Shown here: piece by piece, positions 1 to 64,000 of the stretch
Layout of the letters: each line of letters starts with the position of its first letter
Position numbering within the stretch: the stretch's first letter is position 1
Assembly: GCF_003258315.1 (NCBI RefSeq)
Contig: NZ_CP030032.1
Location: 2,705,804 to 2,769,803 of the forward strand
From: Bradymonas sediminis
GTDB lineage: Bacteria > Myxococcota_A > Bradymonadia > Bradymonadales > Bradymonadaceae
Direction: 5' to 3'
Length of the DNA stretch: 64,000 nucleotides
The notes under the pieces: model-generated
Database searches by the model: none
The model's input: only the letters and a program-made list of their open reading frames with translations
What the model was told of the DNA's origin: nothing
Program-made: the position numbers and the translations under genes

Positions 1-29
1 CGCGGGCTTATATTCGCTAAAGCTTCGGC

Positions 30-539
30 TTATTCAGCGGCAGCTTTAAATTTCATATTCTCAACGACGGACTTAAAGTCGCCGATATAATCGGCTTTGT
101 CCGCGTCCTGCATATAACCGACGGCCAACCAGGCGGTGGAGTCGCGCAGGAACTCGAAGACGACCACTTCGAGCGTGACGCCCGAGTGGGTGAATTTGTA
201 GCTGGTCAGCATGCCTTTGGACCCACCAAGGGTGGTCTCTTCCTGGCTGGTTTGCTCGAAATCCGACTCGGTCAGCGTCTTGTGGAAGGTCTTAAAGAAG
301 ACATCCGCCACGTCCGGCGTGACCAATTTGGTACCAACGACTTCGATCTGACTCTGCGAACCCTGGTGCTTAAAGCTCGCGACGGCCTTGTCGTTGCCCG
401 GCGTTACTTCCCATTTCGCCGGCGGCGTAATGGTCACGCCGAACTCTGCGTTCTCGACGGGTTGGCTCTCTTGAGCGACTGCCGGCGAGGCGAGCAATAA
501 AGCGACGAAAAGGGTGCTAAAGAACTGGGCAAACTTCAT
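30..539 (-). CDS. small secreted protein, PsbP/DUF1795-like
   Basis: The 169-residue product starts with a typical signal peptide (residues 1-22, cleavage after AVA) and has no lipobox, so it is probably periplasmic or secreted. The mature part carries a pattern seen in PsbP/DUF1795-like domains: a strand reading FGVTITPP, then W at 43, and a late block in which a secreted protein's fit to the curve FLRDSTAWLAVGY leads to a closing helix with FKSVVENMKF. Such proteins are usually of unknown function. A good GGAGA-type ribosome site (gaggagaaac) lies just upstream. It is a separate unit from the next minus-strand gene, with 128 bases between them. The family assignment is by overall look only. 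Confidence 0.6.
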   Translation of the reverse strand: MKFAQFFSTLFVALLLASPAVAQESQPVENAEFGVTITPPAKWEVTPGNDKAVASFKHQGSQSQIEVVGTKLVTPDVADVFFKTFHKTLTESDFEQTSQEETTLGGSKGMLTSYKFTHSGVTLEVVVFEFLRDSTAWLAVGYMQDADKADYIGDFKSVVENMKFKAAAE

Positions 540-667
540 CGTGTTTCTCCTCTCAAAATACCCGCTAATTGAAGTGGCTCGGGCAGCGCGCCATCGATTC
601 CACGCGAAGTGTCCTATAACAGCCTACCGTGGGTCAAGCAACTTATACGGCAAACTGCGCGATTCAA

Positions 668-2707
668 TCAATCAGCAGGCAGGTATTTACGTAAATAATT
701 AAAATTCTCTTCGTTGAATACAGCTGGTCCCTGCCCATTTAACTCCGCCCGCTCATCAAATGGGCGCTGGGCACCGGGATCCATAATATAGGGGCCATAC
801 TCGATATTATGAAAGATATTTGTCGGACTTTCTTCGTCCCCGGGCACAAAAGGCAGCCCCATCGAATGGCCAATCTCGTGAGAGACGGTGTTTCCAAGCA
901 CGTTGCCGACCATCAAAATCGCCGCCGCAATCTTATCGCTGCGCGGCCCCTGCGGCCACTCCGTGCCCCGCACGACCTCACCGCCGAGCGCCGGCATAAA
1001 CGGGCGCATGATGCGATCAAATTCCTCGGAGGCATGCGAATTATGCGGATTCAACTCGAGGCTAAAGAACGAGAAAGACTCCAGAAAGATTCCGCCGTAG
1101 GGATTATTAAATTCCTGAGCACTCTGAGCATTAAGGCCCCCCAGATAATCATTGAGATAGAGGTTTCCGGTGTCTTTGGCCACCCCATTAAAGGTGTTGT
1201 CGTAGCCAAAGGCGTTATGACCGCTGGGATCCGGGCCGCCCAATTCGATGGTCGCGTAGTGGATATAATCGTCGGGGGCGTCTTCGCGAAACTCGACATT
1301 GGTCCCGTCATAATCGCGGGTCACGACCTCCATAATGCGGCGGCGAATCTCAAGCTCAACATTGCGCAGGCCGTATTTTTCCAGGCCCTTCGAGAAGGAC
1401 GGCAGATATTTAAGATAGACGACCTGCTTGGTCGGGAGCACCCGGAATTCGCCCTGCCAGCCGATGCCCTGTTGCTCGCCCCATGGGTCAAAAAACTCGG
1501 GCGTGATGGTCCCGCTAAAGACGCCAGGCACCGCGCCCAGCCCGCTCAAAACCCGCCCCTCCTCGATTGTATACCACACATTTTGCTCGGCGATTTGCTC
1601 GTCAATCACCCGGTCGGGGACACTCACGACAGGCACCGATTGACCAAACTCAAGGCTGGGCAGCGCCGGGTCGTCGGGCGTCAGAACGCCCGCATAATGC
1701 AGGAGCATGCCGTAGCCGAAGTCGGCGTTGGTGGGCACCATGCCGCGCCCGGTCAAAGTGATCTTCTGCCCGCGGCTGCCAGCCTCGGGCGCCAGCGTCG
1801 CCAAATACGGCTGCTGCAGATTTCCGCTGATATCGAAGACCTCGCTGCCCGGCCATTCGGTCGAATTCTCCAGGCGATTGACCAGATGAATCGTCGCCGT
1901 AAACGTCGCGACCTGGACGCCAAAGACCGCGGGGTTCACCGGGAGAAACGCGCGCTCGCGACTCCCTGCCCACTCGAGCGCCAGGCTCTCACCGGTAATA
2001 TCGCGCTGGGTCCCGTCACTATACTCCACGCGCCCGACGTCGATATAGGCGATGCTCTCGCCCTCGGAGGGGCGCAGAAACCCGCCGCCCTGGAGCTCAA
2101 CGCGCTCGCCCGGAAAGACCGCTCCGACCTCAATCGCCTCGGCGGTCGGCTCCAGAACGCGCACGAATTCCAGGCGCGTCGCCTGAACCCCGCCCCGCGC
2201 GAGGACGCCAAGCGCGTCGCCCAACTCAATTTCAATATCCCCGCTAAACGACGCGCGCTCGCTGGACCCAGCGCTCCCGCCCATCACGTCATCCCAGAGC
2301 TTCGAGGCCACCGACAGCTCGACGCGGATATCGCCCACGTCGCCGTCGCGCTCCAACTGAGCGGAATAACGCTGCTCGAACTCTCCATTAGCGCTATGGA
2401 CACCCTTTAGCGTCACCGTCGCGGACTCCGCCACCAAGCGGTCACTATTGCGAATATGAAAGCTCAGGGTCGAGGTGGGAAGCACGACCTCCTGGTCGTA
2501 TTGCACGGCCATGTCCAATTCCGCCCGCGTGCTCGGTTCGTGCTTGACCGGGTCTGTCATCTCCGGACACCCGCTCAGGCCGAGCATCGCAAAACACAGC
2601 AGGAAACGGCCGCCCCATCGCCCAAAATTGATCGACGCGGAGGATGTATTTTCGGCAGAATTATTCACGCAGATATTCTCGAATAGATGCTTATTTTTGA
2701 GCGCCAC
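668..2707 (-). CDS. lipoprotein, putative HExxH zinc metalloprotease
   Basis: The 679-residue product starts with GTG and has a long N-region, then a hydrophobic stretch ending in a lipobox LSGC near residue 47, so it should be a lipoprotein. The middle part (about 180-440) has two beta-rich segments with GGGF and GRGM turns typical of IPT/TIG-like folds. The C-terminus has a zinc-protease signature HEIGHSMG at 610-617 followed by YIMDPG at 640-645, which resembles a Met-turn. The third metzincin ligand expected three residues after the glycine is Phe here; H633 is a possible substitute. Function inferred: surface or periplasmic metallopeptidase. The exact start is uncertain; another GTG lies at 2668. 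Confidence 0.6.
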   Translation of the reverse strand: MALKNKHLFENICVNNSAENTSSASINFGRWGGRFLLCFAMLGLSGCPEMTDPVKHEPSTRAELDMAVQYDQEVVLPTSTLSFHIRNSDRLVAESATVTLKGVHSANGEFEQRYSAQLERDGDVGDIRVELSVASKLWDDVMGGSAGSSERASFSGDIEIELGDALGVLARGGVQATRLEFVRVLEPTAEAIEVGAVFPGERVELQGGGFLRPSEGESIAYIDVGRVEYSDGTQRDITGESLALEWAGSRERAFLPVNPAVFGVQVATFTATIHLVNRLENSTEWPGSEVFDISGNLQQPYLATLAPEAGSRGQKITLTGRGMVPTNADFGYGMLLHYAGVLTPDDPALPSLEFGQSVPVVSVPDRVIDEQIAEQNVWYTIEEGRVLSGLGAVPGVFSGTITPEFFDPWGEQQGIGWQGEFRVLPTKQVVYLKYLPSFSKGLEKYGLRNVELEIRRRIMEVVTRDYDGTNVEFREDAPDDYIHYATIELGGPDPSGHNAFGYDNTFNGVAKDTGNLYLNDYLGGLNAQSAQEFNNPYGGIFLESFSFFSLELNPHNSHASEEFDRIMRPFMPALGGEVVRGTEWPQGPRSDKIAAAILMVGNVLGNTVSHEIGHSMGLPFVPGDEESPTNIFHNIEYGPYIMDPGAQRPFDERAELNGQGPAVFNEENFNYLRKYLPAD

Positions 2708-2819
2708 CGCCTCGGTATTGCGGGCGGTGGCGCTCCGAACAATCCAATACTACCCAAATTTTGGTTTGGATTGCGAGCCTTCGACAAATTATGCGCGGGG
2801 AGCGCCCCTCCCCGACCGC

Positions 2820-5609
2820 TCACTCGAAGCCGAGGTCCTCGGGCCAGATCTCACCGCCCGCCTCGCCGCGCTCAAGGACCGCCGCGACGCCCTGCTCAAT
2901 CATCGCGCGCGCTTCATCGAAATGCCCGGGGAAATCGTAGCCACGCAGGACGTCGATGGCGTCTTCCGACAGATAAACCGGCGCCTCGAGCGCGTCGCCG
3001 TATTGGGCCAACGCGTCAGTCAAAAAGACGCTTAAGACCGGCTCGAAGATCGAGGGCCGATGGGCGAAATTGGGGACGATAAGCTCGCGGTGCTCCAGGC
3101 GCTGCTGGAGGGCTTCGTCGAAGGGTTCGAGCACCGAGACCTGCTCGGCGTTCGGGTCATTAAAGGCCAGATAGAGCCGAATATCCGAGGCGACGGCGGC
3201 TTCGTAGATATCGTTTAGCATGGTGCCTGTGAGGGCATTGGCGTGGCGGACCAGGACGGATTCTCCGCGCACTTCTTCGAAAATCGCGTCCACCGCCCAG
3301 CCGTCGAGGCCGTGGGTGTCCGACATCTCCTGGGCATCAAAGAACCATAGGCTGCCAGAGAATTCGGCGTCCATTGATTGCGCGACCCGCGCGATAAAGC
3401 GCTTGCCGCTGCCCTCGGAGCCGCCCAGAACCAGGGGTTCGGGGCTGGCCAAGACGTATTCGAGCGCGTCGATAAGCTCGGGCTCCAGCAGATGTTGGAA
3501 GTCCCCGGGCGGACCATCAAGCACTTCGAGCGGCGACACGAAGGCCGGCGCCGCTTCGGTTTCGACACTCTCTTCTGGCGCTGCAGCCTGCTCGACGACC
3601 TCTTCATCGACGTCCGCCTGCATTACCTCGGGCGCTGAATCCGCGCGCTCCAGACGCGCGACGCGCTCACCCTTCGGAGCCACCGCGACGCGCGCAGACT
3701 CCGTCGACGCCGGCTGAGACTGGCCAGATGCTTCCTTCTCAAGCCGCAGTCTCTTCAACTCCGCCTCGAGTTCGGCGGCGCGGCGCCGCTCGGCGAGCAA
3801 TGCGCGGGACTCCTGCCCCGGGCGCACGGGTTGGGCGGCGACGGTGCCGTTCTGCGCCTCATCAAGATAGGCCCGGCTGATAATCGCATAGGCCTCGACC
3901 AGGGTCGCAACCCAGGCCTCGGCGCTGAGCAATCCCTGCGCCAGATCGATCGTTTCGGCGCCCACCTCTTCGGGCACCTCCTGGGTGTCGGGGGCATCCT
4001 CGCGGATCGCGACCAAAATGACGTGCAGGTCTTCGATCTCGATGGCCCCTTCCGGCGGCGTCAACGGCAAGGCGAGCGCCATATTCATGGCCTCGGCGAT
4101 GCCGGCCATCGGGTGAGTTTGTCGCTCAACCATCGGCGATAGCGGAATGCGCGCGCGCTCTTGAACAAGAATCGACATCGCGTCGTGGAGGGCCTCTGCG
4201 CTCGGCTGAATCTGTAATCGCTGGGCGTTCTCCTCAAGAATAAAGGTCCCTCGCCGAGTCGACACGACCATAAAAGTCCGGCACTCCGGCAGCAGCATCT
4301 TGGTGATGTCGAGGTAGGCCAGGATCTCGCGATGCCGGTCGGCCTGTGTCGAAATCAGCGCCCAACCCTCGGCCGGCACACCCCGCAGGCAATAGAGAAC
4401 ATCGCCAAACCACACCAATCCGACAATGACCGTAGCGAACCAGCGCCAGCGATTTTCTTCGAAGGAGATCGGCGCCAGATACCAGGCGAGCAGCGCCGAA
4501 AAGAGCGCGAGCACGAGGATCCAGGCGATATAGCCGCTCCCCTCGCCCAGCGAACTTCGGGGCGCATCCGTCGGGATACTCGCCACGAAGATCTCATAGA
4601 CGACGAAGAGCCCGGCGATCAGCGCCACCACGTGCAGGGCCTGCTCGGCGTCGCCGAATGGGCCGCCCAAGAACAGCCCCAACATCGTGCCCGCCGCGAC
4701 GATGCCCATCAAAAGCGCGGTCCAGCCCGCCTGAGTGCCGCGGCCGTCGCCGATATTATGGGCGAAAAACGCGATCGGTCGGACCATCGAAAACGCGACG
4801 ATGAGCACCGCGCTCAACCCAACATCGGAGAGCACCCATTGATACTCAAACGCAAAGAGCGCGATCCAGCCAAAGCAAAGGGTCTCAAGACCCACGGCCA
4901 CCGAGGCCAGCGGCTCAAGCTCCTTGGAGCGAAACCACCACAGACCGGCCATGATGACGATGACCGCGCCAAAGATGCCAAAGAGCACATGGGGCGACTT
5001 GGGCGCAGGGACCATGACGGAGCCAAAAAACACCGCGTTCTTTCGCTCGAAAACCAGCAGGGCTTCCGGGCGACTCGCCACGATGCTGCGCACTCCTTCC
5101 GGGCCAATCTTCGTCTGCAACGGGCGCCCGTCGAGTTCGACCAGGCGGTCGCTGGGCTCCACGCCGGGCGGCAGCGCGGTCGGGTCCTCGGGTTTTCCCT
5201 GCAAGGCGATTGGAAAACGATAGAGGGGGCGCACAATCTGGTAGGAGACCTTGCGCATCGCGTCGAGATTCGTGCGCGTGCCTTCGACGAGCTCGCCGTT
5301 CTCGTCGAGCTCCTCGGCGTCGAGGGCGCCCGCGTCGATCGGCAAACTCTGCAGGACCGAGCGCAGCTCACGAAGATCCGAGATCGACTGCCCCTGCAAG
5401 GCGACCAGGCGGTCACCGCGCTTGAATTCCTGGCGCTCACGGTCGGTTTCGCGGTCCACCGGCACCGTGCGCACCGTAAGATCCGGGCCGAAACGAACGC
5501 CGAGATCGGGCAATCCGTCGAGCTGAACAAAACCAAATACCAGGCTGGCCACGGTGAGCAGGAGCAAAAATGCCCACCCCACCAAATGCGTTGAAGAACT
5601 GGACTTCAT
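2820..5609 (-). CDS. PDZ-like, multi-TM protein with degenerate AAA domain
   Basis: From the chosen start the product has 929 residues. It begins with one membrane segment, then a region (about 30-200) with a PDZ-like motif pattern (FKRGDRLVALQG, SDRLVELDGRPL), then seven or eight membrane segments (about 215-400), a possible GAF-like cytoplasmic part, a charged linker with Glu/Arg-rich coiled coil, and a C-terminal domain of about 230 residues resembling the AAA core of sigma-54 activators. A P-loop GSEGSGK is present, but the Walker B position reads VLVRHAN with no Asp-Glu, and no GAFTGA loop or helix-turn-helix follows. It is therefore unlikely to activate sigma-54. The frame is open up to 5705; 5609 was chosen because the membrane anchor follows directly. 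Confidence 0.6.
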   Translation of the reverse strand: MKSSSSTHLVGWAFLLLLTVASLVFGFVQLDGLPDLGVRFGPDLTVRTVPVDRETDRERQEFKRGDRLVALQGQSISDLRELRSVLQSLPIDAGALDAEELDENGELVEGTRTNLDAMRKVSYQIVRPLYRFPIALQGKPEDPTALPPGVEPSDRLVELDGRPLQTKIGPEGVRSIVASRPEALLVFERKNAVFFGSVMVPAPKSPHVLFGIFGAVIVIMAGLWWFRSKELEPLASVAVGLETLCFGWIALFAFEYQWVLSDVGLSAVLIVAFSMVRPIAFFAHNIGDGRGTQAGWTALLMGIVAAGTMLGLFLGGPFGDAEQALHVVALIAGLFVVYEIFVASIPTDAPRSSLGEGSGYIAWILVLALFSALLAWYLAPISFEENRWRWFATVIVGLVWFGDVLYCLRGVPAEGWALISTQADRHREILAYLDITKMLLPECRTFMVVSTRRGTFILEENAQRLQIQPSAEALHDAMSILVQERARIPLSPMVERQTHPMAGIAEAMNMALALPLTPPEGAIEIEDLHVILVAIREDAPDTQEVPEEVGAETIDLAQGLLSAEAWVATLVEAYAIISRAYLDEAQNGTVAAQPVRPGQESRALLAERRRAAELEAELKRLRLEKEASGQSQPASTESARVAVAPKGERVARLERADSAPEVMQADVDEEVVEQAAAPEESVETEAAPAFVSPLEVLDGPPGDFQHLLEPELIDALEYVLASPEPLVLGGSEGSGKRFIARVAQSMDAEFSGSLWFFDAQEMSDTHGLDGWAVDAIFEEVRGESVLVRHANALTGTMLNDIYEAAVASDIRLYLAFNDPNAEQVSVLEPFDEALQQRLEHRELIVPNFAHRPSIFEPVLSVFLTDALAQYGDALEAPVYLSEDAIDVLRGYDFPGHFDEARAMIEQGVAAVLERGEAGGEIWPEDLGFE

Positions 5610-5858
5610 GGATGAAATTCGGGTCATTTGGAAACAAAAAACGTGTAGCCCCGAGTAGGCTAAGATGGGTATTTGTAGGGCACGCATCCGCGTTTGTCGA
5701 CCCATACCTTCCTGACTGATCTCAATAGCTTAAGCGCTCTGGGGCGCGGCGATTTTAGCGGGAGACAAACGCTTCGGATCTGGACCTGTCTCGCGCATTG
5801 GTTTACCCTTTTAATTGGTGAATACTTCTTATTTTCAAGTCACTTGCACCGAGAACCC

Positions 5859-7790
5859 ATGCCTCGCCAATTGCTTGCTTCTGGATACCTTCGCGTTCGT
5901 TGGACCGCTTGCGCCCTGGCGATACCGGTCAGCGCCCTGGCCTTTGGGGCGTGCGCCACGCAGAACGCCGCGCTCACCGAGGCGCCGCCTGCCGCCGAAA
6001 AGCACCGCTCATACCCGGCTAAGCTACCTCCTCAGGCCGGGGCCGACGGACTGAGCGCCCAGGATGCGCAAATCCCCACGCCAGCTGAGAAGCCGCGCGT
6101 GGACATCGACCCGGCGCTCCAGGCAGCCTCGGCGATTTTGGATGGCGCGCTGACCTCGTCGGGACAGCGCCTGTCGGCCTGGTGGACGCCTCTGAGTGAG
6201 CAGCCGCACTATAGTGAATTGCTCGACCCGGAGCGAAAGATTGAATACACGCTTTCGACCGGCTCGGTCGGGGCCGGCGAATTGCTCAACGCCCGAGAAT
6301 TTCAACACGATGGCGCGCACCACTCGGTGATTGATCGCCACCGCGGGCGCGGCACGCATTACGCCACCGGGGCGATGATCGAACTTATCCTCGACGCCGC
6401 CCGCCAGGTCGACGAGCGGGTCGCCGGGCCGAAATTGCGCGTTGGAAATATGAGCCTGCGGCGCGGCGGCTCGATGCGCTGGAGTCGCTCGCACACCTCC
6501 GGGCGCGACGCGGACCTGGCCTTTTATTGCAAAGATAAGAAGACCGGCGAGCGTGTCTTGGCGCCCGATTTATTGCGCTTTGACGCGACGGGCCAGGCCA
6601 TCGGCCACCCGAATATTGAGTTCGACACCGAGCGCAATTGGGAGCTCGTCCAGGCGCTCTTAAGCCACCCGACGGTCGACATTCAGTGGCTCTTTATCAG
6701 CAATCCGCTCAAAGATATTTTACTGCACTACGCCCGCTCACAGAACGCCGACGCCGACCTCATCGCCCGCGCGTCGAAGGTGCTCCACCAACCGACTGAC
6801 GCCCTGCCCCACGACGACCACCTCCACCTGCGCATCACCTGCCCGGAGCAAGATCGCCTGGAAGGTTGCCTGGACTACGGGCCGCGTTGGGAATGGGTCG
6901 ACTGGCATTACGATGCGTTGCGCGCACGCTCGCTGGCGATCGCCGCGGCGTTTGAGTCCCCCGATGCGTCCACACGCCAAAGCGCCCTGGACCTTTTGGA
7001 GCGCATCCGCTCGCCCTATGCGCCGGTGCTCGCGCTTAGCCAGGCCCGCCGCGAACCCAGCGATGCGGTGCGCCTGCGCGCGCTCGAGGTCGCCACGAAT
7101 ATCCCCACCGAGTCGGGCGCGGCGGTGGTCGAGGCGCTGAAATTCGTCGGCCAATCGGACTTCAACCTCGACGAGAAAGCCTACGCCTATCGCCTGCTTC
7201 GCCGCGCCGTGGACCCATTCTCGCTGGACCCGCTCAAAGACATCATCACGGCGAGCGACGTCTCGCCCGCGGAGCAGCGCCTCGCCGCTGACGCGCTCGC
7301 TCACTATATGGACCCGGAGCTCGTCCCCTTTCTATTGACGCAACTTCAGACCCAACCCGCAGGGGTCGCCGAAAAACTCGCCGTTTTGCTGCGGCGAATC
7401 ACGAATCATAGCGAAGATGTCGATTGGAGTTTATTGGGGATGCAAAGCGACTCGAAAGAGCGCGAAGCCGCGCTGAGCCGATGGCAAGACTGGTGGCAGG
7501 CAAACCAGGCCCGGCCGCGCGAGGAGTGGCTCGCCGAGGGCTTCTCGACCCAGGGGTTGGCCTCAGCCCAGGGGCAACCGCTGGACCTCGAAGCCGTGGA
7601 CGCGCTCATCGCCATGCTCGGCAGCGCGCCCGACCATATCGCCTATAACGCGAACCTCGAACTCAAACGCATCACCGGCCGCTGGGCCCCGCTGGAGGCA
7701 TGGGACAACGCGCGCCTGCAGAAATACTGGGCGCGCTGGTGGAAATGGTGGCAAGCCAACCACCCAAAAGACCTGCTGGCCTCGCGCTAA
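5859..7790 (+). CDS. MepA-like murein endopeptidase (M74) lipoprotein with HEAT-like repeats
   Basis: The 643-residue product has a lipobox AFGAC (Cys32), so it is an outer- or inner-membrane lipoprotein. Residues about 125-340 match penicillin-insensitive murein endopeptidases (M74/LAS group): SHTSGRDADL places zinc ligands H212 and D219, and LPHDDHLHLR (317-325) supplies H318, H321 and H323. These enzymes cut the D-Ala to meso-diaminopimelate crosslink in peptidoglycan. The remaining 300 residues are helical and repeat-like (HEAT/armadillo-like, with RLRALEVA-type helices) and end in a Trp-rich segment. This fusion is unusual, since MepA itself is about 270 residues. The open frame extends to 5694, overlapping the divergent gene; the lipoprotein signal favours 5859. 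Confidence 0.78.
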   Translation: MPRQLLASGYLRVRWTACALAIPVSALAFGACATQNAALTEAPPAAEKHRSYPAKLPPQAGADGLSAQDAQIPTPAEKPRVDIDPALQAASAILDGALTSSGQRLSAWWTPLSEQPHYSELLDPERKIEYTLSTGSVGAGELLNAREFQHDGAHHSVIDRHRGRGTHYATGAMIELILDAARQVDERVAGPKLRVGNMSLRRGGSMRWSRSHTSGRDADLAFYCKDKKTGERVLAPDLLRFDATGQAIGHPNIEFDTERNWELVQALLSHPTVDIQWLFISNPLKDILLHYARSQNADADLIARASKVLHQPTDALPHDDHLHLRITCPEQDRLEGCLDYGPRWEWVDWHYDALRARSLAIAAAFESPDASTRQSALDLLERIRSPYAPVLALSQARREPSDAVRLRALEVATNIPTESGAAVVEALKFVGQSDFNLDEKAYAYRLLRRAVDPFSLDPLKDIITASDVSPAEQRLAADALAHYMDPELVPFLLTQLQTQPAGVAEKLAVLLRRITNHSEDVDWSLLGMQSDSKEREAALSRWQDWWQANQARPREEWLAEGFSTQGLASAQGQPLDLEAVDALIAMLGSAPDHIAYNANLELKRITGRWAPLEAWDNARLQKYWARWWKWWQANHPKDLLASR

Positions 7791-7794
7791 AACG

Positions 7795-7834
7795 CAAACG
7801 GGTCGCCCGCTCTTTAAAGCGCGCGACCCGTTTG
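7795..7834. terminator. hairpin between convergent genes
   Basis: Arms 7795-7806 and 7823-7834 pair over 12 bases (caaacgggtcgc with gcgacccgtttg). It sits between the MepA-like gene and the DUF507 gene, which converge, so it may serve both. A strong U-run is missing. Confidence 0.55.
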
Positions 7835-7838
7835 AGGC

Positions 7839-8351
7839 TTATTCGAGGTTCTTGGTCCGCTTAATGCGCTCCATCGCCTTCTGATACTCGACGTCCCAGT
7901 CGCGACTTCCCTCGGTGAGGTTTTTGATCTTGTCGCGCACCTCGCTGTCGAGCTGCTCCTGCACCTTCATATATTTCTCAAGCATCGGCTTGAGCTTGGT
8001 GCGCATTTCGCGGTCATCAGCGTAGACTTCTTCGACAAAATTGGAGTGGAAGAAGATATCGATGAGCTGGGCGATGATAAAACCGACCGGATCATCTTTA
8101 AGGTCTTCGACGCCTTTTTGCTTGGCGAGGCGTGTTTTAATTCGACCGAAACCACCGCCCTGGTCGGACTGAATCTCACGGGCTTCGGAATTCAATTCGC
8201 GGTCAAGGCGAATATACTCGTTGAGCACCGACTCAATATCTCTTTCAACTTCGACGATATTGGCGTCCTCGACTTCGAGATCCCCCGAGGCGATAAGTGA
8301 TCGCGTAATCTCGGCGGCAACGACTGGCACTTGGCCTTTATACAGACGCAT
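7839..8351 (-). CDS. DUF507 family protein
   Basis: The 170-residue soluble product begins MRLYKGQVP and has the charged helical pattern of DUF507 proteins, which occur mainly in deltaproteobacteria and Aquificales and have no known function. It looks like two related helical halves: an N-terminal one ending in the RELNSEA segment, and a C-terminal one with FHSNFVEEVYADD and a long Lys/Glu-rich helix. A good ribosome site (agaggaaat) directly precedes the ATG. It is a single-gene unit, divergent from the cysteine-repeat gene. Confidence 0.75.
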   Translation of the reverse strand: MRLYKGQVPVVAAEITRSLIASGDLEVEDANIVEVERDIESVLNEYIRLDRELNSEAREIQSDQGGGFGRIKTRLAKQKGVEDLKDDPVGFIIAQLIDIFFHSNFVEEVYADDREMRTKLKPMLEKYMKVQEQLDSEVRDKIKNLTEGSRDWDVEYQKAMERIKRTKNLE

Positions 8352-8806
8352 ATTTCCTCTGGATTTAGCCTTCCTAAACGACCCAAATGGGTTGATTTCG
8401 TATTTTTTTGGCAGCTTTAGGCCCCGATGGCAAGTCGAAACTCGATCCCACTCCTATTAATCAGGAGCACCTGGCGATGCGCGGCGCTCCAAAAGTCAAC
8501 CCAACCTCCTCGCGAAAGGGGAGTCATTCTCTGAAGCGACGAGCCTCAAAAAATATTCAAAGAATCCCGAGAAAATATTGAATAACGCCCGAGCATGCGC
8601 GTCATAACTTCAAGACGGCCCATTGTAGGGTGCGCATACAGCATAGTAAGCGTAGCCAAAATCGCCACACAGACCCGCGATAATATTTAAATCTCGTCGA
8701 TAGCTCCTCTGACCCGAGAATAATGATGGCACCCGAAATGACTAAAATCTCAACGCCCGCCAATCCTCCCCGCCCAACCCCGGGCATCCATCGGTGGCCG
8801 AGCGCG
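8352..8806. other. intergenic region, no gene seen
   Basis: This is the divergent promoter region for the DUF507 gene and the cysteine-repeat gene. It has AT-rich patches near 8400 and 8550-8590, but no consensus promoter or RNA element convincing enough to call. Confidence 0.5.
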
Positions 8807-10294
8807 ATGCTCTCGAACCGCTGGTTGCGCCTGGGCGCGGCGCTCGCGCTTATCTTCATCACGGGTTGCTCAGGGTGCGACAATGACGAGGACGGCTCGG
8901 AGCCGGACGTCGCGATTTGTGTGGCCGACGATGAATGCAGCGGTGACGATATCTGCCGCGGTGGCGAGTGTGTGTCGGTGTGCACCACCGACGCCGATTG
9001 CCAGGAAGGTGTCTGCGGCGCCGGGCGCTATTGCGTGCCGGATATCGGCGCTGAAGAGTGCAGCGTGAACGCCGACTGCCTGTCGCGCGTCTGTGATGAC
9101 GGCACCTGTGCCCCGCCTGTGCGCTGTGAGGCGGACGCGGATTGCTTCACCTCGCAATTCTGCTCGACCGATGGCGCCTGCGTGCCGCAGTGCACGGCTC
9201 AGCTCGACTGTGCGGTTGACGAAGTCTGCCACGATGGGCGCTGCGTGATCGGCGGCGAATGCACCGACAGCAGCGAATGTGGCCCCGGCGGCGTGTGCAC
9301 CGACGGCTCCTGCCAGGTGGCCTGCCAGAGCGATGCGGAATGCGGACGCGACGGCGCCTGCTTCGACGGACAATGCTCGGCGGGCTGCACCGACAACGCC
9401 CAATGTGGCGAAGGCGTCTGCTGGCGAGGCGTCTGCACCGAAGCGGACCCCGACAATCCCGGCCAACCGCTGCCGGGCGACGGCGAGGAGACACCCGACC
9501 CGAATGAGACCCCGGACGCTGGATTCAGCGACGTCGGCGGCGATGATGTCACCGAGCCGCCGGTCACCGACCCGGGCGAGGCCGCCGAGTGCAGCCCGAC
9601 CAACGCATGCGCCGCTGGCGAGCGCTGCGAAGACGGCCGCTGCGTTGACAACGGCATCTGCGGCGCCGACTCCGATTGCTCGCCGGGCTCCTATTGCGCT
9701 CGCGGCCAATGCCAACTCGGCTGCACCGCCGACGCGGACTGCGCCGACGGCGACACCTGCGGCGCCGATGGACGCTGCGTCGGCGCGACCGATCCGGGCC
9801 CCATTTCCTGCAGCGCGTCTTCGGATTGCGAGCCCTGCGAGACCTGCCTGGACGGCACCTGTCAGGTGGTCGAGACCATCTGCGTGACCAGCGCCCAATG
9901 CGGCCTAGAAAAAGGTTGCATGGAGGGCTTCTGCCACTACGACTGCAGCACCGACGCCGACTGCCCGTATAGCCAAACCTGCCAGGAAGGCACCTGCCAG
10001 ACCGACCCTGCGCCGAGCCCGGCCTGCGAGGCGAGCAGTGAGTGCCAGAGCGGCGAGACCTGCATCGACGGCTTCTGCTTCGAGGGATGCACCTCGGACG
10101 CGGCCTGCGGCGACAAGATGATGTGCGACCACGGTGTGTGTCGCCCGGATTATCGCCCCGGCTTCGAGTGTCGCTCCAACGCCAACTGCGGCGACGGCTC
10201 CACCTGCGTCAACGGCTATTGCACGGTGACCTGTGACCAGGACGACCAATGCCGCACCGGCACCTGCGGCACCGGCGGATTCTGCTCACGCTAA
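8807..10294 (+). CDS. cysteine-repeat lipoprotein
   Basis: The 495-residue product has a short basic N-region, a hydrophobic core and a lipobox FITGC. The mature protein is built of about fifteen repeats of 20-35 residues of the form C-x-DADC-x(n)-C-x-DG-x-C, rich in Asp, Gly and Ala. This is the Cys-rich, EGF/disintegrin-like style common in secreted proteins of Myxococcota and related bacteria. A Pro/Asp/Glu-rich linker (about 205-260) splits the repeats into two blocks. The cysteines probably form disulfides outside the cytoplasm; adhesion or extracellular binding is only a guess. An upstream in-frame ATG at 8723 would add 28 residues ahead of the signal; 8807 gives a canonical signal peptide. 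Confidence 0.75.
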   Translation: MLSNRWLRLGAALALIFITGCSGCDNDEDGSEPDVAICVADDECSGDDICRGGECVSVCTTDADCQEGVCGAGRYCVPDIGAEECSVNADCLSRVCDDGTCAPPVRCEADADCFTSQFCSTDGACVPQCTAQLDCAVDEVCHDGRCVIGGECTDSSECGPGGVCTDGSCQVACQSDAECGRDGACFDGQCSAGCTDNAQCGEGVCWRGVCTEADPDNPGQPLPGDGEETPDPNETPDAGFSDVGGDDVTEPPVTDPGEAAECSPTNACAAGERCEDGRCVDNGICGADSDCSPGSYCARGQCQLGCTADADCADGDTCGADGRCVGATDPGPISCSASSDCEPCETCLDGTCQVVETICVTSAQCGLEKGCMEGFCHYDCSTDADCPYSQTCQEGTCQTDPAPSPACEASSECQSGETCIDGFCFEGCTSDAACGDKMMCDHGVCRPDYRPGFECRSNANCGDGSTCVNGYCTVTCDQDDQCRTGTCGTGGFCSR

Positions 10295-10654
10295 GACTTT
10301 AACGATTCGGCCGCCGCCCTGCCGCGGCGGCCACCCAATGGGGGATTGCCGGAGACGGCGCGCGATTGCAGTCAAATCGCGCGTCGTCTTCTTTTTTTGG
10401 CGCGCCAAATCCAAGCCGCGCCTCGCCCGCAAAACGCCGGCGACAACCCGAAGTCGCCCCCGCCAACGCGCATCGAAAGAAAGGCAAAGAAGGGCCAGAG
10501 TATTCGTTGAATCAAATGAGTTTCAATGCTAACTAACGGGTAGTCTTGGAATCGTCGTTAGCAATTTTTGGCGAGCCCAGGTCTCAACTTAGCGAATCTT
10601 ATTTGGACGTTTTTTTAGCCGTTATTTAAGCACCGAAGTCAGGATACAAACGCG
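10295..10654. other. intergenic region with two hairpins
   Basis: The first 100 bases hold the terminator hairpins of the upstream gene. The rest, becoming AT-rich near 10515-10630, should hold the promoter of the bactofilin cluster. No coding region was found. Confidence 0.5.
10359..10397 (+). terminator. rho-independent terminator
   Basis: Stem arms at 10359-10367 and 10375-10383 (core gcgcgatt with aatcgcgc), a 7-base loop, and a T-rich run from 10387. A GC-rich hairpin (10309-10317 with 10324-10332) precedes it. Both lie downstream of the cysteine-repeat gene. Confidence 0.6.
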
Positions 10655-10996
10655 ATGGCATCCACAGAAAATTGTACCATTGGCCCCGAAATTAAGATCA
10701 CTGGCCGAGTCAGCGGTGACGAAGACGTAAATGTGCAGGGCACGATCGAGGGCACGATTTCGCTCGCGAGCCACCTGAATATCGAGGAAGGGGGCCGCGT
10801 GGTCGCCGACGTCGAAGCGGATTCGATCGCGGTGCAGGGCTATCTTGAAGGCGAGATCGTCGCCCGCGAGATCGTCCAACTGCTCCCCGGCTGCACGGTC
10901 ACCGGAAATATCCGCGCACCGCGCATCAATATCGAAGACGGCGCGCGATTCCGCGGCAATATCGATATGGACGTGGCGATGCCCGACGCGGGCTGA
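10655..10996 (+). CDS. bactofilin
   Basis: The 113-residue product is a compact bactofilin (DUF583). After a short tail, residues 13-105 form regularly spaced strands of a right-handed beta-helix, with repeats such as GTIEGTI, GRVVADVEA, GYLEGEIVA and GCTVTGNIRAP, ending in the typical FRGNIDMD. Bactofilins polymerise without nucleotide into filaments that organise cell-shape and chromosome-segregation proteins. It is the first of three bactofilin genes in a row; the second starts 93 bases downstream, so they are probably cotranscribed. The ribosome site is weak. Confidence 0.92.
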   Translation: MASTENCTIGPEIKITGRVSGDEDVNVQGTIEGTISLASHLNIEEGGRVVADVEADSIAVQGYLEGEIVAREIVQLLPGCTVTGNIRAPRINIEDGARFRGNIDMDVAMPDAG

Positions 10997-11089
10997 GTTG
11001 GCGCACCGGCACCCATAAAAGGAAAGCTGATAAATCGACAGCATTCATCGGCACCTTTGACCCATTTTATTTAGATACGGAGAAAATTC

Positions 11090-11407
11090 ATGGCTGACAC
11101 GATTATTGGAAAAGGCATCGTCATCGACGGCGAAATCTCGGGCGACGCCCCCGTGCTCATCGAAGGCACGGTCAAGGGCCGCATCCAGCTCGACTCCACC
11201 GTCCAGGTCGCCGAAGGCGGCGTGGTCGAGGCCGACGTTGAGAGCAACGAAGTTGAAGTCAGCGGCAGCGTGACGGGAAATATCGTCGCCTCCGAGCGCG
11301 TCGAGATTCGCCCGGTGGGCAAGATGGTCGGTGATATTCGCTCCCCGCGAATTCTGATCGCCGACGGCGCCAGCTTCAAAGGTCATATCGATATGGACGT
11401 GGAATAA
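11090..11407 (+). CDS. bactofilin
   Basis: The 105-residue bactofilin consists almost only of the beta-helix core: GKGIVIDGEI, GTVKGRIQL, GVVEADVES, GSVTGNIVA and a final FKGHIDMD. It closely resembles the bactofilin before it. A strong ribosome site (ggag, 9 bases ahead) precedes the ATG, and the next bactofilin starts only 3 bases after its stop, implying coupled translation. Minimal bactofilins usually copolymerise with partners that carry extra tails, as the third gene does. Confidence 0.92.
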   Translation: MADTIIGKGIVIDGEISGDAPVLIEGTVKGRIQLDSTVQVAEGGVVEADVESNEVEVSGSVTGNIVASERVEIRPVGKMVGDIRSPRILIADGASFKGHIDMDVE

Positions 11408-11410
11408 ACC

Positions 11411-12169
11411 ATGGCAGATCCGACAATTATCGACGCCGGCACCCGCGTTGAAGGACGCATCACGGGCGACGCAGACGTGACCGTTCAAGGTCGGGTCGAC
11501 GGTGAGATCGAACTCTCTCAAACTCTAACTCTTGACCCCAACGGGCGCGTTTACGGCACGATTCGTGCGCGCGAAGCTCATATCGAGGGCGCCGTTGAGG
11601 GCGATATCACCGCGCAGGAGCGCATCTTTTTGGGCGCCTCCGCGCGCGTGGTGGGCTCCCTGGAGGCGCCGGCCATTGTGGTGGCCGACGGCGCGCAATT
11701 CGCCGGTGAGGTGCGCATGGACCTGGGCGCCGAGGTGCCGAGTCCTTCGACGACACGCACCAGCAGCTCGCGCTCAAGCAGCGCGGCGCGGCGCCCCACG
11801 CGCGCTCCGGTCGCGCCCAAGCCGGTGGTCGAACCCAAGGCTGCACCGGCAAAACCTGCGGTCGCGGCGACCAGCCCGTCTACCCCGTCGCCCAGCGCCA
11901 GCGCTTCGAGCGCGCAGACGCAAACGGCCACGACCACGACCACCACAACCGTGACGGTCGTTGAGGAAGATGTCGAAGAGCAGGTCGACGAGCAAGTTGA
12001 TGTCGCGGCATCGGAATCGGCAGAAGAGACCCCGAAGGCCAGCGCCTCCTCGGGCTTCCAGGAGCTCACGGTCAAGGAGTTGCGTGAGGAGCTTCGCGAA
12101 CTTGATTTGCAGGTCAGCGGGACCAAAGATGAGCTCATCGAGCGTCTTGAGCAGGCCTACGAGGCCTAA
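11411..12169 (+). CDS. bactofilin with C-terminal SAP domain
   Basis: The 252-residue product has a bactofilin core (about 5-106, with GRITGDADV, GAVEGDITA and FAGEVRMDL), then a low-complexity linker rich in Ala, Pro, Ser and Thr (107-185, with a run of Thr), an acidic stretch (184-207), and a C-terminal SAP-like helix-turn-helix at 217-251 reading LTVKELREELRE, then LQVSGTKDELIERL. SAP domains bind DNA or RNA. The combination suggests a filament tethered to the nucleoid, in line with the chromosome-linked bactofilins of Myxococcus, but that link is inference. It follows the second bactofilin by 3 bases. Confidence 0.88.
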   Translation: MADPTIIDAGTRVEGRITGDADVTVQGRVDGEIELSQTLTLDPNGRVYGTIRAREAHIEGAVEGDITAQERIFLGASARVVGSLEAPAIVVADGAQFAGEVRMDLGAEVPSPSTTRTSSSRSSSAARRPTRAPVAPKPVVEPKAAPAKPAVAATSPSTPSPSASASSAQTQTATTTTTTTVTVVEEDVEEQVDEQVDVAASESAEETPKASASSGFQELTVKELREELRELDLQVSGTKDELIERLEQAYEA

Positions 12170-12192
12170 GCCTGGCCGGCCTTCCCCCCATT

Positions 12193-13083
12193 TTGAGTGG
12201 GCTGACTGAAGTGAATAGAACAAGCTTACTCAGCGCCGAAGACGGCACCCAGATCTGGTATGGCACCCTCGGCAGCGGCCCGGCCATCGTATTATGCGAT
12301 GGCCTGGCCTGCGACGGGTTTATCTGGCCGTATCTAATCGACGAATTGGTGTCGGACTATACCATCGTGCGCTGGCATTATCGCGGCCACGGCCGCAGCG
12401 AAAACAAGCCCGAAAACCTCGACTCGATGACCATCCCGCAGCTCGCCCGCGACCTGAAAGCGGTGCTCGATGCGCTGGAAATCGAGGAGGCGGTCTTCGC
12501 CGGGCATTCGCTCGGCGTGCAGGTTATTCTGGAATATTACGGGCTCGACCCGGAGCGCGTGCGCGGTCTTATCCCGATCTGCGGCAGCTATAAGCGTCCG
12601 CTGGATACGCTCTTTAACACCCATTATTTCCGCGAAATGCTGCCCTACGTTCGCAACCTGGTCAGCATCTCGCCGGAGCGAGCGCAGATCTTCTGGAAGA
12701 CCGTCATCCCGAGCAAGCTCTCGTATCTGATGACCACCGCCGCGGCGGTGAATACGCGGCTGGCGCGCGGGCGTGATTTCCTGCCCTACCTCGACCACGT
12801 CGCCAATATGCACCTGCCGACCTTTCTGGCGCTTTTAACCTCTGCATCCGAGCATGATGCCGAGGATATCTTGCCCACGGTCACGGTGCCGGCGCTGGTA
12901 ATCGCGAGCGAAAAAGACGAAATGACCCCGCTGTTTCGCTCCGAAGAAATGGCCGAATTGATCCCCGATAGTCGCCTCCTGGTCCTCCCTAAGGGCACCC
13001 ATGTCGGGCCCATCGAGCACCCCGACCTCATCAACGAAGCGGTCCGAAAATTCTTAAATGAGTTGCCGCCGCCCAAGGGATAA
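12193..13083 (+). CDS. alpha/beta hydrolase
   Basis: The 296-residue protein is a soluble alpha/beta hydrolase. It has the early DGLACDGFIW oxyanion-region motif, the strand-turn YRGHGRSE, a nucleophile elbow GHSLG with Ser106, and a plausible triad completed by D242 (SEKDEM) and H270 (GTHVGP). The substrate cannot be read from the sequence; esterase, lactonase or haloperoxidase-like members share this layout. It begins with TTG at 12193 or GTG at 12211, 23 or 41 bases after the SAP-bactofilin, so it may belong to the same operon. It is followed by a strong terminator. Confidence 0.82.
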   Translation: MSGLTEVNRTSLLSAEDGTQIWYGTLGSGPAIVLCDGLACDGFIWPYLIDELVSDYTIVRWHYRGHGRSENKPENLDSMTIPQLARDLKAVLDALEIEEAVFAGHSLGVQVILEYYGLDPERVRGLIPICGSYKRPLDTLFNTHYFREMLPYVRNLVSISPERAQIFWKTVIPSKLSYLMTTAAAVNTRLARGRDFLPYLDHVANMHLPTFLALLTSASEHDAEDILPTVTVPALVIASEKDEMTPLFRSEEMAELIPDSRLLVLPKGTHVGPIEHPDLINEAVRKFLNELPPPKG

Positions 13084-13145
13084 CGCCGCTTAACCCGGCG
13101 GCTCTCGCCGCGCGACGCGGCGTCGAGCAGCGCATCAGACGAAGC

Positions 13146-13195
13146 AAAAAAGCGCCTCATTCAACTCGATAACTCGAAGTGAATGAGGCGCTTTT
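13146..13195. terminator. bidirectional rho-independent terminator
   Basis: A perfect 13-bp stem (13151-13163 with 13180-13192) is flanked by A's at 13146-13150 and T's at 13192-13195. It separates the converging hydrolase and FHA genes and can work on both strands. Confidence 0.8.
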
Positions 13196-13240
13196 CGATG
13201 CTCGGCGGGCGCCCCGCTAAGGGCGCCCCATCGCTTATTC

Positions 13241-14164
13241 TCAGACCACGACCAGCCGGAAGAGCTGCTGTCCCATCAGCAGCAAGTCACCATCGGCCAC
13301 GCGAGTTTCGGTGCGAATGCGGCGGAAGGTTCCGTTGCTGCTGCCCAGGTCTTCGAGGACGGGCTTGCCGTTCTCGAGTCGGATCGCGGCGTGCCGCCCG
13401 GAGACAAAGCCATCATCGGCGAAGAGAATATCGCCGACTTCGCGGCCAATCACGACCCCATCATCGCCGATGGGATAGGCGCGGCTGACGAGATCCGGGC
13501 CGGCGACCAGGCACAAACGCGCCCAATATTGTCCGGCGGGGCTTCCGGCGAGTTTCACCTTCGGCTCGGTATGCTCGATGACCGGCTCCACTTCGGACAT
13601 CAACTCAAAGCGCAACAGCTCCTGCCCCATGCGAATGAGGTCGCCATGTGCCAACTCCGCCTTGCCCGCGATGCGCACGAAGACCCCGTTCAGGCTGCCT
13701 TCATCGCGCACGTTAAAGCCGCCGCTGGTGGGCGAAAACGAGGCGTGATGAGGCGACAAAAACGGGTCATTGGCGAGGGCGCGGCGGTCGCTGCTGCGGC
13801 CAACCGTATGCGTGCCGCCGTGCAGCGCAATCTCGGCACCTTCGGTGCCGTCGGGGCGAATCACGATCAGACGACCGGCCAACTCACCGCCGGGGCTCGG
13901 CGCGGCGGCCTCAACCGGGACGGGCTTCTCAGCCACCGGCTCGGCCTGCGCTGCTGGCGGTTGCTTCGCGATCGCGCCACCGCAGGCCCCACAGAATTTG
14001 AAATTATTCGGGACAAGGGTTCCACAATGGGAGCAATTTACCATCTGTGGCGCTTGCGCCGCTTGCGGCTCCTTCACTTCCGGCTTGGAGAGCGCCGAGC
14101 CGCAGCCCAGGCAAAACTTATACTCGTCTTCGTTTTCTCGGCCACACTTATTGCAATTGATCAC
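13241..14164 (-). CDS. zinc-ribbon, tandem FHA-domain protein
   Basis: From the GTG at 14164 the product has 307 residues. Two zinc ribbons open it (CNKC at 4-7 with CLGC at 18-21; CSHC at 44-47 with CGAC at 58-61), then a Pro/Ala-rich linker, then two FHA domains: one at about 98-188 (VGRS, LSPHH, SLNG) and one at about 215-306 (IGR, SGRH, SSNGTF). FHA domains bind phosphothreonine peptides, so it is probably an adaptor in Ser/Thr-kinase signalling. The first FHA has Leu-Asn-Gly where Ser-Asn-Gly is usual, but keeps the other key residues. The open frame runs to 14344; the shorter start puts the zinc ribbon at the N-terminus as in relatives. Confidence 0.85.
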   Translation of the reverse strand: MINCNKCGRENEDEYKFCLGCGSALSKPEVKEPQAAQAPQMVNCSHCGTLVPNNFKFCGACGGAIAKQPPAAQAEPVAEKPVPVEAAAPSPGGELAGRLIVIRPDGTEGAEIALHGGTHTVGRSSDRRALANDPFLSPHHASFSPTSGGFNVRDEGSLNGVFVRIAGKAELAHGDLIRMGQELLRFELMSEVEPVIEHTEPKVKLAGSPAGQYWARLCLVAGPDLVSRAYPIGDDGVVIGREVGDILFADDGFVSGRHAAIRLENGKPVLEDLGSSNGTFRRIRTETRVADGDLLLMGQQLFRLVVV

Positions 14165-14484
14165 GGCAACACTCGTCGGGAACAGAATTGAGGATCTTAG
14201 GTCAAGCGGCGCAGTTATCGCTTTGCGAAACGTCGAAGGGAACTGCTTGAGTAAATAGCTAACAAGGACTCGCGATTTTCGCAACGATGACCGGCGCAAT
14301 TCTTGAGACTCGGGCGTCGAATCATTGCGAAGAATCCGCGCCAAATTCTTCGCCCGATCCGCGCGAAGCCCCGCTGGGGCCTGGCAGGTATAGAAAGAAA
14401 TTCGCCGGTACTTATGTTAGGAGAAGTTGCGCATATATTGATGTCGTTATTTTTTGTTAAATTTCCCCGTCGCGATATCCACCT
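14165..14484. other. divergent intergenic region
   Basis: It separates the FHA gene from the lipoprotein gene and should carry both promoters. It is AT-rich near 14425-14465, but no pair of -35/-10 boxes with good spacing was convincing. No coding region was seen. Confidence 0.45.
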
Positions 14485-15261
14485 ATGAATCTCTGGCCAT
14501 TGCGCTCTATTTTTCCGATGCTCGCCGTTCTGGTGGGTTTAACGCTGCAGGGTTGCGCGAGCGCTCCGCAGACCGGGGTGCGCCCCGAGTTTCAGTCCCA
14601 CACCCTCCAGCGCATCGCCGTGGTTCCTTTTTATGCCCAGGCGAATTTCAGCCTTCGCCCCGACGAGCTCGCGGAGTTACTCGAGCGCAGCGAATTCGCC
14701 GCGGTGGCGTCGCTGCGCGAATTTGGTTTCGAGGTCGTCCCCCCGGGGGAGTTTCGCGCGCACCTCGACGAATCTGGCGCGGCCCGGCGCTTCGATGAGG
14801 GCATCGTCCTGCGCTCAGAATTAAGCGCCTATTTCGAACCCGCGAAATCCTCCAACGGCCCATCATTAGAGGTCGTCACGCTCGCCAAACTCCAGCAGGA
14901 GGGTGTCATCCAGGCCGACGCCCTGCTCTTTGGCGAAGTCGTCTATCATACCGAAACGCGCTGCCATAAAGGCAGCGAGAATAGCAAAGCCCGAGAGGCG
15001 CTCAAGGCGCCCACCGCCGCGCCGAGCACGCCGTGTGTCGTCAGCCATTTTCAGGCGAAGTTGGTCTACGTCGCCACCGGCGAGACGATGTGGTTTAACC
15101 GCGTGCTCCTGGAGACCTACCCCAGGGACTTAACGCCCGCGGTCGGCTCCGAGAATATGGCCCTCACCGTCGGTCGCACCTTCGCCGGCCCCGACGGCCT
15201 CGATGATTTCGAACTCCCGCAACGCGCCACGCCTGCCGAGGCGCGCGTCGCCTCCGAATAG
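14485..15261 (+). CDS. lipoprotein, GNA1162/CsgG-like fold suspected
   Basis: The 258-residue product has a signal peptide with lipobox LQGC and is thus a lipoprotein. The mature protein starts with an IAVVPF strand and continues with ELAELLERS, REFGFEVVPP and ADALLFGEVVYHTETR, the pattern of small outer-membrane lipoproteins of the CsgG/GNA1162/LpoB kind (a strand, a helix, then a strand-rich half). This is a fold-level guess from strand order only. Two cysteines (about 160 and 180) may pair. It converges on the SctV gene, whose stop is 6 bases away. Confidence 0.6.
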   Translation: MNLWPLRSIFPMLAVLVGLTLQGCASAPQTGVRPEFQSHTLQRIAVVPFYAQANFSLRPDELAELLERSEFAAVASLREFGFEVVPPGEFRAHLDESGAARRFDEGIVLRSELSAYFEPAKSSNGPSLEVVTLAKLQQEGVIQADALLFGEVVYHTETRCHKGSENSKAREALKAPTAAPSTPCVVSHFQAKLVYVATGETMWFNRVLLETYPRDLTPAVGSENMALTVGRTFAGPDGLDDFELPQRATPAEARVASE

Positions 15262-15267
15262 GCCTGC

Positions 15268-17376
15268 CTACGCGTAACTCGCCTCGATTCGCCCAATCGG
15301 TTGAATCCTGAGCGCCGGGTCCAACTCCTGATAGGAGAGCACCGTCGCCTGCGGCATCTCCAACGACACCAGCTTTCGCAGATACCGACGCACCGCCTGG
15401 TCCGTGAGGACGATAGGCGCGCGCCCCGCGGCGACATCACCCTCGAGCTGCGCCCGGACCCCGGCGAGGATCGCCTGGGTGTCGGTGGGCGCGAGCGCAA
15501 GAAAGCTCCCCTGGGGCGTCTTTCGCACCGCCTTGCTGATCATCTCCTCGACGTCGCGGTCGACGACATAGACCACAACCGTGCCGTCATGGCCGGCGTA
15601 TTTATGGGTGATATAGCGGCTTAGACCGGCGCGTACTTCCTCGGTCAACTCAACCGGGTCTTTGATATTCTGGGCGCGCTCCGAGAGGACCTCGAGAATA
15701 CGCGGCAGGTTTCGCAGCGAGATTCCCTCTTCGGCCAGACGCCGCAGGATATTGGTCAACTCGGGCAAGGCGATGAGCTTCGGGATCACCTCCTGCACGC
15801 TCGCTGGATACGGCCCCTCGAGCTGATCGAGCATCTGTTGAACCTGCTGTAAACCGACGAACTCACTGGCGTTTTCTTTGAGCGTCGCGGTGAGGCGAAG
15901 CAGCATATACGCGGCGGCATCCCAGGTGGAGTAGCCGGCTGATTCGACGGTCTGACGGTCGTCTTTGTCGATCCAGGCCGCCGGCTGGCCGGTCACCGGA
16001 TGACGCGTGGGTTGGGCGGTGATCTCAAAGACCTCCAGGCTCGCTGGGTCCTCGTTGACCAAGACGCTGCCCCGAGGCACCTCGCCCATATCCACGGGCA
16101 CCTCATCGAGGGAAATCATAAATTGGCGAGCGCCGCAGTGGCGCGCCCCGGTGCGCACACGGACCCCGGGCACCTTCACACCGATCTCATGAAACACGCC
16201 TTCGCGCATCGAGGGAACCATGCCGCGCAGCCACTCCTCGCGCTCGCCTGCGATCTCGGAGGCCAACGCTGAGCCGATATCGAGCGCCAGCGGCGTCAGC
16301 GCCGGGATCATCGCGCGCGCCTGGCGCGCCCCGGACTTCGCCTCCTCCTCAACCTCTTCGACCTGCTGGGCCTGCTCCTGGGTCAGCTCCCCTTCGCCCA
16401 GGGGCCCCGCGCGCATCAAGCCCCAGGCGGCCAGGCCCACCACCGTTCCCATCAACAGAAACGGCACGGTTGGAAGCCCTGGGATAATGCCCAGCAATCC
16501 AAGGACCACCGCGGCGATCGCCAGGGCTTTGGGCTGAGCCACGATCTGGCGGAAGATATCCCCGCCGAGATGCCCATCGTCATCCCCCCCGCCGACCCGG
16601 GTCACGATGATGCCCGCCGAGGTCGAGATAAGTAGCGCAGGAATCTGGCTGACCAGGCCGTCGCCGATCGTCAACAATGTATAGGTCCCGGCGGCTTCGG
16701 CGGCGGGCATATCCAGCATCACGATGCCGACGATCATGCCCGCGATTATATTGATCGAGGTCATGATAATCCCGGCGATGGCGTCGCCCTTGACGAATTT
16801 CATCGCCCCGTCCATCGCCCCGTATAATTTGCTCTCCTTCTGGACCAACGCGCGGCGACGACGCGCCTCGTCCAGGTCGAAGGCGCCGGCGCGAAGGTCC
16901 GCGTCGATCGACATCTGCTTGCCGGGCATCGCGTCGAGGGTGAACCTCGCCGCGACCTCCGAGACGCGCTCCGAGCCCTTGGCGATGACCAAAAATTGGA
17001 TCAGCGTCAGGATCAAAAAGATCACCGCGCCGACCACGTAATTGCCCTGCACCACAAAATTACCGAATGAGCTGATCACCTCACCGGCGTCGGCGTAGAG
17101 CAAGATGAGCCGCGTCGAGGAGACGTTGAGCGCCAGGCGAAAGAGCGTCGTCACCAGCAATAGCGACGGGAACGTGCTGATCTCGATCGCCCCGGGCACA
17201 TAGAGGCTCACCATCAGCAGGGTGACCGCGATGGTGATATTGAGCGTCAGGAGCATATCGAGCAGAAAGCTCGGCAGCGGGACGATCATCATACCGATGA
17301 TCGCGATCACCATAAACGCCAGGGCGAGGTCGCTATTTTTAGTGAGAAACTCCTGAATGGTCCCCTGCTTGATCAT
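15268..17376 (-). CDS. sctV: type III secretion/flagellar export gate protein, SctV/FlhA family
   Basis: From the ATG at 17376 the product has 702 residues, the usual length of the family. The N-terminal half holds about eight membrane segments and the FHIPEP-type signature at 144-164 (RFTLDAMPGK, then IDADLRAGAF). A Gln/Glu-rich linker leads to a cytoplasmic C-terminal half (about 365-700) with the four-subdomain look of the nonameric export ring. These proteins conduct protons and receive chaperone-substrate complexes at the export gate. A ribosome site (caggaat, and ggtggag further up) precedes this start. No other secretion or flagellar gene lies nearby, so SctV versus FlhA cannot be settled from context. 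Confidence 0.88.
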   Translation of the reverse strand: MIKQGTIQEFLTKNSDLALAFMVIAIIGMMIVPLPSFLLDMLLTLNITIAVTLLMVSLYVPGAIEISTFPSLLLVTTLFRLALNVSSTRLILLYADAGEVISSFGNFVVQGNYVVGAVIFLILTLIQFLVIAKGSERVSEVAARFTLDAMPGKQMSIDADLRAGAFDLDEARRRRALVQKESKLYGAMDGAMKFVKGDAIAGIIMTSINIIAGMIVGIVMLDMPAAEAAGTYTLLTIGDGLVSQIPALLISTSAGIIVTRVGGGDDDGHLGGDIFRQIVAQPKALAIAAVVLGLLGIIPGLPTVPFLLMGTVVGLAAWGLMRAGPLGEGELTQEQAQQVEEVEEEAKSGARQARAMIPALTPLALDIGSALASEIAGEREEWLRGMVPSMREGVFHEIGVKVPGVRVRTGARHCGARQFMISLDEVPVDMGEVPRGSVLVNEDPASLEVFEITAQPTRHPVTGQPAAWIDKDDRQTVESAGYSTWDAAAYMLLRLTATLKENASEFVGLQQVQQMLDQLEGPYPASVQEVIPKLIALPELTNILRRLAEEGISLRNLPRILEVLSERAQNIKDPVELTEEVRAGLSRYITHKYAGHDGTVVVYVVDRDVEEMISKAVRKTPQGSFLALAPTDTQAILAGVRAQLEGDVAAGRAPIVLTDQAVRRYLRKLVSLEMPQATVLSYQELDPALRIQPIGRIEASYA

Positions 17377-17701
17377 ATTCCTGCGCTCCACCTGGGTCGG
17401 CCATCGGGGGTGCTCGACGCGCACCCTCCCCAATGGTTTTCGACAAAGCGCCGTGATTTGTTGCGTGTTTTTCCAAAAAAACTCCCAGATCGGCGCGTGA
17501 GTGGCGTCCCGGAGGGCAAATACGAGCGCATCTCTGGTCTCCCACACTCCGACGGGCCCCCGTTGCGCCCCGGTCGCGCGAAGTTCTTTGCCGCCCATCC
17601 CCCATTGACGACGGATGGCGACAAATACCCCCCGATTGGTTAAGCTCCTTGGGAGAACTTCTGATGAAAAACGATTCCTCCACTCAACCCCAGGAATAAC
17701 G
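17377..17701. other. divergent intergenic region
   Basis: Lies between the export gate gene and the thiolase gene, which diverge. Open frames cross it from both sides, but have no credible start signal compared with the internal starts. No repeat or RNA element was recognised. Confidence 0.45.
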
Positions 17702-18883
17702 ATGAGTCGCAAAGTCTATGTTGTCGGTGTTGGCATGACCAAATTCGAGAAACCCGGCGGGCGCGACTGGGACTACCCCCAGATGGCCAAAGAGGCGGGC
17801 AGCCAGGCGCTCGAAGACGCGGGAGTGGGCTATGAGAATATCGAGCAGGTCTTCGCCGGCTACGTCTACGGCGACTCGACCTGCGGGCAGACCGCGGCCT
17901 ACGAGCTCGGGCTCTCGGGCGTCCCCATCTATAACGTGAATAATAACTGCTCGACCGGCTCGACGGCGCTGTTCATGGCCAAGCAGCTCATCGAGGGCGG
18001 CATCATCGACTGCGCGCTGGCCCTGGGTTTTGAGAAGATGGAGCGCGGCTCCCTGAGCAATAAATACGAAGACCGCCAGAACCCCCTGGGGCGCTTTTAT
18101 ACCACGATGAGCGAGCAGCGCGGCATGACCAAGGCGCCGCCGGCCGTGCAGATTTTTGGCAACGCCGGCATCGAGCATATGGAAAAATACGGCACCAAGG
18201 CCGAGCATTTCGGCATGGTCTCGCTCAAGAACCATATGCACTCGACGCGCAACCCGCGCTCGCAATTCCAGGACGAATATACCCTTGAGCAAATCATGGG
18301 CTCGCGCCCCATCCACGGCCCGCTCACGATGCTGCAATGCTGCCCGACCTCCGACGGCGCGGCCGCGGCGGTGCTGGCGAGCGAGGAGTTCGTCAAAGAG
18401 CACGGCCTGGAAGACCAGGCGGTTGAGATCCTGGCCATGAGCATGACCACCGACACGCCGTCGACCTTCGGCGACAGCGCGATGAAGCTGGTCGGGACAG
18501 ATATGACCCGCCGCGCCGCCCAGCAGGTCTTCGCCGCCGCGGGCCTGACCCCCGACGACGTCGACGTCATCGAGCTGCACGACTGCTTCTCCACCAACGA
18601 ACTCATCACCTACGAAGGTCTCGGCCTGTGCGGCGAGGGCAAAGGCGGCGAGCTTATTGAGTCTGGCAATGTCACCTACGGCGGTAAATGGGTCGTGAAC
18701 CCCTCCGGCGGGCTCATCTCCAAGGGGCATCCGCTGGGCGCCACCGGCCTGGCCCAATGCGCCGAGCTCAACTGGCAATTGCGCGGCCTGGCCGACAAAC
18801 GCCAGGTCGACGGCGCCGAGATTGCCCTGCAGCATAACCTTGGCCTGGGCGGGGCGGCCGTCGTCACGCTGTATCGCCGCTGA
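17702..18883 (+). CDS. thiolase-like acyltransferase, SCP-x/lipid-transfer type
   Basis: The 393-residue protein is a thiolase-fold enzyme of the SCP2/SCP-x type. It has the nucleophile motif NNNCSTGS with Cys83, then CPTSDGAAA, the HDCFSTNE motif, and GHPLGATG with the catalytic His near the end, finishing with [11 protein letters not shown]. Such proteins cleave 3-oxoacyl-CoA, often of branched chains or sterol side chains, or are inactive lipid-transfer relatives. The key catalytic residues are present here, so an active 3-ketoacyl-CoA thiolase is likely. The start was chosen at 17702 because caggaataacg, a good ribosome site, precedes it. No beta-oxidation partner is adjacent. Confidence 0.85.
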
Positions 18884-18984
18884 TTCTTCCTGCATTTAAC
18901 TTGCGGCGGCCGGGGCGTCCTGCCTCGACCGCCGCGAGCTGACCAACGCACCGAAGAGCACCGGCGCGCGAGGCCTGGCAGACA

Positions 18985-19641
18985 TTATTGCCCGGCGCTA
19001 CGAAGTCGCAGCATCTGCATCCCCATCGCCATCGCGGGCCCAATCCCCAGGGCAAAGAAGACCGTGCCTAAACCCAGCGTGCCGCCCAACGCCCAGCCGG
19101 TCACGACGACGCTTATCTCAAGAAACATGCGCACCAGCGCGATGGGTTGGCGCGTGACGGCCTGAAGCCCGGTCATAAGACCGTCTCTGGGTCCGGGGCC
19201 TAAATTCGCGATCAAATAGATCGCCCCGCCGAAGCCGGTCACCAGAACACCGAGCAGCGCCAGCGCGGCGTTGGCGTAATAGGACTCGAATGTTGGCAAA
19301 AAGGGCAGCGTGTATTCGAGCACAAACGCGATAATAATCGCGTTAAGGATCGTCCCCATCCCGGGCATTTGCTTGAGCGGCACCCACAGGAGCAAGACGC
19401 ACACGCTAATGACGAAGGTCGCCACTCCCAGGCTCCACCCTGTGACGTGGGTCACGCCCTCGGCGAACACCGTCCAGGGGCTCGCGCCAACACCCGCGGC
19501 GACCATCAATGCTTCCCCAAGGCCAAAGATCACCAGGCCCATGATGAGAAATACCACGGACACCCATGGCGGCTTTAAAGAGAACGCCTGGGGCGCGCTC
19601 CATCGCAGCTGAGGGACCGACGTAACCGAAAGAAAACTCAA
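18985..19641 (-). CDS. YczE/YitT-like integral membrane protein
   Basis: The 218-residue product has about five membrane segments and the conserved features of the YczE/YyaS family: GLGEALMVAAGVGASPWTVF-type first loop, then a second loop LIANLGPGPRDGLMTGL that repeats the G-x-GP-x-D-G theme. The function of the family is not established; roles in transport have been proposed. The start appears to be TTG at 19641, with no strong ribosome site, so the true start could be slightly internal. It stands alone and converges on the thiolase gene. Confidence 0.75.
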   Translation of the reverse strand: MSFLSVTSVPQLRWSAPQAFSLKPPWVSVVFLIMGLVIFGLGEALMVAAGVGASPWTVFAEGVTHVTGWSLGVATFVISVCVLLLWVPLKQMPGMGTILNAIIIAFVLEYTLPFLPTFESYYANAALALLGVLVTGFGGAIYLIANLGPGPRDGLMTGLQAVTRQPIALVRMFLEISVVVTGWALGGTLGLGTVFFALGIGPAMAMGMQMLRLRSAGQ

Positions 19642-19995
19642 TGCTAGATCCCGGCTAAAACTCTACGAGAGTGGAATGTATGCCCGCGCCTACACGATAC
19701 AGAACCCCGAATACTCGGAGGTGCGCCCCGGCGACGAGCGCAGCCTGTGTTGCCCCATCTCGTGGGGCGAAGTCAAACCAACGCTTGACCAGTGCAACGG
19801 ATATCGCCGAGGCGACACGCCGCGCGACCGTCGAGGACCATCGGTGCCCGGCGCCATCTACCGAGCCCGTATTGCATTTGCTCAGGATTTCTCTTGTAAT
19901 GGTGGCTATTGTAAATTAGTCGACACACTGCACCTACAAATTTCATTGAGAGCACAAGCACAAGCAGCTCTATATCCGGCATCGAGGGCATCATT
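19642..19995. other. intergenic region, no gene supported
   Basis: Two overlapping plus-strand frames (19671-19919, 19676-20017) look non-coding in composition and lack a ribosome site. A 6-bp hairpin (19752-19757 with 19763-19768) is present. The AT-rich part at 19880-19990 is a likely promoter area for the lipoprotein pair that follows. Confidence 0.45.
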
Positions 19996-22785
19996 ATGTT
20001 TCCGCGACACAGCATAGATCCAATTTCTCCGAGGCAACTTCGCATACGCGGTCGACTTCTCATATTGGTCGGGCTGCTGGGCTTTGCGGTTTCCTGCGGC
20101 GGCGACGAAAAAGCGAACGCCTGGGATATCAACGACAGCGACGCGACCAGCGACGCCGACGTCATTGAGGGCGGCGACGCCGAGGACTCGGAGGACGTGA
20201 CGCCGGTGGTGAATCCGGTGCCGGTGAGCGTGGAGACGGCGCTGTCGCCGTCGAGCGCGGCGGCCGGCAGCACGGTGATGGTGGACTGTCAGCTCCTGGA
20301 CGCCGACGGCGCCCCGGTCGCCACACCGCAGGACGCCGAGCCCCAACTGGTCTACGCGCCCGAGCAGTCTTTTTTGCCATCAACATCGCTCGAATTGGTC
20401 CCGGTCGTTGTGGGCCAGGCGAAGATTGCCTGCCAATTCCCGAGCCTGAGCCTGGTCGACGAAACGCCGGCGACGCTTGAGATTGTACCGGGCGCGGTGT
20501 CGCGCGTCGTGACGCAGCTCGACCGAAACATCATGCGCGCCGGCGAGTCCGCCACCGCCACCTGCTCGGCCTTTGACGCCCACGGAAACCCGGTCCCGGA
20601 CGCGCCGACCAACGTCACCGTGGACTCCAGCGGCAGCGGCGTTGAGGTCGATGGCCTGACCGTGACGATCACCCAAAGCGGTGTGCACGAGGTTGTCTGC
20701 ACCGTCGACGGCGCCAACGAAGAACTGGGCCAATCCCTCGAGGTCAACCCCGCCCTCCCCGCCCAACTCGCCGTGTCGAAGGTCCCAGACCTGCCCTTCT
20801 ATGATATCGGCCAGGTTGTCGAGGTCGCCACCATCGTGACCGACTCCTACGGCAATGTCGTTGAGAGCGCGCCGGTATCATTCGCCGAATTATCGCCGGC
20901 TATCGGCCAGGATCACTCCTTTGGACATGGTAAATTTCGCTTCCACCAGGAGGGCATCTATACGGTCCGCGCCACGGTCGACCCGCCGACGCTCAACGAC
21001 GTTGTGTTGAGCGAAAGCGTCGATATCGAGGTCAACGGACAGGGGCCGACCATCGAGTGCGTCTCGCCGGCCAACGGCGATATGCTCCACGCCGCGCCCG
21101 GCAGCAATGTGAAATTTTTGGGCAAGGTCAGCGACACCCAGGGTATTTCAGAAGTGTCGGTCAACGGGGTCACGGTCAACGTCGACGCCAACGGCCGGTT
21201 CACCCACGATATCACGAGTCGCTTCGGCATTAACTTCGTCGACGTGCGCGCGATCGACGCGGCTGGCCCCGACTTCGGCCAGGAAAATAGCGGCACCTGC
21301 GCGTTCCTTGTCTCCGACAACTGGGGTCCCGAGAGCGCGTCGATGGACGACGCCGTCTCGCTGTGGCTTGGGCAACAGGCCGTCGATGACCGCAATATCA
21401 ATGACCCGCTGGACAGCCTCAACGACGTCCTGCACACCGTCCTGAGCAGCGACGGCCTCAAAAATCAACTCCACAGCACGCTGGCCGCCCAGAACCCGCT
21501 GGCCAGCGGCTGCTACGACCTTCCCTGGCCGCTGAGTTGCGCACGCTACCGGGTGGACTACCGGAGCAGCCGCATCGACGGCCCTCACAACACCGCCCTG
21601 ACGTTGATCCAAAACGGGCTCAACCTCCACGCGGTGATTCGCAATTTCGAAATCGAGTTGCGCGTCGACAGCGTCGTCAACGCCACCGGCAAGCTCAGGA
21701 TCGAGTCGCTCACCGGCGACCTGGACCTCACGCTGTCGATGCGCGGCGGCCGCCCGACCATTACCCTTCGCCCCGGCAGCGTCCAGGTGACGTCGCGCAA
21801 CGTGCGCACCTCCATCAACGGCCTGCCCGGCTGGCTCAATAATATCATCAGCAATATGGTCCAAAACCGGGTGCAGGCGATGGTCGAGACCCAGGTCGAG
21901 AACTTCCTGACGAACCAACTTCAGGGCGTGCTCGACTCGCTGGTCTCTGGGCTCGATATCACCGCGCTGGGCGCCACCTTCGACGTGCCGCGCCTGGACG
22001 GCGCGGGGAATATCGGGTTGGGCTTCGGGGTCAACTTCTCAAGCCTGTCGGTCAACTCGGCCCGCGCGCTCTTCGGCCTGGGCACCCAATTCACGGCCAA
22101 CCCGGTGACCCGCGCGACGCCGTCGCTTGGCATCGCGATGCCGCCGGGGCCGAGCCTGTTGACGAGCAACCCGCTTCGCCCCATCGCCGCGGGCGTTCAC
22201 GTCGGCGCGCTCAACGGCGTCTTGCATACCCTGTGGCGCGGCGGCCTCTTCGACGCGACCATCTCGAGCAACGCGATCGGCAGCACCTTCCCGCCGGGCA
22301 CCGCGATCGAGATCTCGACCGCCCTGCCCCCGGTCGCCCAGCTCAATGGCCCCCGGGAGCTCGACCTGATGCTCGGCGCGATGCGCATGTCCATCGTCTA
22401 CCCCGGCCTCTTCGACGAGCCGGTCGAGATGTATATCGGCGCCCTCGCCCACACCGGCGTGGACGTCGCGCAGGTCGGCTCGAACGCGACGCTGAACTTC
22501 TCGAATATCGTCATCAGCGAGCTTTACTTTAGCCCCATCGACATCACCCTGGACGCCCAGTCGCGCGCGGTCCTCGAAGGCTTCCTAAGAGACGTCTTGC
22601 AGGACCTTATCGACACCTCGCTTAACAACGCGCTGCCCGCGCTGCCCATCCCGAGCTTCACGCTCCCGACGACGCTCAACACCTACGGGCTCCCCGGGGG
22701 CAGCGCGCTTGGAATCCGCAACCCGGAGCTTGGCGGCGGCGGATTGCACCTGCAAATCAAAGGCAATTTTGGAGTGCTACCATGA
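19996..22785 (+). CDS. lipoprotein with Ig-like domains and BPI/TULIP-like C-terminal half
   Basis: The 929-residue product has a lipobox AVSC, an acidic spacer, and several beta-sandwich Ig-like units in residues 70-440 (the last resembling glucodextranase-B/bacterial Ig with VSVNGVTVNVDANGRF). From about 460 to the end it resembles BPI/LBP-type TULIP proteins: a long amphipathic helix around WLNNIISNMVQNRVQAMV (about 613-645), a later block LNGVLHTLWRGGLF, and a C-terminus of the form helix, LPALPIPSFTLP, then LHLQIKGNF, which resembles the end of BPI. TULIP domains hold lipids in a groove. Function inferred: lipid or LPS-binding surface lipoprotein. The stop overlaps the next gene's ATG by 4 bases. 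Confidence 0.65.
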   Translation: MFPRHSIDPISPRQLRIRGRLLILVGLLGFAVSCGGDEKANAWDINDSDATSDADVIEGGDAEDSEDVTPVVNPVPVSVETALSPSSAAAGSTVMVDCQLLDADGAPVATPQDAEPQLVYAPEQSFLPSTSLELVPVVVGQAKIACQFPSLSLVDETPATLEIVPGAVSRVVTQLDRNIMRAGESATATCSAFDAHGNPVPDAPTNVTVDSSGSGVEVDGLTVTITQSGVHEVVCTVDGANEELGQSLEVNPALPAQLAVSKVPDLPFYDIGQVVEVATIVTDSYGNVVESAPVSFAELSPAIGQDHSFGHGKFRFHQEGIYTVRATVDPPTLNDVVLSESVDIEVNGQGPTIECVSPANGDMLHAAPGSNVKFLGKVSDTQGISEVSVNGVTVNVDANGRFTHDITSRFGINFVDVRAIDAAGPDFGQENSGTCAFLVSDNWGPESASMDDAVSLWLGQQAVDDRNINDPLDSLNDVLHTVLSSDGLKNQLHSTLAAQNPLASGCYDLPWPLSCARYRVDYRSSRIDGPHNTALTLIQNGLNLHAVIRNFEIELRVDSVVNATGKLRIESLTGDLDLTLSMRGGRPTITLRPGSVQVTSRNVRTSINGLPGWLNNIISNMVQNRVQAMVETQVENFLTNQLQGVLDSLVSGLDITALGATFDVPRLDGAGNIGLGFGVNFSSLSVNSARALFGLGTQFTANPVTRATPSLGIAMPPGPSLLTSNPLRPIAAGVHVGALNGVLHTLWRGGLFDATISSNAIGSTFPPGTAIEISTALPPVAQLNGPRELDLMLGAMRMSIVYPGLFDEPVEMYIGALAHTGVDVAQVGSNATLNFSNIVISELYFSPIDITLDAQSRAVLEGFLRDVLQDLIDTSLNNALPALPIPSFTLPTTLNTYGLPGGSALGIRNPELGGGGLHLQIKGNFGVLP

Positions 22786-25013
22786 GCTATACTAATACCA
22801 ATTATACAGCCCTTCTGAGCGCCTGGATGCGCCCTGCGACCACGCTGCTTCTTGGCTGCGGCTGCGCCCTTATCCTGGGCGGGATGGTCGGCTGCTCGGC
22901 CGACGATAATACCGGCGCCGCGCCTCAAAACGACGCAGGCTTCGAAGACACCGACGTCGTCGATGAAGGCGAGCCGCTGGCGCGCGCGGCAAGCGTCGAG
23001 GTCACGGTCCTGCCTGCGCGCGCCACTTACAATCCCGACACCGTGATTCAGGTGGGCGCTCGAATTTTTGACGGCTTCGGCGAGTTAATGCCCGGCGCGG
23101 GATACCATTGGACGGTGGAACCCGAAGGCGCCGCGACGCGCGACGGCAGCGGGTTTCGCCTCCACCAACGCGGCCCGGTGACCTTCCATGCCTGCACCGC
23201 CGAGACGGGTGTTTACGGCGAGCCCATCTGCGGCTCGAAACGCATCAGCGTGGCCTACGAAACGCCCGTGGTGACCGTGACAAAGCCTGAGCCCGGCGCG
23301 TGGCTTGGCGCCGATGGATCGACCAGCGTCGAGGTTGAGGGGCATGTGAGTGAATCCAACGCAGAGCTCCACGCGTTCGTGAATGGTAAAGAAGTTGCGC
23401 TCGACGCCAATAATAACTTCGCGACCACCCTCACCCCGCATTTTGGCACTAATCATATCGAAGTCATCGTCAGCGACGGGGTCTCGGCGACCAGCGGCGA
23501 GGCGATGCTCGACGTCATCTGGGCCCCGGCCTGGCATGAGATGACCCACGACGCCGCGTCGACCTCATTTAACTTCGACGACGGCCTGGTGCTCGACCTC
23601 GGCCAGCGATTTTTCGACGACCGCCAGGCCCCCATGCAGCCCGATGAGTCGAATTATCAGACCGATGACCTCGCCGATATCCTGACGTTGCTTATCCGTA
23701 ATATCGACTTTATGGACCAGATCCCCAACCCGGTCCTGGACTCCGGTGACACCCAATTGAGCATCACTTCGGTGACCTTCGAAGAGCCGACGGTCACGCT
23801 GGATCTGACCGACAATGGGGTCGAGATCTTCCTATGGGTGCCCGGCGTCGAGATCGGCACCAGCGGTGCGGTCAGCCTGAACACCCAGACCCTGGACCTC
23901 AACGGTTCGATAAGCACCGACATCGCAGGCGTCGCCACGCTGAGCATCGAGAAGCCGGGCCCGGGCGAAGACTTCGTCTCCGAGGTCGAGACGCTGAACC
24001 TCTCGCTGCAAAACGCCGAGAGCAACTTCAGCACGCCCGAGGCCAACGCCATCTTCACGCTGGCCGAGAGCGCCCTGCGCACCAAAATCGAGAGCCTCCT
24101 CGCCGACACCCTGCGCGACCAACTTATCGAACCGCTTCCGGCGCTTCTCACCGGCGCCCTGAACACCATCGAAACCCAACTCAGTGAGCTGAGCTTCGAC
24201 CTGGAGACCGAGTTCACCGACCCGCTTACCCTCGGCCTCGAAGGGAGCATCTACGACTTTGACATCATCTACCGCGACACGATGCGCGCCCTCCTGGCGA
24301 CCGAGGTCAGCGCGGATAAGCCCGCCCAATTCAGCCAGACCCCGGGCATCCCGCTGAGCGGTGAACTCAAAAATGAGCTGCCCTTCTTCCACTCAAGCCG
24401 GGCACAAATTGGCCTGCGACTGGGCCTGCTCAACGGGCTGCTGCATACCCTGTGGGAGACCGGATTTCTCGAGATCGAGCTCACCGACCTGATTCCCGCT
24501 CAATTTGCGAGCCTGGTCAAAGAAGCGCAGCTCTCGGCCAAGCTCCAGCCGATCCTTACCCGCCCGAGAGCTGGCGAGCCCTATGATTTTATGCTGAGCG
24601 CGGGTCAAATGGAGGTGGAGGCCGAGCTCCTCTCCCAGGTCGACACCTATGTGATTAATATCGAGGTCGGCATGCGTATGACCCTGGAAGATAACGCGAT
24701 TTCGCTGGTCGTGCCCGACGAGCCGAAGGTCATCGCGTGGGTTAAATCGACCACCGGCGACACGGCGCTGATGCCGAGCAGCACCATCGAATCACTGGTG
24801 CTCGACCAGGTCTGGCCCGAGATCGAAGAGACCCTGCAACAGGGGCTCTCCTTCGAGCTGCCGCTGCCCGCGATGGACGGCCTCGCGGGCATCGCGCCGT
24901 CGATGAGCGCGCTGCAGGTTGAGTTCCTGATGAGCCGCCCGCTATCCTATCGCGACGGCTTCATCATCCTCGACGCCGAACTCCGCGGCACCCTGCCCAC
25001 GCCCAGCCCCTAG
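22782..25013 (+). CDS. lipoprotein paralogue with Ig-like domain and BPI/TULIP-like C-terminal half
   Basis: The 743-residue product is a paralogue of the preceding gene and is translationally coupled to it through an ATGA overlap. It has a signal peptide with a lipobox MVGC, one or two Ig-like domains (about 65-245, including EVEGHVSESNAELHAFVNGK-type strands), and the same TULIP-like half: amphipathic helices around residues 430-475, the shared block LNGLLHTLWETGFLE, and a closing helix LQQGLSFELPLPAMDG followed by a terminal strand. The two proteins share the block N-G-x-L-H-T-L-W. A two-lipoprotein lipid-binding pair is the simplest reading; the ligand is unknown. Confidence 0.65.
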   Translation: MSYTNTNYTALLSAWMRPATTLLLGCGCALILGGMVGCSADDNTGAAPQNDAGFEDTDVVDEGEPLARAASVEVTVLPARATYNPDTVIQVGARIFDGFGELMPGAGYHWTVEPEGAATRDGSGFRLHQRGPVTFHACTAETGVYGEPICGSKRISVAYETPVVTVTKPEPGAWLGADGSTSVEVEGHVSESNAELHAFVNGKEVALDANNNFATTLTPHFGTNHIEVIVSDGVSATSGEAMLDVIWAPAWHEMTHDAASTSFNFDDGLVLDLGQRFFDDRQAPMQPDESNYQTDDLADILTLLIRNIDFMDQIPNPVLDSGDTQLSITSVTFEEPTVTLDLTDNGVEIFLWVPGVEIGTSGAVSLNTQTLDLNGSISTDIAGVATLSIEKPGPGEDFVSEVETLNLSLQNAESNFSTPEANAIFTLAESALRTKIESLLADTLRDQLIEPLPALLTGALNTIETQLSELSFDLETEFTDPLTLGLEGSIYDFDIIYRDTMRALLATEVSADKPAQFSQTPGIPLSGELKNELPFFHSSRAQIGLRLGLLNGLLHTLWETGFLEIELTDLIPAQFASLVKEAQLSAKLQPILTRPRAGEPYDFMLSAGQMEVEAELLSQVDTYVINIEVGMRMTLEDNAISLVVPDEPKVIAWVKSTTGDTALMPSSTIESLVLDQVWPEIEETLQQGLSFELPLPAMDGLAGIAPSMSALQVEFLMSRPLSYRDGFIILDAELRGTLPTPSP

Positions 25014-25021
25014 TTGCGCAC

Positions 25022-25062
25022 AAAAAAGGCCAAAACACGGTGTCAATCACCGTGTTTTGGCC
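25022..25062 (-). terminator. rho-independent terminator
   Basis: A perfect 15-bp stem (25028-25042 with 25048-25062), 5-base loop, and six A's at 25022-25027 which read as U's on the minus strand. It ends the FIST gene and probably also stops the converging lipoprotein operon. Confidence 0.8.
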
Positions 25063-25096
25063 GCGCCGCTCAAACGCCCTCTCTACTTGCTACGAA

Positions 25097-26269
25097 CTAA
25101 AAGCGACTGCGAAAAAAGACCACCGTGCTGGCAAAGCCGTGGACGCAGGGGGTCCGGCCGACCGGGGCGATTTCCCCCTCCGAAAAGAAGCCACCCAGGG
25201 GTGTACAGCCGAAATGGTCGCGCAGAATATCGGACTCTTCGAGCGCCTTATCGCTTCGGTTCTCAGCCGATGAGATGCCGCTGAAAAGAAGCGCCCCGTT
25301 CGGCATCGCGTCGGCGTCGAGTTTCGCGGCGAAGTTGCCCATGGCGCGGTTGAATTCGGTCCCAATACTCTGCGGGTCCATCAGGTGAAATTGGATAATA
25401 TCAAGGTCCCGAATGGGAGCGGCGATGGCCAGGTCGCCGGTCTTCGGGTTGAAGCCAATGAGGTTGCGCAGCACGAAGTCTCCGGGGCGATAGACCCCGG
25501 TCTTATTCTCGACGCCAATGCCCACAAACATCGCGTGTTGGGCGAGCTTACGGTCGTCGGGGTCAAGGTCCGCCACCAGCCGCTGGAAGACCTCCATCGG
25601 GTTGCCGCTATTAAATTGATGAATGATATTTTGGGTATGCTCGGTCACGATAAGCGGCTGACCGATGGGGCGACAGGTCTGGGCGACGACGGTGTCGACG
25701 CGGACATTGCCCGAAAAGGCGAGCCCGACGGCGCCGCTTCGATAGACATGCCCCTCGAGGATAAGGCAGGTGCCGGTCGTCGCGCTCGCCTCGGTCAACG
25801 CCCCGAAGAGCTGCGCGCTCGGGAACGCGCGGTCGAGCGCGGTCAGCAGCCCCTCGGTCTCAAAGCCCTCCGCCTGCGACAGGATCAAAAAATGTGGCGT
25901 ATCGCCGTCGGCCACTTGCAATTCGCCTCGCCAATCAAAGTCGTGGTGGTCGTGGCGCTCGGCCTCAAAGCGCATCGGGCGAACCTTCACCCCGGGCAGG
26001 TGCCCCACCATGACCGACAGCGACGGTTGAGCCTCCCCGATATCCGCCGAGCCGACGACGCCTTCGGCGTTGCAACCCACCGCGACCGCGTTGGGGAAGT
26101 CGCTGGTCATCGCCAGGGCCAGGTCGCGCGCGTTGTCTACGTGGTGGTCGGAGAAGAAGACCAATAAGACGTCGGCTGCGGCGCCTTTCGGCAGTTCAAG
26201 CTGCGCGCATGCCTCACGAAAGGCCAGCGTCGCGTGCGAATTTTGTGATACCGCTGTCGTCCATTTCAT
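25097..26269 (-). CDS. FIST domain sensory protein
   Basis: The 390-residue protein has an N-terminal FIST_N domain (about 20-215, with the AVGCNAEGVVG turn) and a FIST_C domain (about 225-385, with LRNLIGFNPKTGDLAIAA, and the closing GCTPLGGFFSEGEIAPVG signature). FIST proteins are putative small-ligand sensors, possibly for amino acids, found with two-component and chemotaxis systems. It has no output domain of its own and no signalling neighbour. The open frame extends to 26383 through a hydrophobic, AT-rich stretch that looks non-coding; the ATG at 26269 starts exactly where family members begin. Confidence 0.85.
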   Translation of the reverse strand: MKWTTAVSQNSHATLAFREACAQLELPKGAAADVLLVFFSDHHVDNARDLALAMTSDFPNAVAVGCNAEGVVGSADIGEAQPSLSVMVGHLPGVKVRPMRFEAERHDHHDFDWRGELQVADGDTPHFLILSQAEGFETEGLLTALDRAFPSAQLFGALTEASATTGTCLILEGHVYRSGAVGLAFSGNVRVDTVVAQTCRPIGQPLIVTEHTQNIIHQFNSGNPMEVFQRLVADLDPDDRKLAQHAMFVGIGVENKTGVYRPGDFVLRNLIGFNPKTGDLAIAAPIRDLDIIQFHLMDPQSIGTEFNRAMGNFAAKLDADAMPNGALLFSGISSAENRSDKALEESDILRDHFGCTPLGGFFSEGEIAPVGRTPCVHGFASTVVFFRSRF

Positions 26270-26442
26270 CGGCAGCACCGGTCTAAAGAGGAATATAGAA
26301 AGAAGGTCTATTAAAAGAATGAAAATATCAAATAAAAAACGCGATGGGTTTCTGATAAAACTCACCGCGCCGCTGCTCCCCATATCTTTAATTATAGCAC
26401 ATCTTCGCGCCCGGCACTGCGACGCGAAGACCTGGGACTCGT

Positions 26443-27066
26443 TCAGGCCGCGATGGCGAAAAACGCCCCCGCCGCGGCGATTCCAACGCCGGCCGCGCGC
26501 GCGATATAATCGCGCGAAGCGAGGCGCTCAAAGACTCCAGCCAACGCCGCGCCGCCAGCCATGGCGAGCACGGACATCGTCATAAAGCCGACGACGTAGC
26601 TGGTGAGCGCGGAGGTCGTGGGTAACTCGGCGATATGGGCGTAGCCGTGGAAGACAGCGAAGAACGCCCCAAGCGACACCGCCCAACTCAGTGGCAGCGC
26701 GCGAGCCGAAGCAACGAGTAGCCCCAAAATTAACACCGATGCGGCGATGCCAAGCTCCATGCCTGGCAAAGCCACGCCAAACCCGGCGAGCGCGGCGCCC
26801 CCAAGGATAGCCGCCGCGAAGCTCACCGGCATCCAAACCCGCGCGGCGCCCTGCTGCTGCTGGCTCCAAAGCCCAACGCCGAGCAACGCCAGGAGATGGT
26901 CAAGGCCGGTAAGCGGATGCAGAATCCCCGCCATAAAACCCACCTCATGAGCGCCATGTCCCGGGTGTGCCTGCGCAAGCGCCGGCAGCATCACCGCCGC
27001 CGCGCCCACCAGAACCGTCGCCAAGATCATGCCACTACGCTTTGCGTCACTGGAAATATTCAACAT
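26443..27066 (-). CDS. HupE/UreJ-like membrane protein
   Basis: The product of about 207 residues has a cleavable-type N-terminus ending ALAQA, followed by the HupE/UreJ signature HPGHGAHEVGFMAGILHPLTGLDHLLA (given here only as its key parts: HPGH, HPLTGLDH) and, later, FHGYAHIAEL. About six membrane segments follow. Family members are thought to be nickel or cobalt permeases tied to hydrogenase or urease maturation. Neither system is visible here, so a general metal-permease role is as far as one can go. ATG at 27066 has a GGAG five bases ahead; two further in-frame starts lie just upstream. Confidence 0.85.
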   Translation of the reverse strand: MLNISSDAKRSGMILATVLVGAAAVMLPALAQAHPGHGAHEVGFMAGILHPLTGLDHLLALLGVGLWSQQQQGAARVWMPVSFAAAILGGAALAGFGVALPGMELGIAASVLILGLLVASARALPLSWAVSLGAFFAVFHGYAHIAELPTTSALTSYVVGFMTMSVLAMAGGAALAGVFERLASRDYIARAAGVGIAAAGAFFAIAA

Positions 27067-27134
27067 CATCACTCCACACGGACCGCTCGCAAATTAGCGC
27101 GAAGCGAGTTTAATAGGTTCGAAATACTGATAAA

Positions 27135-27743
27135 TTATTCGCCCAACAATTCCATCATGCGATTGCGAAACAACGGCATCTGTTGGGTGCATGCCTGGTA
27201 AATGGCGGTGAGTCGCTGCAAGGCGACGTCAAAGTCGTCATTCTCGATGATATAATCGTAGAGCTCGAATTGGGCGAGTTCGTGGCGCGCGGCGTCCAAG
27301 CGCTGCGCGATTACGGCGTCGGCGTCGGTGGCCCGGCCGCGCAGGCGCTTCTCGAGCACCTGAATCGACGGCGGAATCACGAGCACCGAGCGCGCATCCT
27401 CCGGAAACCGCTCCTGCAGCTGCGAGGCGCCCTGGTAGTCGATATCGAAGAGCACGTCGCGGTCGTCCTTCCATGCCTGAAGAATCCCGGCCACCGGCGT
27501 GCCGTAGAAATTCCCATGCACCCGCGCCCACTCCGCGAATTGGTCGCGGTCGCGCATTTCGACAAACGCGTCCTCGTCGACGAAATGATAGTCCACGCCG
27601 TCGACCTCCCCCTTTCGAGGCGCCCGCGTCGTATAACTCACGCTGGGCGTGAGCCGGTCGCAGGACTCGAGCAGGTGTTGCGCGAGGGTAGTTTTGCCGA
27701 CCCCCGAGGGTCCGCAGACGATAAATAAAACGCCCTTTTTCAT
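27135..27743 (-). CDS. gmk: guanylate kinase
   Basis: The 202-residue protein is guanylate kinase, which converts GMP and ATP to GDP and ADP. It has the P-loop GPSGVGKT (11-18), the GMP-binding SYTTRAPRKGEVDGVDYHF region, and the DIDYQGASQL segment. Length is normal. The start at 27743 has a good ribosome site (aaggacact). It is the last gene of the minus-strand run that begins with the cysteine desulfurase; the yicC-gmk order is conserved in many bacteria. Confidence 0.95.
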   Translation of the reverse strand: MKKGVLFIVCGPSGVGKTTLAQHLLESCDRLTPSVSYTTRAPRKGEVDGVDYHFVDEDAFVEMRDRDQFAEWARVHGNFYGTPVAGILQAWKDDRDVLFDIDYQGASQLQERFPEDARSVLVIPPSIQVLEKRLRGRATDADAVIAQRLDAARHELAQFELYDYIIENDDFDVALQRLTAIYQACTQQMPLFRNRMMELLGE

Positions 27744-27853
27744 AGTGTCCTTCACGGATTTTACTGCCATCGTACGGTCTATATTTGGCCATCGAAGCTC
27801 ATCGAAGCCAACGTACCCGCCGCGTCTATCATTTCTTTTGAAATTTCGCGACT

Positions 27854-28789
27854 CTATTCGATATTTGCGGCCTGCTCGCGCATTCGCTCGATCGTCGACT
27901 TCATGGCGATCACCAGGTCGGTGGCGCGCGCGGAGTTCGACTTGGAGCCCATCGTATTGGTCTCGCGAATCAGCTCTTGGAGGTAGAAGTCGAGGGTCTT
28001 TCCGTGCGGCTCCTGGGGGGTTTCCGCGGATTGAGAAGTCGCGGCCAGCAGCGCTTCAATCCGCCCAATATGGCTCTGCGCGCGCTGCAATTCTTCGCAG
28101 ATATCCGCCTTATCGGCGTAATACACAACTTCCTGGGCGAGTCGCTCTTCGTCGACCTCGCCGGCGTCAAAGTCGGCCATCACATCGCGAAGTCGCTCGC
28201 TTAGCCGCTCGCGAAACGCGCCAAGCTCTGCCGGCAATAGCGTCTCAAGCGCCTCAAGGTTCTGCGCGAGCACGACGAGATGTTCGCCCAGGTCGCGGGC
28301 AATCCCCTGGCCTTCGACCCGCCGGGCCTCGACCAACTCCGCGATGGCGCCGTCAATCGCCTGGCGAAGCGCCGGATTCTGCGGGTCAATCGTCGGCGTG
28401 TCGCCGTTGTCGCGAATCTCAAAATGCTGACGAAAAACAAGCACATCCCGAAGCTCGAGACCATCGCTGGAGCCCAAAAGTCCGTTATCCGCGCCGAGTT
28501 GACGCAACTCCTGGCAGACACTCTCGAACCGCGCGGGGTCGATGCGCTGCGCGCGCCCCTCACCTGCGGACTCATCGGCGATGATCTCCACGCGAACTTC
28601 GACCCGGCCGCGGTGCATGCGCTCACGGATCATCCCCAGAATTTCGGGCTCAAGGCAGGCGCAGGCGCGCGGAAGCACCAGCCGGGAGTCGAGCCCCCGG
28701 TGGTTTACGCTGCGCGCCTCGACGCTGATCACCCAGCCCTCGGCGCGGGTGGAGAGGCTCGCGTAGCCGGTCATGCTATGAATGGGCAT
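27854..28789 (-). CDS. yicC: YicC/YloC family protein (endoribonuclease)
   Basis: The 311-residue protein has both family signatures: the N-terminal SMTGYAS with EARSVNHRGLD, and the C-terminal block ending in a TNTMGSKSNSA motif followed by the MKSTIERMREQ helix. YicC-family proteins have been reported to be RNases, with E. coli YicC involved in small-RNA turnover. It lies directly upstream of gmk, 110 bases apart, and downstream of tatA. Slightly longer than E. coli YicC (287 residues), the extra residues being in the middle. Confidence 0.93.
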   Translation of the reverse strand: MPIHSMTGYASLSTRAEGWVISVEARSVNHRGLDSRLVLPRACACLEPEILGMIRERMHRGRVEVRVEIIADESAGEGRAQRIDPARFESVCQELRQLGADNGLLGSSDGLELRDVLVFRQHFEIRDNGDTPTIDPQNPALRQAIDGAIAELVEARRVEGQGIARDLGEHLVVLAQNLEALETLLPAELGAFRERLSERLRDVMADFDAGEVDEERLAQEVVYYADKADICEELQRAQSHIGRIEALLAATSQSAETPQEPHGKTLDFYLQELIRETNTMGSKSNSARATDLVIAMKSTIERMREQAANIE

Positions 28790-28890
28790 TTGCTCGGCTC
28801 GTCACACAAGTTTGTTGCTAAAAGACGACTTTGATGACGCGGCGAGAGTACGCTGCGGCATTGATGCAGGCAAAAACGGCCTGGGCCGAA

Positions 28891-29133
28891 TTACGCCATT
28901 TTCGACGTCTTGGTGCGCTCGTCGGCCTTCGTGTCGATGACACGATCGCCCTCGAGCAACTCAGGCTCGGATTTTTTGACGCTCGGCTCTTCGTCTTCTT
29001 CTTTGCCGTTAATGCCGTCTTTGAAGCTCTTGACGCCCGAGCCAAGCATCTTGGCGACCTGCGGGAGTTTGCCAACCCCAAAGAGCATCAAAACAATGAC
29101 AAGAATAATAACTAGTTCAGGGGTACCGATCAT
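28891..29133 (-). CDS. tatA: twin-arginine translocase subunit TatA
   Basis: The 80-residue protein has one N-terminal membrane helix (about 5-21), the FGVGKLPQVAK hinge with FGxxKLP, an amphipathic helix, and a highly charged tail. TatA oligomers form the pore through which folded proteins cross the cytoplasmic membrane. A Glu at position 6 agrees with TatA. The ribosome site ggagaacgcaa precedes the ATG. tatB and tatC are not in this window, so they must lie elsewhere or TatA here serves as a TatA/E paralogue. Confidence 0.92.
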   Translation of the reverse strand: MIGTPELVIILVIVLMLFGVGKLPQVAKMLGSGVKSFKDGINGKEEDEEPSVKKSEPELLEGDRVIDTKADERTKTSKMA

Positions 29134-29166
29134 TTGCGTTCTCCTAAATAAGGTGATGCCAGGCGG

Positions 29167-29979
29167 TCAGTCTAAATCCGACGTCGAATCGTGTTCTCCA
29201 GCGTCAACTGCAGCTTCCAACTTCATCAGCGCGCGTTGGGCAGCTTGCTGTTCGGCGACTTTTTTGGAGCGCCCTTTTCCGCTGCCAATCGACACCGAGT
29301 CAACAAATACTTCTGCGACGAACTCCCGCGCGTGCGCCGGGCCACTCTCGCCAATGATGCGATACTCGGGCTGCACGGCCTTGTCACGCTGAATTACGGT
29401 CTGAAGGCGACTTTTATAGTCCTCGGGAGCCGCGCCCTGGCGCACATCGGCGAGCGCGTTGCCCAGATGAGCCACCACCACGGCGTGGGCGGCGTCGAGA
29501 CCGCCGTCCAAATAAATCGCCGCCAAGAGGGCCTCGAAGGCGTCGGCCAGCAGACTGTCTTTATCACGCCCGCCCGAATCGTGCTCGCCGCGTCCCAGGC
29601 GAAGGAATTTGCCCAGGTCGATATGTCGCGCAGCGGCGGCCAGCGATGGCTCACAGACAATCTGCGCCTGCCGGGTCGACAGCGCCCCTTCTTGAACCTG
29701 GCGATCGCGCCGAAAAAGCTCATGCGACACGATGACGCCGAGGACCGCGTCGCCCAAAAACTCAAGGCGTTGATTATCTCCGCCGACCGCCGCAACCGCC
29801 GCCGCCCCCTTGCCCTGCGTCGCTTCGTTGACGAAGGAGCGGTGCGTCAGCGCGCGCACCAGCAGCTCAAGCTGCCGAAACTCGTAGCCCACGCGCTCCT
29901 GGAGTTGCGCCCAACAGGCGTCGTCTTTGCCCCGAAGCGCCTCGGCCTCTCTCTCTTTATCCATGCTCGCTGCACTCAT
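29167..29979 (-). CDS. rnc: ribonuclease III
   Basis: The 270-residue protein has the RNase III signature NQRLEFLGDAVL at 69-80 (E73 and D77 acidic cluster), the second acidic motif DAFEALLAAIYLDGG, and a C-terminal double-stranded RNA-binding domain (about 190-258, with GSGKGRSKKVAEQQAA). It processes rRNA precursors and other structured RNAs. The N-terminus is extended by about 20 charged residues, and the dsRBD is followed by a short acidic tail. It starts 3 bases after the mnmA stop, so the two are cotranscribed. Confidence 0.95.
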   Translation of the reverse strand: MSAASMDKEREAEALRGKDDACWAQLQERVGYEFRQLELLVRALTHRSFVNEATQGKGAAAVAAVGGDNQRLEFLGDAVLGVIVSHELFRRDRQVQEGALSTRQAQIVCEPSLAAAARHIDLGKFLRLGRGEHDSGGRDKDSLLADAFEALLAAIYLDGGLDAAHAVVVAHLGNALADVRQGAAPEDYKSRLQTVIQRDKAVQPEYRIIGESGPAHAREFVAEVFVDSVSIGSGKGRSKKVAEQQAAQRALMKLEAAVDAGEHDSTSDLD

Positions 29980-29982
29980 AAA

Positions 29983-31218
29983 TTACCCACGCGTTTCGCC
30001 AATCCAACCACCGCCCAGAACTTCGTCGCCGCGATAGAATACCGCGGCCTGCCCCGGCGACACCGCGCCCTGCGGGTCTAAAAACTCGACCGTCGCGATC
30101 GTCGGGTCATCGCCGACCGTCACCATCGCGGGCACCGGCGAGGCGTGATAGCGCGTTTTCACCGTACATTCAAAAGAGCGCGGCGGACGCTCAAAGCTCA
30201 GCCAATTGCAGCGATCGGCGACCAGGGCGGTGCTGAACGCGCTGCCCTTGGGCCCCACGACCACCGTGCCATCGGAGGGGCGGATCGAGTGGACAAAGAG
30301 CGGCTCATTATAGCTCACGCCGAGCCCGCGTCGCTGGCCGACCGTGAAGTTGTGGATGCCGTCGTGCTCGCCGAGCACCTCGCCGCTGGGCAGGACGATC
30401 TTGCCGGGCTGGATCTTCTCTTTGCCCAGGCGCTCGGCCACGAAGTCCTTATAATCGCCGCCGGCGACGAAACAAATATCGTGGCTCTCGGGCTTGTCGG
30501 CCGTCTCGATATCGAGGCGATGCGCCTCGGCGCGCACCTCGTCTTTCTCCAGACCGCCCAGCGGGAAGATGATCCGATTAAGGGCCTCGCGCGGGATGCC
30601 GAAGAGGAAATAGGACTGGTCTTTGGTCCGATCGACGCCCATGCGCATCACCGGGTGCTCGCCGCTTCGGTCGATGCGGGCATAATGACCGGTCGCCAAA
30701 AAGGTCGCGCCCAGCGCCAACGAGCGCTTCAGCAGGATGTCGAATTTCAGGTGATTATTGCAGGCCACGCAGGGGTTGGGCGTGCGGCCATAGCGGTATT
30801 CGTCGATAAAATAATCGATGACCCGCTCTTTAAATGCGTCCTGATAATTCGCCACATAAAACGGAATCCCCAGCGAACTTGCCACCGTGCGCGCGTCGAA
30901 AAGATCGTCGGGCGAGCAGCAGCTCTTGGTATAATTCTCCTGGGGCGTCGCGTAGAGGCGCATCGAGATGCCGACCGCGTCGTAGCCCGCCTCGGCCAGC
31001 AGCGCGGCGGCCACCGAGCTGTCGACGCCGCCGCTCATCGCCACGACCACGCGGCCCTCGACGGCGCCGCTTATCGCGGTGTCATCGTCGAGCATCGGAG
31101 GAAGATCGACCGCGCAATGCGCGCCGGTTTTCGGGGCGTTCTTTTTAAGCAGCGCCTCGGCCCCTTCGGGCTTCCAATTGGCGGGCTTATTGATGCTGAT
31201 TTTGTCCGAAACCGACAT
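29983..31218 (-). CDS. mnmA: tRNA-specific 2-thiouridylase MnmA
   Basis: The 411-residue protein thiolates U34 of tRNA-Lys, -Glu and -Gln. It has the PP-loop SGGVDSSVAA near residue 62, the NPCVACN motif with the first catalytic Cys, and SHDICFVAGGDY with the second, persulfide-bearing Cys. The C-terminal beta-barrel domain is present. It differs from most MnmA proteins in an N-terminal extension of about 55 residues that is polar and not conserved. The start at 31218 has a good site (ggagagaaat). It sits downstream of a cysteine desulfurase gene and directly upstream of rnc; the desulfurase is a natural sulfur donor. Confidence 0.94.
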   Translation of the reverse strand: MSVSDKISINKPANWKPEGAEALLKKNAPKTGAHCAVDLPPMLDDDTAISGAVEGRVVVAMSGGVDSSVAAALLAEAGYDAVGISMRLYATPQENYTKSCCSPDDLFDARTVASSLGIPFYVANYQDAFKERVIDYFIDEYRYGRTPNPCVACNNHLKFDILLKRSLALGATFLATGHYARIDRSGEHPVMRMGVDRTKDQSYFLFGIPREALNRIIFPLGGLEKDEVRAEAHRLDIETADKPESHDICFVAGGDYKDFVAERLGKEKIQPGKIVLPSGEVLGEHDGIHNFTVGQRRGLGVSYNEPLFVHSIRPSDGTVVVGPKGSAFSTALVADRCNWLSFERPPRSFECTVKTRYHASPVPAMVTVGDDPTIATVEFLDPQGAVSPGQAAVFYRGDEVLGGGWIGETRG

Positions 31219-31438
31219 GGTATTTCTCTCCAAACTGATACGGATGCGATATGCAACGATTTGACTGATTTGCGGGAGGATACTCGGGGCGAAGGCGCCG
31301 CGCGCGGCCCCTCAATTTCACGCCGAGGCAGGATACGCAAGCGCGAAATCACCTCGCCAAGATCCGGCAAACCCTAGCGCCCCGCGCGCGATTCGTAAAT
31401 ACTGCCCGAGAAACCTAAACGATTGCAAATGCTCAGGT

Positions 31439-32620
31439 TTAACCCTGCGCGGCGTAGCCGCTCAGGCGGGTGACGAGCACGCCGACGCGCTTGGCCGCCT
31501 CGACCAGATCCTCCTCAGGGGTCGACGGCCCGAAGCTAAACCGCACCGATCGCCGGGCGTCGCGCTCCTCAAAGCCCATCGCCAGCACCACGTGACTCGG
31601 CTCCAGGGAGCCCGCCGTGCAGGCCGACCCGCTCGACGCCGACACCCCTTCGAGGTCCAGCGCGAGCAGCAGATCTTCGCCGTCGATGCCCTTGAACGCG
31701 ACGTTCAAGGTATTGGGAAGATGATTCTCCAGGTCGCCGCGCAGCTCGTACTCGATTGATTGCTCGGCCAACGCCTCCAAAAAGACCGCCCGCTTTTTGC
31801 GCAGCGCCTCGCCCCACGCCTCGCCCTGCTCGGCCAGGGCTTTGAGCGCCCCGCTCAAACCCGCGGCGGCCGGCACATTCTCGGTGCCCGGGCGTCGCCC
31901 GCGCTCCTGATGCCCGCCGGCGAGGGTCGCCTCAATTTTAAGGCCCTCACGCGCGACGATCGCGCCGATTCCCTTCGGGCCGCCCATCTTATGAAAAGAC
32001 AGCGCCATCAGATCAACACCCGCCGCCTCAAAGTCGACCGGCACCCGCCCGAGGGCCTGGGTCGCGTCGACATGCAAAAGCGCGCCGAACTCGTGGACGA
32101 GCGCGGCGATCTCATCGATCGGGTAGACATTGCCAACTTCGTTATTGGCCCACATCACGCTGACCATCGTGGGCGAGGCGAGCTGCGAATCTTCGGCCGC
32201 AGCCTCGACAAAGCGCGCGCGCAGCCACGCCAGGTCCAGACGTCCGCGCGAGTCCACCGGCCACACCACGCAGGGCACCTCTTTTTGGCCGAGCTCGCGC
32301 ACGACCTCCATCACCGAGGGATGCTCCACGGCGCTCGACACCAGCGACGGCCGCGCATGCTCCACGATATGATGGCGAAGCACCTGATTATTGCTCTCGG
32401 TCGCCCCGCCCGTCAGCACCACCGACTGAGCCTTGGCGCCCACGGCCGTGGCCACCGCGCGCCTGGCCCGCTCGATCACGGTGCGCGCGACCTGCCCCTC
32501 GTGATGCACGCTCGACGCGTTGCCATGCACGCCCGAGAGCGCCTCGATCATCGCATCACGGGCTTCGGGGAGCATCGGTGCGGTCGCGTTCCAATCTAGA
32601 TAAATACGTTTCACGTCCAT
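31439..32620 (-). CDS. cysteine desulfurase, NifS/IscS type
   Basis: The 393-residue protein is a PLP-dependent cysteine desulfurase, moving sulfur from cysteine to acceptor proteins. The PLP lysine lies in SFHKMGGPKG, the cofactor His in SAVEHPSV, and the persulfide Cys in SGSACTAGSLEPSH, on a loop typical of group I enzymes. Other hallmarks are the first strand YLDWNATAP and GTENVP. It lies 220 bases upstream of mnmA on the same strand, supporting a dedicated role in tRNA thiolation, though it could also serve iron-sulfur cluster assembly. No IscU or SufB genes are nearby. Confidence 0.93.
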   Translation of the reverse strand: MDVKRIYLDWNATAPMLPEARDAMIEALSGVHGNASSVHHEGQVARTVIERARRAVATAVGAKAQSVVLTGGATESNNQVLRHHIVEHARPSLVSSAVEHPSVMEVVRELGQKEVPCVVWPVDSRGRLDLAWLRARFVEAAAEDSQLASPTMVSVMWANNEVGNVYPIDEIAALVHEFGALLHVDATQALGRVPVDFEAAGVDLMALSFHKMGGPKGIGAIVAREGLKIEATLAGGHQERGRRPGTENVPAAAGLSGALKALAEQGEAWGEALRKKRAVFLEALAEQSIEYELRGDLENHLPNTLNVAFKGIDGEDLLLALDLEGVSASSGSACTAGSLEPSHVVLAMGFEERDARRSVRFSFGPSTPEEDLVEAAKRVGVLVTRLSGYAAQG

Positions 32621-32974
32621 CCTCTCAACGGGTCGTTACTCGCCGCGGGATCTTCTTAAGCGGGTCGCTTCATTTGGTGGCCACTGATTCGCCGGCGCCT
32701 CGATGGGCGTTTGATAAAACCCGCGCCTGCGCCTGCAGTGGTTGCCCCAGCGACATGCGTTCTGTCAAATGCGGCCGACATTAGCGCCCCCCTGGCGACC
32801 CATCGCAGCCAATCTTCTCGCTCTTTGCGATGATCGCCTTAAATTTAATCGTGTTCGCCGCGCGCGTTGACCATTCGACGGGCTGCGGCGCGCGCTATTG
32901 GAGCAACTCCGGGTTCTAAATCATTCGCGAAGCCGTGTTATTTCCGCCCCGAATCACCCATGAGGCCGGATGCC
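32621..32974. other. divergent intergenic region
   Basis: Promoter region for the desulfurase operon (minus) and the arrestin-fold gene (plus). A frame from 32867 reads into the arrestin gene, but the family fold begins at about 32975. No convincing operator or RNA was found. Confidence 0.45.
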
Positions 32975-34129
32975 ATGATGAATACATGCACAGTGCGGAT
33001 CGACCTCGATCACGACGCCCCGGGCACCGACGCCGCCGCGCCGGTCTATACGCCGGAGGATAAACTGGTGGGGACCGCGATTATCACGGTGCTTGAGCCG
33101 CAGCGCGATGTGCGCGTGGTGCTCACTCGCAAGTGGATTTCGCAGGCGCATCATACCCAGTCGTCTGGCGGCGAAGATGTGATCTTGCTCTTTGAGGGCG
33201 ACTGGCTCGAGCCGAATACCCACCGATTCCCCTTCATCTTCCACATACCGCCGGGCCCCTATTCCTATCACGGCCACCTCCTCGACGTGGATTGGGTGCT
33301 GGAAGCACGCGTCGAGAACGCGAGCGAGGCGCTGCTTTGCGAGCAGCGCAAATTCATCCTCGAGGCCAGCGGCAACGAGCGAGAGTTTATCCGCGGCGAC
33401 CTGATGCCCGAGGCGTTGCGCGCCGCAGATCTTAAAAAACACTCGCGCCGCGCCCTCCAGTGGGTCGCCACGATGCTCCTATTATTGGTGGGCATCGCCC
33501 TACTCTATCCGAACGTCGCCGCGATTTCCGGGGCGCATTGGTCAACGCTTTTGGGGGGATTGGCGGCGATAATCCTCGCGGCCTATCTGGCCCGACGCAC
33601 GCTGCGCCGCGGGGATTCCGCGCCCAATACAGGATGGAGCATCTTGCCGGTGCGAAGCGACTATGAGGCCGAACCCGGCGACAGCGTCTCCTTTGTGGTC
33701 GAGTTAAAGCCCAACTTTAAGACCTCGACGCGCAGGGTGACCGCGTCGCTTCGCGGCGTCGAACAAATCTGGAAAAACCGCAAAATGCCCGCCGAAGCAA
33801 GCGACGCCCCCCACGCCTCCGCCTCGCCGGAGGCCGCCAATGATGCCCCTCAGGTCGAGCGCCACCACTTCTTCGAGGAACCGGTTAAGATTGAGCCGAT
33901 GGACGCTCAGGACCCCGAGAAGCACTCAAAGAATACCTACCGCGTGCGCTTTCGCGTGCCCTCCGACGCCCCCTATTCGTTCTATTGCCCCAGCGCCTCG
34001 GTCACCTGGGCGATTGAAGTCCACGTCGATGTGGGCAGTTGGCCGGATTGGCGCCGCGACTTCCCGATCATCGTTCGCCCCAATATTGACGGCGAAAAAG
34101 GCGCTTCCCCGACCGCCCTGCGCTCCTAA
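32975..34129 (+). CDS. arrestin-fold membrane protein
   Basis: From the ATG at 32975 the product has 384 residues. An N-terminal beta-sandwich (about 5-132) has the arrestin N-domain look: YTPEDKLVGTA, RKWISQAHH, EGDWLEPNTHRFPF, and IPPGPYSYHGHLLDVDW. Two membrane helices (161-178, 189-206) follow, then a second beta-sandwich (about 222-375) like an arrestin C-domain, with a His/Ala/Glu-rich insert around residues 265-290. Arrestin-like proteins bind membrane receptors or act as scaffolds; bacterial members are known (Spo0M-like) but their roles are mostly unknown. The split by a membrane hairpin places both halves on the same side of the membrane. Confidence 0.7.
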   Translation: MMNTCTVRIDLDHDAPGTDAAAPVYTPEDKLVGTAIITVLEPQRDVRVVLTRKWISQAHHTQSSGGEDVILLFEGDWLEPNTHRFPFIFHIPPGPYSYHGHLLDVDWVLEARVENASEALLCEQRKFILEASGNEREFIRGDLMPEALRAADLKKHSRRALQWVATMLLLLVGIALLYPNVAAISGAHWSTLLGGLAAIILAAYLARRTLRRGDSAPNTGWSILPVRSDYEAEPGDSVSFVVELKPNFKTSTRRVTASLRGVEQIWKNRKMPAEASDAPHASASPEAANDAPQVERHHFFEEPVKIEPMDAQDPEKHSKNTYRVRFRVPSDAPYSFYCPSASVTWAIEVHVDVGSWPDWRRDFPIIVRPNIDGEKGASPTALRS

Positions 34130-34222
34130 ACCCGCGTAAACCTCCGGGCCCAACCCCACCAAAAGCCCAGCAAAAACCCAGTAAAAACAATTATTTGTCG
34201 TTTTTTTCATCTTTTTTTGACG

Positions 34223-34250
34223 AAAAACCCCTCGATAGGGGCATTTTTTT
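34223..34250 (+). terminator. possible terminator
   Basis: A short stem cccc/gggg (34228-34231 with 34238-34241) is flanked by A's and seven T's (34244-34250). Located downstream of the arrestin-fold gene. The stem is short, so confidence is low. Confidence 0.35.
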
Positions 34251-34309
34251 GCCCAAAACCCCGCTGCAATTACAGCCAGGCTGCATAAATCCGCTATTTG
34301 CAAACACAC

Positions 34310-34337
34310 TTGACGTATAAAAAAGATTCTTTAACAT
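34310..34337 (+). promoter_or_regulatory. candidate sigma-70-type promoter
   Basis: TTGACG at 34310-34315 is followed after 16 bases by TAACAT (34332-34337), a fair -35/-10 pair upstream of the GH18-like lipoprotein gene. Confidence 0.4.
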
Positions 34338-34353
34338 CGCTCGACCTGAAGAG

Positions 34354-34376
34354 AAATCAACATAACACGTTGATTT
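34354..34376 (+). promoter_or_regulatory. 8-bp inverted repeat, possible operator
   Basis: AAATCAAC (34354-34361) and GTTGATTT (34369-34376) are perfect inverted copies separated by 7 bases, sitting just downstream of the candidate promoter and about 90 bases ahead of the start. The layout fits a dimeric regulator or an mRNA hairpin. Confidence 0.4.
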
Positions 34377-34466
34377 ATAACAACTTTTCAGAAAAGCGAA
34401 TCGATAGTCGATTCAAAAAATCACATAACATTCCGGGACGTTTCCGGCATACATAAGTAGTACGGC

Positions 34467-35888
34467 ATGACGATGAATTCACGAGCCTCGCTCAATAAAT
34501 CGTTGCTTTATATCGCCCTCATCACATTCACTATTTTGGCCAACGCCTGTGGAGACGCCGCAGACTCGCCATATTTAGAAGACGATGAAAACAGCACGAA
34601 CCTCGGCGGAGACTTCCAATCGCCGGGAATCCAGAACTACGGGGACAACACTCCGATCAGTACCGGAAAATACTCAACCGACGACCTGATCGAACGCGAG
34701 AAGGCCGCCAAAGCAGAGAACCCAGACGCTGCGACGCCCCCGGCGAGTGACACACCGCCCGCGAGCGACCCGGCGCCTTCGACAGACACGCCCCCCGCAA
34801 GTGACCCCGCGCCCGCTGATGCGACCCCTCCGGCCGATGACCCCGCGCCGACACCGCCAGCGTCGAATAGCGTGAGTTCCACGGACTTTTTGAGCAAATC
34901 GACCACCCGCGCGATGTGGGTGTGGAACGAAAATCCCAACGCGCAGCAGCTTCTGGAGAATACCGGTGGCGCCCAGGACGAGCTCTTCGCTTTCCTGGCC
35001 ACCCCGCACGGCCAGGCCAATCGCGCGATTAACCGCCTCTTCTTCGAAGCCCGTGGCTATTCGAACGAGAACCGCTTCGAGAGCGTGCGCACGCCGACCT
35101 ATGACCCGATCAAGACCGCCGCGGACCAGCAGAATATGCGCAGCTTCCTGGCGCGCGCTCACGCCCAGGGCGTGGCAGTTGAGTACCTCGACGGCCAGGC
35201 TATTTGGGTCGCCAGTGACGCGAACGCCCAGGCGCCCAAAGATATCTGCCGCGACGTGATCGCCTTTAATAAGACGACCACCAACGTCGCCGAGCGCTTC
35301 GACGGCATCCACCTGGATATCGAACCGCACACTGTCCAGAGCGGCTCGTACGCCGGCGTCTGGTGGGAGAACCGACTTCCCGGCGGGTATAACGCCGAGT
35401 GGACCGCGCGCTGGAAGGATATCCTGAACTCCTGCCGCCAGCAGATCGAGAGCTATGTCGCCGAAACCGGCCACCGCATCACCCTCTCCTCTGACCTTGG
35501 CACCGACTACGCGCATTATAACGCGCCGATCCTGGAGTTCCTCAACCGCAGCGGCGGCCCGTTGGACTACCTGACGATCATGAACTATTTCGACAACCGC
35601 CCGAATAGCCAGGGACAGCCGAGCTATTTCCACGGCGATAACTCCGAGGGCGAAGTAGTCGGCGGCGTCGTCCAGAACCTCGCCGCGTGGAGTCAGTTGC
35701 CGCTGCTCTTCGCCATGGAGACCGGCCCCGAGAGCATCGCCTCGGACGCCCAATCCTTCTACCAGGAGGGTTATGGCGCGCTCTATGCCACCGTCGACAC
35801 CCTGCTCGCGAATTACGCGTCGGACCGCAATATCGGCGTCGGTTTTCACCACTACTCCCCGCAGAGCTATCGCGATATGAAGCCCTAA
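34467..35888 (+). CDS. lipoprotein with GH18-like TIM-barrel domain
   Basis: The 473-residue product has a lipobox LANAC, then about 110 residues of low complexity: a Pro/Ala/Asp/Ser-rich linker with repeats like PPASDPAP (about 90-130). The rest looks like a GH18-type TIM barrel: DGIHLDIE, with D279, D284 and E286, resembles the DxxDxDxE catalytic motif, and LTIMNYFD matches the following strand. Family members hydrolyse chitin or peptidoglycan-like glycans, or are inactive lectins. The Asp-to-Asp spacing differs slightly from the canonical pattern, so activity is not certain. It has its own strong terminator. Confidence 0.7.
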   Translation: MTMNSRASLNKSLLYIALITFTILANACGDAADSPYLEDDENSTNLGGDFQSPGIQNYGDNTPISTGKYSTDDLIEREKAAKAENPDAATPPASDTPPASDPAPSTDTPPASDPAPADATPPADDPAPTPPASNSVSSTDFLSKSTTRAMWVWNENPNAQQLLENTGGAQDELFAFLATPHGQANRAINRLFFEARGYSNENRFESVRTPTYDPIKTAADQQNMRSFLARAHAQGVAVEYLDGQAIWVASDANAQAPKDICRDVIAFNKTTTNVAERFDGIHLDIEPHTVQSGSYAGVWWENRLPGGYNAEWTARWKDILNSCRQQIESYVAETGHRITLSSDLGTDYAHYNAPILEFLNRSGGPLDYLTIMNYFDNRPNSQGQPSYFHGDNSEGEVVGGVVQNLAAWSQLPLLFAMETGPESIASDAQSFYQEGYGALYATVDTLLANYASDRNIGVGFHHYSPQSYRDMKP

Positions 35889-36242
35889 GTACTTAGGCAT
35901 CGCTTAGTCTCGCGATTCAATCGAGCCCGCCCGGAAAGTAAATTTCCGGGCGGGCTTTTTCGTCGATAGGCGGCCCTGGCAGTAGAGGCATCTTCCCTAT
36001 TCGGGTCGGTCGGTTTAGTTTCCTGATATTATCGCCACCCATTGGAGTATCGATTAGCCAATATGGATATACCCTACTCCCGCGCCGACGCGCGTCATCG
36101 CTCCCACAGCAGCCAGACAGCAGCGGCGACGCGCAGTGAAATGCTGGCACGCATCATGCACTACGCAGCACCATGCCAACGCGCATTCGGATAATTGGAT
36201 AGTTTTCGGCAATCCGCCGCGTAAACCACCGAGGAGATTAAA
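35889..36242. other. intergenic region
   Basis: After the terminator nothing coding is seen up to the next lipoprotein gene. An AGGAG ribosome site ends the region. No RNA or repeat was recognised. Confidence 0.5.
35924..35960 (+). terminator. rho-independent terminator
   Basis: A 14-bp perfect stem (35924-35937 with 35943-35956) followed by five T's. It ends the GH18-like lipoprotein gene. Confidence 0.88.
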
Positions 36243-37799
36243 ATGAATTCGAAGCTAAATATGAAATCTCGCACGATGATACTTCTGGCCGGCGGCCTCT
36301 TCTGCACCAGCGCGCTGGTCGCGTGCGGCGACGACGACGCAAATAACGCCCAACCGGTCGAGCATCAGAGCGCTCACCAGGCGCTTGGCGAAAACCTTCA
36401 ATTCGCCGTCGAGGACCTGAACCAGGCGCTGGGGTACCTGCGCACCGACACCAAATTTGGCATCGCAACCGCTGTCAGCGCGCTCGACCAGCAGTCCGAG
36501 GACTGCACCGAGCCCGCGTTCCCCGATGAGAACGGCGACACCTTCGACTGCGTCGTCGTCGAGGAAGTACGCGCCGAGGAGCAGCTCCAGGACGGCGCCG
36601 ACGCCATCATCGAGGAGCTCAACGCACGCGTCTTCCTCGAGTCGAATATCGAGGAAGAGACCGACACCAAGATCACCTATTTGGTCAGCGGCGACACCTT
36701 CTGCACCGAAGATGAGGGGGAAGACTGCGTCGCCGATATCGACGCATTGCAACTGCGCCTGGCGGTCACCTCGCCGGCGGCCGGTGATTTCAATATCTCG
36801 GTGATGGTCGGTGAGGCGCGCTTCAACCCGCTCGATGTCGAATTGCACCGCGCCAAACTCGCCGCGGAGATCGACCTGGCCGAATTGCGCCCGACCATGG
36901 AGTTGATGGCCTCCATCGATGACGCCACCCTGGATGACCTGCCCACTCTGATGCAGGGACGCATTCGCGCCGAGCTGGCCCACACCGCCACCACGGCCAC
37001 CGCGACCATCGATATTCAGGAGAAGATCATCGCCAGCGGCAATGATTGGAGCGTGAAGATCGACCCGGCGGCGCCGGCCGCGCGCTTCAGCGTCGACAGC
37101 GGCACCAATATGCTCCAAGCCCTGCTCGCCCTGAAGCCGGTCGAGATTCAGGCGCCGGTGAGTGAAACCGAAGTCGTCTGGGATTCCGAGGGCGGAGAGA
37201 CCGAAACCACCACCGAATACGACATCCTCGCGCAAGTCGCCGGGGCGAGCTTCACGCTGGACTATCTGGTCGGTGAAGACCGCGTCGAGATCAACAATAT
37301 CGGCCTTGGAGCCGCCCAATCCACCCTCGATATCGACGGGCACCGCGTTCTGGAAGTTGACCTCAACGCCAACGACGGCCGCGCGATGAACCTCGAAATC
37401 GAAGCCATCGGCGACGAGGGAGCCAAGATTACGATGACCCCCGGCATGGACCTCGCGCTGATGATCAAGCTCATGGAGGTGCAACAGCACTTCAATGACA
37501 TCCAGGACTGGATGCTCGACGATATGATCAACATCGCCTTCAACGGCGCGGCCGCTCCAAAACTGCGCATCGAGGACGGTGAAGTTGAGGTCCTCGAGGG
37601 CACCCTCTCGATGAGCTCGACCTCTGCGAATATCGATGTCGAGATTGCTGCTGGTCAGTGCATGATCGATGACAACGCGAGCCCGAGCGTAGGCGGCGGA
37701 ATCGAAGGTGGCGGAATCGAAGGCGAGATCGGCGCAGACGGCGAGATGGAAGAAGGCGCACACCCCATGTCGGGCATCAGCGCCGGCACCTGCGGATAA
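36243..37799 (+). CDS. lipoprotein of unknown function
   Basis: The 518-residue product has a signal peptide and lipobox ALVAC, then a highly acidic mature protein (pI clearly low) with no recognised domain. The first 150 residues are helical, with Glu/Asp-rich pairs and a few cysteines (a CTEPAF-type block and CTEDEGEDC), then strand-rich parts, and a C-terminus with tandem GGGIEGGGIEG and two final cysteines. Acidic composition may suggest calcium or other cation binding or a halophilic setting; no specific motif shows it. The AGGAG ribosome site is good. A single-gene unit. Confidence 0.6.
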   Translation: MNSKLNMKSRTMILLAGGLFCTSALVACGDDDANNAQPVEHQSAHQALGENLQFAVEDLNQALGYLRTDTKFGIATAVSALDQQSEDCTEPAFPDENGDTFDCVVVEEVRAEEQLQDGADAIIEELNARVFLESNIEEETDTKITYLVSGDTFCTEDEGEDCVADIDALQLRLAVTSPAAGDFNISVMVGEARFNPLDVELHRAKLAAEIDLAELRPTMELMASIDDATLDDLPTLMQGRIRAELAHTATTATATIDIQEKIIASGNDWSVKIDPAAPAARFSVDSGTNMLQALLALKPVEIQAPVSETEVVWDSEGGETETTTEYDILAQVAGASFTLDYLVGEDRVEINNIGLGAAQSTLDIDGHRVLEVDLNANDGRAMNLEIEAIGDEGAKITMTPGMDLALMIKLMEVQQHFNDIQDWMLDDMINIAFNGAAAPKLRIEDGEVEVLEGTLSMSSTSANIDVEIAAGQCMIDDNASPSVGGGIEGGGIEGEIGADGEMEEGAHPMSGISAGTCG

Positions 37800-37816
37800 T
37801 GCGCATCGCTTCACCC

Positions 37817-37851
37817 AGCAATGAGCCCGGACACGCGACGGGCTCATTGCT
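37817..37851 (+). terminator. hairpin, probable terminator
   Basis: A 12-bp stem (37817-37828 with 37840-37851) 18 bases after the lipoprotein stop. No T-run follows. Confidence 0.5.
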
Positions 37852-37956
37852 AACCCCCTGGAATGAAACGATAATCTCAAACTGTTGCTTAGGATAACAC
37901 CGCGATGACATTTCGTCTTTCGGTGTTATTTTCGTTTCAATACCAGGAAAGGCCGT

Positions 37957-38754
37957 ATGAAATTCATCTCACGATTTACCCCCATTATGCTGGCGGCGCC
38001 CCTCACCCTCATCGCAGCAACGGCGACCGCGGAGCCCGTCGGCGCCGTCGTCACCCCAGAAATCACCAGTCAAACAGAAGTTCCTGATCTCAGCGGCACC
38101 TGGGCGCAAAAAGTAGTCACCAGCGCAGTGTCCAAGGTTTCGATGATCGGCGAGGTGATCTCCCAAACCGTCGCGATTAATCAGGTTCAAATAAAGCAGA
38201 ATGGGCGAGAAATCACCGTCACCACCAAGCCCTGCTCGGTGGAATTGCTCAGCGACCAGTCGATGATTAAACCGCAGATCCCGCGCTCCTATATCGACGC
38301 GATGGACACTCACACGCGCAAGGCGACGCTGCAGGGTGACGCCGGCAAATATTCGCTCGTGATGCCCGGGCGAACGACCGTTTTGGGCGCGAACCTGAAG
38401 AGTTTGGACGACGCATTGCCCACCGAGCCCAATGATCCGCGCGTGGTCGACCCGGACAAGGACGGCCAACCGGGCATGACGATGAGCATCACCGGGTTGG
38501 TGAAGAGCGACCTCTATCTGGTCCAAAAACACTGGGACAAGATGAAGGGACAGCTTCTGCCAGGCGACCGAATCGCCGGCGAAGTCACCTGGAAAACCAA
38601 CCAGGTCATCCTCGGGGCGACCAGCCGTATGGTCGGCGACAGCCCGGCGAGTTCGCCGCACCCGGACAAAAAGCAGAGCTATTTTCGCATGACCCGCGTC
38701 GACGAGGCGGACCAATGCCAAAATATCGTGAGCAAGAAAAAAGAGCTCTTTTAA
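37957..38754 (+). CDS. secreted protein of unknown function
   Basis: The 265-residue product has a signal peptide cleaved at ATA-EP and no lipobox. The mature part begins with a motif VPDLSGTWAQKVVTSA, then beta strands, a central DPDKDGQPG loop of EF-hand-like/calcium-loop appearance (about residue 168), and a Lys-rich end. LSGTW at the N-terminus is seen in several lipocalin-like secreted proteins, but the rest does not let one decide. A good ribosome site (ccaggaaaggc) precedes the ATG. Monocistronic, ended by the hairpin at 38801-38837. Confidence 0.6.
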   Translation: MKFISRFTPIMLAAPLTLIAATATAEPVGAVVTPEITSQTEVPDLSGTWAQKVVTSAVSKVSMIGEVISQTVAINQVQIKQNGREITVTTKPCSVELLSDQSMIKPQIPRSYIDAMDTHTRKATLQGDAGKYSLVMPGRTTVLGANLKSLDDALPTEPNDPRVVDPDKDGQPGMTMSITGLVKSDLYLVQKHWDKMKGQLLPGDRIAGEVTWKTNQVILGATSRMVGDSPASSPHPDKKQSYFRMTRVDEADQCQNIVSKKKELF

Positions 38755-38800
38755 CGCCGACCGCCCTCCTCGCACAAACACATACCTCGCCCAGACACAA

Positions 38801-38837
38801 AAAGGCCGCCCCCGGAAACTCCCCGGGGGCGGCCTTT
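38801..38837. terminator. bidirectional rho-independent terminator
   Basis: A perfect 15-bp stem (38801-38815 with 38823-38837) with A's before and T's after, between the secreted-protein gene and the convergent methyltransferase gene. Confidence 0.88.
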
Positions 38838-38859
38838 CTTCGAATCAAGTCACGTCGAC

Positions 38860-39849
38860 TTAGTTCGCGGCTTCGTCCGACTCTGCGGCTTCATCCGCCT
38901 CAACAGCTTCTTCCTCGACGACCTTACGGAACTTCAGGGTCATCCGGTCGCTCTCGCCGATCTCGAGGTATTTCTCGCGATCGGTGTCGCCGAGCTTAAG
39001 CGACGGCGGCAGCGTCCACACGCCTTCGGGGTGGTCGGCGGTGTCTTTGGGGTTGGCGTTAATCTCCGAGGCCTCGACCAGCTCAAACCCAGCAGCCTCG
39101 GCGCGCTCGATGACGTAGGAGGTCGGGACATAACCGGTCTTGGCGATCTCCATCACGTCCATGCCTTCGGCCTCTTTGGCGCGATGCTCAACGACGCCAA
39201 AGATTCCGCCGGGCTTCAGGACTTTATAGGACTCGGCGAAAATCTCGTCCATGATTCCCTGGGTGATAAACCCGTGGAGGCTGCGGAACGTCAACACCAT
39301 ATCGGCGCTGCCTTCGGCGCCGATGTCGACCTTTACGCCCGGCTGAAGCATGCCGGAGTGCACGTTCTTCGAGAAGAGCGGGTCATTCTTAAGGCGCTCC
39401 TCGAAGTTATTGTAGATGCGGTTCGTATAATGGTCGGGCTGGTCGGTCTTCGGCGCGAAGCTCGCCGCGATCAGGTGTCCGTCGACGAGCACGGGCGCGA
39501 GGACCTCGGTGTACCAACCGCCGCCGGGCCAGATCTCAACGACCGTCATATCCGGCTTGATGCCGAAGAAGTTCAGCGTCTCGACCGGATGACGATATTT
39601 ATTGCGCGCGATATTTTGCTCGGAGCGCGCCGGATTCTCAGCGGCGACCGTGAGCGCCTGCTCCATCACTTTGGCGCTGGCGCCTGCTTCAAGGTCTGCC
39701 TTCGACTTGTCAGCCGACGCCTTCGCGGATGCTTCCGCCGAGGTCGCGGCCTCTTGGCCAGCCTTATTCATACCGTCTTTGAGTTGAGCGGTCGCGCCGT
39801 TACAGGCGACCAAAGCGAGAGCCAACGATGCAACAATCATAATACGCAT
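38860..39849 (-). CDS. SAM-dependent methyltransferase-like lipoprotein
   Basis: The 329-residue product has a lipobox LVAC (Cys16), so it is exported and lipidated. A 40-residue Ala/Lys/Glu/Ser-rich, apolipoprotein-like helix follows (25-65). Residues 85-285 form a class I methyltransferase-like fold: VEIWPGGGWYTE (104-115) is motif I, GSADMVLTFRSLHG motif IV, and VLKPGGIFGVVEHR motif VI. A methyltransferase outside the cytoplasm would lack SAM, so it may instead bind another ligand; related exported proteins are known in other proteobacteria. The C-terminal tail is acidic. Start at 39849 has ggagatattt ahead of it. Confidence 0.75.
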   Translation of the reverse strand: MRIMIVASLALALVACNGATAQLKDGMNKAGQEAATSAEASAKASADKSKADLEAGASAKVMEQALTVAAENPARSEQNIARNKYRHPVETLNFFGIKPDMTVVEIWPGGGWYTEVLAPVLVDGHLIAASFAPKTDQPDHYTNRIYNNFEERLKNDPLFSKNVHSGMLQPGVKVDIGAEGSADMVLTFRSLHGFITQGIMDEIFAESYKVLKPGGIFGVVEHRAKEAEGMDVMEIAKTGYVPTSYVIERAEAAGFELVEASEINANPKDTADHPEGVWTLPPSLKLGDTDREKYLEIGESDRMTLKFRKVVEEEAVEADEAAESDEAAN

Positions 39850-40037
39850 AAATATCTCCAAGTTGGGTTAGATGTTCGCGGCGTCTATAACACCATTATT
39901 TCGAGCTGTCAGCCCTGCTAGAAATCCCGCGCAGCTCTGCGCTAACCCGCCCGATTGCCGATCGTTTTGCGGTCGTTATAATGGGCCAGCTGCCCCGACA
40001 ATCATCAATTTTACTCGGCACTCATGGAGATGAACCA

Positions 40038-40430
40038 ATGAATGAACAACCCAGAACGCATCTTGAGATTAATCCCGAATTATGCGGCGAAGTGGTGGCG
40101 CTAGCGGTTGGCCGCGCGCAGGTTGAGCTGGTCGCAACCTCGGTGATGGCGGCCGATGAACGAGGGCTCGTTCATGGAGGCTTTGTGTTCGGTCTGGCCG
40201 ATTACGCGGCGATGCTCGCGGTCAACGACCCCAATGTCGTACTTGGGGCGGCCGAAGCCCGCTTTCTGGCGCCTGTGACGGTCGGCCAAAAGATCATCGC
40301 ATACGCTGAAGTTGAAGAGGAGGCGGGGAAGAAGCGACGGGTCGAGGCTTACGCGAAGGTGGGCGATGTCGAGGTGTTTCGGGCGAAGTTCACGGCGTTT
40401 GTACTCGAGAAACACGTCCTCGACCAATAA
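40038..40430 (+). CDS. hotdog-fold thioesterase, PaaI-like
   Basis: The 130-residue protein is a hotdog-fold thioesterase. The helix with HGGFVFGLADYA (46-57) carries the HGG motif and Asp55 that serve as the catalytic centre in PaaI-type enzymes, followed by the strands AEARFLAPVTVGQKI. It probably hydrolyses acyl-CoA thioesters; the substrate is not evident. The ATG at 40038 has ggaga 7 bases ahead. It converges on the PilZ gene with only 1 base between the stops, so the two may run into each other on opposite strands. Confidence 0.85.
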   Translation: MNEQPRTHLEINPELCGEVVALAVGRAQVELVATSVMAADERGLVHGGFVFGLADYAAMLAVNDPNVVLGAAEARFLAPVTVGQKIIAYAEVEEEAGKKRRVEAYAKVGDVEVFRAKFTAFVLEKHVLDQ

Positions 40431-40431
40431 T

Positions 40432-40839
40432 TCAGAAATCCGAGCCGCTAAATAGGAGGGCATCGCTGAGCTCGATATATTCGTGCAGGCTCTCCTTTCC
40501 GCGCGGCGAGAGCTGCAGAAACTCCACCCCAAAACCGCAGGGCTCCTCGGGGGTATCTCCGGCTTCGGGGCGGCTCCAGGCCACGCGCGCAATCGCGCGG
40601 ATGGGTTCCTCGCAATTCGGCAATTTAAACGCCAATTTGCACTCTACGCCGTGCTCCGGAATTTGCTCAGTCGCGACAAATAGCCCTCCCGAACTGATGT
40701 CGTTTGAGACACCGGTATATTGGCGAGAATCGATCATCCAGGCGACCTTCACCCGCAAATCATGACGGTCTTGCTCCCGCTTATCAGGGGTAAAAAAGTC
40801 CGCATCGTAAAATACGTCTTCCCAATCGATCTCGTTCAT
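40432..40839 (-). CDS. PilZ domain protein
   Basis: The 135-residue protein is a single PilZ domain: RxxxR at 21-25 and 25-29 and the DxSxxG motif DISSGG (47-52), the two parts of the cyclic-di-GMP binding site. It therefore probably senses cyclic-di-GMP and controls motility or surface structures. There is a Glu/Asp-rich N-terminal tail and a short C-terminal helix. No diguanylate cyclase or phosphodiesterase lies in this window. Confidence 0.85.
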   Translation of the reverse strand: MNEIDWEDVFYDADFFTPDKREQDRHDLRVKVAWMIDSRQYTGVSNDISSGGLFVATEQIPEHGVECKLAFKLPNCEEPIRAIARVAWSRPEAGDTPEEPCGFGVEFLQLSPRGKESLHEYIELSDALLFSGSDF

Positions 40840-41159
40840 CGGTTCTTACGTCCCAAAAGAGGTAGAGGGTCTCACAACTAGTATAGCGCAAAACTCAACC
40901 CTAGTTAAAGGCTCTAATAAACTACTCTTCAGCCGACTTGCAAGCATATGCCCCGAGCATGTCCGGGCGGATTGCGAGAGCAGGCAGCTCAACATCTCGA
41001 GCGCAAACCCGGGCAATAGCAGGTCGCCGACCAAGATAGCACTAAAACGGTGAAAATCCCCGGAGGAGCGAAGCTCTCCGGGGATTTACTTTACCAGGCA
41101 AAAGCACGAGCGCGGCCAGGTTAGGCGCCGTTAGTCCCGACGCCCTCACCGACTAATGC
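40840..41159. other. intergenic region
   Basis: Contains the terminator at 41054-41087 and the promoter area of the PilZ gene. A minus-strand frame at 40846-41034 has no ribosome site and no resemblance to any family. Confidence 0.45.
41054..41087 (-). terminator. rho-independent terminator
   Basis: A 12-bp stem (41054-41065 with 41076-41087) that reads into T's on the minus strand, downstream of the L-domain lipoprotein gene. Confidence 0.65.
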
Positions 41160-43088
41160 TTAGCGCTCTCCCCGGCGACGGTCTTCCCCGCGGCCGTCAT
41201 TGCCACGGTCGGAGTGGCCGCTATCGCAGCGATGATGACCGTATCCATTGCCTTGATGCTCGCGGTGCCCGCGGCCCCGCTGGTTCCGATGACCGTCCTC
41301 GGAATCGCGCGGGCAACAGCGATGGTGACCATACCCATTGCCTTGATGCTCGCGGTGCCCGCGGCCCCGCTGGTTCCGATGACCGTCCTCGCAGTCCCAG
41401 TCCCAATCGCAACCGTCACTCCAGTCACCATCACAGTCGTCCCAATCATCGTCACACTCGTGATCACAATCGTCGTCACAATCATCATCACACTCGTGAT
41501 CGCAATTATCGCAACCATTGTCGCAGTCATCACAATCGTCGTCGCAATCGTCGTCACAACCGCTATCGCAGTCATCACAATCGTCGCTGCAATCGTCGTC
41601 ACAACCGTCGTCACAGTAATCGCAATCGTCGTCGCCGTTATCACCGCAATCGTCATCGCACTCGTGATCACAGCCGTCGTCGCAATCATCATCGCAGTCA
41701 TGGTCGCAATCGTCGTCGTCGCCATCATCACCGCAGTCGTCGTCGCATTCGTCGTCGCAGTCATGATCGCAATCGTCGCCGCACTCATGCTCGTGCTCAC
41801 AGTCCTCATGCGGAGGCGGCTCGCACTCGCCGTCACAATCCGGGTTGGGTTTGCACGCGCCATCGGCGCAGGCGCACCAGCGCGGAATCTCGACCCACGG
41901 GATGCGACATTCGGCGTAGTTCGCCTCGGTCGTAATATCCCCCGCGCACTCGACGATCTGAGCGATCAGCTCATCGATCTGGCACTGCGACCAGCGGAAG
42001 TTATGCGTGATATCAATGTCGCCGCCGACGTAGACCAGGCAGTCCAACTCGACCCTGGCCAATACCGGGTTGCGCACGATTTCCAAGAGGCCGCCGATGC
42101 TGGCGAGGTTCGGGGCGATCAACGCCCGAAGGCTGGGGTTATAGTGGACGTAGAACGCCCCACCGACCGTGGTCAGGCTCGGCAGGCACAGGTATTTCAG
42201 CCGCTGGCTATGCTCGAAAATAAATAGACCACAGACCTCCTCCAGGCACGGAAGAAGCAATTTGGTCAGGGCGTTCATGCCGGCGAAGATCATATCGCCG
42301 CCGACCTTTCGAAGACTCTCAAAGGAGACGGTGTGAACCTTCTGGTTATTAAAGACGTGAAGATTGCCGCCGGTCTCTTCGAGACAGTCAATCTTGACCG
42401 ATTTTAATTGCTGATTGCCTTCGATGACCAGGCCATCGCCGACATATTTAAGCTTCGGAAGACGCACATATTCGAGGACGGCATTGTCGCTGATCGTGAG
42501 ATATTTACTGACCGAGCGCAGCCCCTTCAGCTTGCTTAGGTTAAGGACGTCTTCGGTGTCCTGGATGAGGACGTGCCCCTCAACGTCGAAGCAATCGAGC
42601 CCCGCGTACGCGTCGAGGTCGGACGCCTCGTCGATAATGACGTCATAGCCGATAATCACACAGCCATCGCTGCCCGCCCCGGGATAGCTATTGCCCTCTC
42701 CCGAGTAGTCATTGGTCGGGGTCGGGTAGGGATTCCCCACGGGTGGAGAAGTCGGAGCGCCGGGAATCCGGGTGGGTCCATCCACCTCCCCGACCGGTGG
42801 CAGGCCCGGAAAACGGTCCCGGATATCAGCGGCCGGAGGCTGGTTGGGTCCCGGCACAGGCAATTCAAACTCGCTTCGCCCCACGCGCTCAGGATCGACC
42901 GCGAGGCGCGCCTCGGCGCCTGGCGAACCCGCGAATGTACGGTCTCCTTCAGGAACCGCCTGCGCCGAGCCTTGCGGCGATTGCTCCCCGAAACCATTGG
43001 CGTCACCGCAGCCAACCCCGGCGACCATGAGCAGCGCTACCAGCGATGCACACCACCCAGTCAGTACTCTTCGTCTTTGATGATTCAC
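41160..43088 (-). CDS. receptor-L-domain lipoprotein with Cys/Asp/His-rich tail
   Basis: From the GTG at 43088 the product has 642 residues. It has a basic N-region and a lipobox ending AGVGC, a Pro-rich spacer, then about 240 residues of leucine-rich-repeat-like receptor L-domain strands (YLTISDN, GLVIEGN, GGNLHVFNN, GGDIDITHN), and a C-terminal 230 residues of extreme bias: about 140 residues almost wholly Cys, Asp, Glu and His in CDDDCDHDC-type units, then two 30-residue Arg/Gly/His repeats. The tail suggests dense metal binding or disulfides; this is inference. The frame extends to an ATG at 43124, but gggggaaaac precedes the GTG and gives a canonical signal. Confidence 0.75.
   Translation of the reverse strand: MNHQRRRVLTGWCASLVALLMVAGVGCGDANGFGEQSPQGSAQAVPEGDRTFAGSPGAEARLAVDPERVGRSEFELPVPGPNQPPAADIRDRFPGLPPVGEVDGPTRIPGAPTSPPVGNPYPTPTNDYSGEGNSYPGAGSDGCVIIGYDVIIDEASDLDAYAGLDCFDVEGHVLIQDTEDVLNLSKLKGLRSVSKYLTISDNAVLEYVRLPKLKYVGDGLVIEGNQQLKSVKIDCLEETGGNLHVFNNQKVHTVSFESLRKVGGDMIFAGMNALTKLLLPCLEEVCGLFIFEHSQRLKYLCLPSLTTVGGAFYVHYNPSLRALIAPNLASIGGLLEIVRNPVLARVELDCLVYVGGDIDITHNFRWSQCQIDELIAQIVECAGDITTEANYAECRIPWVEIPRWCACADGACKPNPDCDGECEPPPHEDCEHEHECGDDCDHDCDDECDDDCGDDGDDDDCDHDCDDDCDDGCDHECDDDCGDNGDDDCDYCDDGCDDDCSDDCDDCDSGCDDDCDDDCDDCDNGCDNCDHECDDDCDDDCDHECDDDWDDCDGDWSDGCDWDWDCEDGHRNQRGRGHREHQGNGYGHHRCCPRDSEDGHRNQRGRGHREHQGNGYGHHRCDSGHSDRGNDGRGEDRRRGER
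41245..41391 (-). repeat. 90-bp tandem duplication at the 3' end of the L-domain gene
   Basis: A 57-base segment is identical at 41245-41301 and 41335-41391, a period of 90 bases or exactly 30 codons. It codes for the GHRNQRGRGHREHQGNGYGHHR part of the tail (in two pieces, GHRNQRGRGH and REHQGNGYGHHR). Confidence 0.9.
41400..41815 (-). repeat. low-complexity Cys/Asp/His-coding repeat
   Basis: Degenerate 9-12-base units of the types gtcatcacaatc and gtcgtcacaatc are strung together over 400 bases. On the minus strand they code for the Cys/Asp/His tract of the lipoprotein. The unit repeats likely expand and shrink by slippage. Confidence 0.85.
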
Positions 43089-43143
43089 GATGCGTTTTCC
43101 CCCATTGGAAATTAATAAATACAACGGTTCATACAGCGCTGTG

Positions 43144-43167
43144 CCGCTCGCGATGCATCGCGAGCGG
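43144..43167. repeat. 24-bp perfect palindrome
   Basis: CCGCTCGCGA, TGCA, TCGCGAGCGG: a complete palindrome in the gap upstream of the L-domain gene and downstream of the zinc-ribbon gene. A second perfect 10-bp palindrome (acagcgctgt) lies at 43133-43142. No T-run follows on either strand, so it may be a protein-binding site, or a terminator of the zinc-ribbon gene. Confidence 0.6.
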
Positions 43168-43249
43168 TTCTGCAGTGATATGCATCAAGCCTGAGGTCCT
43201 CATAGCACTCAAACTAACCAGAGATTGCTATCTTAAAAGGGGCTTTTTT

Positions 43250-43507
43250 CTATTTCTCTGTGCACCCCCTCCCCAACTCCCCTCCCAGGCAAGATGCGCC
43301 CGCCTCCGGAACACTCTCCCCGCTGCCATTGCAAACTTTGCAGGGGTCTTCCACGCGGCGAAATCCCACGTAACGACCGCGCCCCAGACACCCGGGGCAC
43401 ACAATCTTTGCGACCGCCGCTGGACGCGGATTATCTGCGTCCAGCGGCATCGACGTGGGGGTATTCAGAACGTGGCGAACGTAGTCGGTGAGGTTAATCT
43501 TCGCCAT
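43250..43507 (-). CDS. small DnaJ-type zinc-ribbon protein
   Basis: The 85-residue product starts MAKINLTDYVRHVLN and has two CxxCxGxG units, CPGCLGRG and CKVCNGSG, separated by 14 residues, like half of a DnaJ zinc centre. The unit pairing would bind one zinc. Small proteins with isolated DnaJ-like zinc knuckles often act as chaperone adaptors or RNA-binding factors; the role here is unknown. Two further cysteines close the protein. The ribosome site (gagag, 9 bases ahead) is modest. The longer frame to 43606 adds a segment with no family resemblance. Confidence 0.55.
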   Translation of the reverse strand: MAKINLTDYVRHVLNTPTSMPLDADNPRPAAVAKIVCPGCLGRGRYVGFRRVEDPCKVCNGSGESVPEAGASCLGGELGRGCTEK

Positions 43508-43678
43508 TTTTATGCTCTCAACAAAAGGACATCGATCACTGCGTGCTCTACGCGCGTCGCCCGATGCAGGGCCGCCGCGTCCCGGCAACCCTGCGCGGTC
43601 GAGCATAAGGGAAAACTAACCACGGATTCGCGCCAGGCTCAGCTCAAGTTGGCGGCTCTCGCGGCGGCGTGGAAGCAA

Positions 43679-45154
43679 TCAGCGGCAATCGACGCGCCTT
43701 GGCCGCCGCTGCTGGGTCTGAGCGCCACCGCCAAGCTGCCCATCTTGCCCGCGCCCCCAACACTGCAAATATCCACGCAGTGTCAGCCCACAGATATGGC
43801 GTCCGCCCGCACGAATCTCGCTAAACTCCAGCGCGCCTGCCGCCGGCGTTGGCTCAAGATAACTCGACGCGACGCCGTCGACGCCCAGGCTTCCCTGCTG
43901 ATTATCCCCCCAACAATAGACCCGCCCGCTGCCCCGCAGCGCGCAGGTGCGCGACCCTCCCGCTGTCACGCTCTTGAATAGCACCTCTTCGCCGGCCACC
44001 CGCGGATGCATCCGCGAGGTCGTGGTGCCGTCCCCTAATTGCCCCTGCTCATTATTGCCCCAACAATAGATCCGCTCCTGCTCGGTCAGCGCGCAGGTAT
44101 GCGCCGCGCCGGCCGACACCTGGGTCACATAGTCGGGAATATCTACCCAGGACGGCACATTAATCGCGTCAAAATCACCCTGCGCGGTCTGCCCGAAGTG
44201 GTTCGCCCCCCAGCAAAGCATGCGCCCGTCGCGCGTCGCCGCGCAGGCGTGGTCAGCACCAAGCGACAGATCCACAAAATCGAGCACCGCCTCAATCTCG
44301 ACGGCCCCGTCCACAGGCACCGACGTCCCCACGCCGAGCTGGCTATATTGGTTGCGCCCCCAGCAATAGACCTCGCCGGCGGTGCTCAGCGCGCAACTAT
44401 GGTCGGCGCCGCTGTCGACCTTGACGATATCGGCGTTGAGCTCAACGCGGGTCGGCGCGCTCACAAACGCCGCGCCCCCCGGAAGCGCCTGGCCGAAGTG
44501 ATTGTCACCCCAGCAATAGACCTGGGCATCGGCGCCCACCGCACACCCGTGCCCACGGCCCGCGCTGACCTGCCCGAGTCGAGCCTGCGTCGCCGGCCAT
44601 ACCCCTGTCGCCTCACCGCCCCCAAAGCAGCGCAACGCGCCCGCTCGACTGGTCACACAGGTCAAATCCCCGCGGGCGGCAAGGTGTCCGTCGGCATAAA
44701 TATTGTCGACGATGCCGTCGCAATCATCGTCGTTTCCGTCGCACATCTCGACGCCCTCATTTTGCGGCGCACACACACATTCATCTCCCTGCGCTGCAGC
44801 GTCACTCCCTTCCGCGCAGCGGTCTTTGCACCCGCTCGGATCGCCGCACCAACCCGACTCAAGTCGCTCACCCGGGCATCCGCCCTCACCCGAACACTCG
44901 GGCAGCACCTGCGGAAAGCCGGGGAGTCTCGGCAAACCGCCCTCCGACGCCCCCGGCCGCAGCGGGTCTCCCTCACGCGTCTCATAGGTGTCAGCGTCCG
45001 GCGAGTCGCCGTCCTCCTGCCCCTGCGCGACCTCGCCCAGGGACCAGGTCCGCTGGGCCGAATCATCAGTCATGCCGCACCCCGCCTGGCACCAAACGCC
45101 CAGCAACACGACCATCCAAACCCCCAAGAACCTGCATTTTATATGGATACACAT
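43679..45154 (-). CDS. RCC1-repeat lipoprotein with MopE-like motif
   Basis: The 491-residue product has a signal peptide and lipobox QAGC. A Cys-rich spacer carries the MopE-type metal-binding motif CDGNDDDCDGIVDN near residue 140. The rest (about 160-490) is a run of RCC1 repeats of about 50 residues (GADHSCALSTAGEVYCWGRNQYSQLG and alike; the core is the C-x-L-x(5)-V/I-Y-C-W-G pattern), building a propeller of about seven blades in which Cys residues add disulfides. Bacterial secreted RCC1 proteins are typical of Myxococcota and relatives, often as surface binding proteins. The start has aaggag 8 bases ahead. Confidence 0.85.
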   Translation of the reverse strand: MCIHIKCRFLGVWMVVLLGVWCQAGCGMTDDSAQRTWSLGEVAQGQEDGDSPDADTYETREGDPLRPGASEGGLPRLPGFPQVLPECSGEGGCPGERLESGWCGDPSGCKDRCAEGSDAAAQGDECVCAPQNEGVEMCDGNDDDCDGIVDNIYADGHLAARGDLTCVTSRAGALRCFGGGEATGVWPATQARLGQVSAGRGHGCAVGADAQVYCWGDNHFGQALPGGAAFVSAPTRVELNADIVKVDSGADHSCALSTAGEVYCWGRNQYSQLGVGTSVPVDGAVEIEAVLDFVDLSLGADHACAATRDGRMLCWGANHFGQTAQGDFDAINVPSWVDIPDYVTQVSAGAAHTCALTEQERIYCWGNNEQGQLGDGTTTSRMHPRVAGEEVLFKSVTAGGSRTCALRGSGRVYCWGDNQQGSLGVDGVASSYLEPTPAAGALEFSEIRAGGRHICGLTLRGYLQCWGRGQDGQLGGGAQTQQRRPRRVDCR

Positions 45155-45260
45155 CGCTCTACTCTCCTTGTCGATGATTGATATCAAAACCAGTGAGACC
45201 GCCGTTTCGGGTCTCACAATGGTTATCGACAGCGGGCGAGTATTCGTTGCCTTGGAGCGA

Positions 45261-45285
45261 CGAAAATCGCCGCCTGAAAGGCGGC
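45261..45285 (-). terminator. possible terminator of the ATPase operon
   Basis: A 6-bp GC stem (45269-45274 with 45280-45285) that reads into gattttcg on the minus strand, 44 bases past the stop of the first ATPase gene. Confidence 0.4.
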
Positions 45286-45328
45286 ATTGCGCGATTTTAT
45301 TTTAGACTTTCTATTTTTAAAGACCCGC

Positions 45329-47788
45329 TCACACCTGCTCAAGCGACGGCAGACCGTCGACCATGCGAAACTCGAGGGTGGCGTCGCGAAGGCCGGATTC
45401 GGCCGAGACGGTATTGGCGAGGATGGCAGTGATATGACTCTCGACCACCTGGCGCAGGGGACGGGCGCCGTAGCGCTCGTCGAAGCCCACGCGGATCAGG
45501 TATTCGATGACCGGGTCGGCCACGCGGACCTGGATATTTCGGCGCTTGAGCCCTTCGCGGCTCAAGGCCTCTTCGAGGGCGCGCTCGACCAGGCGGCGCG
45601 CGGTGCCGCGGCCCAGCGAGTCGAAGGCAATAATGCGGTCGATGCGGCCGACAAATTCCGGGCGAAAAAACGCCTCGACCGCGCTGCGGAAATGTTGGCG
45701 CTCGGCGAGCTGGCGCTTGGCGGCGGCGTCGGGCCCGGCGGCGTCAAAGCCAAAGGACTCCGGGCCCTCGCTGCCCAGGTTGGAGGTCATGATGATGACC
45801 GAGCCGGTCATGGAGACCGTTTGGCCCAGCGCGTCGGTGATTCGCCCCTCGCCCATGACCTGCAGGAGCAGGTCGAAGACGCTGGAGTGGGCCTTCTCGA
45901 TCTCATCGAGCAGGATGACCTGAAAGGGTTGCTCCCGCACTTTTCGCACCAGCGCGCCCTGCTCGCCCTTATAGCGCCCGACCAGGCGCGCGGCCGACCA
46001 GGGGTCCTGAAACTCGCTCATATCAAAGCGCACCATGCGCTCTTCGCTGCCGAATAGGTAGCGCGCCAGCGTCAGCGCGGTCTGGGTCTTTCCGACGCCG
46101 GTGGGGCCGAGGAAAAAATAGCTCCCGAAGGGGCGCTTCGGGGGATTGAGCCCGGCGCGAATCACCGCGACCAGGTCGACCATCGCGGCGACCGCGTCGG
46201 GCTGGTCGAAGATGGCATCGCCGAAGAACTTTTCGACGCGTGAGACGTCGAAGTCGGCGGCGGCGTCGAGCAATTCGCGCGGCAAGCCGGTCTGCGAGGC
46301 GAAGGCCTCGATGGCGTGCTCGGGCTGAAGTTCGGGGCGGTCTTCGCTCTCGGCCTGGACGCCGCGCGTACGATGGGTCCTGGCCATGCGCTCGGCCAGG
46401 TCAACCGCCGGCCCGGGATAGCCCGAGGCGTTCGGGAAGCGCCCGGTGAGCTCGATGATGCGCTGGCGCGTCGCGGCCGACAGGCGAACACCGTGCTCGC
46501 GCCCGAGGCGAAAGCTCACGCGCTCCAGCACCGCGTCGGTCTGCGCCGGCGACATCGCCTCGACCGGCAGCCGGCGCAGCGCGCGCAAAAAACTCGGCTG
46601 GCGCTGCTCGATATGGGCGAGCTGCTCGGGGCGCGCCTCGCTCACCAGCACCAGGTCGCCCGACAGAATATGCGGCAAGAGCAGCCCCGGGATTCCGTTG
46701 GCGTATTTTTCGTTGCCCGACGCCTCCAAAAGCTCGACCAGGTTGTCGGCGAATAAGATGGCGCCGGTGCGCCGCGCCTCGGCGATCACCTCGATCACCC
46801 GCTCCTGCCATTCCCCCAGGTAGCGCATCCCCGCCATCAGGCGCCCGCCGCTGATCTGCCAGACCTTGGTGTCCGACAAAGCCGCCACCGCGCGGGCGTC
46901 GCGCCCCTTGCCCTTGGCCGAGAGCATCCGCCCGACCGCGTCGTAGACGATGGCGGTCTTTCCGACCCCGGGTGGCCCGACCAGAAGAACACTTCGCTCC
47001 CACTCATCGGAGAGATAATTGAGCAAAGTGTCGACCTCGGCCTTGCGCTCAAACGCGCGCGGCGCGTCCTTTTTTGCCAGGCGTACGTGCAGCGGCTCAC
47101 CCACAGCTTCCAGGGTCGGCGCGGAGTTTTCCTGGTCATTTACTTGCACCGACGGCGCGGCTTCGATTCGGATCTTGAGCGGATATGCCTCGAAGGTGCG
47201 CTTCTCAAAGCGCGCGTCTGCGGCCAACTCCGACCCCTCGGCGGGCTGCAAAAACTCGGAGAGCTCATCGAGGCGTTGGTCGACCATATAATATTGGCAA
47301 AGGTGCTCGCGGATGGCCAACTCGAGTTGGTCGGTGTCGGCGACCTCGAATTGCAGCGGGACCTCGGGCAAAAAGACCTCCAGGTAGTCCCGAAAAAACG
47401 TCGCGCCATCGCCCTTGCCTGCCGGGTTCTCGCCGGGCTTTGGCGCCGACTTTTTGACCCAACGCGTGGCAACCAACAGGTTCAAAGTCGCCTGAAAAAG
47501 CCGACGCCGCTGCCCCACCGGGATGCTCACCTTCATGGTGCGCATCTGAATCGGGGGCTTGGCGGCCGCCTCTTTTTTTGCCCCACCCTGCTCCGACGAC
47601 GAGATATTATGCCGAAAGCGCCAGGGCTCGGCCTCGGCGACCTTCTCGACGAGCTGTTCCATGCGGTCCACCGCCTCCTCGGGCGTGTCCGCGACCGCCG
47701 CCAGCGAGTCCTCGCCGAAGAGATACGCGGTGGTGCGATGAGGGCGGATATCCAGCACGATATCGAGTTCGAGGAAATACAGGCTCAT
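45329..47788 (-). CDS. Hsp100-like double AAA+ ATPase (smaller of the pair)
   Basis: The 819-residue protein resembles ClpA/ClpB/ClpV ATPases with two AAA domains. NBD1: P-loop GPPGVGKT (271-278), pore loop AGMRYLGEW (319-327, Tyr323 kept), but the Walker B reads ILFADNL, with Asn349 in place of the catalytic Glu. NBD2: GPTGVGKT (561-568), intact VILLDEIEKAH (624-634), FRPEFVGRID arginine-finger region (708-717), and the closing GARPLRQ sensor-2 motif. The usual GYVG pore loop of NBD2 is replaced by GRYKGE. The N-terminal 240 residues are not the Clp N-repeat. No middle ClpB-type coiled coil is visible. It overlaps its partner gene by 4 bases. No ClpP-binding IGF loop was found. Confidence 0.82.
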   Translation of the reverse strand: MSLYFLELDIVLDIRPHRTTAYLFGEDSLAAVADTPEEAVDRMEQLVEKVAEAEPWRFRHNISSSEQGGAKKEAAAKPPIQMRTMKVSIPVGQRRRLFQATLNLLVATRWVKKSAPKPGENPAGKGDGATFFRDYLEVFLPEVPLQFEVADTDQLELAIREHLCQYYMVDQRLDELSEFLQPAEGSELAADARFEKRTFEAYPLKIRIEAAPSVQVNDQENSAPTLEAVGEPLHVRLAKKDAPRAFERKAEVDTLLNYLSDEWERSVLLVGPPGVGKTAIVYDAVGRMLSAKGKGRDARAVAALSDTKVWQISGGRLMAGMRYLGEWQERVIEVIAEARRTGAILFADNLVELLEASGNEKYANGIPGLLLPHILSGDLVLVSEARPEQLAHIEQRQPSFLRALRRLPVEAMSPAQTDAVLERVSFRLGREHGVRLSAATRQRIIELTGRFPNASGYPGPAVDLAERMARTHRTRGVQAESEDRPELQPEHAIEAFASQTGLPRELLDAAADFDVSRVEKFFGDAIFDQPDAVAAMVDLVAVIRAGLNPPKRPFGSYFFLGPTGVGKTQTALTLARYLFGSEERMVRFDMSEFQDPWSAARLVGRYKGEQGALVRKVREQPFQVILLDEIEKAHSSVFDLLLQVMGEGRITDALGQTVSMTGSVIIMTSNLGSEGPESFGFDAAGPDAAAKRQLAERQHFRSAVEAFFRPEFVGRIDRIIAFDSLGRGTARRLVERALEEALSREGLKRRNIQVRVADPVIEYLIRVGFDERYGARPLRQVVESHITAILANTVSAESGLRDATLEFRMVDGLPSLEQV

Positions 47789-50700
47789 TCGGACTCCAGC
47801 GAGGCGTTCTCAAAGTTCAGGGCGAGGCGCTCAAAAACCAGGCGCTTCGCGAAATCCGACGCGTTCGCGCGCGCCGGCGGCAAGGCGCGCCGCGTGGCGA
47901 GCCGAGGTTGGCTAAGCTGGCTATTTTCAAGGACAAATTCGACATCAAAACGCTCGCCAGGCGTCGCGGAATCCTCGCGCGCCTCGAGGTGCCGAAGCAG
48001 CAGCGAGTTCTCGGAACTGCCTGCAGATTCGGCGCTCAAGAGCGCCAAGCCATGATGGCCGTGCGAGGCCGGCATCGGCGCCCACATATAGCCGGCGAGC
48101 GCCTCAAACGCGGCGCGGATGCCCGGGTGCTCGGCCGAAAATGCCAGCGCGGAGACCTGCGCGAGGTCGGCGCCGGCCTCCTTCCACCCATCGCTCGTCC
48201 AGGCGGCTTCGGCCATATTGATATTTAGCCCCTGCGCCAGCGCGCGCATCCACCGCTGCCAATGGGCGAGGATATCGGCGGTGTTGCCCGACAATCCCTC
48301 GACGATCAGCGTGGCCTGGTCGGCGGGAGCGGCGGCCAGCGAGAGCGCCTGCGTGCGCGACCAACTCAGCTCTCCAAAAATCTGGTCGACCAACTCATTC
48401 CACCGGTGCAATCGGGGCTTATCGAAGCTCTCGAGATCGGGCATCTCCCAGGCGCCGGTTTGCTCCGGGTCCACCAGCCCCTCGATGCGCTGGCGAAGCT
48501 CGCGCAGGCGCTGGCGGAAGATCTCGCGCTGGCGCACGCGCTCGGCGATCTCGTGGGCGAGCGGCTCGTCGCCAAGCTGGGCGCCGTTAGCCGCACGCGC
48601 GTTGAGCTCATTGAGCGCCTCGACATAATCACGGTCAACCTGCGCGCGTTGCGGGCTGGCCTCCAGCGCCTCAAGTCCCTGGATCAGGTATTCCAGGCGC
48701 GTTTGCAGGCGATCGGCTGCGCCTTCGAGTGAGTCGCCGTCGCTATGATCGACGAATAACTCGACGCCAACGGGCCGAAGTTCGACCCGCGCGGCTTCGT
48801 TTAATTGCAATAATTTCAGGTCCAATTCGCCGACCCCGTCCACACCGAGCAGCGCGCGAGTCAGGCCCTTCTTATTCGGGTCATGCCCGGCGAGCATGCG
48901 CGCCAGGGGCGTGATGAGGCGTTGCTCGATGCGATGCGAGAGCGTGCGCGCGCCGTAGCGCCGGTCGACGGTATCGCCCACCAGATGCTCGACGAGGCGC
49001 CGGTCCACGTCGACCATCACCCGCCCCTGCCGAAGCCCGCGGCGCTCCAACAGCTCGCGCAGCGTGCGCTGCGCGATGCGCTTAAGCGTGCGCGCCGACA
49101 GCGGCTGATAGGGAATCACCCGGTCGATGCGATTGAATAGCTCCGGGCGAAAAAACTGCTGGGCCGCCCGGCGATAATGTAATTGGCGATCCTTCTCAGA
49201 GGTCGGGCTAAACCCAAGCCAGCGGTCTTCGGAGCCCGCGCCGAGGTTCGAGGTCATCAACACCACGGTGTTGGAGAAGTCGACGGTTCGCCCCGCCGCG
49301 TCGCTCAGGCGACCGTCGCCCAGAAGTTGCAACAATAGGTCGAGCGCCATCGGGTGAGACTTTTCGATCTCGTCGAAGAGCAGCACGCAAAAGGGCTGAA
49401 TGCGCACCCGGCCGGTCAACTCACCATCGGGCTCATGGGTCGTGCCGATCAGCCGCGTGCTGGCCGACGCCTCGCTGAACTCACTCATATCAAAGCGCAC
49501 CAGGCGGTCGCGCCCGCCGAAGAGATCTTCGGCCAGGGCCTTGGCCGTCTCGGTCTTACCGACGCCGCTGGGGCCGATGAGCAAGAAGCTGCCGAGCGGG
49601 CGTTTGGGGTCGCATAAGCCCTGCTCGGTCGCCACGATCAACGCGCTCAGCACCTCGGTCGCCTGGGGCTGGTCGAATACCCGACTGACGAACGCGCGCT
49701 CCACCTCGGCCGGCTCACGCCCCTGGCCTGGCACGAGCAATCGCATGGGCAAACCGGTCTGGCGATGCACCACCTCGGCGACCCATTGCGGGTCGATGCG
49801 CACCTCGTATTCGGAGGCATCGCTGAGTTTTCGCACGCCGGCCGAGAAACACTGGCGCGCCAGGCGAATCGCCTTGCCGGGGAATGCCTCCTGGCGAAAA
49901 TAACGCGCCGAGAGCCGCACTATCGACTCAACCGCGTCCGGGGTAAATCGCACCCGCTGCTGGGCCTCAAGCGCGCGCACCAATTCGTTGAGGATGGTGA
50001 TGGTCGGGTCGGCCTCGAGCGCGGGCACCTGAATCCGACGGAAGCGATCGACGAAGCCCGCGGCCTCGCCGCGCGCCGCCTCAAAGGTCGCCTCGGTCGC
50101 CTCGGCGATCACGCTAAAGCGCCCCTGCTCCAGATACGGTTCGATAAAGCGCGCGACGCTCGAATCGCCCTGATAGGTTCGGCCCGCGCGCACAAGCCCG
50201 AGCAAATCATCGACGGCGAGCACGTCATTTCGGGCCTCTAACTCGCTGCAGAGCGCCTCGGCGCGCTGCTCCCACTGCCCGATGATGCTCATGCCGGCGA
50301 TGATCCGGTCGCCGCTGGTCTGCCAGATATCGCGCCGCTGCTGGTAGGCGCGCTGCATCTCCAGCGTCTGGCGCGCGGCCTCCTCGATCAGCGCGCTCTT
50401 GCCGGCGCCCTTGGGCCCGACCAGGCAGATATGCGACGCGCGCTCGGCGGTCATCACCTCGACCAATTCGTCGATGATCTCCTGGCGCCCGTAGGCGCGC
50501 CGAAGGCTCTTATCATCGGCGTGATGGGTGAGGTTTGTCGCGACCTTCGACAGCGCTTCGGGTCGGCGCATGCGGCCCGCGGGGCGATCTTCGTCATCGT
50601 CGCGCGAGTCCACCGACGGGAAGCCAAGATCGACCTCAATGGTCTCCATGCGCGCGGGATACTCCGCGGTGAGCACCGAAAAATCACTGATATGATTCGC

Positions 50701-51123
50701 CTCAGCCCATTGCTCCGCCCACGCGCACAGCCCCTCATAGACATCGTCCATGCGCTCCACGGCGAAGCAGGCCCCGGGCAGCAGCGGAATCCACACATGA
50801 ATCAGGTCATCGCCGGGCAGACGCCCCGCGATCACGTGGGTCCACGTGCCCATGCGCACCGGCGGGCGATCGGGGTCGATGCGCCGATGCAGGTCCACCC
50901 AAAAATTGAGCATCTGCGGGTTCTTCGGCCCCAGCAGGCTGTGCAGATCCCCGGGCGCGATGCCGCCATGCACCATCTCAAGCGCCCGAAACATCAGCTC
51001 TTCTTTGAGCCGCGCGGGGCTGCTGCCCTCGACCGGATGCGCGAGCAAATTAACCCAGGGGATGGACGCACGAAAATGCCCCTTCTGGGGCTGAGCGACG
51101 TAAATTGAGAGCGTGAGTTTCAC
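47785..51123 (-). CDS. Hsp100-like double AAA+ ATPase with C-terminal extension (larger of the pair)
   Basis: The 1112-residue protein is a paralogue of the downstream ATPase. NBD1: P-loop GPKGAGKS (236-243), Walker B VLAVDDL (Asp306 where Glu is usual), and MSIIGQWE in place of the aromatic pore loop. NBD2: GPSGVGKT (517-524), intact VLLFDEIEKSH (580-590), FRPELFNRID (658-667), RYGARTLSHRI sensor-2 (722-732). NBD2 lacks the GYVG loop. The first 200 residues are unique. After NBD2 about 340 residues follow: a coiled coil (795-890) and a domain (about 935-1065) that resembles, weakly, the PCRF domain of class I release factors. It is the promoter-proximal gene of the two-gene operon. Confidence 0.82.
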   Translation of the reverse strand: MKLTLSIYVAQPQKGHFRASIPWVNLLAHPVEGSSPARLKEELMFRALEMVHGGIAPGDLHSLLGPKNPQMLNFWVDLHRRIDPDRPPVRMGTWTHVIAGRLPGDDLIHVWIPLLPGACFAVERMDDVYEGLCAWAEQWAEANHISDFSVLTAEYPARMETIEVDLGFPSVDSRDDDEDRPAGRMRRPEALSKVATNLTHHADDKSLRRAYGRQEIIDELVEVMTAERASHICLVGPKGAGKSALIEEAARQTLEMQRAYQQRRDIWQTSGDRIIAGMSIIGQWEQRAEALCSELEARNDVLAVDDLLGLVRAGRTYQGDSSVARFIEPYLEQGRFSVIAEATEATFEAARGEAAGFVDRFRRIQVPALEADPTITILNELVRALEAQQRVRFTPDAVESIVRLSARYFRQEAFPGKAIRLARQCFSAGVRKLSDASEYEVRIDPQWVAEVVHRQTGLPMRLLVPGQGREPAEVERAFVSRVFDQPQATEVLSALIVATEQGLCDPKRPLGSFLLIGPSGVGKTETAKALAEDLFGGRDRLVRFDMSEFSEASASTRLIGTTHEPDGELTGRVRIQPFCVLLFDEIEKSHPMALDLLLQLLGDGRLSDAAGRTVDFSNTVVLMTSNLGAGSEDRWLGFSPTSEKDRQLHYRRAAQQFFRPELFNRIDRVIPYQPLSARTLKRIAQRTLRELLERRGLRQGRVMVDVDRRLVEHLVGDTVDRRYGARTLSHRIEQRLITPLARMLAGHDPNKKGLTRALLGVDGVGELDLKLLQLNEAARVELRPVGVELFVDHSDGDSLEGAADRLQTRLEYLIQGLEALEASPQRAQVDRDYVEALNELNARAANGAQLGDEPLAHEIAERVRQREIFRQRLRELRQRIEGLVDPEQTGAWEMPDLESFDKPRLHRWNELVDQIFGELSWSRTQALSLAAAPADQATLIVEGLSGNTADILAHWQRWMRALAQGLNINMAEAAWTSDGWKEAGADLAQVSALAFSAEHPGIRAAFEALAGYMWAPMPASHGHHGLALLSAESAGSSENSLLLRHLEAREDSATPGERFDVEFVLENSQLSQPRLATRRALPPARANASDFAKRLVFERLALNFENASLESE

Positions 51124-51414
51124 GAGGTGATATATGCCGTGCTGAAAGAAATTGGGTAACTATGGTGCGATTCGGCCGAGATATAGCGCGCCAGCCCGCC
51201 AGATACAAAGACGCTCTTAGCAATCCGCGCTCGCCAACGCTATCCTATCGGCGTTCTATCGTTATATATGTCGCCACCGGCAAAGAACATCGCCTTTACA
51301 AACGCGCGACGCGAAGGCATTGGAACACATCCGAATTTCGGTGCAAAATAGCCGAACTTAAATGCGGGGCGAAGCCGAAATTCGCCCCAAAATTTCAATT
51401 ATAGATGGTATTTT

Positions 51415-53112
51415 ATGAAGGCGCTCAGCACACAACTCTCGTTTTTTTTGGGAAATAAGGAGATTAAACGCAATCTCCCTCTACTCTTCAAAATCATCGG
51501 CGTCCTCATAGCGATGTTGGTCGTCTTCACCGTGATCTTCCATATGATCATGGTCTACGAGGGGCAGAAGCACTCCTGGATCACCGGGCTGTATTGGACG
51601 CTGACGGTCATGAGCACCCTGGGGTTCGGCGATATCACCTTCCACAGCGACCTGGGCCGGCTCTTCAGCATCCTGGTGCTGATCACCGGCATCATCATGG
51701 TGCTGATCGTGCTGCCCTTCGCGTTTATCCGCTTCTTTTATGCGCCCTTTTTGGAGGAGCAAATCCGCTCGCGCGCCCCGCGAAGCCTGGCGCCCGAGAC
51801 CGAATCGCATGTCATTATTTGCTCCTATGACGCCATCACCCCGGGGCTCATCAGCCGCCTGGAGCGCGACAATATCGAATATGTCCTCATCGAAGAGGAC
51901 CCGACCGCCGCGGCCAATTGGATCTCCGACGGCATCAAAACGGTCGTGGGCGAGGTCGACAATAAGGAGACCTATAGCCGAATCCGCGCGTCTCAGGCGC
52001 GCATGATCGTCGCCAATCGCGACGATATGATGAACACGAATATCACGCTGACGGTGCGCGAGGTCGCGCCGAACGTGCCGATCGCGGCGTTCTCCAGCGA
52101 CCATAACGCCCGCGATATTCTCGAGCTCAGCGGCGCCACCCACACCCTGCCGCTGAAGCAATGGCTCGGCGAGCAATTGGCCAACCGCATCAACGTGCTG
52201 AACTCGAAGCTTCATTTTATCGGCGAGTACGAGACCCTTAAAATCGCCGAGCTCTCGGTGCAGGACACCCCGCTTTGCGGCAAGACCATCCGCGAGACCA
52301 AATTACGCGAGGAGACCGGCCTGACCATCGTCGGCGTCTGGGACCGCGGGCCGCTGCGCACCGCGCGCCCCAATATGCTGCTGACCGACTCGAGCGTCCC
52401 GGTGGTCATGGGAACGGAGTCGCAATTTGACAAATTGCAGGCGTTGATCGAAGGTGGCGACGCAAATGACACCCCTGTGCTCCTCATCGGAGGTGGTACG
52501 GTTGGGGCAGCCGCGGCCCGCGCGCTCGCTGCCCAGAATGTCGACGTCCACCTGGTCGAGCGTGACCGGAAGCGTTGCAATAACCTCGCCGGGGATTGCG
52601 TCACTGTTTTCCCTGGAGATGCCGCCGATTACGAGCTCTTAAGCGAAGCCGGCATCACCGAGGCACACGCGGTTTTACTGACAACCAACGACGATGCGAT
52701 CAACGTGTATCTGGCAGCCTATTGTCGCCGCCTGAATCCCAAAACACGCATCGTCAGCCGCATCACCCATGAGCGCAATATCGAAGCGCTCTACCGGGCT
52801 GGTGCCGATTTCGTCCTGAGTTATACGACTCTGGCGATCGACGCGATAAGCGCCATCCTCAAGGATCGGAAGCTGGTCGTTTTGGGCGAAGGGGTTGACC
52901 TCTTTGCCCGAAAGCTCCCCCTCTCATTGGAAGGAAAGACGCTCGCCGCCAGCGGCATTGGCGCCCTAACCGGGCTCAACGTCATCGCCCTGAAAAAGGA
53001 CGACGAGCTGATTACGAACTTTCTTCCAACGCTCGAACTCGAGCACGATATGGAATTACTCTTGGTCGGCTCCGACGAAGAGGTCCATAAATTTAGCGAA
53101 ATCTTTGGCTGA
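51415..53112 (+). CDS. RCK-gated potassium channel
   Basis: The 565-residue protein is a two-membrane-helix K+ channel (helices about 24-46 and 82-104) with selectivity filter TLGFGD (68-73). The cytoplasmic part has two RCK units: the first nucleotide-binding fold (about 130-250) has lost the GxGxxG (reads CSYDAITPG), the second keeps it (IGGGTVGAAAA, near 359). Each has an RCK_C-like subdomain (about 258-340 and 480-565). A GFGD filter and tandem RCK resemble GsuK of Geobacter, which is gated by several ligands including nucleotides. It probably controls potassium flux across the inner membrane. An isolated gene. Confidence 0.9.
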   Translation: MKALSTQLSFFLGNKEIKRNLPLLFKIIGVLIAMLVVFTVIFHMIMVYEGQKHSWITGLYWTLTVMSTLGFGDITFHSDLGRLFSILVLITGIIMVLIVLPFAFIRFFYAPFLEEQIRSRAPRSLAPETESHVIICSYDAITPGLISRLERDNIEYVLIEEDPTAAANWISDGIKTVVGEVDNKETYSRIRASQARMIVANRDDMMNTNITLTVREVAPNVPIAAFSSDHNARDILELSGATHTLPLKQWLGEQLANRINVLNSKLHFIGEYETLKIAELSVQDTPLCGKTIRETKLREETGLTIVGVWDRGPLRTARPNMLLTDSSVPVVMGTESQFDKLQALIEGGDANDTPVLLIGGGTVGAAAARALAAQNVDVHLVERDRKRCNNLAGDCVTVFPGDAADYELLSEAGITEAHAVLLTTNDDAINVYLAAYCRRLNPKTRIVSRITHERNIEALYRAGADFVLSYTTLAIDAISAILKDRKLVVLGEGVDLFARKLPLSLEGKTLAASGIGALTGLNVIALKKDDELITNFLPTLELEHDMELLLVGSDEEVHKFSEIFG

Positions 53113-53219
53113 TTTTGCGCGGATATTCTTGCCCACTGAGTGCAACTCATTAGAGGCGGAACGGGAGGTTTCCGTCTTAAGAACGCCGTAAATCCCATCA
53201 CTCAAAATCTGGATATCCA

Positions 53220-54002
53220 GTGAGTCTTGGACTTATTTTCTTACTCATGACAATTGCGCTCATTGGTGGTATATGTATCACTACCATTGGGCCAGGTGGC
53301 ATTTTCGTCACCATCGCACTCTTTGCGCTCTTGGACCTCACTCCAAGTACGGTGGCAGGAACCGCCAGCGCAACCTTTATCGCAACAGGCATTGTTGGCA
53401 GCCTGGCGTATTTACGCTCAGGCGAGCTTTCGAAACCCGGCGCACGCCGCGCAGCCCTTGTTTTGGGCGCGGCCAGCGTCATCGGCGCGTTTGCCGGCGC
53501 CCAACTCAACACCATACTCGACGCGCGCCTCTTCGGAATAATGCTCGGCGCCTTCGTTTTATTGACTGGGTTAATCATTTTAATCCGCAGGGTTATGGGC
53601 TTGAGCAGCGACGCTGACTTCGAGCTCAACACCCCGAAAGCGGATATCGCAATGGTCGCGATTGGGCTCGGCGTCGGTCTGCCGGGCGGACTATTGGGAG
53701 TCGGTGGGCCTGTGCTGGCCGTTCCCATCATGGTGGTCCTGGGCGTGCCGATGCTCGTTGGCGTCGCCCTCGCGCAAGTACAATCCATTTTCATCGCAGC
53801 GTTCGCCACCGTTGGCTTTGCCATCCACGGCGCAATTGACTGGTCACTGGCCTTGTTGGTCGGCGTCCCGCTGCTCATAGGCACCGTCGCCGGGTGGTAT
53901 CTGGCGCGACGCATTAACCCCGACCGACTCCAACTCGGTCTGGCCGCGGTCCTCATTGGGCTGGGCGCTTATCTCCTAATTGGCGGAGGCACCCTCAACT
54001 AA
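53220..54002 (+). CDS. TauE/SafE family permease
   Basis: The 260-residue protein has about eight membrane segments and the internal two-fold symmetry of TauE/SafE proteins: the first half GGICITTIGPGGIFVTIALFAL-type loop and the second GLPGGLLGVGGPVLAVPIMVVLG-type loop (each quoted in part: TIGPGGIF, LLGVGGPVLA). Family members export sulfite, sulfoacetate or other organosulfur anions, with many of unknown substrate. It starts with GTG at 53220, 107 bases after the potassium channel, and is followed 52 bases later by the NRAMP-like gene, which suggests an operon. Confidence 0.87.
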   Translation: MSLGLIFLLMTIALIGGICITTIGPGGIFVTIALFALLDLTPSTVAGTASATFIATGIVGSLAYLRSGELSKPGARRAALVLGAASVIGAFAGAQLNTILDARLFGIMLGAFVLLTGLIILIRRVMGLSSDADFELNTPKADIAMVAIGLGVGLPGGLLGVGGPVLAVPIMVVLGVPMLVGVALAQVQSIFIAAFATVGFAIHGAIDWSLALLVGVPLLIGTVAGWYLARRINPDRLQLGLAAVLIGLGAYLLIGGGTLN

Positions 54003-54054
54003 GCATATCGACGAACCCGAAATTAAAAATTCACGCACTTAACCCTGAGATTCC

Positions 54055-55302
54055 ATGACCTTTATACAGTCCAATATCAAGAAATTCTTCGACCGCTTTG
54101 GTCTTTCGTTCGTAATGGTCGCCAGTTATTTCGGCTCCGGCTCGATCTTCATCGCAAGCCAGGCAGGGGTCGAATACGGCTATCTGCTCATCTGGGCCGT
54201 CGTTTGCGCTGTGTTACTCGGCGTCATGGCCCAGGATATGAGCGCGCGCCTGGGCATCTTTGGCGACACCCTGATGGGGTTTATTCGCAAAAGGCTGGGC
54301 AAAAAGCTGGCCCTGGGGCTGGCGCTATTTCTTTCTATTGGCTGTATCGCCTGGACGCTCGGGTTGACCGCCGCGGTCGGCATGAGCGTGGAGCTTTTGA
54401 CCGGCGGCGTCGTGCCCTGGCAGGTCACCGCGGTGGTCGCCGGAGTCTTGGCCATTATCACCGGCATCCTCGACTATAAGCATGTCGAGAAAGTCGTCAC
54501 CGGCATGATGATCTTGCTGCTGCTGCTCTATGTCGTGGTTGCGGGTTCAAGCTCGCCGTCATTTACGGGCATCCTGGGCGGCTTCATCCCACGCATCCCC
54601 GATATGGGCGCGATGCTGCTCGGCGCCGGACTCCTGGGCACCACCGCCCTGTGGCCGAACTTCTTTTTGGAGTCGATCCTGGTGCGGCGAAAGGGCTGGA
54701 ATTCCGAGCGCCACGTTAAGAGCATGCGCTCGGACCTGTTTTTGGGATACGCCGTCGGCGGCGCGATCACCATCTGCATCATCGTCGTCGCTGCGGCCGT
54801 GCTTGTCCCCGCCGGCATCACCGAACTCGCCACCTTCATGACCCCGGGCGAGGCGCTCGCCGAGGTCCTGGGAGACTGGGCGAAGACCGCGTTTTTGCTC
54901 GGAGTGATCGCCGCATCCTTCAATAGCATCATCCCGATCATGTGGACGGTCCCATTCATGATTCTGGAGGCCATCGACCATCCCCAAAAAGAACAGGGAA
55001 CCCACACCTTCCAGGCGGTCTACGCCGGCGGCACGCTCATCGGCCTGCTCTCGCCGCTGTTCGCCCTGGTCACCGGTCTGAGCGTGGTCGAAATGGTCGT
55101 CCTTTTCCCGACCTTCAACGGCGTCTTCGGCCTGCCCATCACCGCGGCGCTGCTCTTCTGGGCGGTCAACGACAGGAAGACGATGGGCGAGCACGTAAAT
55201 AGCTGGAAGCTCAACCTCATCAATATCGTACTGGTGGTCTTCTCGGCCTACGTGGCGATTAAATCGGTGCGCGGCGTCCTCGAGAAACTCTTCGGCGGCT
55301 AA
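54055..55302 (+). CDS. NRAMP-family divalent cation transporter, atypical
   Basis: The 415-residue protein has about 11 membrane segments and fits NRAMP: first-helix motif FGSGSIFIASQAG (26-38), third-helix DMSARLG (61-67) and sixth-helix LWPNFFLES (199-207). In transporters for Mn2+ and Fe2+ the first motif is DPGN and the sixth has MPH. Here both are changed, with no DPGN and Leu-Trp-Pro-Asn in place of Met-Pro-His-Asn. Its substrate may therefore differ, for example magnesium or no metal. It is 52 bases downstream of the TauE-like gene. Confidence 0.82.
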   Translation: MTFIQSNIKKFFDRFGLSFVMVASYFGSGSIFIASQAGVEYGYLLIWAVVCAVLLGVMAQDMSARLGIFGDTLMGFIRKRLGKKLALGLALFLSIGCIAWTLGLTAAVGMSVELLTGGVVPWQVTAVVAGVLAIITGILDYKHVEKVVTGMMILLLLLYVVVAGSSSPSFTGILGGFIPRIPDMGAMLLGAGLLGTTALWPNFFLESILVRRKGWNSERHVKSMRSDLFLGYAVGGAITICIIVVAAAVLVPAGITELATFMTPGEALAEVLGDWAKTAFLLGVIAASFNSIIPIMWTVPFMILEAIDHPQKEQGTHTFQAVYAGGTLIGLLSPLFALVTGLSVVEMVVLFPTFNGVFGLPITAALLFWAVNDRKTMGEHVNSWKLNLINIVLVVFSAYVAIKSVRGVLEKLFGG

Positions 55303-55333
55303 GGATTTCGCCCCCAACCGACCCCACCCAATC

Positions 55334-55364
55334 ACGGCAGCCGCTCAGCAAAGCCGGCTGCCGT
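55334..55364. terminator. hairpin between convergent genes
   Basis: A 10-bp stem (55334-55343 with 55355-55364); the right arm overlaps the 3' end of the csaA gene. Between the NRAMP gene and csaA, which converge. No T-run. Confidence 0.45.
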
Positions 55365-55698
55365 TGGGGACCGGCCTATCGGGGCGCGCAAGAATCACCG
55401 CCCCACCCTCCTCCTCATAAAACCCGGTGACCAGCACCTCGGACATCATCGGGCCAATCTGCTTAGGCGCAAAATTCACCACACAGAGCACCTGGGTGCC
55501 GACAAGCTCGTCGGCGTGATAGCGCGCGGTTATCTGCGCGCTGCTCTTCTTCACCCCCAGTGACTCGCCGAGGTCCACCCACAACTTATAAGCCGGCCTG
55601 CGCGCCTCCTCGAAGACCTCCGCGCGGACCACCGTGCCCACCCGCAGCTCCACCCGCTGGAAATCCTGCCAAGAGATAAAATCGTCGGATGTCGTCAT
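55345..55698 (-). CDS. csaA: CsaA-like tRNA-binding-domain protein
   Basis: The 117-residue protein is a tRNA-binding OB-fold of the CsaA kind: ELRVGTVVRAEVFEEARRPAYKLWVDLGE, quoted as ELRVGTVVRAE with PAYKLWVDLG, then VNFAPKQIGPMMSEVLV. CsaA proteins bind tRNA and have been linked to protein secretion in Bacillus. The domain also occurs at the end of MetG, but here it stands alone and is of the CsaA length (about 110). ATG at 55698 has gagaaaaggaag ahead of it. Confidence 0.85.
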   Translation of the reverse strand: MTTSDDFISWQDFQRVELRVGTVVRAEVFEEARRPAYKLWVDLGESLGVKKSSAQITARYHADELVGTQVLCVVNFAPKQIGPMMSEVLVTGFYEEEGGAVILARPDRPVPNGSRLC

Positions 55699-56025
55699 CT
55701 TCCTTTTCTCCTCAATCATGATTCATGGGTTAAGATATTCGACTGCGATAGCGCAGCGATAGGCACCGCCCAGCCACGACTTCCGCACACTATTCCATAA
55801 CCCTCAAAGTATCGCTTCAACAAGTTCACCCGCCGCTGAGCGAGACGCCTCGCCCAAAGACACCATCACACCCAGCTCTCTGCCGCCGAACTCGACATTT
55901 TCACCGATTCATGCGCATAATTCGCGGCGTCGGAATGGGCGCCACCAAGATTTGGTTCCACCCACTGCCGACACCCTACGACGCATCCCCCAAGTTTTAG
56001 CGACCGCAACTCACCGAATAAAAAT
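55699..56025. other. divergent intergenic region
   Basis: Promoter area for csaA (minus) and the penicillin-binding protein gene (plus). No coding region or RNA was seen. Confidence 0.45.
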
Positions 56026-58509
56026 ATGGCATCCAACCGACGTAAATCAGGCAAGAAGACCGCGAAATCCAAATCGAAGTCCAAGAAGAAGAAAGGCGGA
56101 CTCTTTGGCCGGCTGGTTAAGTGGATGATCGTGCTCACGCTGATCGGGGCGATCCTGGCGGGCGGCGCGGTGGCGGGCATCTTCTACTATTACGGCAGTG
56201 ACCTGCCGCAATTGCTCAAGCGCGAGGACTATAAACCCCTGCAACTCTCGCGGGTTTACGCCTCCGGCGGCGAGCTGATCGGGGAGTTTGTGGCCGACAA
56301 TGGGCGGCGTACGGTGGTCTCAATGGAGGAGCTGCCGGATTATGTGCGCTACTCCTTTATGGCCGCCGAGGACGCCGATTTCATGACCCATGAGGGCATC
56401 GATTACCTCGGCATGGTGCGCGCGTTCTACTACGCGATTCGCTACGATATTCCGGTCAAAGGCACCTCGACGATTACCCAGCAGGTGGTCAAAAACCTGA
56501 TGCTCACCCACGACCGAAAGGTGAAGCGTAAGATCAAAGAGATCATCCTGGCGCGCGAGCTCGACCGCAACCTGACCAAAAGCGACATCCTCTTTCTCTA
56601 CCTGAACACCATCTATCTGGGGCACGGCAACTACGGGGTCGAGGAGGCCGCGCGCTATTATTATGGCAAGCCGGCCCGCGACCTCACGCTCGCCGAGGCG
56701 GCGGCGCTGGCCGGGATTACCCAGTCGCCGGAGCGGCTCTCGCCCAAGAAATACCCGGAGCGAAACCTCAAGCGGCGCGAATATGTGCTCGGGCAATTGT
56801 GGCGCAAGGGGTTTATCGAAGAGGCGCAATATCGGGAAACCATGGAGATGCCGATCAAGACGGTGCCCTATGCCGAGAGCAATCCCTACCTGCACCAATT
56901 CCCCTATTTCGTGGCGCATACTCGCGAGCTTTTGGTCGAGAAATACGGCGAAGAGAAGGTCTATTCGGGTGGATTGCAGATCCACACGACCCTGGACGTC
57001 AACAAGCAGATGGCGGCCAAACTCGCGGTGCGCGACGGCCTGCGCACCTATGACGAGCGGCGCGGCTATTATAGCCGAATTCGGCGCATCAAAGACGCCG
57101 AGTTCGCGGCCTTTAATAAAAAGCAGGCCGCCAAAATCGCCAAGAGCGGGCTAAACCTGGGCAAATATTACGAGTCAGTGGTCACCTCGGTGGACGCTGA
57201 TAAAGAGCACCTCAACGTGCAATTGGGCGACTATGCCGCGCGCATCAAGCTTGAGCCGCGCGGACGCATCATCACCCCCGACCTCAAAAAGAAGGACAGC
57301 CCGGACCAGAAGCTCGACGCACTCTTTAAGCGCGGTGACGTCCTGCAGGTGGTGCCGCTTGCGACCGAGCCGGCCGAAGATGGCATCCTGCCGGTGGTCT
57401 TTCGCGACGGGCCGCAGGCCTCGATCGTCTCAATTGACCCGGTGACCCGCGACGTCGTCGCCCTGGTGGGCGGCTACGATTATGAGAAGAACCAATATAA
57501 CCGCGCGACCCAGGCGCGTCGCCAGACCGGCTCGACCTTCAAGCCCTTCGTCTACGGCGCCGGATTGGAGACCAAACGCATCACCCCGGCGACCATTTAT
57601 CTCGACAGCCCCGCGGTCTTTAAGATGCCCGGCGGCAAGAGTTGGTCGCCCAAGAACGCCGACCTCAAATGGCGCGGCCCGGTGCGCGTGCGCGAGGGCC
57701 TGGGCGCCAGCCGCAACGTCATCGCGGTGCGCGTGCTCACCGACGTCGGCCTCGACGCGGCCACCGAGTTCTCCAAGAAGCTCGGCATCAAGAGCCCGAT
57801 CGTGCAGAACTTCACGATGGTCATGGGCTCCAGCGAGCTGACCAACCTCGAGATCACCAACGCCTACGCCACCATCGCCAGCGGCGGCATGTACGCCGAG
57901 CCGCGCTTCATCACCCACGTCGAGAGCGCCAACGGCGAAACCGACTCCTTTGAGACACGCTTCACCCGCGTCCTCGCCCCCGAGGTCGCCTACCTGCTCA
58001 CCGACTTAATGACCGCGGTGACCATGGGCTATGTCGACAGCCACGGCACGCGCCGCGGCGGCACGGCCAGCGGACTCGCCCGCGCGTTCGGCCGCCCCTT
58101 CGCCGGTAAAACCGGTACCACCAACGACGCAAAAGACGCCTGGTTCATCGGCTTTACCCCTCAATATGTCACAGGTGCCTGGGTGGGTATGGACGATAAC
58201 TATACCCTGGGGCGCGGTGAATACGGCGCCAGGGTCGCCGGCCCGATCTGGGGCGACTTCATGAAGGTTGCCCACGAAGGGCTTGAGACCAAGGAGTTCG
58301 AGCCGCCGGCCTCCGGCATCGTCACCGCGACGATCGACCCGGCCACCGGCAAGCTCAGCCGCCAGAATGGCGTCGAAGAGGTCTTCCTCACCGGCACCGC
58401 CCCGACCACCTATGCACCGGTGGAAGCAAGCGGCAAAGCCGATGAGTTTTTGATGGGCCAATTTGACACCCCCGACGCGCCCCCCAGCGCGGCGGAAGAT
58501 GAAGAATAA
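56026..58509 (+). CDS. class A penicillin-binding protein (PBP1A-like)
   Basis: The 827-residue protein builds and crosslinks peptidoglycan. A Lys-rich cytoplasmic tail (1-30) and one membrane anchor (33-55) come first. The GT51 transglycosylase domain has AAEDADFMTHEG with catalytic Glu115 and the STITQQ motif. The transpeptidase domain (from about 410) has STFK with catalytic Ser503, SRN with Ser562, and KTG at 695-697. The region between (about 320-400) forms an inserted OB-like domain like that of PBP1A. The C-terminus is short and acidic. Substrate: lipid II in the periplasm. Converges on htpG. Confidence 0.95.
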   Translation: MASNRRKSGKKTAKSKSKSKKKKGGLFGRLVKWMIVLTLIGAILAGGAVAGIFYYYGSDLPQLLKREDYKPLQLSRVYASGGELIGEFVADNGRRTVVSMEELPDYVRYSFMAAEDADFMTHEGIDYLGMVRAFYYAIRYDIPVKGTSTITQQVVKNLMLTHDRKVKRKIKEIILARELDRNLTKSDILFLYLNTIYLGHGNYGVEEAARYYYGKPARDLTLAEAAALAGITQSPERLSPKKYPERNLKRREYVLGQLWRKGFIEEAQYRETMEMPIKTVPYAESNPYLHQFPYFVAHTRELLVEKYGEEKVYSGGLQIHTTLDVNKQMAAKLAVRDGLRTYDERRGYYSRIRRIKDAEFAAFNKKQAAKIAKSGLNLGKYYESVVTSVDADKEHLNVQLGDYAARIKLEPRGRIITPDLKKKDSPDQKLDALFKRGDVLQVVPLATEPAEDGILPVVFRDGPQASIVSIDPVTRDVVALVGGYDYEKNQYNRATQARRQTGSTFKPFVYGAGLETKRITPATIYLDSPAVFKMPGGKSWSPKNADLKWRGPVRVREGLGASRNVIAVRVLTDVGLDAATEFSKKLGIKSPIVQNFTMVMGSSELTNLEITNAYATIASGGMYAEPRFITHVESANGETDSFETRFTRVLAPEVAYLLTDLMTAVTMGYVDSHGTRRGGTASGLARAFGRPFAGKTGTTNDAKDAWFIGFTPQYVTGAWVGMDDNYTLGRGEYGARVAGPIWGDFMKVAHEGLETKEFEPPASGIVTATIDPATGKLSRQNGVEEVFLTGTAPTTYAPVEASGKADEFLMGQFDTPDAPPSAAEDEE

Positions 58510-58527
58510 GCCCGTGAATTCGGGGCC

Positions 58528-60483
58528 TTAGCCCAGTAAATCCACCATCAATTTATTCATCCGTTTGACGAAGGTGGCCGGGTCTTTCGGCTTGCCACCT
58601 TCGCTCAGGATGGCCTGGTCGAAGAGGACCTGGGCCCAGTCTTCGAAGTCGGCGTTGTCGACCTCGCCGCTGAGCTTTTCGATGATGGGGTGGGTCGGGT
58701 TAAGCTCGAGGACCGGGGCAAATCCCGGGCTAAACTCACCCGCCTGGCGCAAGATGCGGTCGAGGTTCGAGCTGACGCCCTGCGAGCCGGCCACCAGGCA
58801 GCTCGGCGAGGAGGTCAGGCGGCGCGAGACGCGCACGTCCTGGACTTCTTCTCCGAGCGTCTCTTTCAGCCGCTCGATCAACGCCTGGATCTCCTCCGAA
58901 GCCTCCGGGGTTTCATCCTTCTTCTCGCTCTCCTCATCCGCGTCGTCGGCGTCCTCGGACTTACCAAGGTCGAGGTCCAACTCGCCCATGGCGACCGACA
59001 CCAGCTCGTGCTCCTCGAACTCCGGCAGGTGCCCGACCAACCACTCGTCGACGCGGTCATGCAGCAGCAGCACTTCAATGCCCTTGTCGCGGAAGATCTC
59101 GAGGTGCGGGCTATTCTTGGCGGCCGCGAAGGACTCGGCGGTGACATAATAGATCTTCTTCTGCCCCTCCTTCATCCGCTCGACATAATCGGCCAGGCTC
59201 ACATCAGCGCTCGGCTCGTCGCTGTGGGTTGAGGAGAAGCGCAGCAATTTCGCGATGCGCCCGCGGTTGCGGTCATCCTCGATGACGCCCTCTTTGAGCA
59301 CCGGGCCAAAGGCCTCCCAGAATTTGGCGTATTTCTCGGGATTCTCGGTGTCCGCGGCGAGCTCCTCGAGCATGTCGAGGACGCGCTTGACGGCGGTCTT
59401 TCGCATGGCGCGCACCACGCGGTTCTCCTGCAAGAACTCGCGCGAGACGTTGAGCGTGAGGTCGTCGGAGTCCACCACGCCGCGCACAAAGCGCAGGTAA
59501 CGCGGCAGGAACATCTCGGCGTCGTCCATGATGAAGACGCGGCGCACGTACAATTTAATGCCGTGGCGCTTGCCCTCAAAATCGGTGTTCATATCGAAGG
59601 GGCGACGCGCCGGCACATAGAGCAGCGTCGTGAATTTGAGCGTCCCCTCGACCTTACTATGGGTCCAGATCAGCGGGTCCTCGAAGTCATGCGAAACATG
59701 CTTATAGAACTCCTGATACTCCTCCTCCTCGATGTCGGACTGCGAGCGGGTCCACAGCGCCGAGGCCTGGTTGACCGTCTCATAGGCGACCGCGGTGTCC
59801 TTGGCTTCTTCGTCTTCGCCCTCTTCGGTCTCGGGCTCCACGTCGACCGGCATCTCGATCGGGAAGGAGATATGGTCCGAATATTTGCGCACGATCTGGC
59901 GCAATTTATAATTTTCGAGCAGCTCCAGGTTTTCCTCGTTGAGGAACATCGTGATCTCGGTGCCGCGCGTGGGCTTCTCGATCGTCTCGACCGTATATTC
60001 GCCCTCGCCGTCGGACTCCCAGAGCACGCCTTCGTTGGCCGGCGCGCCCGCGCGACGCGTGCGCAGCTCGACCCGGTCGGCGACCATAAACGCCGAATAA
60101 AAACCGACGCCGAATTGACCGATGAGGTTCGCGTCCGACTTCTGGTCGCCGGACAATTGCGCGATGAACTCGCGCGTGCCGCTCTGGGCGATGGTCCCGA
60201 TATTGTGGGTGACCTCTTCGAGGTTCATGCCAATGCCGGTGTCGGCCACCGTCAGGGTCTTCGCCTCGGGGTCAAAAGACACGCGCACCTTCAGCTCGGT
60301 GTCGCCCTCATAGAGGTCGTTATCCTGAATCGCGGCAAAGCGCAGCTTGTCGATCGCGTCGGAGGCGTTCGAGATCAACTCACGCAAAAAGATCTCTTTA
60401 TTGCTATAGACCGAGTGAATCATCATCTTTAGCAATTGACTGGTCTGCGCTTCGAATTTGCGTACCTGTTTCTTCTCGCTCAT
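58528..60483 (-). CDS. htpG: chaperone HtpG (Hsp90)
   Basis: The 651-residue protein is the bacterial Hsp90. The N-terminal ATP site has ELISNASDAIDKLR (the catalytic Glu and Asn) and DTGIGM, then GQFGVGFYSAFM. The middle domain contains the conserved YVRRVFIMDD and SREFLQEN, and the C-terminal dimerisation domain ends without a TPR-binding tail. It has an acidic insertion near 210-225 (Glu/Asp-rich) and another at about 520-540, as in many deltaproteobacterial HtpG proteins. Length is normal. It converges on the penicillin-binding protein gene. Confidence 0.96.
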   Translation of the reverse strand: MSEKKQVRKFEAQTSQLLKMMIHSVYSNKEIFLRELISNASDAIDKLRFAAIQDNDLYEGDTELKVRVSFDPEAKTLTVADTGIGMNLEEVTHNIGTIAQSGTREFIAQLSGDQKSDANLIGQFGVGFYSAFMVADRVELRTRRAGAPANEGVLWESDGEGEYTVETIEKPTRGTEITMFLNEENLELLENYKLRQIVRKYSDHISFPIEMPVDVEPETEEGEDEEAKDTAVAYETVNQASALWTRSQSDIEEEEYQEFYKHVSHDFEDPLIWTHSKVEGTLKFTTLLYVPARRPFDMNTDFEGKRHGIKLYVRRVFIMDDAEMFLPRYLRFVRGVVDSDDLTLNVSREFLQENRVVRAMRKTAVKRVLDMLEELAADTENPEKYAKFWEAFGPVLKEGVIEDDRNRGRIAKLLRFSSTHSDEPSADVSLADYVERMKEGQKKIYYVTAESFAAAKNSPHLEIFRDKGIEVLLLHDRVDEWLVGHLPEFEEHELVSVAMGELDLDLGKSEDADDADEESEKKDETPEASEEIQALIERLKETLGEEVQDVRVSRRLTSSPSCLVAGSQGVSSNLDRILRQAGEFSPGFAPVLELNPTHPIIEKLSGEVDNADFEDWAQVLFDQAILSEGGKPKDPATFVKRMNKLMVDLLG

Positions 60484-60559
60484 ACTCTTTGCTCCATTAT
60501 TGGTTTCTCAATACATCAATGATTCAAGGGATTAAGCCCGCTTATTTAGGTCTTCGGGC

Positions 60560-60898
60560 TTAATTTGGCTTGCCGTCAATCGGCGGACAAGCGGCGCGCG
60601 CGTCGAGCTCGCGATAATATTGCTGGCGGCGGATCTCCTTATAGATCTCGCGCGACGGCTTATTAATCGCGCGCTGGCGCAGCTCGCACCAGTCCAGATA
60701 ATCCTGGACGTCGATATAGACGCGGTGCGGCTCAAACCCAAGGTCGGTATATTTGTCGAACGCGGCCTGCGCGTCGGCCAGCCAGCTCTGGTAGTCCTCG
60801 AAGAGCCCGACCTTATTGCGGCTGGCTTCGAGCAACAGGTTATAATCTGCTTCGCGGTACCAAGTGAAGGCGATAATTTGTGCTGTTGGCGATTCCAT
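60560..60898 (-). CDS. small conserved-looking protein of unknown function
   Basis: The 112-residue product is soluble and mixed helical, with an aromatic-rich N-terminal third (FTWYREADYNLLLEAS), a DLGFEPHRVYIDVQDYLDW stretch (in part: PHRVYIDVQDYL) and a basic C-terminal helix (REIYKEIRRQQYYRE). No family is recognised. Codon use and composition resemble a real gene, with a helical pattern that looks under selection. It lies 76 bases upstream of htpG on the same strand and may be cotranscribed with it. Confidence 0.65.
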   Translation of the reverse strand: MESPTAQIIAFTWYREADYNLLLEASRNKVGLFEDYQSWLADAQAAFDKYTDLGFEPHRVYIDVQDYLDWCELRQRAINKPSREIYKEIRRQQYYRELDARAACPPIDGKPN

Positions 60899-61168
60899 AA
60901 ACTCCTCGTCGATTAAGGCTTAATTCTGATATCAGCGCGCTCTTTCTACGCGCTCCAATATCACAACGATGCTAAGAGTCGATATGGTCATAAAATTCCC
61001 GCCCGGCCGAGCAGAACCCGGCGCGGCGATGATATGGGTTTCCATATGCCGGGCCGTTGGCCTAGAATGCGATTATCCGTGTCGCCGAGACGCTCCTTCT
61101 TTGCCCAGGCGCTCCTTGAATCGCTCTAAATTCCATCTCCGCCAAACCGCCGACCTCCGGGGGGCACC

Positions 61169-62893
61169 GTGATTGGAAACCTCATCGCCATTAAATTCCA
61201 GATGGTGCGCGGCGGCCTGCGCTCGAAACAAGATGGTCGCTTCCGCGGGCCGGTCTTTTTTGTGCTCAGCCTCTTCTTCTGGGTCAACCTGTACCGCGGC
61301 AGCCTGTGGTTGGTGTCTCAATCGATCGCGATTGAGCCGGTAGGCGAGTTGCTCATCCAGAAATTGCTGTCCATCGCGTTTCTGGTGTTCTTCGCGCTGC
61401 TGGCATTCTCGAATGTGGTGACCGCGTTTACGACCTTTTATCTGGCCGACGACCTTCAATTCTTGATGTCCAAGCCGATCCCGCGCGACACCTTTTTTAG
61501 CTCGCGCTTTATCGAATCGCTGGCGCAATCCTCCTGGATCGTCCTGCTCTTCGGGCTGCCGATCTTTATCGCGTCGGGGGTCGGCGTGGGGGCCACCTGG
61601 GATTATTATATGATGCTCGGGTTGGTGCTGCTGCCCTTTGTGGCGCTGCCCACCGCCTTCGCCACCTTGTTGTCGCTGCTGGTGACCAACCTCCTGCAGG
61701 CCAACCGAACCCGCGACGCCCTGCTCTTTTTGGGGCTCCTGGGCTTCTCGGGCCTCTTCTTTATCGTGCGCGCGCTGCGCCCGGAGCGCCTGCTTAACCC
61801 GGATAGCTTCGACTCCATCGGCCAGATGCTCGACCTCCTGTCGACCCCGACCAGCATCTATTTGCCCAGCGACTGGTGCATGAACGTGGTCATCCCGGTC
61901 CTCTTTAAGTCGGGCAGCCCGGATTGGTGGTCTTTCGGCATTCTCTATAGCACGCCGATGGCGCTGTTCTTCGTGTCGGCCTGGCTGCACCGGCGCTGGT
62001 ATTGGCGAGGGTATTCCAAGGCCCAGGAAGGCCGCCACGGCCAGGGCCTGCTTCAGATCGGGCGCGACTGGCTCTTAAAGCGAAGCGCGAATTTGCGCGG
62101 CGATCTCGAAGAGAACCTCGCCGACCTGGAGGCCCGGGGCGACACGCTGCTGTCGTCGTTTCGCGAGCTGGTGCGCAAGGACCAGAAGGTCTTCGTGCGC
62201 GACGCCTCTCAATGGTCCCAATTGCTGGTGGTGGTCGCGATCATCATCATCTACCTGGTCAATTATAAATACCTGGAGGCCGCCGCCGACCAGGAACTCT
62301 TCGGGCAGGTCGGCCTGTATTTCTTCAACCTGGCCTCCTGCGGCTTCGTCCTGGTCGCCCTGTCGGGGCGCTTCGTCTTCCCGTCGGTGAGCGTCGAGGG
62401 GCGAAGCTTCTGGCTGATCTTGCAGGCGCCGATCACGCTGGAGCGCTTTTTGGTGGGCAAATGGCTCGGCACGCTGGCCCCGGTCTTTATCGTCGGCCAG
62501 CTGCTGATCTGGTCCTCCAACCTCTTGGTGCTCCAGAATTGGGTGCTGATGCTGATCGCCAGCGCGTTGATCTTTTTGCTCACCCTGGTCTCGACCGCCA
62601 TGGCGATGGGCCTGGGCGCGGTCTATCCACAATTTCACAACCCCAACGCCGCCAAGATCGCCTCGAGCTTTGGCGCGGTTATCTATATGATCCTCGCCAT
62701 GCTCGTCGTCCTATTCACCCTGGCCTGCACCTTCGCGGTGACCATGCATATCGGGTCGCTGATCGACGGCAAAGGCGGCCGCTCCATCACCTCATACCAC
62801 CTGGTCATCTTCACCATCGGCCTGCTGACGCCGCTGGTTGTGTCGTGGATCTCTATTCGCATCGGCGCCGCCTCGCTGCGCAGGCGCCTTTGA
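61169..62893 (+). CDS. ABC-exporter-type permease
   Basis: The 574-residue protein is integral-membrane with about twelve membrane segments in two blocks (about 50-265 and 355-565) separated by a long charged loop (about 265-345). The layout and motifs such as LQFLMSKPIPRDTFFSSRF and, in the second half, LQAPITLERFLVGKWLGTL resemble putative ABC exporter permeases (the P-I-x-x-x-x-F-x-x-(R/K) box is typical). The ATPase is not inside this window and may be upstream, or in trans. It starts with GTG at 61169. The next gene begins 74 bases downstream. Confidence 0.75.
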   Translation: MIGNLIAIKFQMVRGGLRSKQDGRFRGPVFFVLSLFFWVNLYRGSLWLVSQSIAIEPVGELLIQKLLSIAFLVFFALLAFSNVVTAFTTFYLADDLQFLMSKPIPRDTFFSSRFIESLAQSSWIVLLFGLPIFIASGVGVGATWDYYMMLGLVLLPFVALPTAFATLLSLLVTNLLQANRTRDALLFLGLLGFSGLFFIVRALRPERLLNPDSFDSIGQMLDLLSTPTSIYLPSDWCMNVVIPVLFKSGSPDWWSFGILYSTPMALFFVSAWLHRRWYWRGYSKAQEGRHGQGLLQIGRDWLLKRSANLRGDLEENLADLEARGDTLLSSFRELVRKDQKVFVRDASQWSQLLVVVAIIIIYLVNYKYLEAAADQELFGQVGLYFFNLASCGFVLVALSGRFVFPSVSVEGRSFWLILQAPITLERFLVGKWLGTLAPVFIVGQLLIWSSNLLVLQNWVLMLIASALIFLLTLVSTAMAMGLGAVYPQFHNPNAAKIASSFGAVIYMILAMLVVLFTLACTFAVTMHIGSLIDGKGGRSITSYHLVIFTIGLLTPLVVSWISIRIGAASLRRRL

Positions 62894-62967
62894 GTTATAT
62901 GCGCGCAGAGAAAACGCTCCGCGCGATGGTTTTCCCAAATTATTAATCATTAAGTTGTAGATTATTT

Positions 62968-64000
62968 ATGCCGCCATCTGAATCATCCTCGGACAACAAA
63001 CCCACGCGCGACAGCGCGGCGCCCTGGCGAGTTCGAGACGCGATTAAGCCGCCATTTACGCTGGATTTAGTGTGGGTTTTGCTGCCCTTTTCGCTGGTCC
63101 TCCTGTGCTTCGGGATGCTGCCGCTTCGCTCCTGGGATTATTGGTGGCACCTGACCATGGGTCGGCTCGTGCATCAATATGGGGCCATCCCGGCGGCCAA
63201 CCATTACCTCTATACGATGGACCCCGAGGCGCCCTCCTATATCCAGCCGTGGCTGTCCCAATGGCTCTTCTACTGGTTGCATGACCTCGGCGGCTTGCAA
63301 TTGGTGCTGCTGGTGCGAAACCTCATCGCCGGCGGGTTGGCGGCGTTTCTGGGGATGCGCGCGATGCGCCAGAGCCGCTCGGCGATGTTCGGGGCGGTCC
63401 TCACGCTGGTGGGCTTCGCGCAGGCATTTCCCTATATCGCCGCGCGCTCACATCTTTTTGTCCTGCCGCTTTTTGCCCTGCTCGTCTGGCTCGGCGCTCG
63501 GATCCGCAAGGGTCAGACCCCGCTGGCGGCCGTGATACTATTTCCGGGGGTCGCCGCGCTTTGGGCAAACCTGCACGGCTCGTTCTTTCTGCCCGCTGCC
63601 ATCGCTTTGGCCTTCGGCGCCGCGTCCATCTGCGACCGCTTCGACCCCCGGCCGCTGGCCGAGCGCCGGACCGTCGTCGAGGCGCCCACGAAACAGAGCA
63701 TCGCCTGGTTTGGCGCCTTCGTCGTATCCCTGGTCGCGCCGCTGCTAAACCCGCGCGGCGCCGAGATCTACGGCTATGTCATCGCCCTGTCGACCAACCC
63801 GGAGATCCAGAACACCGTGACCGAGTGGATGGCCGCGACCCCCTGGAACCCGCCCGGCATCGGCATGATCTTCTACGCGTCGATGGGCGCGGGCGCGTAT
63901 ATCTTTTGGCGCAACCGCCGCTCGGTGGACCCGGCCGACGTCTTCTTATTCGCCGGCCTCGCCCTGATGACCATCATGGCCGCGCGGGCGATGTTGTGGT
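62968..64000 (+). CDS. polytopic membrane protein, start only (runs off the edge)
   Basis: An uninterrupted frame from ATG 62968 to the end of the window gives at least 344 residues with no stop. It has a polar N-terminal tail, then many membrane helices. Just after the first helix it reads SWDYWWHLTMGRLVHQYGAIPAANHYLYT, of which WDYWWHLTMG and GAIPAANHYL are the tell-tale parts: a GT-C-like family with a W-W-H-L-x-x-G loop, thought to be glycosyltransferase or O-antigen-associated. ANLHGSFF and LNPRG follow later. Function is not settled. Confidence 0.75.
   Translation, partial: MPPSESSSDNKPTRDSAAPWRVRDAIKPPFTLDLVWVLLPFSLVLLCFGMLPLRSWDYWWHLTMGRLVHQYGAIPAANHYLYTMDPEAPSYIQPWLSQWLFYWLHDLGGLQLVLLVRNLIAGGLAAFLGMRAMRQSRSAMFGAVLTLVGFAQAFPYIAARSHLFVLPLFALLVWLGARIRKGQTPLAAVILFPGVAALWANLHGSFFLPAAIALAFGAASICDRFDPRPLAERRTVVEAPTKQSIAWFGAFVVSLVAPLLNPRGAEIYGYVIALSTNPEIQNTVTEWMAATPWNPPGIGMIFYASMGAGAYIFWRNRRSVDPADVFLFAGLALMTIMAARAMLW

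Follow-up and report, generated by a model that had tools for sequence, protein, structure and literature searches.

In the window, which is the whole 64,000-nucleotide stretch of Bradymonas sediminis DNA analysed here, two large Clp-like genes, termed P2 and P1, lie in tandem on the minus strand and are joined by an ATGA stop/start overlap (Table 1). The four-base overlap and the two AAA domains per protein had been predicted from the sequence alone, and both hold: Pfam assigns AAA, AAA_2 and ClpB_D2-small to P1 as well as P2. The original prediction overlooked the C-terminal domain of P2 (~370 residues), the N-domains shared by the two proteins and a third subunit, P3, encoded at a distance in the same genome.

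Table 1. Features of the P2-P1 pair and associated genes of the host genome. Positions refer to the window, except those prefixed G000:C1, which refer to the host genome.
Feature	Position	Strand	Description
P2	47785..51123	minus	1112 aa Clp-like ATPase; first gene of the pair, middle of the P3-P2-P1 set
P2 N-terminal domain	50569..51123	minus	~185 aa; homologue of the P1 and P3 N-domains
P2 NBD1	49834..50556	minus
P2 NBD1 pore loop	50272..50298	minus	AGMSIIGQW; Tyr lost
P2 NBD1 Walker B	50200..50223	minus	VLAVDDLL; catalytic Glu replaced by Asp
P2 NBD1 sensor-1 strand	50089..50112	minus	VIAEATEA; extra Glu
P2 NBD2	48883..49806	minus	Walker A, Walker B, sensor 1, FRPELFNRID and sensor 2 intact
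P2 NBD2 GYVG region	49411..49455	minus	GYVG absent
P2 ClpP-loop tripeptide	49210..49218	minus	LGF, residues 636-638
P2 C-terminal domain	47788..48891	minus	release-factor-like, residues 745-1112 (~370)
P2/P1 overlap	47785..47788	minus	ATGA, stop/start
P1	45329..47788	minus	819 aa Clp-like ATPase; second gene of the pair, without C-terminal extension
P1 N-terminal domain	47114..47788	minus	~225 aa
P1 NBD1	46364..47071	minus
P1 NBD1 pore loop	46808..46834	minus	AGMRYLGEW; Tyr kept
P1 NBD1 Walker B	46736..46759	minus	ILFADNLV; catalytic Glu replaced by Asn
P1 NBD1 sensor-1 strand	46625..46648	minus	LVSEARPE; extra Glu of the family
P1 NBD2	45389..46333	minus	motor motifs intact
P1 NBD2 GYVG region	45944..45988	minus	GYVG absent
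P1 ClpP-loop position	45746..45754	minus	FGF, residues 679-681
P3	G000:C1:3376642-3379977	minus	third subunit, distant from P1/P2
ClpP gene	G000:C1:4063225-4063770
ClpP gene	G000:C1:3483907-3484449

The two rings of these proteins have fared differently. Several features read from the letters are borne out, namely the loss of the catalytic Glu from the first Walker B (ADN in P1, VDD in P2), the NBD1 pore-loop Tyr that is kept in P1 only, the intact second Walker B (LLDEIEK in P1, LFDEIEK in P2), which is accompanied by an intact Walker A, and the lack of GYVG in either protein. These features extend to the family: the first Walker B Glu is found in only 2/115 relatives, compared to 16/16 canonical Clp proteins scored identically, whereas a Glu beside sensor 1 of NBD1 is present in 109/115 relatives but in 0/16 canonical proteins. 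Present where the Walker B Glu is gone, this sensor-1 Glu possibly compensates for it. The second ring retains its Walker A and Walker B motifs in essentially all of the 115 relatives. However, the NBD2 GYVG motif occurs in 0/115 relatives versus 16/16 canonical Clp proteins, and the corresponding stretches of the pair read RLVGRYKGEQGALVR and RLIGTTHEPDGELTG. Given these counts, the loss of the first Walker B Glu and of GYVG is not due to chance.

The original prediction had also denied the pair an IGF-type ClpP loop, and on that ground a role as a ClpP cap; this argument falls, because a hydrophobic-Gly-Phe tripeptide lies at the docking position, between sensor 1 of NBD2 and FRPEF, in the context WLGF in P2 and SFGF in P1. 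The tripeptide of P2 matches the docking-loop pattern [LIV]-G-[FL], whereas that of P1 agrees only with the relaxed form x-G-[FL]. Family-wide, G-[FL] occupies this position in 38/39 P2, 30/34 P1 and 31/41 P3 relatives (99/114 in total), and both ClpB proteins of the host genome lack it. The host encodes two ClpP proteins, as do most family genomes; a ClpP dedicated to the set was rejected, since the presence of two ClpP genes does not depend on the set.

The N-domains of P1, P2 and P3 (~190 residues) are homologous to one another, with a profile-profile probability of 95-97 against 1 for the reversed control. They found no trustworthy match in Pfam or PDB profile searches, and an initial idea by eye that they are HicB-like gained no support from either. 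The predicted absence of Clp N-repeats was upheld, as Clp_N is not among the 25 best Pfam families listed for the proteins, and the N-terminal fragments alone gave no such match up to an E-value of 10.

The claim that P1 and P2 are coupled holds across the genomes tabulated, and a third paralogue, P3, has to be added to the pair. A phylum-wide search with P2 showed that its orthologues adjoin further Clp-like genes, and the loci inspected have the order P3-P2-P1. In the family, P1, P2 and P3 co-occur in the identical 10/21 genomes and are all absent from the other 11, a pattern that by itself may not represent many independent events, as close relatives may share one loss of the set; one weaker P1 match, in G146, is a different paralogue of 878 aa. 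All eight further genomes, from Planctomycetota, Saprospiraceae, Chitinophagales, Enhygromyxa and others, encode P1, P2 and P3 once each, even on different contigs; one of the eight is a partly cut metagenome-assembled genome. All three genes are likewise present, though unlinked, in the host, other family members, Planctomycetota, Saprospiraceae and others. Moreover, a scan of 284 Myxococcota genomes revealed many more tandem triplets; those inspected comprise two long genes with a tail of ~310-560 residues followed by a short gene, which itself has a ~280-residue tail in a few lineages. Altogether, P3-P2-P1 operons occur throughout Myxococcota, and the set is found in other Myxococcota, Planctomycetota and Bacteroidota with one of each gene per genome, as an operon or unlinked. 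Because the set is complete in three phyla, with one of each gene even when scattered, it probably does something that these bacteria need.

The tails resemble bacterial peptide-chain release factors. P3 tails match RF2 in profile-profile comparison with an E-value of 3e-14 and a probability of 98 (reversed control below 1), and RF2 is the top match among PDB sequences for a profile of P3-type tails. In Pfam they give a weak PCRF match, with one orthologue exceeding the cut-off (25.2-28.1 bits). The structure was predicted for one P3 tail (L128; pLDDT 67, pTM 0.61): all 42 Foldseek matches of this model in the PDB at E<=0.001 are release factors, and it superimposes on RF2 with a Z-score of 13.2 over 229 residues. 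The P2 tails are strongly diverged. They match RF1/RF2 with a probability of 87 and the P3 tails with 96, and RF1 provides the best PDB matches of their profile (E 0.0037). P2 tails of the home family alone give a release-factor match not above the control, the signal emerging only with the wider set, and the structure model of the host P2 tail (pLDDT 48) is too poor to use. The fold of release-factor domains 1 and 2 is thus recovered for the P3 tail, and for the P2 tail at the profile level only. The host P1 has no tail; tails of five P1 proteins from other genomes match release factors with a probability of 96.

Most P3 tails (31/41) retain the ExGxH motif. By contrast, GGQ occurs seven times in 85 tails, always outside the correct context of the catalytic motif, and no SPF stop-codon motif is found in context in the tails of P1-P3, nor, by inspection only, PxT. 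The tails mostly have 90-120 residues after ExGxH, compared to about 170 in RF2, as expected if the GGQ domain has been lost. The P3 and P2 tails are derived from a bacterial release factor and have lost its stop-codon and GGQ motifs, the evidence for this ancestry being weaker for the P2 tail than for the P3 tail. The loss of SPF and GGQ precludes release-factor activity of the tail. In addition, two single-gene Clp proteins, L053 (2926-5877; prfB match 6e-22, PCRF 3e-14) and L032 (1372-4170; PCRF 3e-13), are fused to an almost full-length RF2 whose GGQ region has decayed, and lack the N-domain of P1-P3. These two may show the ancestral Clp-release-factor fusion.

From the three-gene set, its motif losses and retentions and the release-factor ancestry of its tails, all of which are observed, we infer one mixed complex, a translation target and a partnership with ClpP. 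We tentatively propose, as the reading towards which we lean, that P1, P2 and P3 would be three subunits of one mixed Hsp100/Clp-type machine that is powered by NBD2, is attached to the translation machinery by its tails and possibly feeds ClpP. The NBD1 ring would hold bound nucleotide and is probably slow or silent, serving mostly as a structural or regulatory ring, and ATP hydrolysis in NBD2 would be the motor. As the NBD2 pore loop is gone, the polypeptide would be gripped by the NBD1 pore loops, through Tyr/Phe in P1. The tails lie on the same side as NBD2, which is also the face expected to receive ClpP, and would most likely anchor the machine to ribosomes or to a partner in translation. 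There it would remodel or extract proteins, which might be passed to ClpP via the retained hydrophobic-G-F loops.

The main rival to this translation-tethered machine, itself quite possible if on balance doubtful, keeps the same three-subunit Hsp100 and takes the tails as repurposed into plain protein-interaction or assembly modules unrelated to ribosomes. The loss of the stop-codon and GGQ motifs and the strong divergence of P2 tails agree with it, and so does the gene neighbourhood: no conserved neighbour tying the set to translation was seen in the loci compared, nor a non-Clp gene family beside the set that is shared beyond close relatives, with gene calling being rough in these high-GC loci. 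Nevertheless, the release-factor core with ExGxH persists in P3 tails over very distant phyla, and the solo relatives retain an almost complete RF2, both of which count against this rival. A connection to other rescue systems was discarded as well, because NFACT (21/21 family genomes) and ArfB-like short genes (5/10 genomes with the set, 9/11 without, showing no clear trend) do not track the set. Anti-phage defence was likewise rejected, since PADLOC matches span only the ATPase stretch of NBD2.

The translation-tethered machine could take the form of a ribosome-quality-control motor, a joint reading that we consider rather unlikely. The three-subunit Hsp100 would dock on stalled or idle ribosomes via a catalytically dead release-factor mimic, pull out or remodel proteins there and hand them to ClpP. 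With the same low likelihood, this would make the set a convergent counterpart of Cdc48 with Vms1 of eukaryotic ribosome quality control, which pairs a double-ring AAA+ ATPase with a release-factor-like protein (PMC6514570). The parallel is functional only, as Vms1 is a separate protein of the unrelated eRF1-type fold and Cdc48 is not a Clp.

It is also conceivable, though improbable, that P1, P2 and P3 form separate homohexamers acting in one pathway with no mixed ring. Indeed, a complete NBD2 motor, an arginine region and an N-domain are found in each of the three, but one of each gene is retained even when unlinked, the operon order is conserved, and the decay of the NBD1 motifs has taken a different course in each protein, as is common for mixed-ring subunits. 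A mixed hexamer would be plausible. However, the system as first read, in which two ATPases form a mixed hexamer whose sole role is to remodel a partner, with no disaggregase or ClpP-cap function, is very improbable: the coupling of the P1/P2 genes and the absence of GYVG from both would suit it, yet P3 always accompanies the pair and the ClpP-loop tripeptide is present.

That the proteins are diverged but otherwise ordinary representatives of one of the named Clp families (ClpV, ClpB, ClpC or ClpA) is barely credible: their Hsp100 domain order and best general matches (ClpA, ClpB, ClpV and ClpC for the pair, with ClpC best in the PDB) point that way, but their scores reach only about one third or less of the curated cut-offs, and they form a clade apart with other N- and C-domains. 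Against the ClpB cut-off of 1232 bits (NCBIfam TIGR03346), P1, P2 and P3 score 307, 327 and 354 bits; against 993 for ClpA (TIGR02639), 294, 328 and 344; and against 885 for ClpV/TssH (TIGR03345), 221, 309 and 279. In a tree of 133 rows covering the NBD1-NBD2 region, built by a quick method with no bootstrap, all members of the set form one clade apart from the 16 canonical Clp proteins included (SH-aLRT 100). The P2 types, two Bacteroidota genes among them, form a group with a support of 98, whereas the P1 and P3 types each cluster strongly in a few blocks. The predicted position outside the named clades is thereby supported. The system had further been called little described, and full-text literature searches, mostly of papers outside subscription, returned no description of it.

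Compared to ClpC/ClpA, the set shares two AAA+ domains, the NBD2 motor motifs and the hydrophobic-Gly-[Phe/Leu] at the ClpP-docking position, but lacks the Clp_N repeats, the first Walker B Glu and GYVG, and possesses another N-domain, a release-factor-derived tail and three co-conserved paralogues. Like ClpV/TssH of type VI secretion, it is a specialised Hsp100 that belongs to neither the disaggregase nor the protease class; however, it stays at 221-309 bits on the ClpV model, and no secretion genes lie beside it in the loci compared. With RF1/RF2, the P3 tail has in common the fold of domain 1 and part of domain 2 and ExGxH, but it is ~70-80 residues shorter after this motif, has neither SPF nor GGQ in context and is fused behind a double-ring ATPase. 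Release-factor folds have been recruited to other roles in prfH, baeRF-1 and other offshoots, and the release-factor survey by Burroughs and Aravind does not mention Clp proteins (PMC6514570). A Clp unfoldase and a translation release factor, two machines not known to be fused, are joined here. If the proposed machine is real, it would be the first Hsp100 that requires three distinct subunits and has an inherent link to translation, and it becomes testable whether a dead release-factor tail brings an unfolding motor to the ribosome.

Besides P1-P3, the host genome encodes one more Clp-like paralogue, about 919 aa long (L007; G000:C1:541530-543410), which has lost the first Walker B Glu (MTN), lacks GYVG and has a VGF loop. 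Proteins of 870-939 aa resembling it (L023, L024 and L030) are found in family genomes without the three-gene set. Directly downstream of P1, the window encodes a secreted-looking protein with RCC1-like CWG repeats (43679-45217, minus strand), for which no conserved link to the set was seen. A further minus-strand gene (41160-43124) encodes a protein with a long C-terminal run rich in Cys, Asp and His that by eye has a metal-binding look.
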